Origin: Ignavibacteriales bacterium CG18_big_fil_WC_8_21_14_2_50_31_20
GTDB taxonomy: Bacteria; Bacteroidota; Ignavibacteria; Ignavibacteriales; Melioribacteraceae
Direction: 5' to 3'
Length of the DNA stretch: 39,445 nucleotides
NCBI GenBank assembly: GCA_002786785.1
Contig: PCUD01000079.1
Location: 1 to 39,445 of the forward strand
Below the pieces are notes generated by a model, which saw only the letters and a program-made list of their open reading frames with translations, had not been told where the DNA came from and did not search any database. Every line of letters starts with the position of its first letter. The stretch's first letter is position 1. Made by a program: the position numbers and the translations under genes. This document shows, piece by piece, positions 1 to 39,445 of this stretch.

Positions 1-3000
1 TTTTGCTATCATTTACAGAAAGAATAAGCACAATATCGGATTGTAAATCATCAAGATAAATTGCTCCGCTGTTATTTCCAAGCTCAGTTTGTTTAATTAC
101 AACACTATTTAACTTAAGCGAATCGCTATTAGTAAAATATGAAGGAACAATACTCTTCAACTTCCAGCCCGTCCAATTTATGGTATCTACCACAATTTTT
201 TCAATTGACGAATTATCGTTAACAAACCAATATTCCAAAACATTTTGCGAATTATCACCATAAATCCAAATACCAAAATCAATATCGGTAGATAATTTAG
301 GAAAGCCATTGTTGGAAGTTCTGCAAACGGCGTCAATTCCTAAAAATTTATATGCAAGTTTACCGGAATATTTGCCATTTTTAAATTTTGCATTACTAAT
401 AATAAATTGTGATAATAAATTATCCAATCCAACACTATTTTCTGTTTCAGTTGGATTTGACCAACCCGAATTGCTTTCAAAAGTGTCGTAAATAGTTCCA
501 GTAACGTATTTATTTGCTTCGGTTATAAAAGTAAATTCAAAATTTTGGTTTAAAGTAAGTCCTTTTGTATCGCCAACTTTTTCGGAAAGAACAATTTTAT
601 AAACGCTACTTTCGGCAAGTGGATTTGCTGGAGAAAATTTCACCTTTCCGCTTGCGTATTCTGATTGGTCAACAGAAATTTGAATATTATTTCCGTCCGA
701 ATCTTGAAACAACACATTTCCTGGAAGCGTTAATGATGAAATTGCTCCGTCAAAGGATAAAATTATATCTGGTTTTATGCTAACATTTCGACTTTCATTT
801 TCTGGATAAACCGAATTTAATGAAAGCGAATTCCGTTCTGTTTTAAAACTAAAAGTAACTTTCGAATTTAATTTTACTCCGCTTAAAGAATTTGCAGAAG
901 TATCAACAGCTACAAAATAGTTTGTGTTTGCTTCAAAAATGCTATTTGGTTTAAAGGTAAGAATCGTATTTTCACTGTTCCAAAGAAAAACTCCATTTAT
1001 TTGTGGAACAATTTGAATTGCATTTTCAACCGAAGCTCCATCAACTGGTTTATTAAACTCAAGCACAATTGAAGCATCAACTGAAATATTGCTCTCGTTA
1101 TTTTCTGGAAAAAGACTAACAATTTGAAGTGGAGTGTTGAATAATGTTAAATTATCAAAAAATAATGTTCCACTATTTTTTCCACTTACTGCTTGTCTAA
1201 TTGCAAATGAGTTAAATTTAAGCGAGCTAACATTTTCTATTGATCCCAAATCAAATGTTCTAAACTTCCAACCTACCCAATTAATTGTTCCCTGAAATCC
1301 CATTAAAAGGGTTGAGTTTTGGTCGGTAAACCAATATTGAAGAATTGATTCGCTATTATCACCAAAAACCCATATTCCAACCGAGTTTTCGTTGTGTAAA
1401 TCCAACACAAGTTCGGGCGAGTAAAGTATGCGAGTATATCCACCACTTGAAGTGGTAAATTTATAATCAAGTTTTGCCGAATTACTTCCAGAAAAAACGT
1501 TTTCGTTGCCAATAGTCATAAAAGTTGCGTTTGCATCGACTCCGCTGGTTAACATTTGCCAATCATTAATGGCTTCAAAATTATCTAAAACACTTCCAAC
1601 AACATCAAAAGATTCGCCAGTTGTAAATGTAATTTTGGTATTTTGGTTTGATAAAATTCCGTTTGCCCCCTCAATTCCATTATAAATAATCATTGAATAA
1701 GTGCTGTTTTCTTTCAACTTTTGGGTTGGAATAATTGTAACAGTCCCATCGGCACATTTGGATAAATCGTAATTTATTAAAAGTGGAAATCCCGAATTAT
1801 CAAAAAGCTGAATTTTACTTTCAACCGTAAAAGGATTTACTTCGCCATAAAAGTTAATTTGTGGATTTACAGAGGTGCTAACATCGGTTTCGTTATCGGC
1901 GGGATAAGTATTAACAATTTTAAGTGTGCGAGTGTAGCGAGCAGTAACGCCCCAAACTACAGGAGTTATTGTAATGTGACCTGTATTTGCATCCGCCCAA
2001 TCGTAAATTGCATTTTTTCCGTTAAGAATTCCACCATAATTTCCAGCATTTTTATCACCGTAAGGATCGTTGCAATATAAAGAATGTCCATCGCCATATT
2101 GTCCAATTGCCACAACAATATGTCCATCGGTTAAACTTGTAGTGCAAAGCATGTAAGGAAATTCCATATCCAGTTCAGCTTTTACTTTTGCCCAAGTAAT
2201 TGAAGCCGAGTGAGTCGCATCAATTCCGTGCTTTTCAAAAAACTCTTCACTATTGCTATTTGGACTTCCGTTATTCCACATATATCCATGAGCACCGCTT
2301 GTAAAACCGGGATTTCCATTAGGGTTAATAGTAAAATTATTATATGTATAGTTGTTATAAGTATAAACATCCGATAAATATTTTCCATATTGACTTGTAT
2401 AGCCGTGAGTATAAATTGGGTCTGGTGGCAAAATATTGTAAGATGCAATTATTTCCATTGCACTTGTTGCACCGCAAGCCAGATAACCTTGATGGCGTCC
2501 ATTTACTGGATCTTTAATCCACGGACCAGAATCTCGCGAGCTAAAAACCTGATGAATGTGCTGCCATTGCTCAAGTCCTTTAATCTGATCTGGATTTTCA
2601 AGCTTATTGTTGGAATAAAAAATATTGGCTTCAAGATTTTTTTCAAGTCTAAATATTGTCTCAGAATTTGATTTTGAATTTATTTGAATAATTTCGTTAT
2701 TGCTATAATTTTGGTAAATAATATTTCCATTTTGGGAATAATTTGGGTTCATCTCAAATGAGTTTTGTGAATCAGTAATTTTGGATAATTCGCTTTTTTC
2801 GATATTGTATTCAAATATGTCAGAATTTATTAGTCTCACATTTTCAAAATCGATTTCTTTGTTAAAAAATACGATTGATTTTGAATCACTTTTCCATTTT
2901 GGATTTTCACCATTGCCCACAAAAGATATGTTTTGAGAATTTAAATTGTACAAATTGATTTTTGCATCAACTGATTGAAATGCGAGCATTAAATTATTTG

Positions 3001-3580
3001 GCGACCATGTAGCGTTAAAATACTCAATTTCGCCATCTGATATTTTTTGAATTGACTGACTCTCTAAATCCAAAATACTCAGTTCACTTTGCTCATTTGA
3101 AAAAACAACTGATTTTCCGTTTGGCGAAATAGTTGCTCTATTTGTGTAAAATCCAAAATCAAATTTTATTGCTTCATTACCATTTATTATGAACAATTCA
3201 TTTTCAATTGTAAACGCAATTTTGTTGTTGGAAGAAAAAGAAACTTGACCAGAATTTTTAACAAAATCAAAAAGCTTTGTAAAAGTCCGTTTCTCCAAAT
3301 CGTAAATTGCTGGCGCTTGCAATTTGGTTTTTGAATCAATCAGCTTAAAGCCAATAAGCTGTCCGCTTGGCGAAACTTGAATATATCTTCCACAACCAGG
3401 AGCAGAAATAAGTTCTTCCAAATTTCCGTTATTCAAAAGATATAATGTTGATTCAAAATTATTTGTTAGCAAAATTCCGTGAGGAGTTTCAATTGGATTT
3501 ATTAAATATATTTCGTTTTTATCTTTAGCTATTAAATTGCTAAAACAAAGCATTAAAAATGCAACAAGAATATTTTTCAT
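1..3580 (-). CDS. Large exported multidomain protein: beta-propeller, C39-like cysteine protease, Ig-like and CBM-like modules (C-terminus beyond left edge)
   Basis: The frame is open from an ATG at 3580 to the window edge, about 1193 residues with no stop, so the C-terminus is missing. Residues 1-18 form a signal peptide (MKNILVAFLMLCFSNLIA), so the protein is secreted or surface-bound. Residues ~20-320 have repeated WD40/TolB-like strands (SPNGKSVVF, SPSGQLIGF). Residues ~345-545 look like a C39-type papain-fold peptidase: LACGATSA carries Cys369, DGHIVVAIG carries His487, and CNDPYGD carries Asp505, a complete putative triad. SbsA/Big_5-like Ig domains start near 550, 817 and 918 (each opens like YPADNETDVS or FPENNESNIS). 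Two copies of a ~150-residue CBM-like module lie near 661-812 and 1025-1190 (shared GIWV/GIWIYGDNS and FFDNL/YLDDL motifs). A cell-surface or extracellular peptidase is inferred; the substrate is unknown. Confidence 0.85.
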   Translation of the reverse strand, partial: MKNILVAFLMLCFSNLIAKDKNEIYLINPIETPHGILLTNNFESTLYLLNNGNLEELISAPGCGRYIQVSPSGQLIGFKLIDSKTKLQAPAIYDLEKRTFTKLFDFVKNSGQVSFSSNNKIAFTIENELFIINGNEAIKFDFGFYTNRATISPNGKSVVFSNEQSELSILDLESQSIQKISDGEIEYFNATWSPNNLMLAFQSVDAKINLYNLNSQNISFVGNGENPKWKSDSKSIVFFNKEIDFENVRLINSDIFEYNIEKSELSKITDSQNSFEMNPNYSQNGNIIYQNYSNNEIIQINSKSNSETIFRLEKNLEANIFYSNNKLENPDQIKGLEQWQHIHQVFSSRDSGPWIKDPVNGRHQGYLACGATSAMEIIASYNILPPDPIYTHGYTSQYGKYLSDVYTYNNYTYNNFTINPNGNPGFTSGAHGYMWNNGSPNSNSEEFFEKHGIDATHSASITWAKVKAELDMEFPYMLCTTSLTDGHIVVAIGQYGDGHSLYCNDPYGDKNAGNYGGILNGKNAIYDWADANTGHITITPVVWGVTARYTRTLKIVNTYPADNETDVSTSVNPQINFYGEVNPFTVESKIQLFDNSGFPLLINYDLSKCADGTVTIIPTQKLKENSTYSMIIYNGIEGANGILSNQNTKITFTTGESFDVVGSVLDNFEAINDWQMLTSGVDANATFMTIGNENVFSGSNSAKLDYKFTTSSGGYTRILYSPELVLDLHNENSVGIWVFGDNSESILQYWFTDQNSTLLMGFQGTINWVGWKFRTFDLGSIENVSSLKFNSFAIRQAVSGKNSGTLFFDNLTLFNTPLQIVSLFPENNESNISVDASIVLEFNKPVDGASVENAIQIVPQINGVFLWNSENTILTFKPNSIFEANTNYFVAVDTSANSLSGVKLNSKVTFSFKTERNSLSLNSVYPENESRNVSIKPDIILSFDGAISSLTLPGNVLFQDSDGNNIQISVDQSEYASGKVKFSPANPLAESSVYKIVLSEKVGDTKGLTLNQNFEFTFITEANKYVTGTIYDTFESNSGWSNPTETENSVGLDNLLSQFIISNAKFKNGKYSGKLAYKFLGIDAVCRTSNNGFPKLSTDIDFGIWIYGDNSQNVLEYWFVNDNSSIEKIVVDTINWTGWKLKSIVPSYFTNSDSLKLNSVVIKQTELGNNSGAIYLDDLQSDIVLILSVNDSK

Positions 3581-3609
3581 TTTTGATTTCTTTCAATTAT
3601 AAATATTTA

Positions 3610-3617
3610 CAAAGATA
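3610..3617 (-). promoter_or_regulatory. Bacteroidota-type -7 promoter element (TATCTTTG)
   Basis: On the minus strand the sequence reads TATCTTTG, an exact match to the TAnnTTTG -7 consensus of Bacteroidota primary sigma factors. It lies about 30 bases upstream of the ATG at 3580. The -33 box is not clear (TTTG occurs at a shorter than ideal spacing). It would drive the large exported protein separately from the upstream TPR-like gene. Confidence 0.45.
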
Positions 3618-3678
3618 ACCCAATACAAATTCAAAAGAAATTTTAAAATGCGTCATTTGAAAGAGAAAAAGATGGAAT

Positions 3679-5115
3679 TTAATTTTGCTTATATTTTGTT
3701 TCTAAATCTTCCAATCTAAATGTCAATTTGTTATAATCGGCTTCTTCAATTTTTTTAATAAGAATTCTTGCTTTGTCCAAATGAATATTTTCTTTTAAGT
3801 AAACATCTAACTGAAATCTTAAAGCAAGTGTTTTGTTTCTTTTATCTGCAGATATTTCAGCGTTCTCAAAAAATGGCAATGCTTCAATTGGTTTATTCTG
3901 TTGAAATAAAGCAATTCCTTGAAGCAGATTAAATTCAGCTATGTAATATTTTTCCAAAAACTTAGGTTGTTTTAAAATGAGTTTGTTGAAAGCAGAATAA
4001 TTTTCCGTTGCTAAAAGTGTTGTGAGTTTGTAGATGTATTTTGATTCAGCTTCGTTTTTTAAGTCAAGTTCAAATAGGGCAGCATAAAAATCATTTAGCT
4101 TAGATTTATATATTTTAATTGCATCTGGGTTTTTGTTTAACCAATTGGTGTAAACACAATAATATTTTGTGTGTTCAATTATTCCTTTCCAAGTGTTAGG
4201 ATTTTGGAATGCACAATTTGCATGTTTGGCAGAGGAATCAACTTGGTTGGTAATAAAATAGTATTTAGCTTTTACAAAATTATCAACAATGCCATAATTA
4301 TCATTTTTGATTTTAGTACTAACTTTTTTTGCTTGGGTTAGATTCAAAAGAGTGTGGCAATACCAATTTAAAACTCTTTTGTTTTTGGGATATATTTTAA
4401 TAAACTCTTCAAAAAAACCAATTGCCTTGTTGGGATTGTCTTCCATAACCGTATTTATTTCAATTAACATTAAAAGCGCTTGTGCATAAACTAATTTGGA
4501 GTTTTTTACTGCAAGATTTATAAAAGTTATTCCCTCATTTCTGTTTCCAGAAACGCCAAGTATTGAAGCAATAAAGCCAGTAAATCCGTTTAGGCGAGCG
4601 GCATAGTAACTAAAAACTCCTGGATATAAATAAGCATCGTAACATTCTGGAAATTCATCAATTATATCTTCAAACATTCCATTGGCTTTTATTCCATTTA
4701 CATAAGCAGCCCACCACGAGCCATTTAATCCCGCATAACGCGAATAATATCCGTGCAGCGAAGCAATATAAAAACGATTAGTTGGAGTGATAGGAATATC
4801 GTTTAAAATTTGAATTGCGTCTTCAAGCTTTGCAATTGATTCATTTACAAGAATTTCACGCAGTGAATCTCGTCCATTTATTGAAGAGAGGTTTATTTTT
4901 TCATGCAACTCTAAAGCATCTGAGCTAAAATAGTGGAAATAATATTTGGGATTTTTTTTGTCTAATTTAATTAACGAATCACAAATACTTTTAACTTTTT
5001 CGTACTCATCATTGTAAGTTAAAGCGATTAGCTTTTTATCTAATGAATCTACTTTAAGAAAATTTTGAGAAAAAATTGTTGAAGAGAGGAAAAGAAATAT
5101 CCATATATTTTTCAT
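3679..5115 (-). CDS. Exported TPR-like (alpha-helical repeat) protein
   Basis: About 478 residues when started at the ATG at 5115. An in-frame ATG at 5157 would add 14 residues (MSICFFYYYFGYEF) in front of what is plainly a signal peptide (MKNIWIFLFLSSTIFSQ), so 5115 is preferred. The mature part is built of helical segments resembling tetratricopeptide repeats, for example KAIGFFEEFIKIYPKNKRVL and KPIEALPFFENAEISADKRN near the C-terminus. No catalytic motif was recognised. It is probably a periplasmic or surface scaffold protein. It precedes the large C39-like protein by 98 bases on the same strand and may be functionally linked to it. Family assignment beyond TPR-like is not possible by eye. 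Confidence 0.75.
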   Translation of the reverse strand: MKNIWIFLFLSSTIFSQNFLKVDSLDKKLIALTYNDEYEKVKSICDSLIKLDKKNPKYYFHYFSSDALELHEKINLSSINGRDSLREILVNESIAKLEDAIQILNDIPITPTNRFYIASLHGYYSRYAGLNGSWWAAYVNGIKANGMFEDIIDEFPECYDAYLYPGVFSYYAARLNGFTGFIASILGVSGNRNEGITFINLAVKNSKLVYAQALLMLIEINTVMEDNPNKAIGFFEEFIKIYPKNKRVLNWYCHTLLNLTQAKKVSTKIKNDNYGIVDNFVKAKYYFITNQVDSSAKHANCAFQNPNTWKGIIEHTKYYCVYTNWLNKNPDAIKIYKSKLNDFYAALFELDLKNEAESKYIYKLTTLLATENYSAFNKLILKQPKFLEKYYIAEFNLLQGIALFQQNKPIEALPFFENAEISADKRNKTLALRFQLDVYLKENIHLDKARILIKKIEEADYNKLTFRLEDLETKYKQN

Positions 5116-5221
5116 AAACTCATAGCCAAAATAATAATAAAAAAAGCAAATACTCAATGTGGAAAATAAGAAAATAATAATTAACTTTTGATTAAAGATA
5201 AAAACACAAAATGAGGTCGAG

Positions 5222-7675
5222 ATGGAAAATCTTTTTTCAAATAGTATTACAAACGAAGAACTTTTTGAGAACCTTTATTTTTCTAAAAATGAAAAAGACA
5301 TAGAAAAAGTAATAAACACTTATTCAGAAATTTTCATGCATGAAAATTGGTTTCCACTTAATGGAACTGAAAATAATTTTGGAACTGTTGAAAATCAACA
5401 AGCATCTCCAATACCAGCATTAATTGAAAAAATAACAAATTCAATTGATGCTATTTTGACGAAAAAGTGTATTGAAGCTGGAATTGATCCGAAGTCTAAG
5501 GACGCGCCTCGAACAATGGAGAAAGCAATTGAATTGTTTTTTCCCGACCATAAAAAATGGGATTTGTATTCATTTCGCAAGACTCAATCAGAAGAGATTC
5601 AAATAATTGCAGATGGTCCTAGGATGGATACCTCGTTAATTATTTATGATAATGGAGAAGGACAGCATCCAGAAGATTTTAATAAAACATTTCTTTCTTT
5701 ATCGCGTGGAAACAAAAATGAAATTAAATTTGTCCAAGGGAAATATAATATGGGCGGAAGCGGTGCAATAGTATTTTGTGGCAAAAACCGATATCACTTA
5801 ATTGCATCCAAAAGATTTGACAAGACGGGGAAATTCGGATTTACATTAATCAGAAAACATCCTTTTACTGAGGAAGAAAAAACGACAAAAAAGAACACTT
5901 GGTATGAATATTTAACTGTAAATAAAGAAATTCCATCGTTCGAAATTGAAGCATTAGAATTAGGACTCTATAATAGAAAATTTATAACAGGGACAATTCT
6001 TAAGCTATATTCTTATGATCTACCTTCTGGTGCTCGTTCTGTGATTTCAAGAGATTTAAATCAAAGTATAAATGAATATTTATTTGAACCAGCATTGCCG
6101 TGTTATACAATTGATAAACATCAAAGATATCCAGACGATAGAAATTTGGAAAGAGATTTATATGGTTTAAAAAGACGACTTGAAGACAACAAGGGAAAAT
6201 ATGTTGAGGATTATTTTCTTGAAACATATGATGACAAAAAAATAGGAAATCTAAAAATTACTTGTTACGTTTTTAAAACAAAAATTGATGATAAAAAAGC
6301 GAAGGAAAGTAAGGAGGCAATTAGGAGAGAGTTTTTCAAAAATAATATGTCCGTTCTTTTTTCTCAAAATGGACAGGTTCAAGGATACTTTACGTCTGAG
6401 TTTATTTCAAAAACATTAAAAATGCAATTTTTAAAAGACTATTTGCTCATTCATGTTGATTGTACAAACCTTGAATACGAGATTCGCTCTCAACTTTTTA
6501 TGGCTTCACGTGATAGATTGAAGAATGGAGAAGAAACTGCTCTGCTGAGAGAAACGATAGGCAAAGTATTGTTAAAGAGTAAACTTGTAGAGATAAACAA
6601 AAAACGCAAAGACTCTATTTCCTTTGCTAGTGAAGATAAAAATGAATTGTTAAAATCCTTTACTAAAAACTTACCACTCAAAAGTGATTTATTGAAATTA
6701 CTTAATAGCACATTCAAACTTGAAGATAATAGTCCAAAACCAGAAAAGAAAAAGGATAAAGGAAAAAAGCCTAAGGGGAAGGAAAAAGAATTTAATCCAA
6801 AACGATTTCCTTCATTCTTTAAGTATGGAAAAGATGGGACTATGGATAAACCAATAATTAAAATACCTCTAGGCGGTGAGAAAACAATAAGATTTAGCAC
6901 AGATGTTGAGAATGATTATTTTGTAAGAGTTGAAGAACCAGGCGAGTTGGAGGTTGGAACATTAAAGCAGAATGAAAACGAAACTGAAGGTGGAAGAAAA
7001 CCAGGAGAACCCAAAAAGATAGAAGAATTATTTTATGTTCAAAAAAGTAATCCACAAGATGGTACGATAAAAATAGTTTTTGCACCAACTGAAGATGTTA
7101 AGATTAATGATACCGTTGAAATTAAAGCTACATTGTCAAATCCTGGAAATGACTTTGATCAAATCTTTCTTGTTAAAATTGTTGAACCAGAACATAAAAA
7201 GGAAAAAGTTAAAAAAGAAGAAAATGATGAAGATAATAAAATAGGTTTACCAGAATTAATCTTAGTATATAAAGAAAAGACGGAAAATGAAGATAGACGA
7301 ACGTGGGCTGACTTGGATGAAAATGGAATACCTATGGAGTTTAATACAATTGTGCACCCAATGGCAGAAGCTGATGTTTTGGAAACTATATTTGTAAATA
7401 TGGATAGCAATGTTTTGAAAAATTACAAATCAACTTTGAAGTCTGAAGAACAATATGAGCTAGCAGAAAAACGGTACTACACTTCTGTCTATTTTCATAC
7501 GTTGTTTTTATTTACAATAAGTAAAAATAAAAAGTATTCTATGAGGCAAACAATAGGTGAAGAAGAACAAGACCGTGATTTAGTAGAATATGTAAAAGAT
7601 GTATTTGAAAGCTACTACGCCCAATTCCTACTCAACTTTGGAATTGAGCAGTTAGTTGATAGTTTGGATGGGTGA
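5222..7675 (+). CDS. GHKL (HSP90/MORC-like) ATPase, candidate defence effector
   Basis: The 817-residue protein carries the Bergerat ATP-binding fold. The N-box holds Glu69 and Asn73 in LIEKITNSIDAI, the G1 box is Asp143 in DNGEGQ, and the G2 box is GKYNMGGSGA at 173-182. This arrangement fits MORC, HSP90 or MutL-type ATPases, which dimerise on ATP binding. Residues ~490-520 form a Lys/Glu-rich linker, ~530-660 look beta-rich, a second charged linker follows (KEKVKKEENDEDN), and a helical C-terminal domain ends the protein. No nuclease motif was recognised. A weak Shine-Dalgarno (GAGG) precedes the ATG. The gene runs towards the kinase gene; its TGA ends at 7675 and the kinase stop begins at 7676. 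Prokaryotic MORC-like ATPases are known from defence islands; a role here as sensor or effector is inference. Confidence 0.8.
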   Translation: MENLFSNSITNEELFENLYFSKNEKDIEKVINTYSEIFMHENWFPLNGTENNFGTVENQQASPIPALIEKITNSIDAILTKKCIEAGIDPKSKDAPRTMEKAIELFFPDHKKWDLYSFRKTQSEEIQIIADGPRMDTSLIIYDNGEGQHPEDFNKTFLSLSRGNKNEIKFVQGKYNMGGSGAIVFCGKNRYHLIASKRFDKTGKFGFTLIRKHPFTEEEKTTKKNTWYEYLTVNKEIPSFEIEALELGLYNRKFITGTILKLYSYDLPSGARSVISRDLNQSINEYLFEPALPCYTIDKHQRYPDDRNLERDLYGLKRRLEDNKGKYVEDYFLETYDDKKIGNLKITCYVFKTKIDDKKAKESKEAIRREFFKNNMSVLFSQNGQVQGYFTSEFISKTLKMQFLKDYLLIHVDCTNLEYEIRSQLFMASRDRLKNGEETALLRETIGKVLLKSKLVEINKKRKDSISFASEDKNELLKSFTKNLPLKSDLLKLLNSTFKLEDNSPKPEKKKDKGKKPKGKEKEFNPKRFPSFFKYGKDGTMDKPIIKIPLGGEKTIRFSTDVENDYFVRVEEPGELEVGTLKQNENETEGGRKPGEPKKIEELFYVQKSNPQDGTIKIVFAPTEDVKINDTVEIKATLSNPGNDFDQIFLVKIVEPEHKKEKVKKEENDEDNKIGLPELILVYKEKTENEDRRTWADLDENGIPMEFNTIVHPMAEADVLETIFVNMDSNVLKNYKSTLKSEEQYELAEKRYYTSVYFHTLFLFTISKNKKYSMRQTIGEEEQDRDLVEYVKDVFESYYAQFLLNFGIEQLVDSLDG

Positions 7676-8647
7676 TTATTTAGGAATTGAATGTTTTGCG
7701 TGAATACTTAATAAGACTCTTTCTATATCCAATAATTCAGGTCTATTCTGCTTAGAATACTTTAACATATTATTAATTAAGACAAACAACTCATTATCTT
7801 TTATCTCAAAATCTGATTCATGCAAATTACCAATTGGTAAATTAGATTGAAATACATACCAAAACATCTTTCCTAATTGAAAAATATCTGACTTAAAGTC
7901 AATTTTACAATCAAAGCTAAATTCTAATTTCTTCTTTTCAGTCAGGACTTTATTCATTACTTCAGGAGACAACCACCCATATGGGCCAATTTTTTCATTT
8001 TCAATATCAATTGATTTTTCTTCATCTTGATGTGCTGCGAGCCCAAGGTCTCCTATTTTTAAATTTCCATTACAAAAAAGAATGTTGTCGCTTTTGATAT
8101 CTCTGTGGAAATACTTTAAACTATGAAGCTTAATGAATGCTTTTGTAATGGTTATACATAGTTCAATTTTATCAATAAGTTCTAAACGTTTATTTTCTAT
8201 TAGATTCGTTAGATCTTGTTCAGCATATTCCATTAAGTAATATTTATAAGAAAACTCACGAAGGGGTGATTTACTAGAAGGTCGTTTCTTTATTATTACT
8301 TCTCCTGAATCAAATATTTCAATAATATTCTGAATGTTTTTTTTCTTGCAGTCAGTTAAAACAGCAATTTCATAATTAAAGCGTTTTAGCCTAGTATTTT
8401 CATAATAATAAAATTTACATATCTTCATAACCAACGAGGGGACACTATCAACGATATCCTCACTAATTTTTGATAAGAGTAAGATATATGAATTTCCACC
8501 TTTTTCAATAATATTTGTTATTACTAGATCATCACCATTAATATTAATTATATTCTTCTCTATTTCTTCTGAGAGAATAAAGCGGTTTCCTTGGATAGTA
8601 CAGCCATTGGGTAGTCTTAATCTAGTTGACATCAAAAAACTCGACAT
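7676..8647 (-). CDS. Serine/threonine protein kinase, last gene of Ssp-like defence operon
   Basis: 323 residues forming a single eukaryotic-type kinase domain with no transmembrane segment, so cytoplasmic. Visible motifs: beta-3 lysine in VMKI (Lys75), alpha-C glutamate in NYEIAVL (Glu93), catalytic loop HRDIKSDN (181-188, Asp183 and Asn188), metal-binding DLG (Asp200) in place of DFG, and LSPE (226-229) as the APE equivalent. The glycine-rich loop is poor (EKGGNSYILLL). All key catalytic residues remain, so activity is expected. The frame overlaps the DUF262 gene by 26 bases from this ATG, or by 11 bases if translation starts at Met6 (8632); either implies translational coupling. Kinases occur in several phage-defence systems; the substrate here (DUF262 protein, GHKL ATPase or a phage protein) is unknown. 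Confidence 0.85.
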   Translation of the reverse strand: MSSFLMSTRLRLPNGCTIQGNRFILSEEIEKNIININGDDLVITNIIEKGGNSYILLLSKISEDIVDSVPSLVMKICKFYYYENTRLKRFNYEIAVLTDCKKKNIQNIIEIFDSGEVIIKKRPSSKSPLREFSYKYYLMEYAEQDLTNLIENKRLELIDKIELCITITKAFIKLHSLKYFHRDIKSDNILFCNGNLKIGDLGLAAHQDEEKSIDIENEKIGPYGWLSPEVMNKVLTEKKKLEFSFDCKIDFKSDIFQLGKMFWYVFQSNLPIGNLHESDFEIKDNELFVLINNMLKYSKQNRPELLDIERVLLSIHAKHSIPK

Positions 8648-9743
8648 TATAAAAACTGTTTAATTCTTCCCAACTAAAAGTAAAGAACTGTTCAACTTTA
8701 ATTAAGCTTAAGTGAATTTTGGGCACTTCATACTCTTCTAAATAAAATGAAATAATATCTTCTTGTTCTTTGTTTGGAGAAGAATTCTGATTCATTAAAA
8801 TGTTTTTTAAAATTTTATATCTTTTTTCTCTAGCTGATTTTGAATTGGATTGACTAACACAATTAATAGCATATTCTCTTAGAATTTCAGAGTTGTCATT
8901 TGAGGGTGTAATTTCTTTACCAATTAAAACTATGATTTTATAAAATTTATTTAGAATATTTTGTTCTATCGTATTTTTATAGATTAATGAGAAGAGGGTA
9001 TAAAAATCATTTTTTTGTCGAAAGCGTGTCTTATTTAGTGGGAAAATATCATTTAGAATTAAAATTTTGTTAAGAATCTCAATAAACTTATTTTTAATAT
9101 TTGATGATTCCTTGTCTGAAATATCATTCTTGAATAATATGTTAACCGCATCTTTTTTATCGGTAAAATCAAACTTTATTAGACTAACAATTTCTTCAAC
9201 AAAATCACGATCATTCATTCTCACTATTGTCTGATTACTAAATAAATCTAATTTTTTTAGCTCTTCACGTTGAGTTAAATCTTCCACTAATTTTAAAAAT
9301 TTTGTTTTAATAAACTTTGCTTTATTTAATTCTGGACGATTTAGACTTTTCCCAAGGTTATTAACGCGGTAATAAAATTCTTCTAGTGAATCAGCCGAAT
9401 CTAATTGAGTAATTATTGCTATTGGTAAAAGGTATGATTTAAAATTCGGGAAATCATCTTCTGAATAAAATTTTCCACTTTTGTCACTGATTAATTTCTT
9501 AATAAATTTTAATAGTGTTCTTGTCCTCTGTTGTCCATCAATCATTTCATAATTATTTTTACTACTTTCATAGATAAAAAGTGTCGGCAAAGGATAACCC
9601 TTAATGATTGATTCAATTAATTCCTCTTGATCTGTTGGACTCCAAACAAAATTTCTTTGAAAAGGAGGGTTAAGCAATAGTCTCCCATTTTCAACAACGT
9701 CTAGAAGTTTTTCAATTGACCACTTTTCAATTGAATATTTCAT
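8622..9743 (-). CDS. Stand-alone DUF262 (GmrSD/SspE N-domain-like) protein
   Basis: 373 residues. The N-terminal third is a clear DUF262 domain: PPFQRNFVW at 26-34 and DGQQR at 69-73, the ParB/Srx-like nucleotide-binding motif of this family. In GmrSD and SspE proteins DUF262 acts as an NTPase module that senses or gates, and a DUF1524 HNH nuclease follows. Here the remainder (ending NSFYNVEFFDVN) has no recognisable HNH pattern, so this is a DUF262-only form. It starts 12 bases after the stop of the SspD-like gene, with a purine-rich stretch (GGAGGAATG) at the start, and overlaps the kinase gene downstream. It is placed where sspE commonly sits, so a modification-sensing effector role is inferred. 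Any nuclease step would have to come from a partner. Confidence 0.85.
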   Translation of the reverse strand: MKYSIEKWSIEKLLDVVENGRLLLNPPFQRNFVWSPTDQEELIESIIKGYPLPTLFIYESSKNNYEMIDGQQRTRTLLKFIKKLISDKSGKFYSEDDFPNFKSYLLPIAIITQLDSADSLEEFYYRVNNLGKSLNRPELNKAKFIKTKFLKLVEDLTQREELKKLDLFSNQTIVRMNDRDFVEEIVSLIKFDFTDKKDAVNILFKNDISDKESSNIKNKFIEILNKILILNDIFPLNKTRFRQKNDFYTLFSLIYKNTIEQNILNKFYKIIVLIGKEITPSNDNSEILREYAINCVSQSNSKSAREKRYKILKNILMNQNSSPNKEQEDIISFYLEEYEVPKIHLSLIKVEQFFTFSWEELNSFYNVEFFDVN

Positions 9744-9755
9744 CCATTCCTCCTT

Positions 9756-10871
9756 TTATACAAAACACGCATTACAACCAACACCTTCTGCTTCTATTAA
9801 TGTATCAATAAGAAATTCAGAAGATTGGTTTTGTGCTTGTCTTTCCGTTTTTTTTATATAATCTAATTTTATTTGTCTAATTCTTTCTGGTTTAATCAAA
9901 TCAGTTAGTTTTTCGTCTGACATCCAAGTAAAGCCATCTTTTTCATACTCAAGAGATTTGTTAAAAAGCTCACGATGTTGCTCGTAAAGCCAAACCCACT
10001 CAATTTTTTGTTGAAAGAAGCAGAAAAAGCAACCAGAACGGCTACGTGAGTAATATCCTTTTTGTCCATCAACCTCAAACTCAACTTTTTTATAATAAGC
10101 AGGAACGCCAACACCACTTTTTTCTAGTAGTGCAAATATATCATTTCTGTTTAACCCATCTTCATTATCGACTAAAGGAAAAACATCTTCATATGAAAGA
10201 GGCAAGTTTTTATCTTTTAGAGAGTTAAACACAATTTGGTTAAATTCTTTAATTCCAACTGTAAGCAAGTCATTCAGTTTTCTTTTTTGAGGATAACTTT
10301 CAGTTACATCTTTTAGTATTAAATCTGTAAAAATGTCAACAGAACCATTTTTTAGTGTATCAAGTGCAATCTCCGCCATAAAGAGTTTATTCGAATTACT
10401 TAACACACTTCTTATAACATCTTCACTCCAGATGTTTTTTCTAAATGGGAAAATAGATTGTATGTTTTCCTTCTTTGAAATGTAACCTTCTCTATCTTCA
10501 TCGTTTCTAATTCCAACATAAGAAATTGAGAGTTCATTTTTCACAACATCGTTTTCAAATGGTTCTAATTTCAATTTTTTAGTACACCAACGTGCTTGAG
10601 CAGAAGGTAAATATCCACCATACGAATTTAAGAAGTGATCAAAAGGGTTATCAAAATGAGAATTTTTAGCCGCTTTTATTCTAAGAATTTTTTTTCCAAG
10701 GTATGATTCAATGTTTTCTAGTAATGTGTAAGTATCATCAAGTTCTTTGCCTGTATCACTAAAATAATATTCAACAGGTAAAGTTGGATATTTGTCATGT
10801 AAATATATTGCCAAAGCAGCACTGTCTTTACCACCACTAATACCAAGCAAATGTTTAACTTTTTTAGTCAT
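9756..10871 (-). CDS. sspD: SspD/DndC-like PP-loop ATP pyrophosphatase (PAPS reductase family)
   Basis: 371 residues. The PP-loop SGGKDS sits at 12-17, the signature of PAPS reductase and ATP-pyrophosphatase enzymes that adenylate a substrate before sulfur transfer. Further family features are ARWCTKKLKLEPFE (Cys96) and SGCFFCFF (Cys281, Cys284), followed by a WxxLxxxHRELFNKSLEYEK helix typical of DndC-like proteins. A C-terminal CNAC (Cys366, Cys369) could complete an iron-sulfur site, as DndC is known to bind a 4Fe-4S cluster. It overlaps the upstream ATPase gene by 8 bases. Neighbours DUF4007 and a large ATPase match the sspB-sspC-sspD order, so phosphorothioate insertion into DNA is the likely job. 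The symbol is by family and context, not by alignment. Confidence 0.75.
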   Translation of the reverse strand: MTKKVKHLLGISGGKDSAALAIYLHDKYPTLPVEYYFSDTGKELDDTYTLLENIESYLGKKILRIKAAKNSHFDNPFDHFLNSYGGYLPSAQARWCTKKLKLEPFENDVVKNELSISYVGIRNDEDREGYISKKENIQSIFPFRKNIWSEDVIRSVLSNSNKLFMAEIALDTLKNGSVDIFTDLILKDVTESYPQKRKLNDLLTVGIKEFNQIVFNSLKDKNLPLSYEDVFPLVDNEDGLNRNDIFALLEKSGVGVPAYYKKVEFEVDGQKGYYSRSRSGCFFCFFQQKIEWVWLYEQHRELFNKSLEYEKDGFTWMSDEKLTDLIKPERIRQIKLDYIKKTERQAQNQSSEFLIDTLIEAEGVGCNACFV

Positions 10872-13800
10872 CTAGTTCATCTTTCAATAAAGTTAAAAGT
10901 AAAGATATTCTTTCGTTTTTATCTTTTATATTTTTGAAATTATCAACAAATAAATTGTCAGAATTATGAAGAATTTTAGGAACCCTAATTATTTCGCTCC
11001 TCAATCCATCACGAATGGAAGTTATCTCAACTTTTACAGCATCTTCCTTTTGAATATCTATGTCTAAATTAGTAAAATCGGAGAGATTATCAAACTCCTT
11101 TTTTGTTTTTGAAAGGGTATCGTAAAAAATTTCTTCATCTTCATCTTCAAACTTTTCAGGTTGTTTCCCAATTAGTCCTTGCGCAAAAGATGTAATCCAT
11201 GCTTCACGTTCATCTAACTCAGAATTTATACGTTGAAGAATAATCTTTTGTTTTGGTAATAAAGAGAATTTACGAATAGATTTATATCTGTTTTGTATTA
11301 AAACTTTATATTCAGGAAAGACAATGTCACTAAAATCAAATTCTTTAATAATGGCTTCTTCAATTCTGCTAAGAAGAGCAGGATAACTCAATTGAAGCTC
11401 GTTGATACAGTTTTTTAATTTTGCAAAATATTTTTCAATTATTTTTGTGTTTTCATTAAAAAGATTAGTTGTGTAACCTAAAGCACTTGGAAATTCAACA
11501 AAAAAAATATTTTCAGGATCTTTTGCATTTGTTATTGCATCCCTTAGATCAATAGTCTTTTGATTTAATCTAAGAGTTTGTTTGCTGTAATATGTCAAGG
11601 ATTTATGTAAAATTAGAAAAGGTTTTATTGTTTCAATAAAATTAACTTTGTCTCCAATACCACCTTCATGAGCATTAATAAGTTTTCGATATTTATTAAA
11701 AAAGTCTAATTTAATTCCACCAAGGTCAAATGATTTCAAAAAATAATCTGAAGGTTTTTTAAGAATTAAGTCAATTGTTTCTGTACTAATTTCAGAAACA
11801 AATTTTTCTCCATAAAAAAGTGCAAAATCATTCCTTTTTATAAAAATCCAAACCGTCAACCAGACATCAATAAAACCATTTTTTAAACCAAACGGTTTTT
11901 CCGATAGAAGCTCAATTAGAGATAATATGCTTTTGCGTGTTGCTTTACTTTCAAAAAGAAAATTATCCATTTTTCCCCAAAGTGGTTGAAATGACGGTTC
12001 AGTGGGTGTATCAAAATAAAAATTTGAATCTTTTCCTTTATGAATACCTGTTGATTTTAATAGTGTTAAATAAATTGTTTTTTCTGGTGGAAACTTATCT
12101 TTAAGAAATCCAAGATTTGGTTTATTCCAATTGTTTATCAACTGTGTTAGTAAATCTCGTTTTGCTTTATTAATACTTCCTGAAAGAGACATTCTGTTAA
12201 TTAATTCGTTTTTATAAATAGGAGCATTGAAATAAATTGCATTGCAAACATTGGAGATCATTCTGTTAAATTCAGTTTTACTTGTAACTTTAATTTCTGC
12301 ACCATTATAAATCCAAGTAATATTTTTATTTTGTGTAAAAAGAGACTGAACTAAAAATTGGTTTAGTTCTTTAATATGAAATTCTTTGAGTTTTAACAAC
12401 TCTTTCCGAGCAACACTATCCTCACCAATCTCATTTGAAATTACAAAATTTACTTTTTCAATTTCTCTAATATGTTCTATGACTAAATTTTTGTCTTTAA
12501 TATGAATAAAAATTATTTGATCATTCAAAGAAGAAGATAAAACAATTTTATTTGCTCTTATTTTTTCGTTAACCACAATATTTATTGAGCCATCAAAACG
12601 AGCATCCGCTTTATCTGTTAATGGTTTCTCTGTAATAATGTAGTTAAAATATCTTGGTGTTCCAGTACTATAAAAATGTTCACTTGCAAGGACAGGAGGA
12701 ATACCAAAATATTTTTCCACATAGCTTGACAAATTTTGAGATATTGTAATTTTATGCTCGGCACTTTTAACTAAAAAGTCTAAATCTAAATCTGTTCCTT
12801 CAAACAACACATAAGAATCACGAAAATTTTGAAACCTAATTATTTTATGTTTTTCTAATTTTTTTAAATAAGAATCTATGTTTTTATATTCGTGTGTGAT
12901 TGAAAGGTAATGAGTCAAAAAGGAATTATTTATTTTTGCACCTGCTTTACTAAAGATAGAAAGAATACCTATGGTTTTTATAATTCCTTCAAAAATCTCT
13001 ATTTCTTCATCAAAATTTTCATGTACCCTTTGTAATGCTGTACTCACAGATTGCCAATTGATAAAGTCACTATTGTATTTACTAGTTAAATAATAATAAA
13101 AACTAGATACTAAATAGTCGTAAACATCAATTAAGTTTATATATGGTTTTTTATCATTGTTTATTTGTGAAGTATTTGTGTTTAGAAAAGTAAATAATGA
13201 TCGCTCATTTTGCCCATATTTTTGTAATGCAAGCGTAAGTGTTGCAATAGATAGAATATCATGTGGATATAGCTTTCTGGCGATTTCAAAATTAATTAAT
13301 TTTAATTGATAAGCTCCTGAATCGCGAATGCATTGCAATAAATCTCTTTCCCTCGGAATTTCTTTTTTTCCATTGTTTATCTTTTTTGCCGCCAATAACA
13401 GAAGTTGTTCAACTGGCTCATTAAATAGTACATGGTGAAATCTTCCTTTAACTTTACTCCACTCGTCTTTTTGAATATTAGCCAAACCATTTGAGTAACT
13501 ATCAAAAGCCTGATGAAGAGTTGTAATCAGCATTATATCTTTTGAGTGATCGTTAACAAATTCTGCTAATCTTTGAATGTCTGATAATTCTTTTTCAGGA
13601 TTGGTTTTTGCTGAATATTCTAGAATTTTTCCAAATTCATCAATTAATATTATGGTGTGAAAATTTTCAATTCTATTCTTTTTATATCTTTTTTCAATAG
13701 ACGTAATAAAATCGTTACTAATAGGTTCTTTTAGATTTGAGTTTATTAGATTACCAATTGCCTCGTAGTATCCTGTTATACTAATTGTTTTATATTGGTT

Positions 13801-14046
13801 GTTGCAAAATATATTTAATTCACTATTGAAGAAAATTTCTTTGTTCTCAAGCTGTTTCTGAAAAGCTAACAAAAAGGAAGATTTTCCAGTACCAAAAGAA
13901 CCTATTAGTTCAAAGGAGTGAACCCCTTTTTGGATATTACGTTCAATGGAATTAAAGATTAATTCTGTATTTGGCGTAGAGAAATATTCTATTTTATTTA
14001 AGAAATCTCTTTCAATATTTATTGACGGTGTAAAGTTATTTTGCAT
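10864..14046 (-). CDS. sspC: SspC-like large P-loop ATPase of phosphorothioation operon
   Basis: 1060 residues, cytoplasmic. Walker A is GSFGTGKSS at 49-57 (Lys55) and Walker B is IILIDEFGK at 132-140 (Asp136, Glu137). The DEFGK pattern and the following helical region resemble STAND/AAA-type ATPases. The remaining ~850 residues are mostly helical with no catalytic motif recognised; an acidic stretch (EKFEDEDEEIF) lies near the C-terminus. The ATG overlaps the end of the DUF4007 gene by 11 bases and the stop overlaps the PP-loop gene start by 8, so the three are translationally coupled. SspC is the ATPase of the SspBCD single-strand phosphorothioation machinery. Assignment rests on size, motifs and position. 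A BREX BrxC/PglY-like ATPase is the main alternative. Confidence 0.7.
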   Translation of the reverse strand: MQNNFTPSINIERDFLNKIEYFSTPNTELIFNSIERNIQKGVHSFELIGSFGTGKSSFLLAFQKQLENKEIFFNSELNIFCNNQYKTISITGYYEAIGNLINSNLKEPISNDFITSIEKRYKKNRIENFHTIILIDEFGKILEYSAKTNPEKELSDIQRLAEFVNDHSKDIMLITTLHQAFDSYSNGLANIQKDEWSKVKGRFHHVLFNEPVEQLLLLAAKKINNGKKEIPRERDLLQCIRDSGAYQLKLINFEIARKLYPHDILSIATLTLALQKYGQNERSLFTFLNTNTSQINNDKKPYINLIDVYDYLVSSFYYYLTSKYNSDFINWQSVSTALQRVHENFDEEIEIFEGIIKTIGILSIFSKAGAKINNSFLTHYLSITHEYKNIDSYLKKLEKHKIIRFQNFRDSYVLFEGTDLDLDFLVKSAEHKITISQNLSSYVEKYFGIPPVLASEHFYSTGTPRYFNYIITEKPLTDKADARFDGSINIVVNEKIRANKIVLSSSLNDQIIFIHIKDKNLVIEHIREIEKVNFVISNEIGEDSVARKELLKLKEFHIKELNQFLVQSLFTQNKNITWIYNGAEIKVTSKTEFNRMISNVCNAIYFNAPIYKNELINRMSLSGSINKAKRDLLTQLINNWNKPNLGFLKDKFPPEKTIYLTLLKSTGIHKGKDSNFYFDTPTEPSFQPLWGKMDNFLFESKATRKSILSLIELLSEKPFGLKNGFIDVWLTVWIFIKRNDFALFYGEKFVSEISTETIDLILKKPSDYFLKSFDLGGIKLDFFNKYRKLINAHEGGIGDKVNFIETIKPFLILHKSLTYYSKQTLRLNQKTIDLRDAITNAKDPENIFFVEFPSALGYTTNLFNENTKIIEKYFAKLKNCINELQLSYPALLSRIEEAIIKEFDFSDIVFPEYKVLIQNRYKSIRKFSLLPKQKIILQRINSELDEREAWITSFAQGLIGKQPEKFEDEDEEIFYDTLSKTKKEFDNLSDFTNLDIDIQKEDAVKVEITSIRDGLRSEIIRVPKILHNSDNLFVDNFKNIKDKNERISLLLTLLKDELDD

Positions 14047-14899
14047 AATATTCTCTTAGTACTTCCCACTTATCAATTTTGTTTTTTATTTGAATTTCTT
14101 TAATACCAGAATCTTCTTTAAAAACTACATTACTATACAAATTCTGAATAGCTAATAGTTTTTTGTACAATCCATCTTCGCTAATTAAAAAGCAATTACC
14201 TACAGAATTATTTTTAGTTAGTACATTATAAAAAGAGATGGAATCAGAATCAATAAATTGATCTAGTATTGCAAATAGTATTATTTCGATTGGAATCTCT
14301 TGCCTATCGTTTATGACAACATGAAAATTATCGCTTCCAGAAAGACCAACTTTGTCAAGAATGTTATTTTCAATAAAAATACCAGAAAATTCATCCTCTA
14401 AGTTTTTTTCTTTCTTGTTGTTCATTGTGTAGTTTCGTAGAAATACCGCCAAATCCTTTTCTAATGTAGCTTTATTATAGTTGTAATTTTCTAGGTTACA
14501 CTTTTGGACAAGGGTATTTAACAGACTTTTTAAATCATAATCAAGCTTTTCTTTTTTTAATTCGTTGAAAAACAAATTATAAATGCTTGCATAGTTTGAG
14601 TTTATTAAATTATAGTGTAGCAACCAGGTGGTTGCAGGGTTTTCAAGAAATGGGTCGGCACCAGTTTCACCAAAAATAAATTCACCAAACGGGCTTATCT
14701 GTTTGTCTTCCTTTAATATTCCAAATGCCATTAACCAATAATGAATAGAAGAAACCATGTTTTTACCAACGCCAAGTTCTACAACAGCATTTAGACTATT
14801 AAAGTTTCCATTGTTTTTAACAAAATCAAAGCCTTTTTTTAGCCAGATTTGTCTGCAGTTAAATGATTCGTGTCCATAAAATTTATATTTATTGCTCAT
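14036..14899 (-). CDS. sspB: DUF4007 protein, SspB-like
   Basis: 287 residues. The N-terminus has the characteristic DUF4007 layout: FYGHESFNCRQIWLKKGFDF, then VVELGVGKNMVSSIHYWL (helix-turn-helix-like), then a KEDKQISPFGEFIF stretch and DPFLENPATTWLLHY. DUF4007 proteins occur beside DndC-like PP-loop enzymes. In Ssp systems the DUF4007 protein SspB is described as the DNA-nicking member that permits single-strand sulfur modification. It is the first gene of the defence operon and its ATG lies only 7 bases after the stop of the DUF4412-like gene. No promoter is seen in that gap, so transcription may start within or upstream of the preceding gene. Family recognition is good; the exact SspB role is inferred from context. 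Confidence 0.75.
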   Translation of the reverse strand: MSNKYKFYGHESFNCRQIWLKKGFDFVKNNGNFNSLNAVVELGVGKNMVSSIHYWLMAFGILKEDKQISPFGEFIFGETGADPFLENPATTWLLHYNLINSNYASIYNLFFNELKKEKLDYDLKSLLNTLVQKCNLENYNYNKATLEKDLAVFLRNYTMNNKKEKNLEDEFSGIFIENNILDKVGLSGSDNFHVVINDRQEIPIEIILFAILDQFIDSDSISFYNVLTKNNSVGNCFLISEDGLYKKLLAIQNLYSNVVFKEDSGIKEIQIKNKIDKWEVLREYYAK

Positions 14900-14906
14900 A
14901 AACTCT

Positions 14907-15533
14907 TTAATTTCCCATCATTCCATTTAAATCAATTGTCTCCATATCTTGAATATTAATTCCTTCGGGAAGTTTAAATTCGTTTGGAGAAACTGTAACA
15001 TCGACTTCAACGCTTGTTGCAATTTGGATTATGCTTAATCCCATAGCATTAATTTCTGATTTTATTGGAATTGATTTCCAAACCCAAATTTTAGATTTCA
15101 ATTGTTCAATTTCCCAAATATCACAATCTTTACCGTTTATTGTCTCAGTTCCTGTTTTTTTTCCACCCATTTTTTTCATCATTTCTTCACCAACATTTAC
15201 AGCATCTGTTCCTTCGGGGAACATCGAAAAAATAGGATTTTCCATTTTTGTGGCAGTATTTGTCTTGTTATCAATTGAATAAACCCAGTTTCTATCCATT
15301 ATTACTTTGGTGTCCATTTCTTGCTTTATTCCCATCATATCCATAACAACTTTTGTGTTTTTTGCTTCGAGCATTCCATAATTATCAAAGTACATAGTTT
15401 CGGTTCCAACCATTGAGCCACTTGATTGATAAACAATTTTCCCAGATTTGAATTGATAGCGATTAATATTTTGAGCATAGTTAATAGATACAAAAACAAA
15501 TGCAATAATTAAAACAAACGATATTTTTTTCAT
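14907..15533 (-). CDS. Exported DUF4412-like protein
   Basis: 208 residues with an N-terminal signal peptide (MKKISFVLIIAFVFVSINYAQ). The mature part is beta-rich (GKIVYQSSGSMVGTETMYFD, NGKDCDIWEIEQLKSKIWVW) and resembles the DUF4412-type periplasmic proteins common in Bacteroidota; function unknown. A good Shine-Dalgarno (GAGGAA) precedes the ATG. It follows the DUF1684 lipoprotein gene by 40 bases and ends 7 bases before the DUF4007 defence gene, so read-through into the defence operon is possible. The two flanking functions look unrelated to defence. Confidence 0.7.
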   Translation of the reverse strand: MKKISFVLIIAFVFVSINYAQNINRYQFKSGKIVYQSSGSMVGTETMYFDNYGMLEAKNTKVVMDMMGIKQEMDTKVIMDRNWVYSIDNKTNTATKMENPIFSMFPEGTDAVNVGEEMMKKMGGKKTGTETINGKDCDIWEIEQLKSKIWVWKSIPIKSEINAMGLSIIQIATSVEVDVTVSPNEFKLPEGINIQDMETIDLNGMMGN

Positions 15534-15573
15534 AATAGTTCCTCTTTAAATAATAAAGACAGCATAAATTTGG

Positions 15574-16464
15574 TTAATGATATTGAGAATGAAAATTCTT
15601 TTCACCTGCAAGAATTTTAGTGTTTATATTATTTTCTTTTCGTGGCAGCGGACAAGTTGCATATTTAGTAAATACGCATGGCGGATTGTAAGCCTTATTA
15701 AAATCAATAAATAATTGCTCGTTTGAGTTTGGCTTTTCAATATATAAAAATCTACCAGCGCCATAGGTTTCTTCGCCATTTGATTTATCTCCAAAAACTA
15801 AAAAATATCCGTCTTCTGCAACTGAAGGTTCAACGGTAAAAAATTGGTCTCCTATTGTAAAAGCTAAATATCCTAAAACTATGGATTTTTCAAACGTGCC
15901 TATTGCTGTTGGAGTTAGTACTTCTTTTGCAGTTTCGTATTCAATAAATTCAGCAGGTATTTTCCAAGTTGAATCAATTTCAAACATTTCAATATCGCTG
16001 AACTCTTTTAAAAGCGGAGCTTCCGAATCTTTTAGTCTAATTCCATACTTATCACCACGTTTAACAACAAACCAACTAAGTGAGCCATATTTTAAAATAG
16101 ATGTGTTTTCGATTAAATCGTTATTTAAAATTTGCGAGGTAACTATTGTATCGCTACAATAAACTTTTTGGTTGTTATATATTTCAACAGAAACTACCGA
16201 GTCTTGCAAAATAAATGCTCCTAAATTTGGGGCGTTTAAGTTTTTTGGAAAAACCATGTTGCACGTTTCATCAGAGCCAAAAGTATTTTTCCCTTCCTTT
16301 AGCCAATAAAGTCCTACTAACGAAAGCCAACTATTCGGGTTTTTTAATCTTTCAATTCTTTGGGTGTGAAAATTTTTAATTGATTTAATATATTCTGTCT
16401 CTGGTTTCTGTGCGCAGCCAAAAATTAAAAATATAAATAACATTGCTAAAACAAATTTTTTCAT
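15574..16464 (-). CDS. DUF1684 lipoprotein
   Basis: The best start is the ATG at 16464, giving MKKFVLAMLFIFLIFGC with a lipobox Cys17. A longer frame from 16521 would put 19 basic and polar residues ahead of the signal peptide and is rejected. The domain shows the DUF1684 hallmarks: NSWLSLVGLYWLKEGKNTFG near the N-terminus, YGAGRFLYI, and a C-terminal NPPCVFTKYATCPLPRKEN followed by AGEK. The family is widespread and uncharacterised. It is predicted to be an outer-membrane or periplasmic lipoprotein. It is divergent from the beta-lactamase-like gene. Confidence 0.85.
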   Translation of the reverse strand: MKKFVLAMLFIFLIFGCAQKPETEYIKSIKNFHTQRIERLKNPNSWLSLVGLYWLKEGKNTFGSDETCNMVFPKNLNAPNLGAFILQDSVVSVEIYNNQKVYCSDTIVTSQILNNDLIENTSILKYGSLSWFVVKRGDKYGIRLKDSEAPLLKEFSDIEMFEIDSTWKIPAEFIEYETAKEVLTPTAIGTFEKSIVLGYLAFTIGDQFFTVEPSVAEDGYFLVFGDKSNGEETYGAGRFLYIEKPNSNEQLFIDFNKAYNPPCVFTKYATCPLPRKENNINTKILAGEKNFHSQYH

Positions 16465-16608
16465 TTTTAATCTCGTCAAAAAGTTAAACCTAAATTGGGT
16501 TAAACGGTAATTAATAAACAAATAAATATAACTGTAATTTAATAATAACTTTCAATTAAATTTATCTTTTAATAGCTTTGTTTCTTTTGAAATCAATAAT
16601 AGTAATAA

Positions 16609-17784
16609 ATGTATAAAATTATTTTAATAATACTACTTTTTGTAATTGTTGTCTCGCTTGTTTTTAGTAACGAAGAAAAAACAGAAGTGATTTTATCGCC
16701 CAAATTTATTTACAACGAAATTTATTTGTACAACAACACACTATCAGAAAGAATTGATTCTTTTTTTCAACACAGATATGAACTTGGTGCTTTTACTGGC
16801 GCAGTTCTCTACTCCGCTCACGATACAATCTTTTATAAAAAAGCATTTGGTTTTGGAAATATTAGAAAAAAAGATTCATTAAAAGTTAGTTCAAAATTTC
16901 AACTTGCCTCTGTTTCAAAAACCTTTACTGCATTTGCAATAATGCTTTTGGAAAAAGAAGGTAAAATATCATTTCAGGATAGCATAAGAAAATTCTTTCC
17001 AAATTTCCCTTATGAAAACATTACAATTCATCAACTTCTTGTTCATCGGTCAGGTTTACCAAATTATATGTATGTAGCGGATGAATTTTGGCGCGACAAA
17101 GAAAATACAACATTAGATAATTGTGATGTTCTTGATTTGCTAATTGCTCATAAACCATTAAAATATGGAACGCCTGGGCACAGATATAATTACAATAATA
17201 CTAACTATTCAATTCTTGCTTCAATTGTTGAAAAAGTTTCAAAAATGAAATTTTCTGATTTTGTAAAGAAAAAAATATTTGACCCAATTGGAATGATAAA
17301 TACAAACATTTATGATAAAAACGATTCTGAAATTTTCACTGAGCCAGTTCTTGGATATATTAAATGGAATAGAGTTGCAGACAATACATATTTAAATGGT
17401 GTTGTTGGCGATAAAGGTGTTTATTCAACCATTGAGGATATGAATAAATTTAGTAGAGCAATATTTGACAATTATTTTTTTACAAAAGAAGAAATGGAGA
17501 AAGCTTATCAGCTTTATAATAAAGAACTGCACGATAACGACAATTACGGCTATGGCTGGCGTATAAATATGCTTCCAGATAGTTCTAAAATTGTTTATCA
17601 TTCGGGTTGGTGGAAGGGATTCCGTTCTTATTTTATTCGTTCATTAAAAGATGAAAAGACGATAGTTGTTTTGTCAAATAATAGTAGAACAGGAAAACTA
17701 AATACTAAAAGACTTATGGATTTATTTGATATTAAATATGAATATACAGATTCGTTTTTTAAGGAGGATTCTAATTTTAACTAA
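16609..17784 (+). CDS. Beta-lactamase family serine hydrolase (class C/PBP-like)
   Basis: 391 residues with an N-terminal membrane anchor or signal (residues 4-20). The catalytic SxxK is Ser101-Val-Ser-Lys104 within FQLASVSKTFTAF, the YxN motif is Tyr195-Asn-Asn197 in HRYNYNNTNYS, and HSG at 331-333 replaces KTG, as is usual for this family of penicillin-binding-like esterases and peptidases. VHRSGLPNYM is also typical. It acts outside the cytoplasmic membrane; the substrate cannot be read (D-amino-acid peptidase, esterase or beta-lactamase-like are all possible). It converges on the isoaspartyl peptidase gene with only 8 bases between stops. Confidence 0.88.
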   Translation: MYKIILIILLFVIVVSLVFSNEEKTEVILSPKFIYNEIYLYNNTLSERIDSFFQHRYELGAFTGAVLYSAHDTIFYKKAFGFGNIRKKDSLKVSSKFQLASVSKTFTAFAIMLLEKEGKISFQDSIRKFFPNFPYENITIHQLLVHRSGLPNYMYVADEFWRDKENTTLDNCDVLDLLIAHKPLKYGTPGHRYNYNNTNYSILASIVEKVSKMKFSDFVKKKIFDPIGMINTNIYDKNDSEIFTEPVLGYIKWNRVADNTYLNGVVGDKGVYSTIEDMNKFSRAIFDNYFFTKEEMEKAYQLYNKELHDNDNYGYGWRINMLPDSSKIVYHSGWWKGFRSYFIRSLKDEKTIVVLSNNSRTGKLNTKRLMDLFDIKYEYTDSFFKEDSNFN

Positions 17785-17792
17785 TAATGGTT

Positions 17793-18827
17793 TTAATTAC
17801 CAAATATTTTTACTTCCGATTTTCCATCACTAGTTTTAAACCCACGAAACATTCCAGTTGTGTTAAAAGTCAATGTAATGTTTGCTTGTTTGTCAATTCC
17901 AATAACCCCACCGTCACCTTTTTGTTTTGCTAATTTTTTCATAATAACTTCGTTAGCTGCATTTTCAAGTGACATGTTTTTGTATTCAATTAGCGCCGAA
18001 ATATCGTGTGCTACAACATTTCTGATGAAAAATTCACCGTGCCCAGTTGCTGATAAAGCTGCAGTGTTGTTATTGGCATAAGTACCAGCTCCAATAATTG
18101 GAACATCACCAACTCGACCATACTTTTTGTTTGTCATTCCTCCAGTTGAAGTTCCTGCAGCAAGGTTTCCATTTTTATCCAATGCAACACAGCCAACAGT
18201 TCCAAATTTATTATCAACGTTTGAGTTTAGCGCACTTATGTTTTTTTCCTTTTCGTTTTTAATAGTTTTTTGTAATGATTCCCACCGTGCATCTGTTCTA
18301 AAATAAGATGGATCTACAATTTCAAGATCGGTTTTTTTTGCAAATATTTCTGCCCCTTTTCCAACCATCATTACATGCTCTGATTTTTCCATAATAGCAC
18401 GTGCAAGTTTAATTGGATTTTTAACTGTTGTAATTCCAGCAACAGAACCAGCGTTTAAGCTACTTCCATCCATAATTGCAGCATCAAGTTCGTTTATTCC
18501 ATTTGCTGTAAACACTGCGCCCTTACCAGCATTGAACAAGGGAGAGTTTTCCATAATAATAATTGTCTGTTCAACAGCATCAATTGAACTCTCACCATTT
18601 TCTAAAATAGAGTATCCAGTTTCAAGAGCTTCGTTTAGCTTGTTTATATATTCTAAAATTTGTATTTCGGAAAAATTATCCTTTGTCATATTTCCGGCAC
18701 CGCCATGTATAACAATTCCAAAATTAATTTTTTGGGTTTCTAGCTTGGGCTTATCAACGGAATTATTGCAGGACAAAAGAAAGAAAACTAACACAAATAA
18801 TTGTAAAACTATTTTGTAAATATTCAT
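17793..18827 (-). CDS. Isoaspartyl peptidase/L-asparaginase (EcAIII type), lipoprotein form
   Basis: 344 residues of the Ntn-hydrolase asparaginase family. IHGGAGNM lies at 40-47. The autoprocessing site falls between Gly209 and Thr210 in FGTVGCVAL, so Thr210 would be the nucleophile of the beta subunit. GTSTGGMTNKKYGRVGD follows, carrying substrate-binding residues. The N-terminus has a lipobox (FFLLSC, Cys20), so it is predicted to be exported and lipid-anchored, whereas the E. coli enzyme is cytoplasmic. It would hydrolyse isoaspartyl dipeptides or asparagine in the periplasm. It follows the DUF6544-like gene by 15 bases in the same direction. Confidence 0.9.
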   Translation of the reverse strand: MNIYKIVLQLFVLVFFLLSCNNSVDKPKLETQKINFGIVIHGGAGNMTKDNFSEIQILEYINKLNEALETGYSILENGESSIDAVEQTIIIMENSPLFNAGKGAVFTANGINELDAAIMDGSSLNAGSVAGITTVKNPIKLARAIMEKSEHVMMVGKGAEIFAKKTDLEIVDPSYFRTDARWESLQKTIKNEKEKNISALNSNVDNKFGTVGCVALDKNGNLAAGTSTGGMTNKKYGRVGDVPIIGAGTYANNNTAALSATGHGEFFIRNVVAHDISALIEYKNMSLENAANEVIMKKLAKQKGDGGVIGIDKQANITLTFNTTGMFRGFKTSDGKSEVKIFGN

Positions 18828-18842
18828 ATTTCGCTTCCAAAA

Positions 18843-19700
18843 TTATTTGTACAAAACGTCCTTTATTTGAAACCGACCAAAAGTAAAATCACGATTTGCA
18901 AGATTCCATTCAAACTCAAAATAAGTTGGAATAATGTAGGTGCCAACATCCTTGTAGTTTGCTAAATACATTGTAAAATCTTCTTTTGAGTAGTCGTTTT
19001 TGCCAGGCATAAATCTATCGGTTGAAGTTATTTTTACAACCTCATTTTTATCATTAAAATAAAAAACGGCAGATGCTTCAACGTTTTTATCCCAAATAAT
19101 TGCAGTTACAGAATTGTTACTATTGTATTTCCACTGTACATTTATGTTGGGCAATAGAGAGGTCGGTGCAAAAATAGATTCTATCAGATAAAGCACTAAG
19201 TATGAACGATTTAATTTAATTCCAACAAAACTATTTAAAGTAATGCTTGATAAAAGCTTGGTTTCTGTGGATGCTAAACCATTAATGTATGTGTTGGTTG
19301 TCCTTTCCCAAATTGGATTGTTCTCATAGATGTCAGAAATTTCAATAAACGCTGGAGATATGGTTGATAGATTTAAAGTTGAATTTGTTTCAATCCATTC
19401 AGAATTATGATTGTTTCTAATTTTGCCAACATAATTAACAGTACATACTTTTGGCGATTTATTTCTATCCTTAATTGTTTTTTGTAAATACTTTTTAATT
19501 AAATGAGGGAGGTTCTCAAAATCTTCTGATGCCATTATTGAAGAAACATTGCCCTTGCTTTCAAAGCTATTTAAAAGTGTTGTATTTTCTTCAATTGAAG
19601 CATTTTCTAAATATGGAACCCCTAAAAAAAATGCTATTAATAATAGAATAAATATTACAGAGATAATTTTTGCAAGTTTGTAGTTCAATTTTAAATCCAT
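18843..19700 (-). CDS. DUF6544/DUF6920-like membrane-anchored protein
   Basis: 285 residues with one N-terminal transmembrane segment (approximately 10-30). LPHLIKKYLQKTI, then ESIFAPTSLLPNINVQWKY, then FYFNDKNEVVKITSTDRFM match my recollection of the DUF6544 (formerly DUF6920) family pattern, in which a proline-containing LLP segment precedes a beta-sheet. The function of the family is unknown. It is probably in one operon with the downstream isoaspartyl peptidase. Family membership by eye is moderate. Confidence 0.65.
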   Translation of the reverse strand: MDLKLNYKLAKIISVIFILLLIAFFLGVPYLENASIEENTTLLNSFESKGNVSSIMASEDFENLPHLIKKYLQKTIKDRNKSPKVCTVNYVGKIRNNHNSEWIETNSTLNLSTISPAFIEISDIYENNPIWERTTNTYINGLASTETKLLSSITLNSFVGIKLNRSYLVLYLIESIFAPTSLLPNINVQWKYNSNNSVTAIIWDKNVEASAVFYFNDKNEVVKITSTDRFMPGKNDYSKEDFTMYLANYKDVGTYIIPTYFEFEWNLANRDFTFGRFQIKDVLYK

Positions 19701-19939
19701 TTGTTTACTAACTAAAAAATAAGATTAATATTCGATGCAGGCAAATATATATTATATTAAAAACAACAAGAGTAAAATTAAGTAAGTTAATATTATAATA
19801 TTGTTGTTCCAGATAAATTGCTTTATATAATTTGTAATAAAAAATATTTTTAATTGAATGCACTTATAGTAACGAAAATTTTTGTTTTGCTATTTCGGGT
19901 GACTCATAATAGATTTTATAATTATTACTAATTATTTGG

Positions 19940-19947
19940 TAAATTTG
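19940..19947 (+). promoter_or_regulatory. Bacteroidota-type -7 element for mnmE (TAAATTTG)
   Basis: TAAATTTG matches TAnnTTTG exactly. A TTTTA at 19914-19918 sits at 21 bases, a weak -33 box. Transcription would start near 19953, leaving a leader of about 20 bases before the mnmE ATG. Confidence 0.45.
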
Positions 19948-19974
19948 TTCTTCTTTTTATAACAAAATGTGATT

Positions 19975-21333
19975 ATGAATTTTTCAAACAATGATATTAT
20001 TGCAGCACTTGCAACTCCAGTTGGTGAAGGAGCTATTTCTATTATTCGGGTTAGCGGTGCAGGTTCAATTGAGAAAGTGGATTCTGTTTTTAGTGGAAAA
20101 ATTAGTCTTGTTGATGCAAAATCGCATACATTGCATTATGGCGATATTTTAAATAAAAACAACCAAACTATTGACGACGTATTGGTTTCTGTTTTCAGAA
20201 ATCCTAATTCATATACTGGCGAGGACTCAATTGAAATTAGTTCGCATTCAAGCACAATTGTTGTTAAAAATATTATTGAAGCATTGGTAGAAAAAGATGT
20301 GCGTCTTGCAGAACCTGGTGAATTTACCAAAAGAGCTTTCCTAAATGGAAAAATGGACTTAGCACAAGCAGAAGCGGTCGCAGATATTATTAATTCACGA
20401 ACAGAGGCTTCGCTGCGTGGTGCAAGAAATCAACTTGATGGAATGTTGTCAAAGAAAATAGATACCCTTAGAAGTGAACTAATAAATTCTACATCGCTAA
20501 TTGAACTGGAGTTAGATTTTGCCGAGGAGGATTTAGAATTTGTTTCAAAAGATAAAGTTATAAATGACATCAAAAATATTATTTTTGAGATTGACAGTTT
20601 GTTGGCAACATATTCTTTTGGTCGAGTTATTAGAGATGGAGTAAATGTTGCTATTGTTGGAAAGCCAAATGTTGGCAAATCGTCTTTGCTTAATTATATT
20701 TTAAAAGAATCACGGGCAATTGTAAGTGAAATTCCAGGTACAACTCGCGATGTAATTCGTGAAGAAGTTTCAATTGATGGAATATTATTTAAACTTTTTG
20801 ATACCGCTGGAATTCGCTTAACAGATGATATTGTTGAAAAAGAGGGAGTTGATAGAAGTCGCGAAGCTGTTAAAAATTCGGATGTGATTATTTTGATTGA
20901 CGAAGTAGTTAATGGAGTTCCAAAAGAGTTATACAATGAGTTAATAAAGTTAATAGATGAGAGCAGAATAATTATTGTTCTTAATAAATCGGATTTATCA
21001 GACAAAGAAACGGACGAGTCAGTTGTTAAAATTTCTGTAAAAAATGGCAATGGAATAGACATGCTTTTAGAATTGCTAAAAGAAAAATCGTTAGGGAGCA
21101 ATTCTTTTACAGAAAAATCTGCTGTAATAAATAATGTTCGTCATTTTGATGCTCTTTCAAAAGCAAAAGTCGATTTACTTGAGGCAATTGATTCTCTTAG
21201 CAAAAATTTTTCTGGTGAATTTATTTCTGTAAATTTAAGAGCTGCTGAAGACTCTTTGGGTGAAATTATTGGAAAAGTTACTACTGATGATATTCTTGAT
21301 AATATATTTCATAAGTTTTGCATTGGAAAGTAG
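19975..21333 (+). CDS. mnmE: tRNA modification GTPase MnmE
   Basis: About 452 residues, usual for MnmE. The N-terminal tetrahydrofolate-binding domain starts DIIAALATPVGEGAISIIRVSG. The G domain has GKPNVGKSS (G1), IPGTTRDV (G2), DTAG (G3) and NKSD (G4), and the chain ends in the obligatory CIGK with its catalytic Cys. MnmE forms a complex with MnmG and installs the (carboxymethyl)aminomethyl group on wobble U34 of certain tRNAs, in the cytoplasm. The frame is also open from GTG at 19969 (adding Met-Ile); ATG at 19975 is preferred. Its partner mnmG lies 156 bases downstream, separated by two parS sites. Confidence 0.97.
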   Translation: MNFSNNDIIAALATPVGEGAISIIRVSGAGSIEKVDSVFSGKISLVDAKSHTLHYGDILNKNNQTIDDVLVSVFRNPNSYTGEDSIEISSHSSTIVVKNIIEALVEKDVRLAEPGEFTKRAFLNGKMDLAQAEAVADIINSRTEASLRGARNQLDGMLSKKIDTLRSELINSTSLIELELDFAEEDLEFVSKDKVINDIKNIIFEIDSLLATYSFGRVIRDGVNVAIVGKPNVGKSSLLNYILKESRAIVSEIPGTTRDVIREEVSIDGILFKLFDTAGIRLTDDIVEKEGVDRSREAVKNSDVIILIDEVVNGVPKELYNELIKLIDESRIIIVLNKSDLSDKETDESVVKISVKNGNGIDMLLELLKEKSLGSNSFTEKSAVINNVRHFDALSKAKVDLLEAIDSLSKNFSGEFISVNLRAAEDSLGEIIGKVTTDDILDNIFHKFCIGK

Positions 21334-21344
21334 TATTCAATAAT

Positions 21345-21360
21345 TGTTCCACGTGAAACA
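21345..21360 (+). promoter_or_regulatory. parS: parS centromere site 1 (TGTTCCACGTGAAACA)
   Basis: A 16-base match to the bacterial chromosomal parS consensus TGTTNCACGTGAAACA. One base off a perfect palindrome; flanking bases extend the symmetry to 21343-21362 (AT on both sides). ParB is expected to bind here, spread and load SMC. It sits 11 bases past the mnmE stop. Confidence 0.9.
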
Positions 21361-21400
21361 ATATCTAAATTGTTAAACCTTTTAAATGAAATTAAAAAAA

Positions 21401-21427
21401 ATTTTGTTGTTGTTAATTCAACAAAAT
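21401..21427. repeat. Hairpin between the two parS sites
   Basis: Inverted repeat ATTTTGTTG (21401-21409) and CAACAAAAT (21419-21427) with a 9-base loop. There is no U-tract, so a terminator function for mnmE is doubtful; it may be incidental in AT-rich DNA. Confidence 0.35.
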
Positions 21428-21434
21428 CAATAGG

Positions 21435-21450
21435 TGTTTCACGTGAAACA
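21435..21450 (+). promoter_or_regulatory. parS: parS centromere site 2 (TGTTTCACGTGAAACA)
   Basis: A perfect 16-base palindrome identical to canonical parS. It is 90 bases from site 1 (start to start) and 40 bases upstream of the mnmG ATG. Confidence 0.93.
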
Positions 21451-21489
21451 TTTTAACTGAAAATTAGAAGAAAGGAAATACATATATTT

Positions 21490-23367
21490 ATGAAAAATTA
21501 TGACGTAGTTGTCGTAGGCGGAGGGCATGCGGGAATTGAGGCAGCTCGAGCATCAGCCAAAATGGGAGTTTCAACGTTAATTATAACAATGAACAAAAAT
21601 GCATTTGGAAGAATGTCGTGTAACCCTGCAATAGGTGGAAGTGCAAAAGGACATCTTGTACATGAAGTTGACGTTCTTGGTGGAATGATGGGAATAGTTG
21701 CGGATAATACTGGTATTCAATTTAGAATTTTAAACAGATCAAAAGGCCCAGCTGTTTGGGCAGGCAGATGCCAATCAGATAGAGATTTGTATGAAAAAGA
21801 AGCAACAAAAATTATTAACTCAGTTATTTCTTTAGATATTCTTGAAGATTCCGTTGTTGAAGTTTTAGAGGAAAACAAAAAAATTGTTGGTGTAAAAACT
21901 GCTTTAGGTGAAGAAATAAAATGTAGTGCAGTAATAATTACTGCGGGGACATTTTTAAGTGGATTAATGTATACGGGATTTGTTTCAACCGCTGGTGGAA
22001 GGTTTGGTGAAAACGCTTCTCTCGGTATAACAGAATCAATTGTGGCTATGGGAATTGAAAGTGGAAAATTAAAGACAGGAACTCCACCAAGATTGGATAG
22101 TAGTTCAATTGATTATTCAGTTTTAGCAGAACAGGCTGGAGATGAAAACCCAGAACCATTTTCAATATTTACAAATAAAGCAAACTTTCCAATTCTTCCT
22201 CAAATTAGCTGCCACATTACATATACAAATGAAAAAGTCCATTCTGTTTTACAAAAAGGATTTCATGAATCACCATTATTCACTGGATTGATACATGGAG
22301 TTGGCCCAAGATATTGTCCATCCATTGAAGATAAAATAGTTCGTTTTAGTGATAAACCTCAACATCAATTATTTTTAGAACCAGAAGGATTAAATTCTAA
22401 TGAAATTTATCTAAATGGATTTTCGTCCTCCCTAACAGCAGAAATACAATTAGAAGCTCTTCATTTAATAAAAGGATTAGAAAATGTGAAAATGAATAGA
22501 CCTGCTTACGCTGTTGAATATGATTATTTTCCACCCTACCAAGTTGATTTAACCCTTGAGACTAAAAAGATATGTGGTCTTTATTTTGCTGGACAAATAA
22601 ATGGTACATCTGGTTATGAAGAAGCAGCAGCGCAAGGCTTAATTGCTGGTATTAATGCTGCATTAAAAATTCAAAAACGAAATGAGTTTATTTTGGAAAG
22701 AAGTGAATCTTATATTGGAGTTATGATTGATGATCTTGTGGGAAAATCTACAGAGGAGCCATACCGAATGTTTACTTCACGAGCTGAACATCGATTAATT
22801 TTGCGTCAAGATAATGCAGACCGACGATTATTAAAATATGGATATGAATTTGGGTTAATTCCAAAAAACAAATATGATGATTTAAAAAAACGCGAATTAT
22901 TAATTGTAGCAGGCAAAGAGCTTTTATCCGAAATTAAATATAAACCTAGTGATGTTGAAGAGTATCTTGAAGAAGTTGGCTCGTCAAAATTGGATAACTC
23001 GGAAACGGCAGCTAAAATTACTAAACGCCCAGAAATAAAATTGAAAGAATTGTTATCAAGAGATAATAAGACCCCAAGCTCTATAGTTTCGCAATTGCTT
23101 GAAGATGGTAAAGTTCTTGAGCAAATTGAAATAGAGCTTAAATTTGAAGGATATATTTCTCGTCAATATGAAATGATTGAAAAAATGAAAAAATTAGAAA
23201 AAGTTAAAATACCCCTCGATTTTAACTTCAAAAAAATTGTACAGATTTCAGCTGAGGGAAGAGAAAAATTGGATAAAATAAAACCTAGAACAATTGGGCA
23301 AGCATCAAGAATTTCGGGGGTAACTCCTTCGGATATATCCATTTTATTAGTATATTTGCACAATTAA
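21490..23367 (+). CDS. mnmG: tRNA uridine 5-carboxymethylaminomethyl modification enzyme MnmG (GidA)
   Basis: 625 residues, normal for the long MnmG form. The FAD-binding motif [13 protein letters not shown] is at the N-terminus, followed by [19 protein letters not shown] and [11 protein letters not shown]. Family signatures GTPPRLD and [18 protein letters not shown] are also present. It is the FAD- and NADH-dependent partner of MnmE in wobble uridine modification. GAAAGGAAA upstream serves as the ribosome site. It is followed by rsmG after 20 bases, the widely conserved mnmG-rsmG order. Confidence 0.98.
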
Positions 23368-23378
23368 CAAAAAATTTT

Positions 23379-23384
23379 GAGGAA
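23379..23384 (+). promoter_or_regulatory. Shine-Dalgarno fixing the rsmG TTG start
   Basis: GAGGAA lies 3 bases before TTG at 23388. The next ATG in frame is near 23475 and would remove the first ~30 residues, which match the family N-terminus, so the TTG start is favoured. Confidence 0.6.
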
Positions 23385-23387
23385 TTC

Positions 23388-24068
23388 TTGGAAAAAGAGA
23401 ACCAATATTTAATTGAACTAAAGAAAATATTTTGGGAAAACGATATTCACCCAAGTGAAGACCAGTTAGAAAGAATGGCAAGATATGCTGAATTATTAGT
23501 TGGCAAGAATAAGATTGTAAATCTTATATCCCGCAAGGACGAAGCTAAAGTTATAGAAAATCATATCTTTATTTCAGCATTTGTTGCGGGCTACATGCCA
23601 GAAAGAGTTACTAAATTTTTAGATATTGGAACAGGCGGAGGTTTGCCAGGTATTCCTTTTTCGATAATGAATCCCTTATTGCGAGGAGTACTTGTTGATT
23701 CAACAAAGAAAAAAATAGATGCAGTGTCCGAATTTGTTAAAACGCTTAAACTGAGTAAAATTAAAGCTATTAATAGCCGAGTTGAAAGTCCTGAATTTAT
23801 TGAAGAATATTCCCAAAAATTTGATTTAATTGTTAGTAGAGCAACGGTTCCATTAGTAATTTTGTTTAGATATGCTTTACCATTAATAAAGGACAGAGCA
23901 TATATTATGGCAATTAAAGGAGGCGATTTAACAGAAGAATTTAGAACAGCTAAAATAAAATATGGTTCTTATATTAAAAGACACACAACTTTTGAATTAG
24001 CTTACAAACCTTCAAACCTAAGGAATGCGAACGAAAAAAAATTAGTATTAATGGAGTTAATTAAGTGA
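23388..24068 (+). CDS. rsmG: 16S rRNA (guanine527-N7)-methyltransferase RsmG (GidB)
   Basis: 226 residues from a TTG start. The SAM-binding motif FLDIGTGGGLPGIPF is plain, as are YAELLVGKNKIVNLISRKDE before it and FDLIVSRATVPL after it, typical of RsmG. It methylates G527 of 16S rRNA in the cytoplasm. It lies directly after mnmG, and its TGA overlaps the murQ GTG start by 4 bases (GTGA). Confidence 0.96.
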   Translation: MEKENQYLIELKKIFWENDIHPSEDQLERMARYAELLVGKNKIVNLISRKDEAKVIENHIFISAFVAGYMPERVTKFLDIGTGGGLPGIPFSIMNPLLRGVLVDSTKKKIDAVSEFVKTLKLSKIKAINSRVESPEFIEEYSQKFDLIVSRATVPLVILFRYALPLIKDRAYIMAIKGGDLTEEFRTAKIKYGSYIKRHTTFELAYKPSNLRNANEKKLVLMELIK

Positions 24069-24985
24069 CAGAACAAAAAAAATTATTTGATGAAATAAGC
24101 AAATTATCAACAGAACAAGTCAATTCAAATTCCAAAAATATTGATTTGCAAACGACAGCCGAAATATTAAAAATAATCAACGATGAGGACAAAAAGGTTC
24201 CTTTAGCAGTAGAAAAAGAGCTTCCATATATTGCTAAAGCAGTTGATGTAATTGTTGAAGCTATCAAAAATGGCGGAAAATTGTTTTACTTTGGTGCAGG
24301 CACAAGTGGAAGATTGGGAGTTGTTGATGCTTCAGAATGCCCTCCAACTTTTGGGGCACCTTACGATTTAATTAATGGATATATTGCTGGCGGAAAAGAA
24401 GCAATGTTTACAGCTCAAGAAGGAGCAGAAGATTTTGAAACGGGTGGCGAAATAGATGTAATTTCTGCAGGAGTAACCGACAGAGATGTGGTTTGCGGAA
24501 TTGCTGCAAGCCGAAGAACTCCTTATGTAATAGGAGCAGTTAAAAAAGCAAAAGAAATTGGAGCAAAAACGCTTTATATTACAGCAACACCTCGTGATAC
24601 TTTTAATATTGATGAGGTCGATATTGCAATTTGTGCAAATGTGGGACCTGAAGTGGTTATGGGTTCAACAAGAATGAAAAGTGGAACAGCTCAAAAATTA
24701 GTTTTAAATATGCTAACAACCACAGCATTTGTCCGACTTGGAAAAACCTATGAAAACATGATGATTGATCTTCAACAAACTAATAAAAAGTTAGTTGAAA
24801 GATCGAAAAGAATAGTTATGATGATTACAGGTGTTGAATATAATGAAGCCACAAAATTTCTTGAAATTACAAATGGACATGTTAAAACAGCTTTAGTTAT
24901 GATTCTTTCAAATGTTAATTTAGAAGAAGCTAAATTGCGATTAAAAAAAGCGGGTGGTTTTGTAAGAAAAGCAATTGAAGTTTAA
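24065..24985 (+). CDS. murQ: N-acetylmuramic acid 6-phosphate etherase MurQ
   Basis: 306 residues, the usual length. A SIS domain with GGKLFYFGAGTSGRLGVVDASECPPTFGAP includes the phosphate-binding SGR and the catalytic glutamate in ASECPP. MGSTRMKSGTAQKLVLNML is a further signature, and a C-terminal UBA-like helical part follows. The enzyme cleaves the lactyl ether of MurNAc-6-phosphate to GlcNAc-6-phosphate in cell-wall recycling. The GTG start overlaps the rsmG stop (GTGA), implying translational coupling. In many genomes parAB follow rsmG; here murQ does instead. Confidence 0.96.
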   Translation: MTEQKKLFDEISKLSTEQVNSNSKNIDLQTTAEILKIINDEDKKVPLAVEKELPYIAKAVDVIVEAIKNGGKLFYFGAGTSGRLGVVDASECPPTFGAPYDLINGYIAGGKEAMFTAQEGAEDFETGGEIDVISAGVTDRDVVCGIAASRRTPYVIGAVKKAKEIGAKTLYITATPRDTFNIDEVDIAICANVGPEVVMGSTRMKSGTAQKLVLNMLTTTAFVRLGKTYENMMIDLQQTNKKLVERSKRIVMMITGVEYNEATKFLEITNGHVKTALVMILSNVNLEEAKLRLKKAGGFVRKAIEV

Positions 24986-25032
24986 TAATTTTATAAACAA
25001 AATATTATGAATATTTAAGCTTAAAAAGCTAA

Positions 25033-25066
25033 AACATTGCCGTCAACTTAAACTAACGGCAATGTT
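25033..25066. terminator. Bidirectional hairpin between murQ and OB-fold lipoprotein gene
   Basis: Perfect 11-base inverted repeat AACATTGCCGT (25033-25043) and ACGGCAATGTT (25056-25066) with a 12-base loop, between convergent genes. The flanking U-tract is short on both sides. A terminator is the likeliest role. Confidence 0.7.
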
Positions 25067-25078
25067 CTAAAAGTGGGA

Positions 25079-25795
25079 TTACATAGTTTTATCAGAAGTA
25101 ACAGTCGCAGATTCCATAATTATATCATAAAAATAACCAGCACCAAAATCCTTTGCTAATGAAATTTTACCTTTAACAGTAACAACGTCGCCAAGTTTAA
25201 CTTCGTTGCTTGTCGTTACAGTTAGGTCGGTTATTTTATCGCTACTTGAGCCATCTTGAATATGAATCCAGTTTCTGCCCATTATTTGTGTGTTAAGCTT
25301 GGTAACTTTTCCTTTCAAAATAACGGTTTTGTCCTTATAAGAATCACGATTTTTATAAAGTTCAGCAATGCTAATTCCGTCTTTTGGTGCAGCAATTGGA
25401 GAGTCAATTTGAATTTTTTCTACATTTTGTTGGTTTCCAGTTTTAACCGATAATTGCTGTGTTTGGTTTGGTTGGTTGCTAACTTTAGAAACAAAATCGA
25501 TTTTCTCAAAAGTTCTTCCTAATTCTTTGCTCTCAAAATTTTCCATTGTTAATGCTTCGTCATAGTAAAGAACTTCACCAACTTTGGTAACTCGTTTAGC
25601 AATGGCAATCCAATTTTCAGCATCTTTTCCAGTAACTTTTAAGTAAGTATATGTCTTTCCATCAAGGACTTCTTCAACAGTAACCTTGTTTCCAGTATAA
25701 GCGGCTTCGTTTTCAACTTTTTTTACTTCCTCTTTTTGGCAAGCCAAAAAAGCAAGCATAATTGAAGCCACTAAAATCAATTGTTTTAATTTCAT
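25079..25795 (-). CDS. OB-fold nucleic-acid-binding-like lipoprotein
   Basis: 238 residues with a lipobox (LAFLAC, Cys19). The C-terminal half (about 130-235) is an OB-fold of the tRNA_anti/YgiW type: KDKTVILKGKVTKLN, GRNWIHIQDG and GDVVTVKGKISLAKDFG. The N-terminal half (YTYLKVTGKDAENWIAIAK) resembles a second, related module. Such lipoproteins are frequent in anaerobes and Deltaproteobacteria-like genomes; their function is unknown. A hairpin separates it from murQ. Confidence 0.75.
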   Translation of the reverse strand: MKLKQLILVASIMLAFLACQKEEVKKVENEAAYTGNKVTVEEVLDGKTYTYLKVTGKDAENWIAIAKRVTKVGEVLYYDEALTMENFESKELGRTFEKIDFVSKVSNQPNQTQQLSVKTGNQQNVEKIQIDSPIAAPKDGISIAELYKNRDSYKDKTVILKGKVTKLNTQIMGRNWIHIQDGSSSDKITDLTVTTSNEVKLGDVVTVKGKISLAKDFGAGYFYDIIMESATVTSDKTM

Positions 25796-25894
25796 TTTAT
25801 ATCCTTTCTATTAATAAAAATTTGTTTATCAAATATAATAAACTGGGAAGCATTTTCAGAATGTAAATAATAATACATTTTAAAATAGGGAAAA

Positions 25895-26311
25895 CTAGTT
25901 AATTTCGCCTAATTCGCGCAATCGAATAAAATCACTAAATTGCTGATCGGTACCCAAAATATGATTGATAGTCCAATCTTTTAAAAAATCTATGGTTTTT
26001 AGGGAAAGCAGTAAGTCATTTTTTTGCGAGTTGAGTTGAAATTTTTTTACTTTGTCAATAAAATAGCTGTGCTCTTCGAGATGTTCTTCAGCCAAAGGAT
26101 AATCATATTGTTTGAACAACTTTTCTTCTGTGTCAAAATGATAATGTGTATAATCTAAAAAATTTGCAAGAGCCTCTTTAATAACATGTTGACTTGTTCC
26201 TTTAGATTGTGCTTCGTGTAATTCGTTTAATAGGTTAATATAAATTTTATGTTGCTCATCAATTTCACTAAAACCTATTTCAAAAGTGCTTTTCCATGTT
26301 ATATAAGCCAT
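25895..26311 (-). CDS. Bacteriohemerythrin
   Basis: 138 residues forming one four-helix hemerythrin domain. The di-iron ligands are all visible: His21 (DEQH), His58 and Glu62 (HFDTEE), His77 and His81 (HLEEH), His117 and Asp122 (HILGTD). The start ITWKSTFEIGFSEIDEQH is typical. It is a soluble oxygen-binding protein for O2 delivery, storage or sensing. A purine-rich site (GGAAGGGG) precedes the ATG, 47 bases after the histidine kinase stop, suggesting co-transcription. Confidence 0.93.
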   Translation of the reverse strand: MAYITWKSTFEIGFSEIDEQHKIYINLLNELHEAQSKGTSQHVIKEALANFLDYTHYHFDTEEKLFKQYDYPLAEEHLEEHSYFIDKVKKFQLNSQKNDLLLSLKTIDFLKDWTINHILGTDQQFSDFIRLRELGEIN

Positions 26312-26357
26312 AATAAACCCCTTCCGTTTTTATTTAAGTAGTCAAAAATATTTTAAA

Positions 26358-28058
26358 CTATAAATCACTATTTTCATGTAATTCGAAAAATGAATTAAAA
26401 GAAAAAGTAGTGCCTTCGTTAATTTTGCTTTTAACAGTTATTGTTCCGCCGAGTAATTTTGTTAATTCCTTACAAATCAATAAACCAAGTCCACTGCCAA
26501 ATTTAGAATCCAATTTACTATTAATTTGTTTATAAGGGGCAAATAAAGAAGAAATTTTTTCTTCCGATATTCCTCGACCCGTATCAGAAACTTCGGTTAT
26601 TACTTCAAATTTATCATCTAAACTCCGACCTTTTGTAACAGATATTCTAACACTTCCATAATCTGTAAATTTAAGGGCATTATTACAAAGGTTAAGGATT
26701 ATTTGTTTATAATGATTGCCATCGCCAAAAAAAAGATTTGGCACATCCTCTGCAACACCAGAAGAAAGAGTAATGTTTTTTAATTCGGCAAAGGGAAGAA
26801 GAAGACTGGTGCTTTCTTCAATTTTTTCTCTAAAATTAAAAAGTTCGTTTTCCAATTCCAGTTTACCAGCTTCAATTTTTGTAAAATCTAAATATTTATT
26901 TAATGTATCCAACATAAGTTCAGTCGATTTTTTAGCACTTGAGGCAAAGTTTTTTAATTCTTCTTCGTTTTTCATAGCATTAGTTTCAATTAAATCAAGA
27001 AATATCGAAATTGAATTTATTGGGGTTTTTAATTCGTGATTAATTTTTGCAAGCAATTGAATTTTACTGTCTTTCAATTCAAGGGCTTCTTGACTTTTCT
27101 TTTCTTGCTTTTGCTTTGCATCTTGCAGTTTTAGTAGTGTCTCAATTTGGGTAAGTTCTGTTTTAATTCTTTTGGTAACATCCAAAATGCTTCCATCGTA
27201 ATATTTTATGTTTGATTTTTTATTAACAATGCTTGGTCTTAGGTTTAAGCTAATAAACATTATTTCGTTATCATCTCTTTTAATTTCTATTATCCTGTCT
27301 TTTATAAATCCGTTATTGTTTACTTCAAGAATAATATTTTTAATGTTGTTTTTGCCAAGCAAAATACTTGGGAAGTTCTTGTTATTATTAAGTTTAATGT
27401 TAAGTTCGTCAATAGTTGAATAAAAAGTATTGTTTGCCGAAACTAATTCCCCAAATTCAGAAATTCTAAAAATTCCCTCAATTGAATTCTCAAAAATTTC
27501 TCTTGCATTTTGAGTGCTTTCTGTTAATTTTTCACGCAACCTTGAATTTATAGCGGTGGCGCTAACACTTAAAACGCTTATTAACAAAACAAAAAGAACG
27601 GTTGAAAAAACATTTGGAAGAAAATAAATTGTATTATCGTTATATAAAATTGATGTGGCAAAAATAATGTTATAATAAATTGCTACAATTATTTGGTTTT
27701 TTGTATCCCAGCTTAAAAATAATGCGGTTGTAAAAATGGTTAAAGCCAAAAGATGAGAGTTCATAAAAAGCGTGTTTGGAATTAAGTAAATTATAATTGC
27801 AAACGAAGTTGTAATAGACAAAATTAAAATATGGATAAATAAAACAGCATGTTTTTCACCATATTTAGAATAAGTTAAAGTTAGCACAATAAATCCAATT
27901 GTTGTGGCAATAAGTCTGCTAAAATATAAGCCGACCGAAAAATCGGCAAAATATTTTACTTCAAAAATTAAAGCAGAAACGCCAGCAAAAATTGTAATTA
28001 ATGCAATCATTCTTAAAGGTTTAAGAATCAAGTTGTTGTCAAAAGTGGAAACGTTCAT
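26358..28058 (-). CDS. Membrane sensor histidine kinase with PAS-like domain
   Basis: 566 residues. Residues ~15-165 contain about six hydrophobic segments with very short loops (a membrane input domain). A PAS-like region (ENSIEGIFRISEFGELVSAN) follows at ~190-290. HisKA has KINHELKTPINSIS with phospho-acceptor His341. The HATPase domain has LNLCNNALKFTDYGS (N), DTGRGIS (G1) and FGSGLGLLICKEL (G2). No receiver domain or adjacent response regulator is in the window, so it is an orphan kinase. Bacteriohemerythrin follows in the same direction; a link to O2 or redox sensing is inferred from position only. Confidence 0.92.
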   Translation of the reverse strand: MNVSTFDNNLILKPLRMIALITIFAGVSALIFEVKYFADFSVGLYFSRLIATTIGFIVLTLTYSKYGEKHAVLFIHILILSITTSFAIIIYLIPNTLFMNSHLLALTIFTTALFLSWDTKNQIIVAIYYNIIFATSILYNDNTIYFLPNVFSTVLFVLLISVLSVSATAINSRLREKLTESTQNAREIFENSIEGIFRISEFGELVSANNTFYSTIDELNIKLNNNKNFPSILLGKNNIKNIILEVNNNGFIKDRIIEIKRDDNEIMFISLNLRPSIVNKKSNIKYYDGSILDVTKRIKTELTQIETLLKLQDAKQKQEKKSQEALELKDSKIQLLAKINHELKTPINSISIFLDLIETNAMKNEEELKNFASSAKKSTELMLDTLNKYLDFTKIEAGKLELENELFNFREKIEESTSLLLPFAELKNITLSSGVAEDVPNLFFGDGNHYKQIILNLCNNALKFTDYGSVRISVTKGRSLDDKFEVITEVSDTGRGISEEKISSLFAPYKQINSKLDSKFGSGLGLLICKELTKLLGGTITVKSKINEGTTFSFNSFFELHENSDL

Positions 28059-28359
28059 TTTTTTCTCCAGTGTTCAATAATATAAGTTGAACAAAAAATA
28101 AAAGGCATTAGTTATAACAACCTTTTAATTAAATTTTTGCATTTTTTATTAAATACAGGACTAATTTATTTAGTTAATATACAACAAATGATGTCCAAAT
28201 ATTTATATTTAAACTTCCTGGTCAAAAAATATTTTTATTGCAGTAGATAATTGAGTATTAGTATAAATTATTGTTTTAAGTAAAATATTAACGCACCTCT
28301 TGTCTAATTCAAACAATTAATTTTGTTATCTTTGTGCACTAAATTTTTAGAAAGATTTT
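28059..28359. other. Intergenic region between divergent histidine kinase and ABC exporter genes
   Basis: 301 bases, very AT-rich. It holds one clear promoter element (28327-28334, plus strand) and presumably a promoter for the kinase on the minus strand. No gene or RNA was recognised. Confidence 0.5.
28327..28334 (+). promoter_or_regulatory. Bacteroidota-type -7 element for ABC exporter (TATCTTTG)
   Basis: TATCTTTG matches TAnnTTTG exactly, 25 bases before the ATG at 28360. The TTG at 28300-28302 is too far for an ideal -33 box (24 bases). Confidence 0.5.
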
Positions 28360-30105
28360 ATGACAAGATTATTTACACTTAACAAGTATTTTAAGAAATA
28401 TAAAGGCAAAATGTCTCTTGGAATTCTGTTTATTCTCATTTCAGATATAGCTCAAGTTTATATTCCTTTGGTTTTAAAAGATAGTATTGACTCACTAAAA
28501 AAAAATCCAAATATTGAATTAATTATTAAGTATGCTTTAATAATATTCGCCCTTGCGGTTTTAAGTGGATTTTTTAGATATATGATTAGACAAACAATAA
28601 TTGTTGTTTCTCGGAAAATTGAATTTGATATTCGTCAAGATTTTTGGACACATTTACTAAGACTTTCGCACCGATATTTTCAGAATACCTCCACCGGAAA
28701 TATAATGGCGCACGCTACAAACGACATTTCTGCAGTACGAATGTATGTTGGTCCTGCGGTAATGTATTCAATAGATACTTCTGTAAAATTTATAGTTGTA
28801 ATAATAATTATGTTGTCTTTAAGTCCTATTTTAACAGTTTATACTTTAATTCCGCTACCAATCTTATCGTACTTCGTTTATAAATTAAGCAAAAAAATTC
28901 ACAAAAAATTTACATTAATTCAAGAAAAATTTTCTGATATAACAACAATGGCACAAGAAAATTTTTCGGGAATGAGAATTATAAAATCATACGTTCGCGA
29001 AATTTTTGAAATTGAAAAGTTTGCAAAGGAAAGTTCGGAATATCGTAAGCGAAATATGGACAAAATAAAAATACAAGCACTTTTTGCGCCACTACTTTTT
29101 TTAATAACCGGCACCTCAATCATAATTCTAATTTTAGTTGGTGGAAATATGATAATTGATGGAAAGTTAACGCTGGGTGATATTGCGGCATTTATGTTTT
29201 ATCTTGGGTTGCTTATTTGGCCAACAATAGCCTTTGGATGGGTTGCAAATATTGTTCAACAAGCGGATGCAAGTCTTAAACGCTTACAAACTATTTATAA
29301 CGAAGAAATTGAAATTAAAGAAAATTCTGATACAGATAAATCAATAACAAAAATTAACGGAACCATCAAATTTGAAAATGTGACATTTAAATACATGGAT
29401 AATTTACCCGAAGTTTTAAGCAACATTTCCATAGAAATTCCACAAGGTTCCACGCTTGCGATTGTTGGCCACACTGGTGTTGGAAAAACAAGTTTTGTTA
29501 ATTTAATTTCGCGATTGTTTGATGTAAGTTCTGGAAGAATATTAATAGATGGAAATGATATTAAATCAATTCCATTAAATATTTTAAGAGAAAATGTTGG
29601 TATGGTTCCGCAAGAAACGTTTCTATTTTCCGATAGTTTGCAAAACAATATTCTTTATGGAGTAGAAAAAGCAAATACCGAATTATTAAATAAGGTTTCG
29701 GATATTTCACAACTAACAAAAGATGTAAATGATTTTCCACAAAAATTTAACACGGTTTTGGGTGAACGTGGAATTACGCTTTCTGGTGGACAGAAACAAC
29801 GAACATGCTTGGCGCGGGCGTTGGCTATTAATCCAAAAATATTAATCCTTGACGATAGCTTTTCGGCGGTTGATACAAAAACGGAAGAAGAAATTTTGGT
29901 TAATCTTAAAGAGTTTATGAAAGATAGAACAAGCATAATTATTAGTCATAGAATTTCAACAGTTAAAGATGCCGATAATATTATTGTCCTTGAAAACGGA
30001 ATAATAAAAGAGCAAGGAACACACGAAAAATTATTGGAATTAGGTGGAATTTATTACGACATACATTACAAACAGCTGTTGGAAGAAGAATTGGAAAAGG
30101 AATAA
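28360..30105 (+). CDS. ABC exporter half-transporter A (degenerate Walker B)
   Basis: 581 residues with six transmembrane helices fused to an ATPase (type IV ABC exporter). Walker A is GHTGVGKTS, signature LSGGQKQR is canonical, and Walker B is ILILDDSFSAVDT, where the catalytic Glu is replaced by Asp499. This is the pattern of the degenerate-site subunit of heterodimeric exporters such as TM287/288, BmrCD or LmrCD. HRISTVKDAD contains the switch His. The second half-transporter lies just downstream. Substrate (drug, lipid or peptide) cannot be read from sequence. Confidence 0.93.
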   Translation: MTRLFTLNKYFKKYKGKMSLGILFILISDIAQVYIPLVLKDSIDSLKKNPNIELIIKYALIIFALAVLSGFFRYMIRQTIIVVSRKIEFDIRQDFWTHLLRLSHRYFQNTSTGNIMAHATNDISAVRMYVGPAVMYSIDTSVKFIVVIIIMLSLSPILTVYTLIPLPILSYFVYKLSKKIHKKFTLIQEKFSDITTMAQENFSGMRIIKSYVREIFEIEKFAKESSEYRKRNMDKIKIQALFAPLLFLITGTSIIILILVGGNMIIDGKLTLGDIAAFMFYLGLLIWPTIAFGWVANIVQQADASLKRLQTIYNEEIEIKENSDTDKSITKINGTIKFENVTFKYMDNLPEVLSNISIEIPQGSTLAIVGHTGVGKTSFVNLISRLFDVSSGRILIDGNDIKSIPLNILRENVGMVPQETFLFSDSLQNNILYGVEKANTELLNKVSDISQLTKDVNDFPQKFNTVLGERGITLSGGQKQRTCLARALAINPKILILDDSFSAVDTKTEEEILVNLKEFMKDRTSIIISHRISTVKDADNIIVLENGIIKEQGTHEKLLELGGIYYDIHYKQLLEEELEKE

Positions 30106-30109
30106 TAAA

Positions 30110-30247
30110 ATGCTATTGAACAAAAGGCATATAAAAAATAAAAGAAACTATCGTTACAAATATAATTTATCATTAGCTTCGCGTCATTTGGGGTTATTAG
30201 TTGTAAGTATTAATATTATTACAAATAATAATAAGATTGGTTGTTAA
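30110..30247 (+). CDS. Possible 45-residue small ORF between the ABC genes
   Basis: An ATG 4 bases after the stop of the first ABC gene opens a 45-codon frame (MLLNKRHIKNKRNYRYKYNL at its start) that ends inside the long 5' extension of the second ABC frame. It is basic with a hydrophobic C-terminal part. GGAATAATAAA precedes the ATG. It could be chance; no homologue is recognised. Confidence 0.2.
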   Translation: MLLNKRHIKNKRNYRYKYNLSLASRHLGLLVVSINIITNNNKIGC

Positions 30248-30251
30248 AGTT

Positions 30252-32033
30252 ATGTCTAATATAAACAAAGATGATGAAATACTTGGTAAGGCATACGATT
30301 CAAAATTAATGAAGCGTCTTTTAGGGTTTGTTAAGCCTTATAAAAAGTATGTTGTTATTGCAATAATTATGAACGTTGTGGTTGCTGCGCTTGGGCCTCT
30401 GCGTCCTTATTTAATTAAAATAGCAATAGATGATTATATAGTTAATAGTAATTACAACGGACTTGTCGCTATTTCGGCAATTCTCTTTGTCGTTTTAATG
30501 TTCCAAGCAATTGTTCAGTATTTTCTTACTTATTACACACAATTAATGGGGCAAAATATAATTTATGATTTGCGCATAAAATTGTTTGCACATGTTCAAA
30601 AGCTTTCGCTAAAGTATTTTGACAAAACGCCTATTGGACGAATTGTTACACGAGTTACAAATGATGTTGAATCGCTTAATGAATTATTCTCGTCTGGAAT
30701 AGTAACAATATTTAGTGATGTATTCATAATTATATGGATTTTAATTTTTATGTTCTTCATGTCGTGGAACTTAACATTGGTTTCGCTTTCTGTTTTGCCA
30801 ATTCTTTTTTATGCAACATTTCTTTTTAGAAAAAAAGTACGTGAATCATATAGAGATGTTCGCTTTCAGCTTGCAAGGTTAAATTCATATATGCAAGAGC
30901 ACATTACTGGAATGAGCATTATTCAACTGTTTTCAAGGGAAAATAGAGAAAAAGAAGTTTTTTCTGACATAAATGATGCTCATAAAACAGCTAATATCGA
31001 TTCCATTTTTTATTATGCTGTTTTTTTTCCAATTGTAGAAATTTTAAGTTCGGGTGCTGTTGCATTAATAATTTGGTATGGTGGTGGAAATGTAATTCAA
31101 GGAACAATGACAATAGGAGTTCTGTTTGCATTTATTCAATATACCGAAATGTTCTTCCGCCCAATTCGTGACTTGTCGGAAAAATATAATGTAATGCAAA
31201 CAGCAATGGCTTCATCAGAAAGAATATTTAAATTGTTGGATAATAGTAAAATAATTCAAAATCCTAATTCACCCAAACCACTTGTTAATTTTAAAGGCAA
31301 TGTCGATTTCAAAAACGTTTGGTTTGCTTATAATAATGAAGAATATGTTCTAAAGGATATTTCGTTTAGTGTAAATGCTGGCGAAACTGTTGCAATTGTT
31401 GGAGCAACGGGTGCAGGAAAATCAAGCATAATCAATTTGCTAAACAGATTTTATGATATTAATAAAGGTCAAATTCTTGTTGATGGAATTGACCTTCGCG
31501 AACTTTCAAAAGAGGATTTAAGAAACCAAATTTCAATTGTGTTACAAGATGTATTTCTATTTTCCGGAACAATTGCTTCAAATATAAATCTGGGTGATGA
31601 ATCCATTACTAAGGAGCAAATTATTGAAGCAGCTAAAATAGTTGGGGCAGATAGTTTTATTTCAAAACTTCCAAGTCAATACAACGAGGAAGTAAAAGAA
31701 AAAGGTGCAACTTTAAGCGTTGGACAGAAACAGCTCGTATCATTTGCACGTGCTTTGGTTTTTAATCCACGGATTTTAATTTTGGACGAAGCAACTTCTA
31801 GCGTTGATACCGAAACAGAAAATTTAATTCAGAAGGCAATTCAAAAATTATTGGTGGGAAGAACATCAATTGTTATCGCTCACAGACTTTCAACTATCCA
31901 AAATTCCGATAAAATTATTGTGCTTCATAAAGGTGAAATTAAAGAAGTTGGAACTCATCAACAATTATTAAGCAAAAAAGGAATTTATTATAAATTATAC
32001 CAATTGCAGTATAAAGACCAAGAAATTAAGTAG
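30252..32033 (+). CDS. ABC exporter half-transporter B (degenerate signature, catalytic Glu intact)
   Basis: 593 residues from ATG at 30252; the frame is also open from TTG at 30237, which adds five residues, but the ATG fits better. Six transmembrane helices and an ATPase. Walker A is GATGAGKSS, Walker B ILILDEATSSVDT keeps catalytic Glu513, and the signature reads LSVGQ rather than LSGGQ. The changes are complementary to those in subunit A: A's canonical LSGGQ pairs with B's intact Walker B to make the active site, while B's LSVGQ pairs with A's Asp-containing Walker B. This strongly supports an A-B heterodimer. Confidence 0.93.
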   Translation: MSNINKDDEILGKAYDSKLMKRLLGFVKPYKKYVVIAIIMNVVVAALGPLRPYLIKIAIDDYIVNSNYNGLVAISAILFVVLMFQAIVQYFLTYYTQLMGQNIIYDLRIKLFAHVQKLSLKYFDKTPIGRIVTRVTNDVESLNELFSSGIVTIFSDVFIIIWILIFMFFMSWNLTLVSLSVLPILFYATFLFRKKVRESYRDVRFQLARLNSYMQEHITGMSIIQLFSRENREKEVFSDINDAHKTANIDSIFYYAVFFPIVEILSSGAVALIIWYGGGNVIQGTMTIGVLFAFIQYTEMFFRPIRDLSEKYNVMQTAMASSERIFKLLDNSKIIQNPNSPKPLVNFKGNVDFKNVWFAYNNEEYVLKDISFSVNAGETVAIVGATGAGKSSIINLLNRFYDINKGQILVDGIDLRELSKEDLRNQISIVLQDVFLFSGTIASNINLGDESITKEQIIEAAKIVGADSFISKLPSQYNEEVKEKGATLSVGQKQLVSFARALVFNPRILILDEATSSVDTETENLIQKAIQKLLVGRTSIVIAHRLSTIQNSDKIIVLHKGEIKEVGTHQQLLSKKGIYYKLYQLQYKDQEIK

Positions 32034-32165
32034 AAATAGATTTTTTTAACTTTTTATTTGGATTTTATTTTATTAAAGGATAAGTTAAAATAGAATTATA
32101 TATTTGTTGATTAAAATTGTAATTAGAAATATTGATTTTACACAATCATTTACACAGGAAATTTA

Positions 32166-32999
32166 ATGGCAGTTGCAACATTAGCAAGTGAAATATATTT
32201 AAATAGAGAAATAACTCAAAAAAAAACCACCGAAAAAGCCTTTTATAAACATAAGGACATAGTATTATTTCACGGAGATGTTTTAAATAACAAACAATTT
32301 AATAGAGAATTTGCTGATTTAATTGTTACATCACCACCTTATAATGTGGGAATAGAATATAATTCTAACAATGATGAATTAACTTACCAGCAATATTTAG
32401 ATTTTTCGGCAAAGTGGATGAAAAACAGTTTTGATTGGAGTAAACCACAAGCCCGATTCTTGTTAAATATTCCACTCGATAAAAACAAAGGTGGACAAAA
32501 AAGTGTTGGTGCTGATTTAACTCGAATTGCTCAAGATGTAGGTTGGAAATATCACTCTACCATTATTTGGAACGAAGGCAATATTTCAAGAAGAACTGCT
32601 TGGGGTTCTTGGATGAAAGCTTCCGCTCCTTATGTAATTGCTCCAGTTGAACTTATTGTAATTCTCTACAAAGATGAATGGCGAAAATCAAATGGTTCTC
32701 AAATTTCCGATATTTCAAAAGAAGAATTTATGGAATATACTAACGGAATGTGGACCTTCCCTGGTGAAAGTAAAAAGAGGATTGGACATCCTGCACCATT
32801 TCCAAAAGAATTACCTTATCGGGCAATAAAACTTTTTAGCTTTGTAGATGATGTGGTTTTTGACCCTTTTACGGGAAGCGGAACAACGCTTATTGTTGCA
32901 GCACATACAAACAGAAAAGCTGTTGGATTAGATATTGACAAAAATTATTGTGAATTAGCACGGGAAAGAATAATAAAGGAGGTTGGAGGTTTAATATGA
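32166..32999 (+). CDS. Type II DNA methyltransferase, class beta (N4-cytosine or N6-adenine)
   Basis: 277 residues. Catalytic motif IV is TSPPYN at 55-60, N-terminal to the SAM-binding motif I FDPFTGSGTT (Asp233), the order of class beta methyltransferases. The SPPY form is commonest in N4-cytosine enzymes but some N6-adenine enzymes use it. It is a complete, single-subunit size. The stop overlaps the HNH nuclease start by four bases (ATGA), so methylation is coupled to restriction. The target sequence cannot be inferred. Confidence 0.92.
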   Translation: MAVATLASEIYLNREITQKKTTEKAFYKHKDIVLFHGDVLNNKQFNREFADLIVTSPPYNVGIEYNSNNDELTYQQYLDFSAKWMKNSFDWSKPQARFLLNIPLDKNKGGQKSVGADLTRIAQDVGWKYHSTIIWNEGNISRRTAWGSWMKASAPYVIAPVELIVILYKDEWRKSNGSQISDISKEEFMEYTNGMWTFPGESKKRIGHPAPFPKELPYRAIKLFSFVDDVVFDPFTGSGTTLIVAAHTNRKAVGLDIDKNYCELARERIIKEVGGLI

Positions 33000-33577
33000 A
33001 AATTATGACTCAAAATGAATTATTAATGGAATATTTTAGAAACAATCCTTGCCGAGATATTCCACATCCTGAAGTTGTTGATTATGTTGTTGCTGAATTT
33101 TTTAAGAGAACAAATACGGTATTCAGAGACCCCGATAGACAAATAAGAAAACTTCATCAGTCTGGATTTTTAATAAAAGTTGCCAAAGGAATTTATAGGT
33201 TTGAGCCCGATTTAATACAAGAAAGAGATTTGGAAGATTTTAACCAAGCACAAAAAGAATTTATTCTAAAAAGAGATGGTTATAGATGTGTGATTTGTGG
33301 AAAAGGTAAAATTGATGGCGTTGATTTGCAAGTTGACCACATAAAACCAAAAGATAAAGGTGGAAAAGCCACAATTGAAAATGGACAAACTTTATGTGCA
33401 AGTCACAATTTTAGAAAAAAGAACTATAAACAAACCGAAACCGGCAAAAAAATGTTTATACGACTGTATGAAGCAGCAAAATCTATTGATGATATCGAAA
33501 CAGTTAAATTTTGTTCTGAAATTTTAGAAGTATTTGAGAAAAACAATATGAATGGTCATATTGAATGGAAAAAATAA
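32996..33577 (+). CDS. Type II restriction endonuclease, HNH family, winged-helix N-terminus
   Basis: 193 residues. Residues ~1-70 look like a winged-helix DNA-binding segment (RQIRKLHQSGFLIKVAKGIY). The HNH nuclease follows: CVIC (Cys98, Cys101), VDHIKP (Asp114, His115), ENGQTLC (Asn129, Cys134) and HN (His137, Asn138), with zinc ligands and the metal-binding His-Asn-His core. An unusually good ribosome site (AAAGGAGGTTGGAGG) sits just before the ATG inside the methyltransferase end. An in-frame ATG at 33005 is an alternative start. With the coupled methyltransferase this is a complete Type II restriction-modification pair. Confidence 0.88.
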   Translation: MKIMTQNELLMEYFRNNPCRDIPHPEVVDYVVAEFFKRTNTVFRDPDRQIRKLHQSGFLIKVAKGIYRFEPDLIQERDLEDFNQAQKEFILKRDGYRCVICGKGKIDGVDLQVDHIKPKDKGGKATIENGQTLCASHNFRKKNYKQTETGKKMFIRLYEAAKSIDDIETVKFCSEILEVFEKNNMNGHIEWKK

Positions 33578-33625
33578 ACGTTTTTCTATTTTACAAAGTT
33601 ATTTAAAAAACCAAACTAAGTAAAA

Positions 33626-33889
33626 TTACTTAATGGTTTTAAGTCCTTCCGAAAGTTTTTTAGCAAGTTCAGAATACTCAATTCCAGAAATATTAATTTT
33701 AGCAGATTTTACTAATATTTCAGGAGCATCACCATCGCCACTTAAATATTTAACCAATCCGTAACCTAAACGATTTCTATCATTATTAATTGGCATAAAT
33801 TCTTTAAGTGATTCTACCAGGTTATAAACTTTTTTTTCTACAGATGTTTCTGAAAAACTTTTTACTCCAGATGGTGCTTTTGTTGACAT
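33626..33889 (-). CDS. Small protein of unknown function
   Basis: 87 residues, no signal peptide or transmembrane segment, helical character throughout (VYNLVESLKEFMPI, YSELAKKLSEGLKTIK). I do not recognise the family. It is convergent with the HNH nuclease gene and 73 bases downstream of the superoxide reductase-like gene on the same strand. AAAGGTAAATA precedes the ATG. Confidence 0.6.
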   Translation of the reverse strand: MSTKAPSGVKSFSETSVEKKVYNLVESLKEFMPINNDRNRLGYGLVKYLSGDGDAPEILVKSAKINISGIEYSELAKKLSEGLKTIK

Positions 33890-33962
33890 ATTATTTACCT
33901 TTTTTTGAATGTAAAAATAACCAACTATTGCTTTTTCTACAACTATTGAATGATTTTAAAAA

Positions 33963-34340
33963 TTAAGCAACTTCAACAACAACTTCTTCGCTTTGCCATA
34001 ATCCATGTTTTGTACAATAAGCCATAGCGGTTAATTTCATCTTTTTTGTTGGAACAATATAAAAATCAACTTCAACTTGATTTGCAGCAGAGCCCATTGT
34101 TCCAGCTGTAAAATTAGCTTGAGCAAGAAATGTTTCGCCATCCCATAATTGAATATAAGCTATAAAATGGTCAAAATCATCTGGATGCAAATATTGATCG
34201 CCAACTTTAACTTTTACAACAAATTTTTTGCCTTTTTCCGCATTTTTATCGCAATGAACAAATGCAGAGTGTCTGTCGATATAATCTTTTTTCGCTTCTT
34301 TGTCAATTTGTGAAATATCTTCATATCTGTTAATTTTCAT
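33963..34340 (-). CDS. Superoxide reductase-like protein (class II desulfoferrodoxin/neelaredoxin fold)
   Basis: 125 residues. The Fe-site pattern is visible: YLHPDDFDHF (His52, His58) and AYCTKHGLW (Cys109, His112), with His24 in DRHSAFV as the fourth likely His. No N-terminal rubredoxin-like centre, so class II. The family reduces superoxide to peroxide without releasing O2, a strategy of anaerobes and microaerophiles. In the standard enzyme the loop before the first His is Glu-Lys-His; here it is Asp-Arg-His, so the catalytic lysine is substituted by arginine. GGAG precedes the ATG. Confidence 0.85.
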   Translation of the reverse strand: MKINRYEDISQIDKEAKKDYIDRHSAFVHCDKNAEKGKKFVVKVKVGDQYLHPDDFDHFIAYIQLWDGETFLAQANFTAGTMGSAANQVEVDFYIVPTKKMKLTAMAYCTKHGLWQSEEVVVEVA

Positions 34341-34513
34341 TTCAACTCCAAATTGTAAAATATATAATTTAATAATTGTAAAAATAAGGCTTCAGATACT
34401 TGTCTGCAATCTATTTAAAAGTTTTTTTTAAAAAGCAAATATATATTTTCGAAAATAAGAGTAATATTCGTTAATTTGGTGCATTAGATTAAATAAAATA
34501 AATAAGGAGTTTT

Positions 34514-35731
34514 ATGTTATCAAAAGACTTTATTGAACTTGAAGGAAAATATGGCGCACACAATTATCATCCACTTCCAGTAGTATTAAACAAAGGAAAA
34601 GGTGCATTTGTTTGGGATGTTGAAGGAAAAAAATATTTTGATTTTTTATCTGCCTATTCTGCTGTAAATCAAGGTCATTGCCATCCAAAAATTATTGAAG
34701 CTTTAGTTGACCAGGCACAAACATTAACTTTAACTTCACGAGCTTTTTTTAATGACCAATTAGGTCCTTATGAAAAATATGTTACAGAATTTTTTGGATA
34801 TGACAAAGTTCTGCCAATGAATTCTGGAGCTGAAGCTGATGAAACCGCATTAAAGTTGGCTCGTCGCTGGGGATATGACAAAAAAGGTGTTGCTGAAAAC
34901 CAAGCAAAAATAATTGTTTGTGCAGGTAATTTTCATGGAAGAACTATTTCCATAATTTCAATGTCAACCGACCCAGATTCCTACAAAGGTTTTGGGCCAT
35001 ATACTCCAGGTTTTGAAGTAGTACCTTACAACAATCTTTCTGCTTTAGAAAAAGCGCTTGAAGATAAAAATGTTGTGGCATTCTTAGTTGAACCAATTCA
35101 AGGTGAAGCTGGAGTTTTTGTTCCTGATGATGGATATTTAAAAAAAGCGTACGATTTATGTAAGTTAAATAACGTATTATTTATTGCCGATGAAGTTCAA
35201 ACTGGAATTGCTCGAACAGGAAAATTACTTGCTTGCGATCACGAAAATGTTCGTCCAGATGTTTTAATTTTAGGAAAAGCTCTTTCTGGCGGAGTTATTC
35301 CAATTTCGGCTGTTTTGGCAGACGATGAAATTATGCTTGTAATTAAACCAGGTGAGCATGGCTCAACTTTTGGCGGAAATCCTTTGGCTGCAAAAGTTGC
35401 AACAGCAGCTTTAGAAGTGGTTAAAGAAGAAAATTTAGCCGAAAAAGCCGAAAAATTAGGCAAAATTTTTAGAGAAGAATTAAAGAATTTTAACCATCCA
35501 ATGATAGAATTGGTTAGAGGCAAAGGATTATTAAATGCTATTGTAATAAAGCCTTCCAACGGAAAAGAAGCCTGGGATGTTTGTGTAAAAATGGCGGAAA
35601 ATGGTTTGCTTGCAAAACCAACTCATCAACATATTATTAGATTTGCTCCACCTCTTATAATTACTGAAAAAGAATTATATGAGGCGCTTGAAATTATTAA
35701 AAAATCTATAAACCAAATGTTGGAAGCATAA
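34514..35731 (+). CDS. rocD: Ornithine aminotransferase
   Basis: 405 residues, the usual length. A PLP-dependent class III aminotransferase with [58 protein letters not shown] and the PLP-binding Lys255 in LGKALSGG, all ornithine aminotransferase features. It converts ornithine and 2-oxoglutarate to glutamate semialdehyde and glutamate (arginine/proline metabolism, cytoplasm). AAGGAG sits 4 bases before the ATG; TTAATTTG at 34471-34478 is a near match to the -7 element. A strong terminator follows. Confidence 0.95.
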
Positions 35732-35735
35732 ACAA

Positions 35736-35764
35736 AAAAGAGGACATTAAAAATGTCCTCTTTT
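35736..35764. terminator. Rho-independent terminator, bidirectional (rocD / marR)
   Basis: Stem AAAAGAGGACATT (35736-35748) and AATGTCCTCTTTT (35752-35764) with a 3-base loop, 13 perfect pairs. A/U tracts flank it, so it can serve rocD on plus and marR on minus. Confidence 0.93.
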
Positions 35765-35772
35765 AATATAAA

Positions 35773-36219
35773 CTAGTTTTCACCAATAATTTTTTTTGCA
35801 ATAGTAGCAATGTCTTTTTGCTCGTTTTGTGAAATGTTAGAAATTATTTTTTCGACAAAATTACTATACTTTTCATGATTTTCCTCAAAAAACTTTTGTC
35901 CAGCAGCAGTCAATTCAATAATAATTTCACGTCTGTCGTTTTTGCTAAAAATTCTGTTTATAAAATTTCTTTTTTCAAGGGAATCTAAAATCATTGTTCT
36001 ATTTCCACTTTTTATTAGCATCTGTTTGTAAATGTCAGAAATTTTTAATGCTCCATTATTGCCAAGAATAATGATAATTGCAAATTGAGAAGGAGTTAAG
36101 CCAGTCGTTTTTACATAGGAGTGAAGTTTTTCTTGAAGAAAGTTATTTGCATTGCCAATACTATTTATTAGATTGATAGCAAGCTGGGTTTTTGGTTTGT
36201 ATGAAATATTTTTTACCAT
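35773..36219 (-). CDS. MarR-family transcriptional regulator
   Basis: 148 residues. The winged helix spans about residues 40-115: LTPSQFAIIIILGNNGALKISDIYKQM, LIKSGNRTMILDSLEKRNFI, then the wing FSKNDRREIIIELTAAGQKF. MarR proteins bind palindromes as dimers and usually repress efflux genes and themselves. An AT-rich perfect palindrome lies at 36229-36258, just upstream of its start, and the RND efflux genes are divergent beyond a 0.5 kb gap. AAAGGTG precedes the ATG. Confidence 0.92.
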   Translation of the reverse strand: MVKNISYKPKTQLAINLINSIGNANNFLQEKLHSYVKTTGLTPSQFAIIIILGNNGALKISDIYKQMLIKSGNRTMILDSLEKRNFINRIFSKNDRREIIIELTAAGQKFFEENHEKYSNFVEKIISNISQNEQKDIATIAKKIIGEN

Positions 36220-36228
36220 TATTTCACC

Positions 36229-36258
36229 TTTATATTATTTGATCAAAAATAATATAAA
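36229..36258. promoter_or_regulatory. Candidate MarR operator, perfect palindrome
   Basis: Arms TTTATATTATTT (36229-36240) and AAATAATATAAA (36247-36258), 12 perfect pairs around GATCAA, 9 bases upstream of the marR ATG. Placement suits autoregulation. AT-richness lowers the weight of the match. Confidence 0.5.
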
Positions 36259-36540
36259 AAATCTTTCTGTAAATTCAAATGAAATAATTGAAAATTATGC
36301 TTTTTAATTCTTCATTATGAAATTATAAGTAATTAGAAATAATACTATTTATTAATTAATATTCTAATTAATCAACTAAATGCTGTTTATTGAATAAGCG
36401 TTAAACATGCATTAGAAAAGCATTAATACAAATTTTGGGTTTACTTAATGTTTTTTGGGGAGACGAATTGGTGCTTGCCACAAACAAAAAACATCTCTAT
36501 TTTGCCAACACGAAAAAAAAGAACTTAAATTTATTGAGTC

Positions 36541-36592
36541 AATTTGAAAGATTTCTCTTCCGACAAAAAACGTCGGAATCGAAATGACAGAT
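36541..36592. repeat. Hairpin-bearing, REP-like dispersed repeat candidate
   Basis: The stem is TTCCGAC (36558-36564) and GTCGGAA (36572-36578), 7 perfect pairs. It sits between AGATTTCTC and TCGAAATGACAGATT, a layout I recall from dispersed intergenic repeats in FCB-group genomes. Only one copy is seen in this window. Confidence 0.4.
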
Positions 36593-36739
36593 TCATTGTT
36601 TTGCAGAAACTATATTATTTAAGCCACATTATTAGTTTTTGCTTTACACTTACCTTTTTCGGCAAGACAGCAATTTCATTTTTTATCAGACATCATGTAT
36701 AAATTACTCAAACATTTATAAATTATCCCTAAAAATCTG

Positions 36740-36747
36740 TAACTTTG
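36740..36747 (+). promoter_or_regulatory. Bacteroidota-type -7 element for RND adaptor (TAACTTTG)
   Basis: TAACTTTG matches TAnnTTTG exactly. TTTA at 36715-36718 lies 21 bases upstream as a weak -33 box, within the palindrome ATTTATAAAT (36714-36723). It suits the adaptor start at 36799. Confidence 0.5.
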
Positions 36748-36798
36748 CAGTTATATTAACGTCAAATAATGATATTTTTTTATATAAAGGAAACACTA

Positions 36799-37929
36799 AT
36801 GGATAAACGAAAACTGATAATTATTATATCTGGAATTGTAATTGTTGCATTCGCATTTTTTTCTATGCAATGGTTGGGAGGACTAAAAGAGTCATCTGTT
36901 CGCAAACCAGTAGAACCAGTTCAAAGATATGTTAAAGCCGAATCAGTAAAATATAACAATGTTTTTACTTCAATTGAAGCTATGGGAAGAGTTGCTTCAC
37001 AAACAGAAGTTATTTTAATTGCAGAAGTGCGTGGAAAAATAATTACTGGAGATATAGATTTTAAGATTGGCGAATCTTTCAAAAAAGGCGATTTGCTTAT
37101 TAAATTAGATGAAACAATTGAGCTGTTTAATATGAAATCGCGCAAAAGCACATTTTTGAATAATGTTGCAAGTATTCTTCCAGATTTAAAATCAACACTT
37201 CCAGAAAGCTATAGTAAATGGAATTCTTTTTTAAACGTAATTGATATTGACAAAGAGCTTCCAGAATTGCCTAAAATGGATTCTGCACAAGAAAGAATAT
37301 TTATGGCTAGTAGAAATATATTAACAAACTACTATTCAATTAAATCAGCCGAAGCAAATTTTGAATCTTACAGAATTTATGCTCCTTTTGATGGAACAAT
37401 TACGGAAGTTAATCTCGAAAAAGGAGCTATTGCAAATCCTGGAACAAAACTTGGCAAAATTATTAATACAGTAAATTTAGAACTTGAAGTTCCCGTTGAT
37501 TTAGATGATTCAAAATGGTTAAAAGAAGGTCAAAAAGTTAAAGTTTTTAACGATGACAAAACTTCCAAATTTGTTGGAAAAATTGTTAGAAAATCGCAGG
37601 ATATAAATCCAAACACTCAATCAATAAACATTTACGTTTCACTAAATTCGTCAAAAAACAATCCTATTTATAAAGGCGAATATTTTACTGCTGTTTTTGA
37701 TGGAATAAAAATTTCAAACGTAATGGAAATTACACGAAGTGCTGTGTTTAACCAAAATATGGTATTTACTGTTGAAAATGGCTTGTTGGTAAAAAGGACA
37801 ATTAACGTTAAGAAAGTAAATAAGGACAAATTGTATTTTACTGGTTTAACCGAAGGATTAAATGTCGTTTCAGAACCATTAATAAACGCATCAGAAAATA
37901 GTAGTGTTAAAATACTAGGAAAAGAATAA
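36799..37929 (+). CDS. RND efflux periplasmic adaptor (HlyD/AcrA family)
   Basis: 376 residues from ATG at 36799, which has AAAGGA upstream. The frame also opens at 36769, adding ten residues before the membrane anchor, which is less likely. One N-terminal transmembrane helix (LIIIISGIVIVAFAFFSMQW). The adaptor fold shows paired lipoyl-like halves (VILIAEVRGKIITGDIDFKI and YAPFDGTITEVNLEKGAIAN). The helical hairpin between them is short and alpha-helical. It links the inner-membrane pump downstream to an outer-membrane channel; no TolC gene is in the window. The pump gene follows 5 bases after its stop. Confidence 0.9.
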   Translation: MDKRKLIIIISGIVIVAFAFFSMQWLGGLKESSVRKPVEPVQRYVKAESVKYNNVFTSIEAMGRVASQTEVILIAEVRGKIITGDIDFKIGESFKKGDLLIKLDETIELFNMKSRKSTFLNNVASILPDLKSTLPESYSKWNSFLNVIDIDKELPELPKMDSAQERIFMASRNILTNYYSIKSAEANFESYRIYAPFDGTITEVNLEKGAIANPGTKLGKIINTVNLELEVPVDLDDSKWLKEGQKVKVFNDDKTSKFVGKIVRKSQDINPNTQSINIYVSLNSSKNNPIYKGEYFTAVFDGIKISNVMEITRSAVFNQNMVFTVENGLLVKRTINVKKVNKDKLYFTGLTEGLNVVSEPLINASENSSVKILGKE

Positions 37930-37934
37930 GATTT

Positions 37935-39445
37935 ATGAAAAAAATAATAACATATATTGTAAAATATCCTGTTTATGCTAATATAATTATTGCTGTAATT
38001 GTTCTAGTTGGTGGTTTTAGCTTAATGAATATGAAGAGGTCATTCTTTCCAGAAATGACTTCACGAATTATTCAAATTTCTGTTGCATATCCTGGAGCGT
38101 CTCCAAAAGAAATGGAAGAAGGTATTACCACACGAATTGAAGAAGCATTGCGGGGTATTGTTGGAATTAAAGAAATTACTTCAACTTCTTCAGAAAATTT
38201 TTCACGAGTTTCGGTTGAAACTACAGGCGAATTTTCAATTGATGAAACTTTAATGGATGTAAAAAATGCTGTTGATGGAATTAGTTCATTTCCAACTGCC
38301 GCCGAAAAACCTATTGTTTTTAAACAACGTAGCAGAACACAAGCTGCATTTATGGGGCTTTCGGGCGATGTTGATTTACAAACACTAAAGAAAAGTGCAC
38401 AAAGTATTGAAGATGATTTATTGGCATCTGGAATTATTTCCAAAATTACCATTAATGGATATCCAAGTTTAGAAATTTCTGTTGAAACAAAAGAAGCTGA
38501 CTTGCGCAGATATAATTTAACTTTTGATTTAATTGCCGGTGCAATTGCTTCAAATAACCTTGATATTTCGGGGGGACAGATAAAATCGGATGAACAAGAA
38601 ATACTAATTCGTTCCCGGAATAGAAGTGTTGACCCAAATAAAATTGGTGATATAATTTTAAGAGCCAATGATGACGGTAGTTTTCTTAGAATTAGAGATA
38701 TTGCAAAAGTAAAAACGCAGTTTGCAGATGTTTCAAGCAACGCTAAAATAAATGGAAAACAAGGTGTGTTTTTTTCAATTGAAAAATTGAAAAATGAGGA
38801 TTTACAAGTAATTTCAGAATATCTAAATAAATATGTCGTGGATTTTAATAAGCAGCATAATTCATTAAAACTTGATATTACTTTCGATTTTAACTCAATG
38901 CTAAACAGTCGTTTGCAATTATTACTTAACAATGGTGGAATTGGGTTACTCTTAGTAATTATAACGCTTGCATTTTTCTTAAGTTTCCGACTTTCGCTTT
39001 GGGTTGCTTGGGGAATTCCTTCGGCATTTCTTGCAATGTTTATAGTAGCAAGTTTAAGTGGAATTACAATTAATATGATTTCACTTTTTGGAATGATTCT
39101 GGTTGTGGGAATTCTGGTTGATGATGGAATTGTAATTGCTGAAAACATATATGCACATTTTGAAATGGGTAAATCGCCCAAACGTGCAGCAATAGATGGC
39201 GTTGTTGAGGTTTACCCAGCAATTATTACTTCTGTAACAACTACAATTGTTGCATTTGCTCCTTTGCTTTTATTGCAAGGTAGGATGGAAATGCTATACG
39301 AAATGGCATTTATTGTAATCTTTAGTTTGTCCTTTTCATTGTTAGAAGCATTTTTTGTTTTACCAGCACATTTATCAAGTGGCCATATTTTAAGACGAAA
39401 AGACGAAAAAAAATCTGGGAATATTAGGGAAAAATTAGATAAAGT
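37935..39445 (+). CDS. RND efflux pump, inner-membrane permease (3' end beyond right edge)
   Basis: The frame is open from ATG at 37935 to the edge, about 503 residues. The N-terminal TM1 (YVKYP-like start then IIIAVIVLVGGFSLM) is followed by MKRSFFPEM and VAYPGASPKEMEEGIT, typical of RND pumps, then porter-domain repeats, then TM2-TM6. TM4 carries GILVDDGIVIAENI, where the two aspartates are the proton-relay residues. It is a proton-driven exporter with the upstream adaptor; regulation by the divergent MarR is inferred. The C-terminal half is not seen. Confidence 0.93.
   Translation, partial: MKKIITYIVKYPVYANIIIAVIVLVGGFSLMNMKRSFFPEMTSRIIQISVAYPGASPKEMEEGITTRIEEALRGIVGIKEITSTSSENFSRVSVETTGEFSIDETLMDVKNAVDGISSFPTAAEKPIVFKQRSRTQAAFMGLSGDVDLQTLKKSAQSIEDDLLASGIISKITINGYPSLEISVETKEADLRRYNLTFDLIAGAIASNNLDISGGQIKSDEQEILIRSRNRSVDPNKIGDIILRANDDGSFLRIRDIAKVKTQFADVSSNAKINGKQGVFFSIEKLKNEDLQVISEYLNKYVVDFNKQHNSLKLDITFDFNSMLNSRLQLLLNNGGIGLLLVIITLAFFLSFRLSLWVAWGIPSAFLAMFIVASLSGITINMISLFGMILVVGILVDDGIVIAENIYAHFEMGKSPKRAAIDGVVEVYPAIITSVTTTIVAFAPLLLLQGRMEMLYEMAFIVIFSLSFSLLEAFFVLPAHLSSGHILRRKDEKKSGNIREKLDK

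Follow-up and report, generated by a model that had tools for sequence, protein, structure and literature searches.

The gene at the very end of the contig probably encodes a propeller-covered cysteine peptidase exported by the type IX secretion system (T9SS), its activity and substrate being predicted. The fold, the conservation of the triad, the sorting tag borne by complete relatives, and a T9SS translocon in the organism's own genome were established computationally. In the proposed mechanism, the protein would be exported in two steps, first via Sec and then via T9SS, to be displayed on or released from the surface of the Ignavibacteria (Melioribacteraceae) cell. A papain-fold C39-like domain is predicted to cut peptide bonds by means of Cys369, His487, and Asp505, and Gln344 would belong to the oxyanion hole. 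The propeller at the N-terminus is expected to pack on the peptidase in a fixed way and, by analogy to S9 peptidases only, most likely selects or gates access to the active site. The Big_5 and CBM-like modules may form a stalk binding glycan or cell-wall material, and the T9SS sorting domain most likely lies within the ~90 missing C-terminal residues.

Gene, domain order and missing end

The window, namely the whole stretch of 39,445 nucleotides analysed, comprises bases 1-39445 of the 63,973-b contig PCUD01000079.1. The ORF (2..3580) lies on the minus strand, which corrects the initial annotation, and runs from an ATG start through 1193 aa to the window edge, which is here the contig end. The C-terminus is absent from the assembly because the gene runs off the contig, its 3' end lying beyond. 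Judged by L004, the nearest relative at 72% identity and complete at 1287 aa, the window protein has lost ~90 aa. The lost tail was sought elsewhere in the organism's own assembly and was not identified, the best match (70%) being inside another ORF of 661 aa. At ~1290 aa when complete, the protein is smaller than the "giant" first described, while the overall architecture of propeller, C39-like peptidase, Big_5 domains, and repeated module was confirmed by Pfam, models, and self-match. The features are as follows.

2..3580, minus strand: propeller-C39-Big_5/CBM gene; 1193 aa, 3' end cut (complete relative L004, 1287 aa)
3524..3580, minus strand: probable Sec signal peptide, residues 1-~19; hydrophobic N-terminus, helix 4-14 with low pLDDT
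2606..3511, minus strand: N-terminal beta-propeller (WD40/TolB-like), residues ~24-325; PD40 match, pLDDT mostly 90-98, VIA-align Z 21-25 to propellers
1931..2575, minus strand: C39-like papain-fold peptidase domain, residues 336-550; PF13529 31.7 bits, pLDDT 93.2, pTM 0.92, Z 13.1 to the PCAT1 C39 domain
2549..2551, minus strand: Gln344, expected oxyanion-hole residue; 80/80 rows, by selection (the scan pattern required QV)
2474..2476, minus strand: Cys369, expected nucleophile; 80/80 rows, first residue of helix 369-380 (DSSP)
2120..2122, minus strand: His487, expected general base; 80/80 rows, first residue of strand 487-494 (DSSP)
2066..2068, minus strand: Asp505, expected third triad residue; 77/78 rows reaching Asp505, one Glu, two rows cut; directly after strand 500-504 (DSSP)
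1625..1918, minus strand: Big_5 domain 1, residues ~555-652; one of three Big_5 stretches, position from sequence, bounds approximate
1148..1603, minus strand: CBM-like module copy 1, residues 660-811; self-match E 5e-28; the homologous module of L005 matches CBM_11 and Lyase_N above cut-off
839..1138, minus strand: Big_5 domain 2, residues 815-914 (Pfam)
503..829, minus strand: Big_5 domain 3, residues ~918-1026; one of three Big_5 stretches, bounds approximate
44..505, minus strand: CBM-like module copy 2, residues 1026-1179; self-match E 5e-28
11..1138, minus strand: Big_5-Big_5-CBM tail scaffold also found on exported amidases (tail searches and tail tree)

The C39-like peptidase domain

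Peptidase_C39_2 (PF13529) matched residues 369-507 at 26.0 bits in the whole protein and at 31.7 bits with the domain alone, against a cut-off of 24, and was matched by 71/77 family members at E <= 0.01. As whole proteins, L004 scored above this cut-off (28.0 bits) and five other relatives below it (L005 21.3, L006 15.4, L007 21.4, L008 23.7, and L012 23.1). Peptidase_C70 (PF12385) was also matched, at 19.4 and 23.0 bits (cut-off 19) and by 16/77 members at E <= 0.01, with C39_2 scoring higher. A profile of the C39-like domain found no match among PDB sequences, and Foldseek with the domain alone gave a weak result with one match at E <= 0.001.

Structure prediction, which the initial annotation had proposed as a check, yielded confident models, both of propeller and peptidase in a single model (pLDDT 91.4, pTM 0.90) and of the peptidase alone, the latter being a papain fold closest to C39 peptidases. 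The peptidase domain was modelled by itself because the full-model fold searches had only propeller-containing chains among the matches listed. VIA-align then placed the domain with papain-fold entries at Z 9-13, the best listed being the C39 domains of PCAT1 (8vp5, Z 13.1, 2.5 A, 131 residues) and ComA (3k8u, 12.8), the pseudomurein endoisopeptidase PeiR (8z4h, 12.7), C39-like 3erv (12.3), SpeB (4d8b, 12.2), and interpain A (3bba, 11.2), with staphopain and phytochelatin synthase 6tho also among them; in both the full-model and the domain-alone searches, a family absent from the rows listed is not thereby excluded.

The residue numbering of the putative triad was found to be right, and Cys369, His487, and Asp505 are conserved in 80/80, 80/80, and 77/78 rows of the family alignment, including relatives as distant as 24% identity to the window protein. 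Their clustering into an active site is suggested by the fold, the secondary structure, and this conservation. The order Cys, His, Asp is that of C39 peptidases.

The term C39-like is supported by the Peptidase_C39_2 match, while the comparison with double-glycine-leader peptidases concerned a different branch, MEROPS C39 in ABC transporters. The closest folds do come from that branch (PCAT1 and ComA, Z ~13), as would be expected if the protein processed double-glycine leaders during ABC export. In ABC exporters, however, the C39 peptidase is an N-terminal domain, whereas the window protein is probably exported, carries a propeller before the peptidase and Big_5 domains after it, and shows no ABC transporter domains in Pfam. 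An ABC-type ATPase ORF occurs within the flanks of only nine loci, and the T9SS tag of the relatives places the protein outside the cell. This function was rejected on the absence of ABC parts and the tag in relatives, and is considered extremely improbable. Compared with Peptidase_C39_2 proteins such as 3erv, which share the profile and the fold, the window domain stands behind a propeller in one chain, and the propeller-C39 family mostly has T9SS-type tails. PeiR, whose substrate is archaeal pseudomurein, has the papain-like fold in common (2.7 A over 132 residues, at 15% identity).

The propeller and its fusion to the peptidase

PD40 matched the window protein at 22.7 bits (cut-off 20.9), which, together with the confident model and the VIA-align scores, upholds the beta-propeller proposed earlier. 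An N-terminal propeller likewise precedes the catalytic domain in S9 peptidases of the prolyl oligopeptidase type (Z 25.3 to 8wt1). S9 enzymes use an alpha/beta-hydrolase domain with a catalytic Ser, whereas the catalytic domain of the window protein is of the papain-fold Cys type.

One scan of genome contigs with a single peptide pattern, ...QV[YWF]D[TS], found 95 propeller-C39 loci, 80 of which were returned and kept; relatives lacking the pattern were missed, and Q344 and V345 are invariant because the pattern selected for QV. The taxon labels of the 80 loci include Bacteroidota, Ignavibacteria, Neomarinimicrobiota, WOR-3, Delongbacteria, KSB1, Planctomycetota, and others, and with so many loci, spread over dozens of bacterial species and several phyla, the architecture can hardly be called unusual, as it had been. 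Both domains lie on one chain in 80 ORFs (window included), and these fusion loci yielded no ORF with C39 alone. In the propeller tree, 78 fused propellers group in a single clade (SH-aLRT 100), apart from the solo, amidase-paired propellers. Recent recombination of the propeller from an amidase pair was rejected because the two sets form separate clades. The propeller-C39 pairing is a conserved unit. A search of the literature, at the level of titles and the starts of abstracts, found no description of such a fusion.

The fused protein is patchily distributed, being present in 16 of 58 genomes (its own included) and in 9 of 79 around L095 (the genome of L095 included). No conserved operon was found around the fused gene, the commonest neighbour cluster being present at 9/81 sequences (80 loci plus the window). 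Plasmid or phage spread received no support, with zero relatives in viral_contigs (tblastn) and zero in plasmids. The same distribution bears on whether the enzyme acts on exported proteins of its own cell, trimming or joining them as an isopeptidase, transpeptidase, or maturation protease whose propeller recognises them. Papain-fold enzymes do include isopeptidases and transferases, and PeiR and phytochelatin synthase are among the fold rows, but the want of a conserved partner gene and the patchy presence speak against a core housekeeping step, and such a role is judged improbable.

Tail, export and candidate substrates

Pfam found Big_5 in three stretches (E 1.2e-37), bearing out the at least three Ig-like domains first noted, and the two ~150-residue copies match each other at 35% identity with an alignment score of 241, whereas none of 500 shuffles scored above 63. 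The label CBM-like is borne out in relatives, with CBM_11 at 39.5 bits in L005 and a further CBM_11 match above cut-off in L029, but Pfam names no CBM family in the window protein itself. As regards export, the window protein is without a T9SS tag because its C-terminus is cut off. The C-terminal check for such a tag was made on complete relatives, which support export by ending in the T9SS sorting domain TIGR04183, above the curated cut-off in 6/6 of those tested; a tag was found in 50/73 family tails scanned. The organism's own genome encodes the T9SS translocon SprA (TIGR04189, 796.8 bits) and has 134 T9SS tag matches.

Outside the C39 proteins, the Big_5-Big_5-CBM tail occurs almost only on T9SS-tagged peptidoglycan amidases, a statement that holds for the whole tail and not for Big_5, many single-Big_5 matches having been left out. 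Tail proteins were chosen from matches spanning the two Big_5 domains or the greater part of the tail, and some weaker matches were admitted as well. Of the 59 non-C39 proteins so obtained, 54 have Amidase_3 or Amidase_2 and two GHL10; L149 is amidase-like only by phmmer (2e-6), and two start at a contig edge without an N-terminus (L141 and, by elimination, L165). L150, L153, L154, and L164 had no tail match and were dropped from the 59. L150 and L153 are nonetheless Amidase_3 proteins with Big_5. On supported branches of the tail tree, tails of C39 proteins sit inside groups of amidase tails two or more times; the amidase-type tail is borne by the close family and also by a sister family. Such a tail, shared between C39-like peptidases and exported amidases, is a new observation.

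The amidases of the same genomes (e.g., L023 6048-8459) are alike in tail and tag, whereas their homologous propeller is a separate gene without a T9SS tag. The Amidase_3/Amidase_2 catalytic domain is a zinc amidase. Among the 38 Amidase_3 genes counted in 43 regions (L149-L155 left out), 35 have a propeller gene directly upstream; in two of the three exceptions, < 60 b of sequence precedes the gene. At L095, an amidase gene follows a solo propeller gene, which itself follows the fused gene, all on one strand, and at L169 a propeller-amidase pair lies ~5.5 kb downstream of the fused gene.

These amidase links, and the cell-wall endoisopeptidase PeiR among the top folds, are consistent with a narrower form of the exported-peptidase explanation, in which the C39 domain would cut the stem or cross-bridge peptides in peptidoglycan from foreign or dead cells beside the same-tailed amidases. 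It is given as a tentative possibility, since tails of other kinds prevail in the wider family (Golvesin_C 54/73, Big_5 8/73), the fused propellers form a clade of their own, the fused gene lacks a recurring neighbour, and the L095 order is not repeated, with no adjacent amidase, in eight further regions from L095 relatives, for two of which (L171 and L173) the downstream sequence is short or missing; a common tail may also mean only a common surface anchor. The varied tails, which also include PKD, fn3, CUB, and SprB repeats, would suit a general surface enzyme that degrades environmental proteins for nutrition on a generic T9SS stalk. SpeB, interpain, and staphopain among the fold neighbours and the many T9SS tags of the host genome point the same way, though the close and sister families carry an amidase tail and not a random T9SS one, and this scavenging role is held to be a real prospect, albeit short of an even chance.

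Within the preferred reading of an exported, propeller-covered cysteine peptidase, a more speculative and rather unlikely extension is that, in Ignavibacteria, the enzyme belongs to an exported peptidoglycan-dismantling kit with propeller-paired amidases and GHL10 glycosidases, in which it would cut the peptides and the amidases would free them from glycan, and that the family represents widespread, undescribed propeller-gated cysteine peptidases, a papain-fold counterpart of S9. Should the propeller prove to govern entry to a papain-type active site, the propeller-gate idea known from S9 peptidases would have been put to use a second time, independently. If the peptidoglycan link is true, Ignavibacteria and relatives would export a matched set of wall-degrading enzymes on one tail, with which to consume other cells or what remains of them. 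As a minimum outcome, dozens of loosely labelled proteins would gain a named architecture with testable residues.

Architecture of the truncated gene product

The gene under study, a single reading frame on the minus strand (2-3580), comprises 1193 codons with an ATG start and no stop codon before the end of the window. The genome comprises 182 contigs (3.81 Mb), and the window corresponds to bases 1 to 39,445 of one of them, 63,973 bases long. The reading frame runs off the edge of this contig, and the protein is therefore truncated by the assembly; its missing C-terminal tail was sought in the remainder of the same assembly and not found. The closest relative (L004, same genus) is a protein of 1287 aa with 72% identity. 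Pfam matches comprised PD40, Peptidase_C39_2 (369-507) and three Big_5 stretches, and the modules of about 150 residues at 660-811 and 1026-1179 matched each other (E 5e-28, 35% identity) with an alignment score of 241, the maximum among 500 shuffles being 63. The combination of propeller, C39-like domain, Big_5 domains and duplicated module in one gene, as described by the initial annotation, was thus borne out. No CBM family was named by the Pfam scan in the window protein itself; the “CBM-like” label for these modules appears fair but indirect, because the Pfam matches (Lyase_N, 46.7 bits; CBM_11, 39.5 bits; both over cut-off) sit in the homologous module of a relative, L005.

The peptidase domain and its propeller

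Relatives spanning the propeller and C39 region were sought in genome_contigs by a single scan, which listed 80 of 95 loci, and conservation was read from an alignment of 80 rows (the window and 79 scanned loci). The proposed triad held: Cys369 and His487 were kept in 80/80 rows each and Asp505 in 77 of the 78 rows reaching that position, with one Glu, two further rows being cut. Gln344 was also invariant, but it was required by the scan pattern, hence its count arises by selection; Cys479 (2144-2146), a second cysteine ahead of the catalytic His, was present in 74/80 rows, with Leu in the remaining six. The AlphaFold models were of high confidence, both for propeller plus peptidase (pLDDT 91.4, pTM 0.90) and for the peptidase domain alone (pLDDT 93.2, pTM 0.92), and we infer that Cys369, His487 and Asp505 cluster in space. 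The peptidase fold called earlier also proved correct: the top VIA-align rows for this domain were the C39 domains of PCAT1 (Z 13.1) and ComA (12.8), followed by pseudomurein endoisopeptidase PeiR (12.7), C39-like 3erv (12.3), SpeB (12.2) and interpain A (11.2), and 71/77 family members matched Peptidase_C39_2 (E <= 0.01). Foldseek hits to the domain by itself were weak (best E 5.4e-4), and a profile of the domain matched none of the PDB sequences searched.

Residues 23-304 aligned to propellers of the seven-bladed type, WDR5 among them (VIA-align Z 21.8). The best structural row for the model was the S9 enzyme 8wt1 (Z 25.3); S9 peptidases have a similar domain order, whereas their catalytic fold differs. 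The pairing of propeller and C39 is old and stable, because the fusion is consistent at the scanned loci (80 ORFs carrying both in one chain, the window's included, and none with C39 only) and 78 fused propellers form one clade (SH-aLRT 100) separate from 40 stand-alone propellers.

The protein had been considered unusual, a view the survey overturned. Matches spanning propeller and C39 were present in 16/58 genomes (own included; two of the 16 cut by contig ends) and in 9/79 genomes of a set around, and including, a Muribaculaceae genome, with 95 loci in the scan; its distribution is therefore patchy but widespread. Searches of viral contigs and of plasmids yielded no relative.

No recurrent gene was found beside the fused gene at the loci compared. 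In the window, its upstream neighbour (3679-5157, minus strand, same strand) encodes a TPR-like exported protein of at most 492 aa with weak Pfam TPR matches. Also beside it lies a defence-island-looking block (5222-14899) encoding DUF4007, a PAPS-reductase-domain protein, GmrSD_N, a protein kinase, a HATPase-like protein and a 1060-aa protein with a weak AAA match, a set reminiscent of phosphorothioation-type systems.

Export and the tail common to amidases

The type A sorting domain of type IX secretion (T9SS), TIGR04183, was found over cut-off at the C-terminal end of 6/6 complete relatives scanned, and in 50/73 tails from the wider propeller-C39 family. The own genome holds a SprA match of 796.8 bits and 134 T9SS tag matches. 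PMC11285876 raises the possibility of a T9SS in Ignavibacteriota.

The Big_5-Big_5-CBM tail (query residues 815-1190) matched C39 proteins and other T9SS-tagged ORFs. Among 59 non-C39 tail-bearing ORFs, scanned as batches of 46 and 13, Amidase_3 occurred in 37 and 1, and Amidase_2 in 8 and 8, respectively; L149 was recognised as an amidase by phmmer alone (2e-6), while L141 and, by elimination, L165 start at a contig edge. GHL10, the Pfam family to which E. coli DigH belongs, was present in 2 of the 59. According to PMC12288456, which does not name the Pfam family, DigH hydrolyses denuded peptidoglycan glycans.

A tree was built from 44 tails, of which 9 belong to C39 proteins and 35 are labelled amidase (L141 counted there). 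The C39 tails formed two separate groups within the amidase tails, the starred branches forcing at least two changes; the window protein and its Melioribacteraceae relatives sit among amidases of their own family, and the C39 proteins of family f2 in the other half. In the wider propeller-C39 family, Golvesin_C was found in 54/73 tails and Big_5 in 8/73.

Propeller-amidase gene pairs and the proposed function

Across 43 regions, 35/38 Amidase_3 genes had a homologous propeller gene directly upstream on the same strand, mostly of about 300 aa and separated by -29 to 34 bases (stop codon excluded). Two exceptions, L124_2 and L139, are preceded by 58 and 45 bases of sequence, respectively; the third, L140, had 1730 bases upstream and no propeller gene. 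The own genome carries such a pair:

L023 (C26), 5108-6037 and 6048-8459: propeller-amidase pair

The paired propellers, read by eye, have a signal peptide or lipoprotein-like start and no T9SS tag; the conserved pair consists of an exported propeller and a T9SS-tagged Amidase_3-Big_5-Big_5-CBM protein. At several loci (L027, L110, L132-L135), a second, lipoprotein-like propeller gene was additionally observed. Upstream of the own genome's pair, at a distance of about 1.2 kb, is a T9SS-tagged GH18 glycosidase (L023 1415-3883), and in L151 (3169-8491) and L152 (691-6056), GHL10 glycosidase-like proteins with Big_5 adjoin T9SS-tagged Amidase_3-like genes, an arrangement suggestive of joint export of the two enzymes. 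In a Muribaculaceae region (L095 7001-15762), the fused C39 gene is followed by a solo propeller gene and then an amidase gene on one strand, an order not repeated in eight regions from its relatives.

Both enzyme types thus share their front and back parts, a related propeller and a common tail, in one chain for the C39 enzymes and in two genes for the amidases. Against a strong reading of this link stand the predominance of Golvesin_C in tails of the wider family, the lack of a recurrent neighbour beside the fused gene and the unrepeated gene order of L095; the common tail can mean no more than a common anchor. The best account of the window protein is that of a T9SS-exported cysteine peptidase with its propeller over or beside the active site; because its tail is common with amidases, it may, as a reasoned guess, act on the peptides of peptidoglycan.
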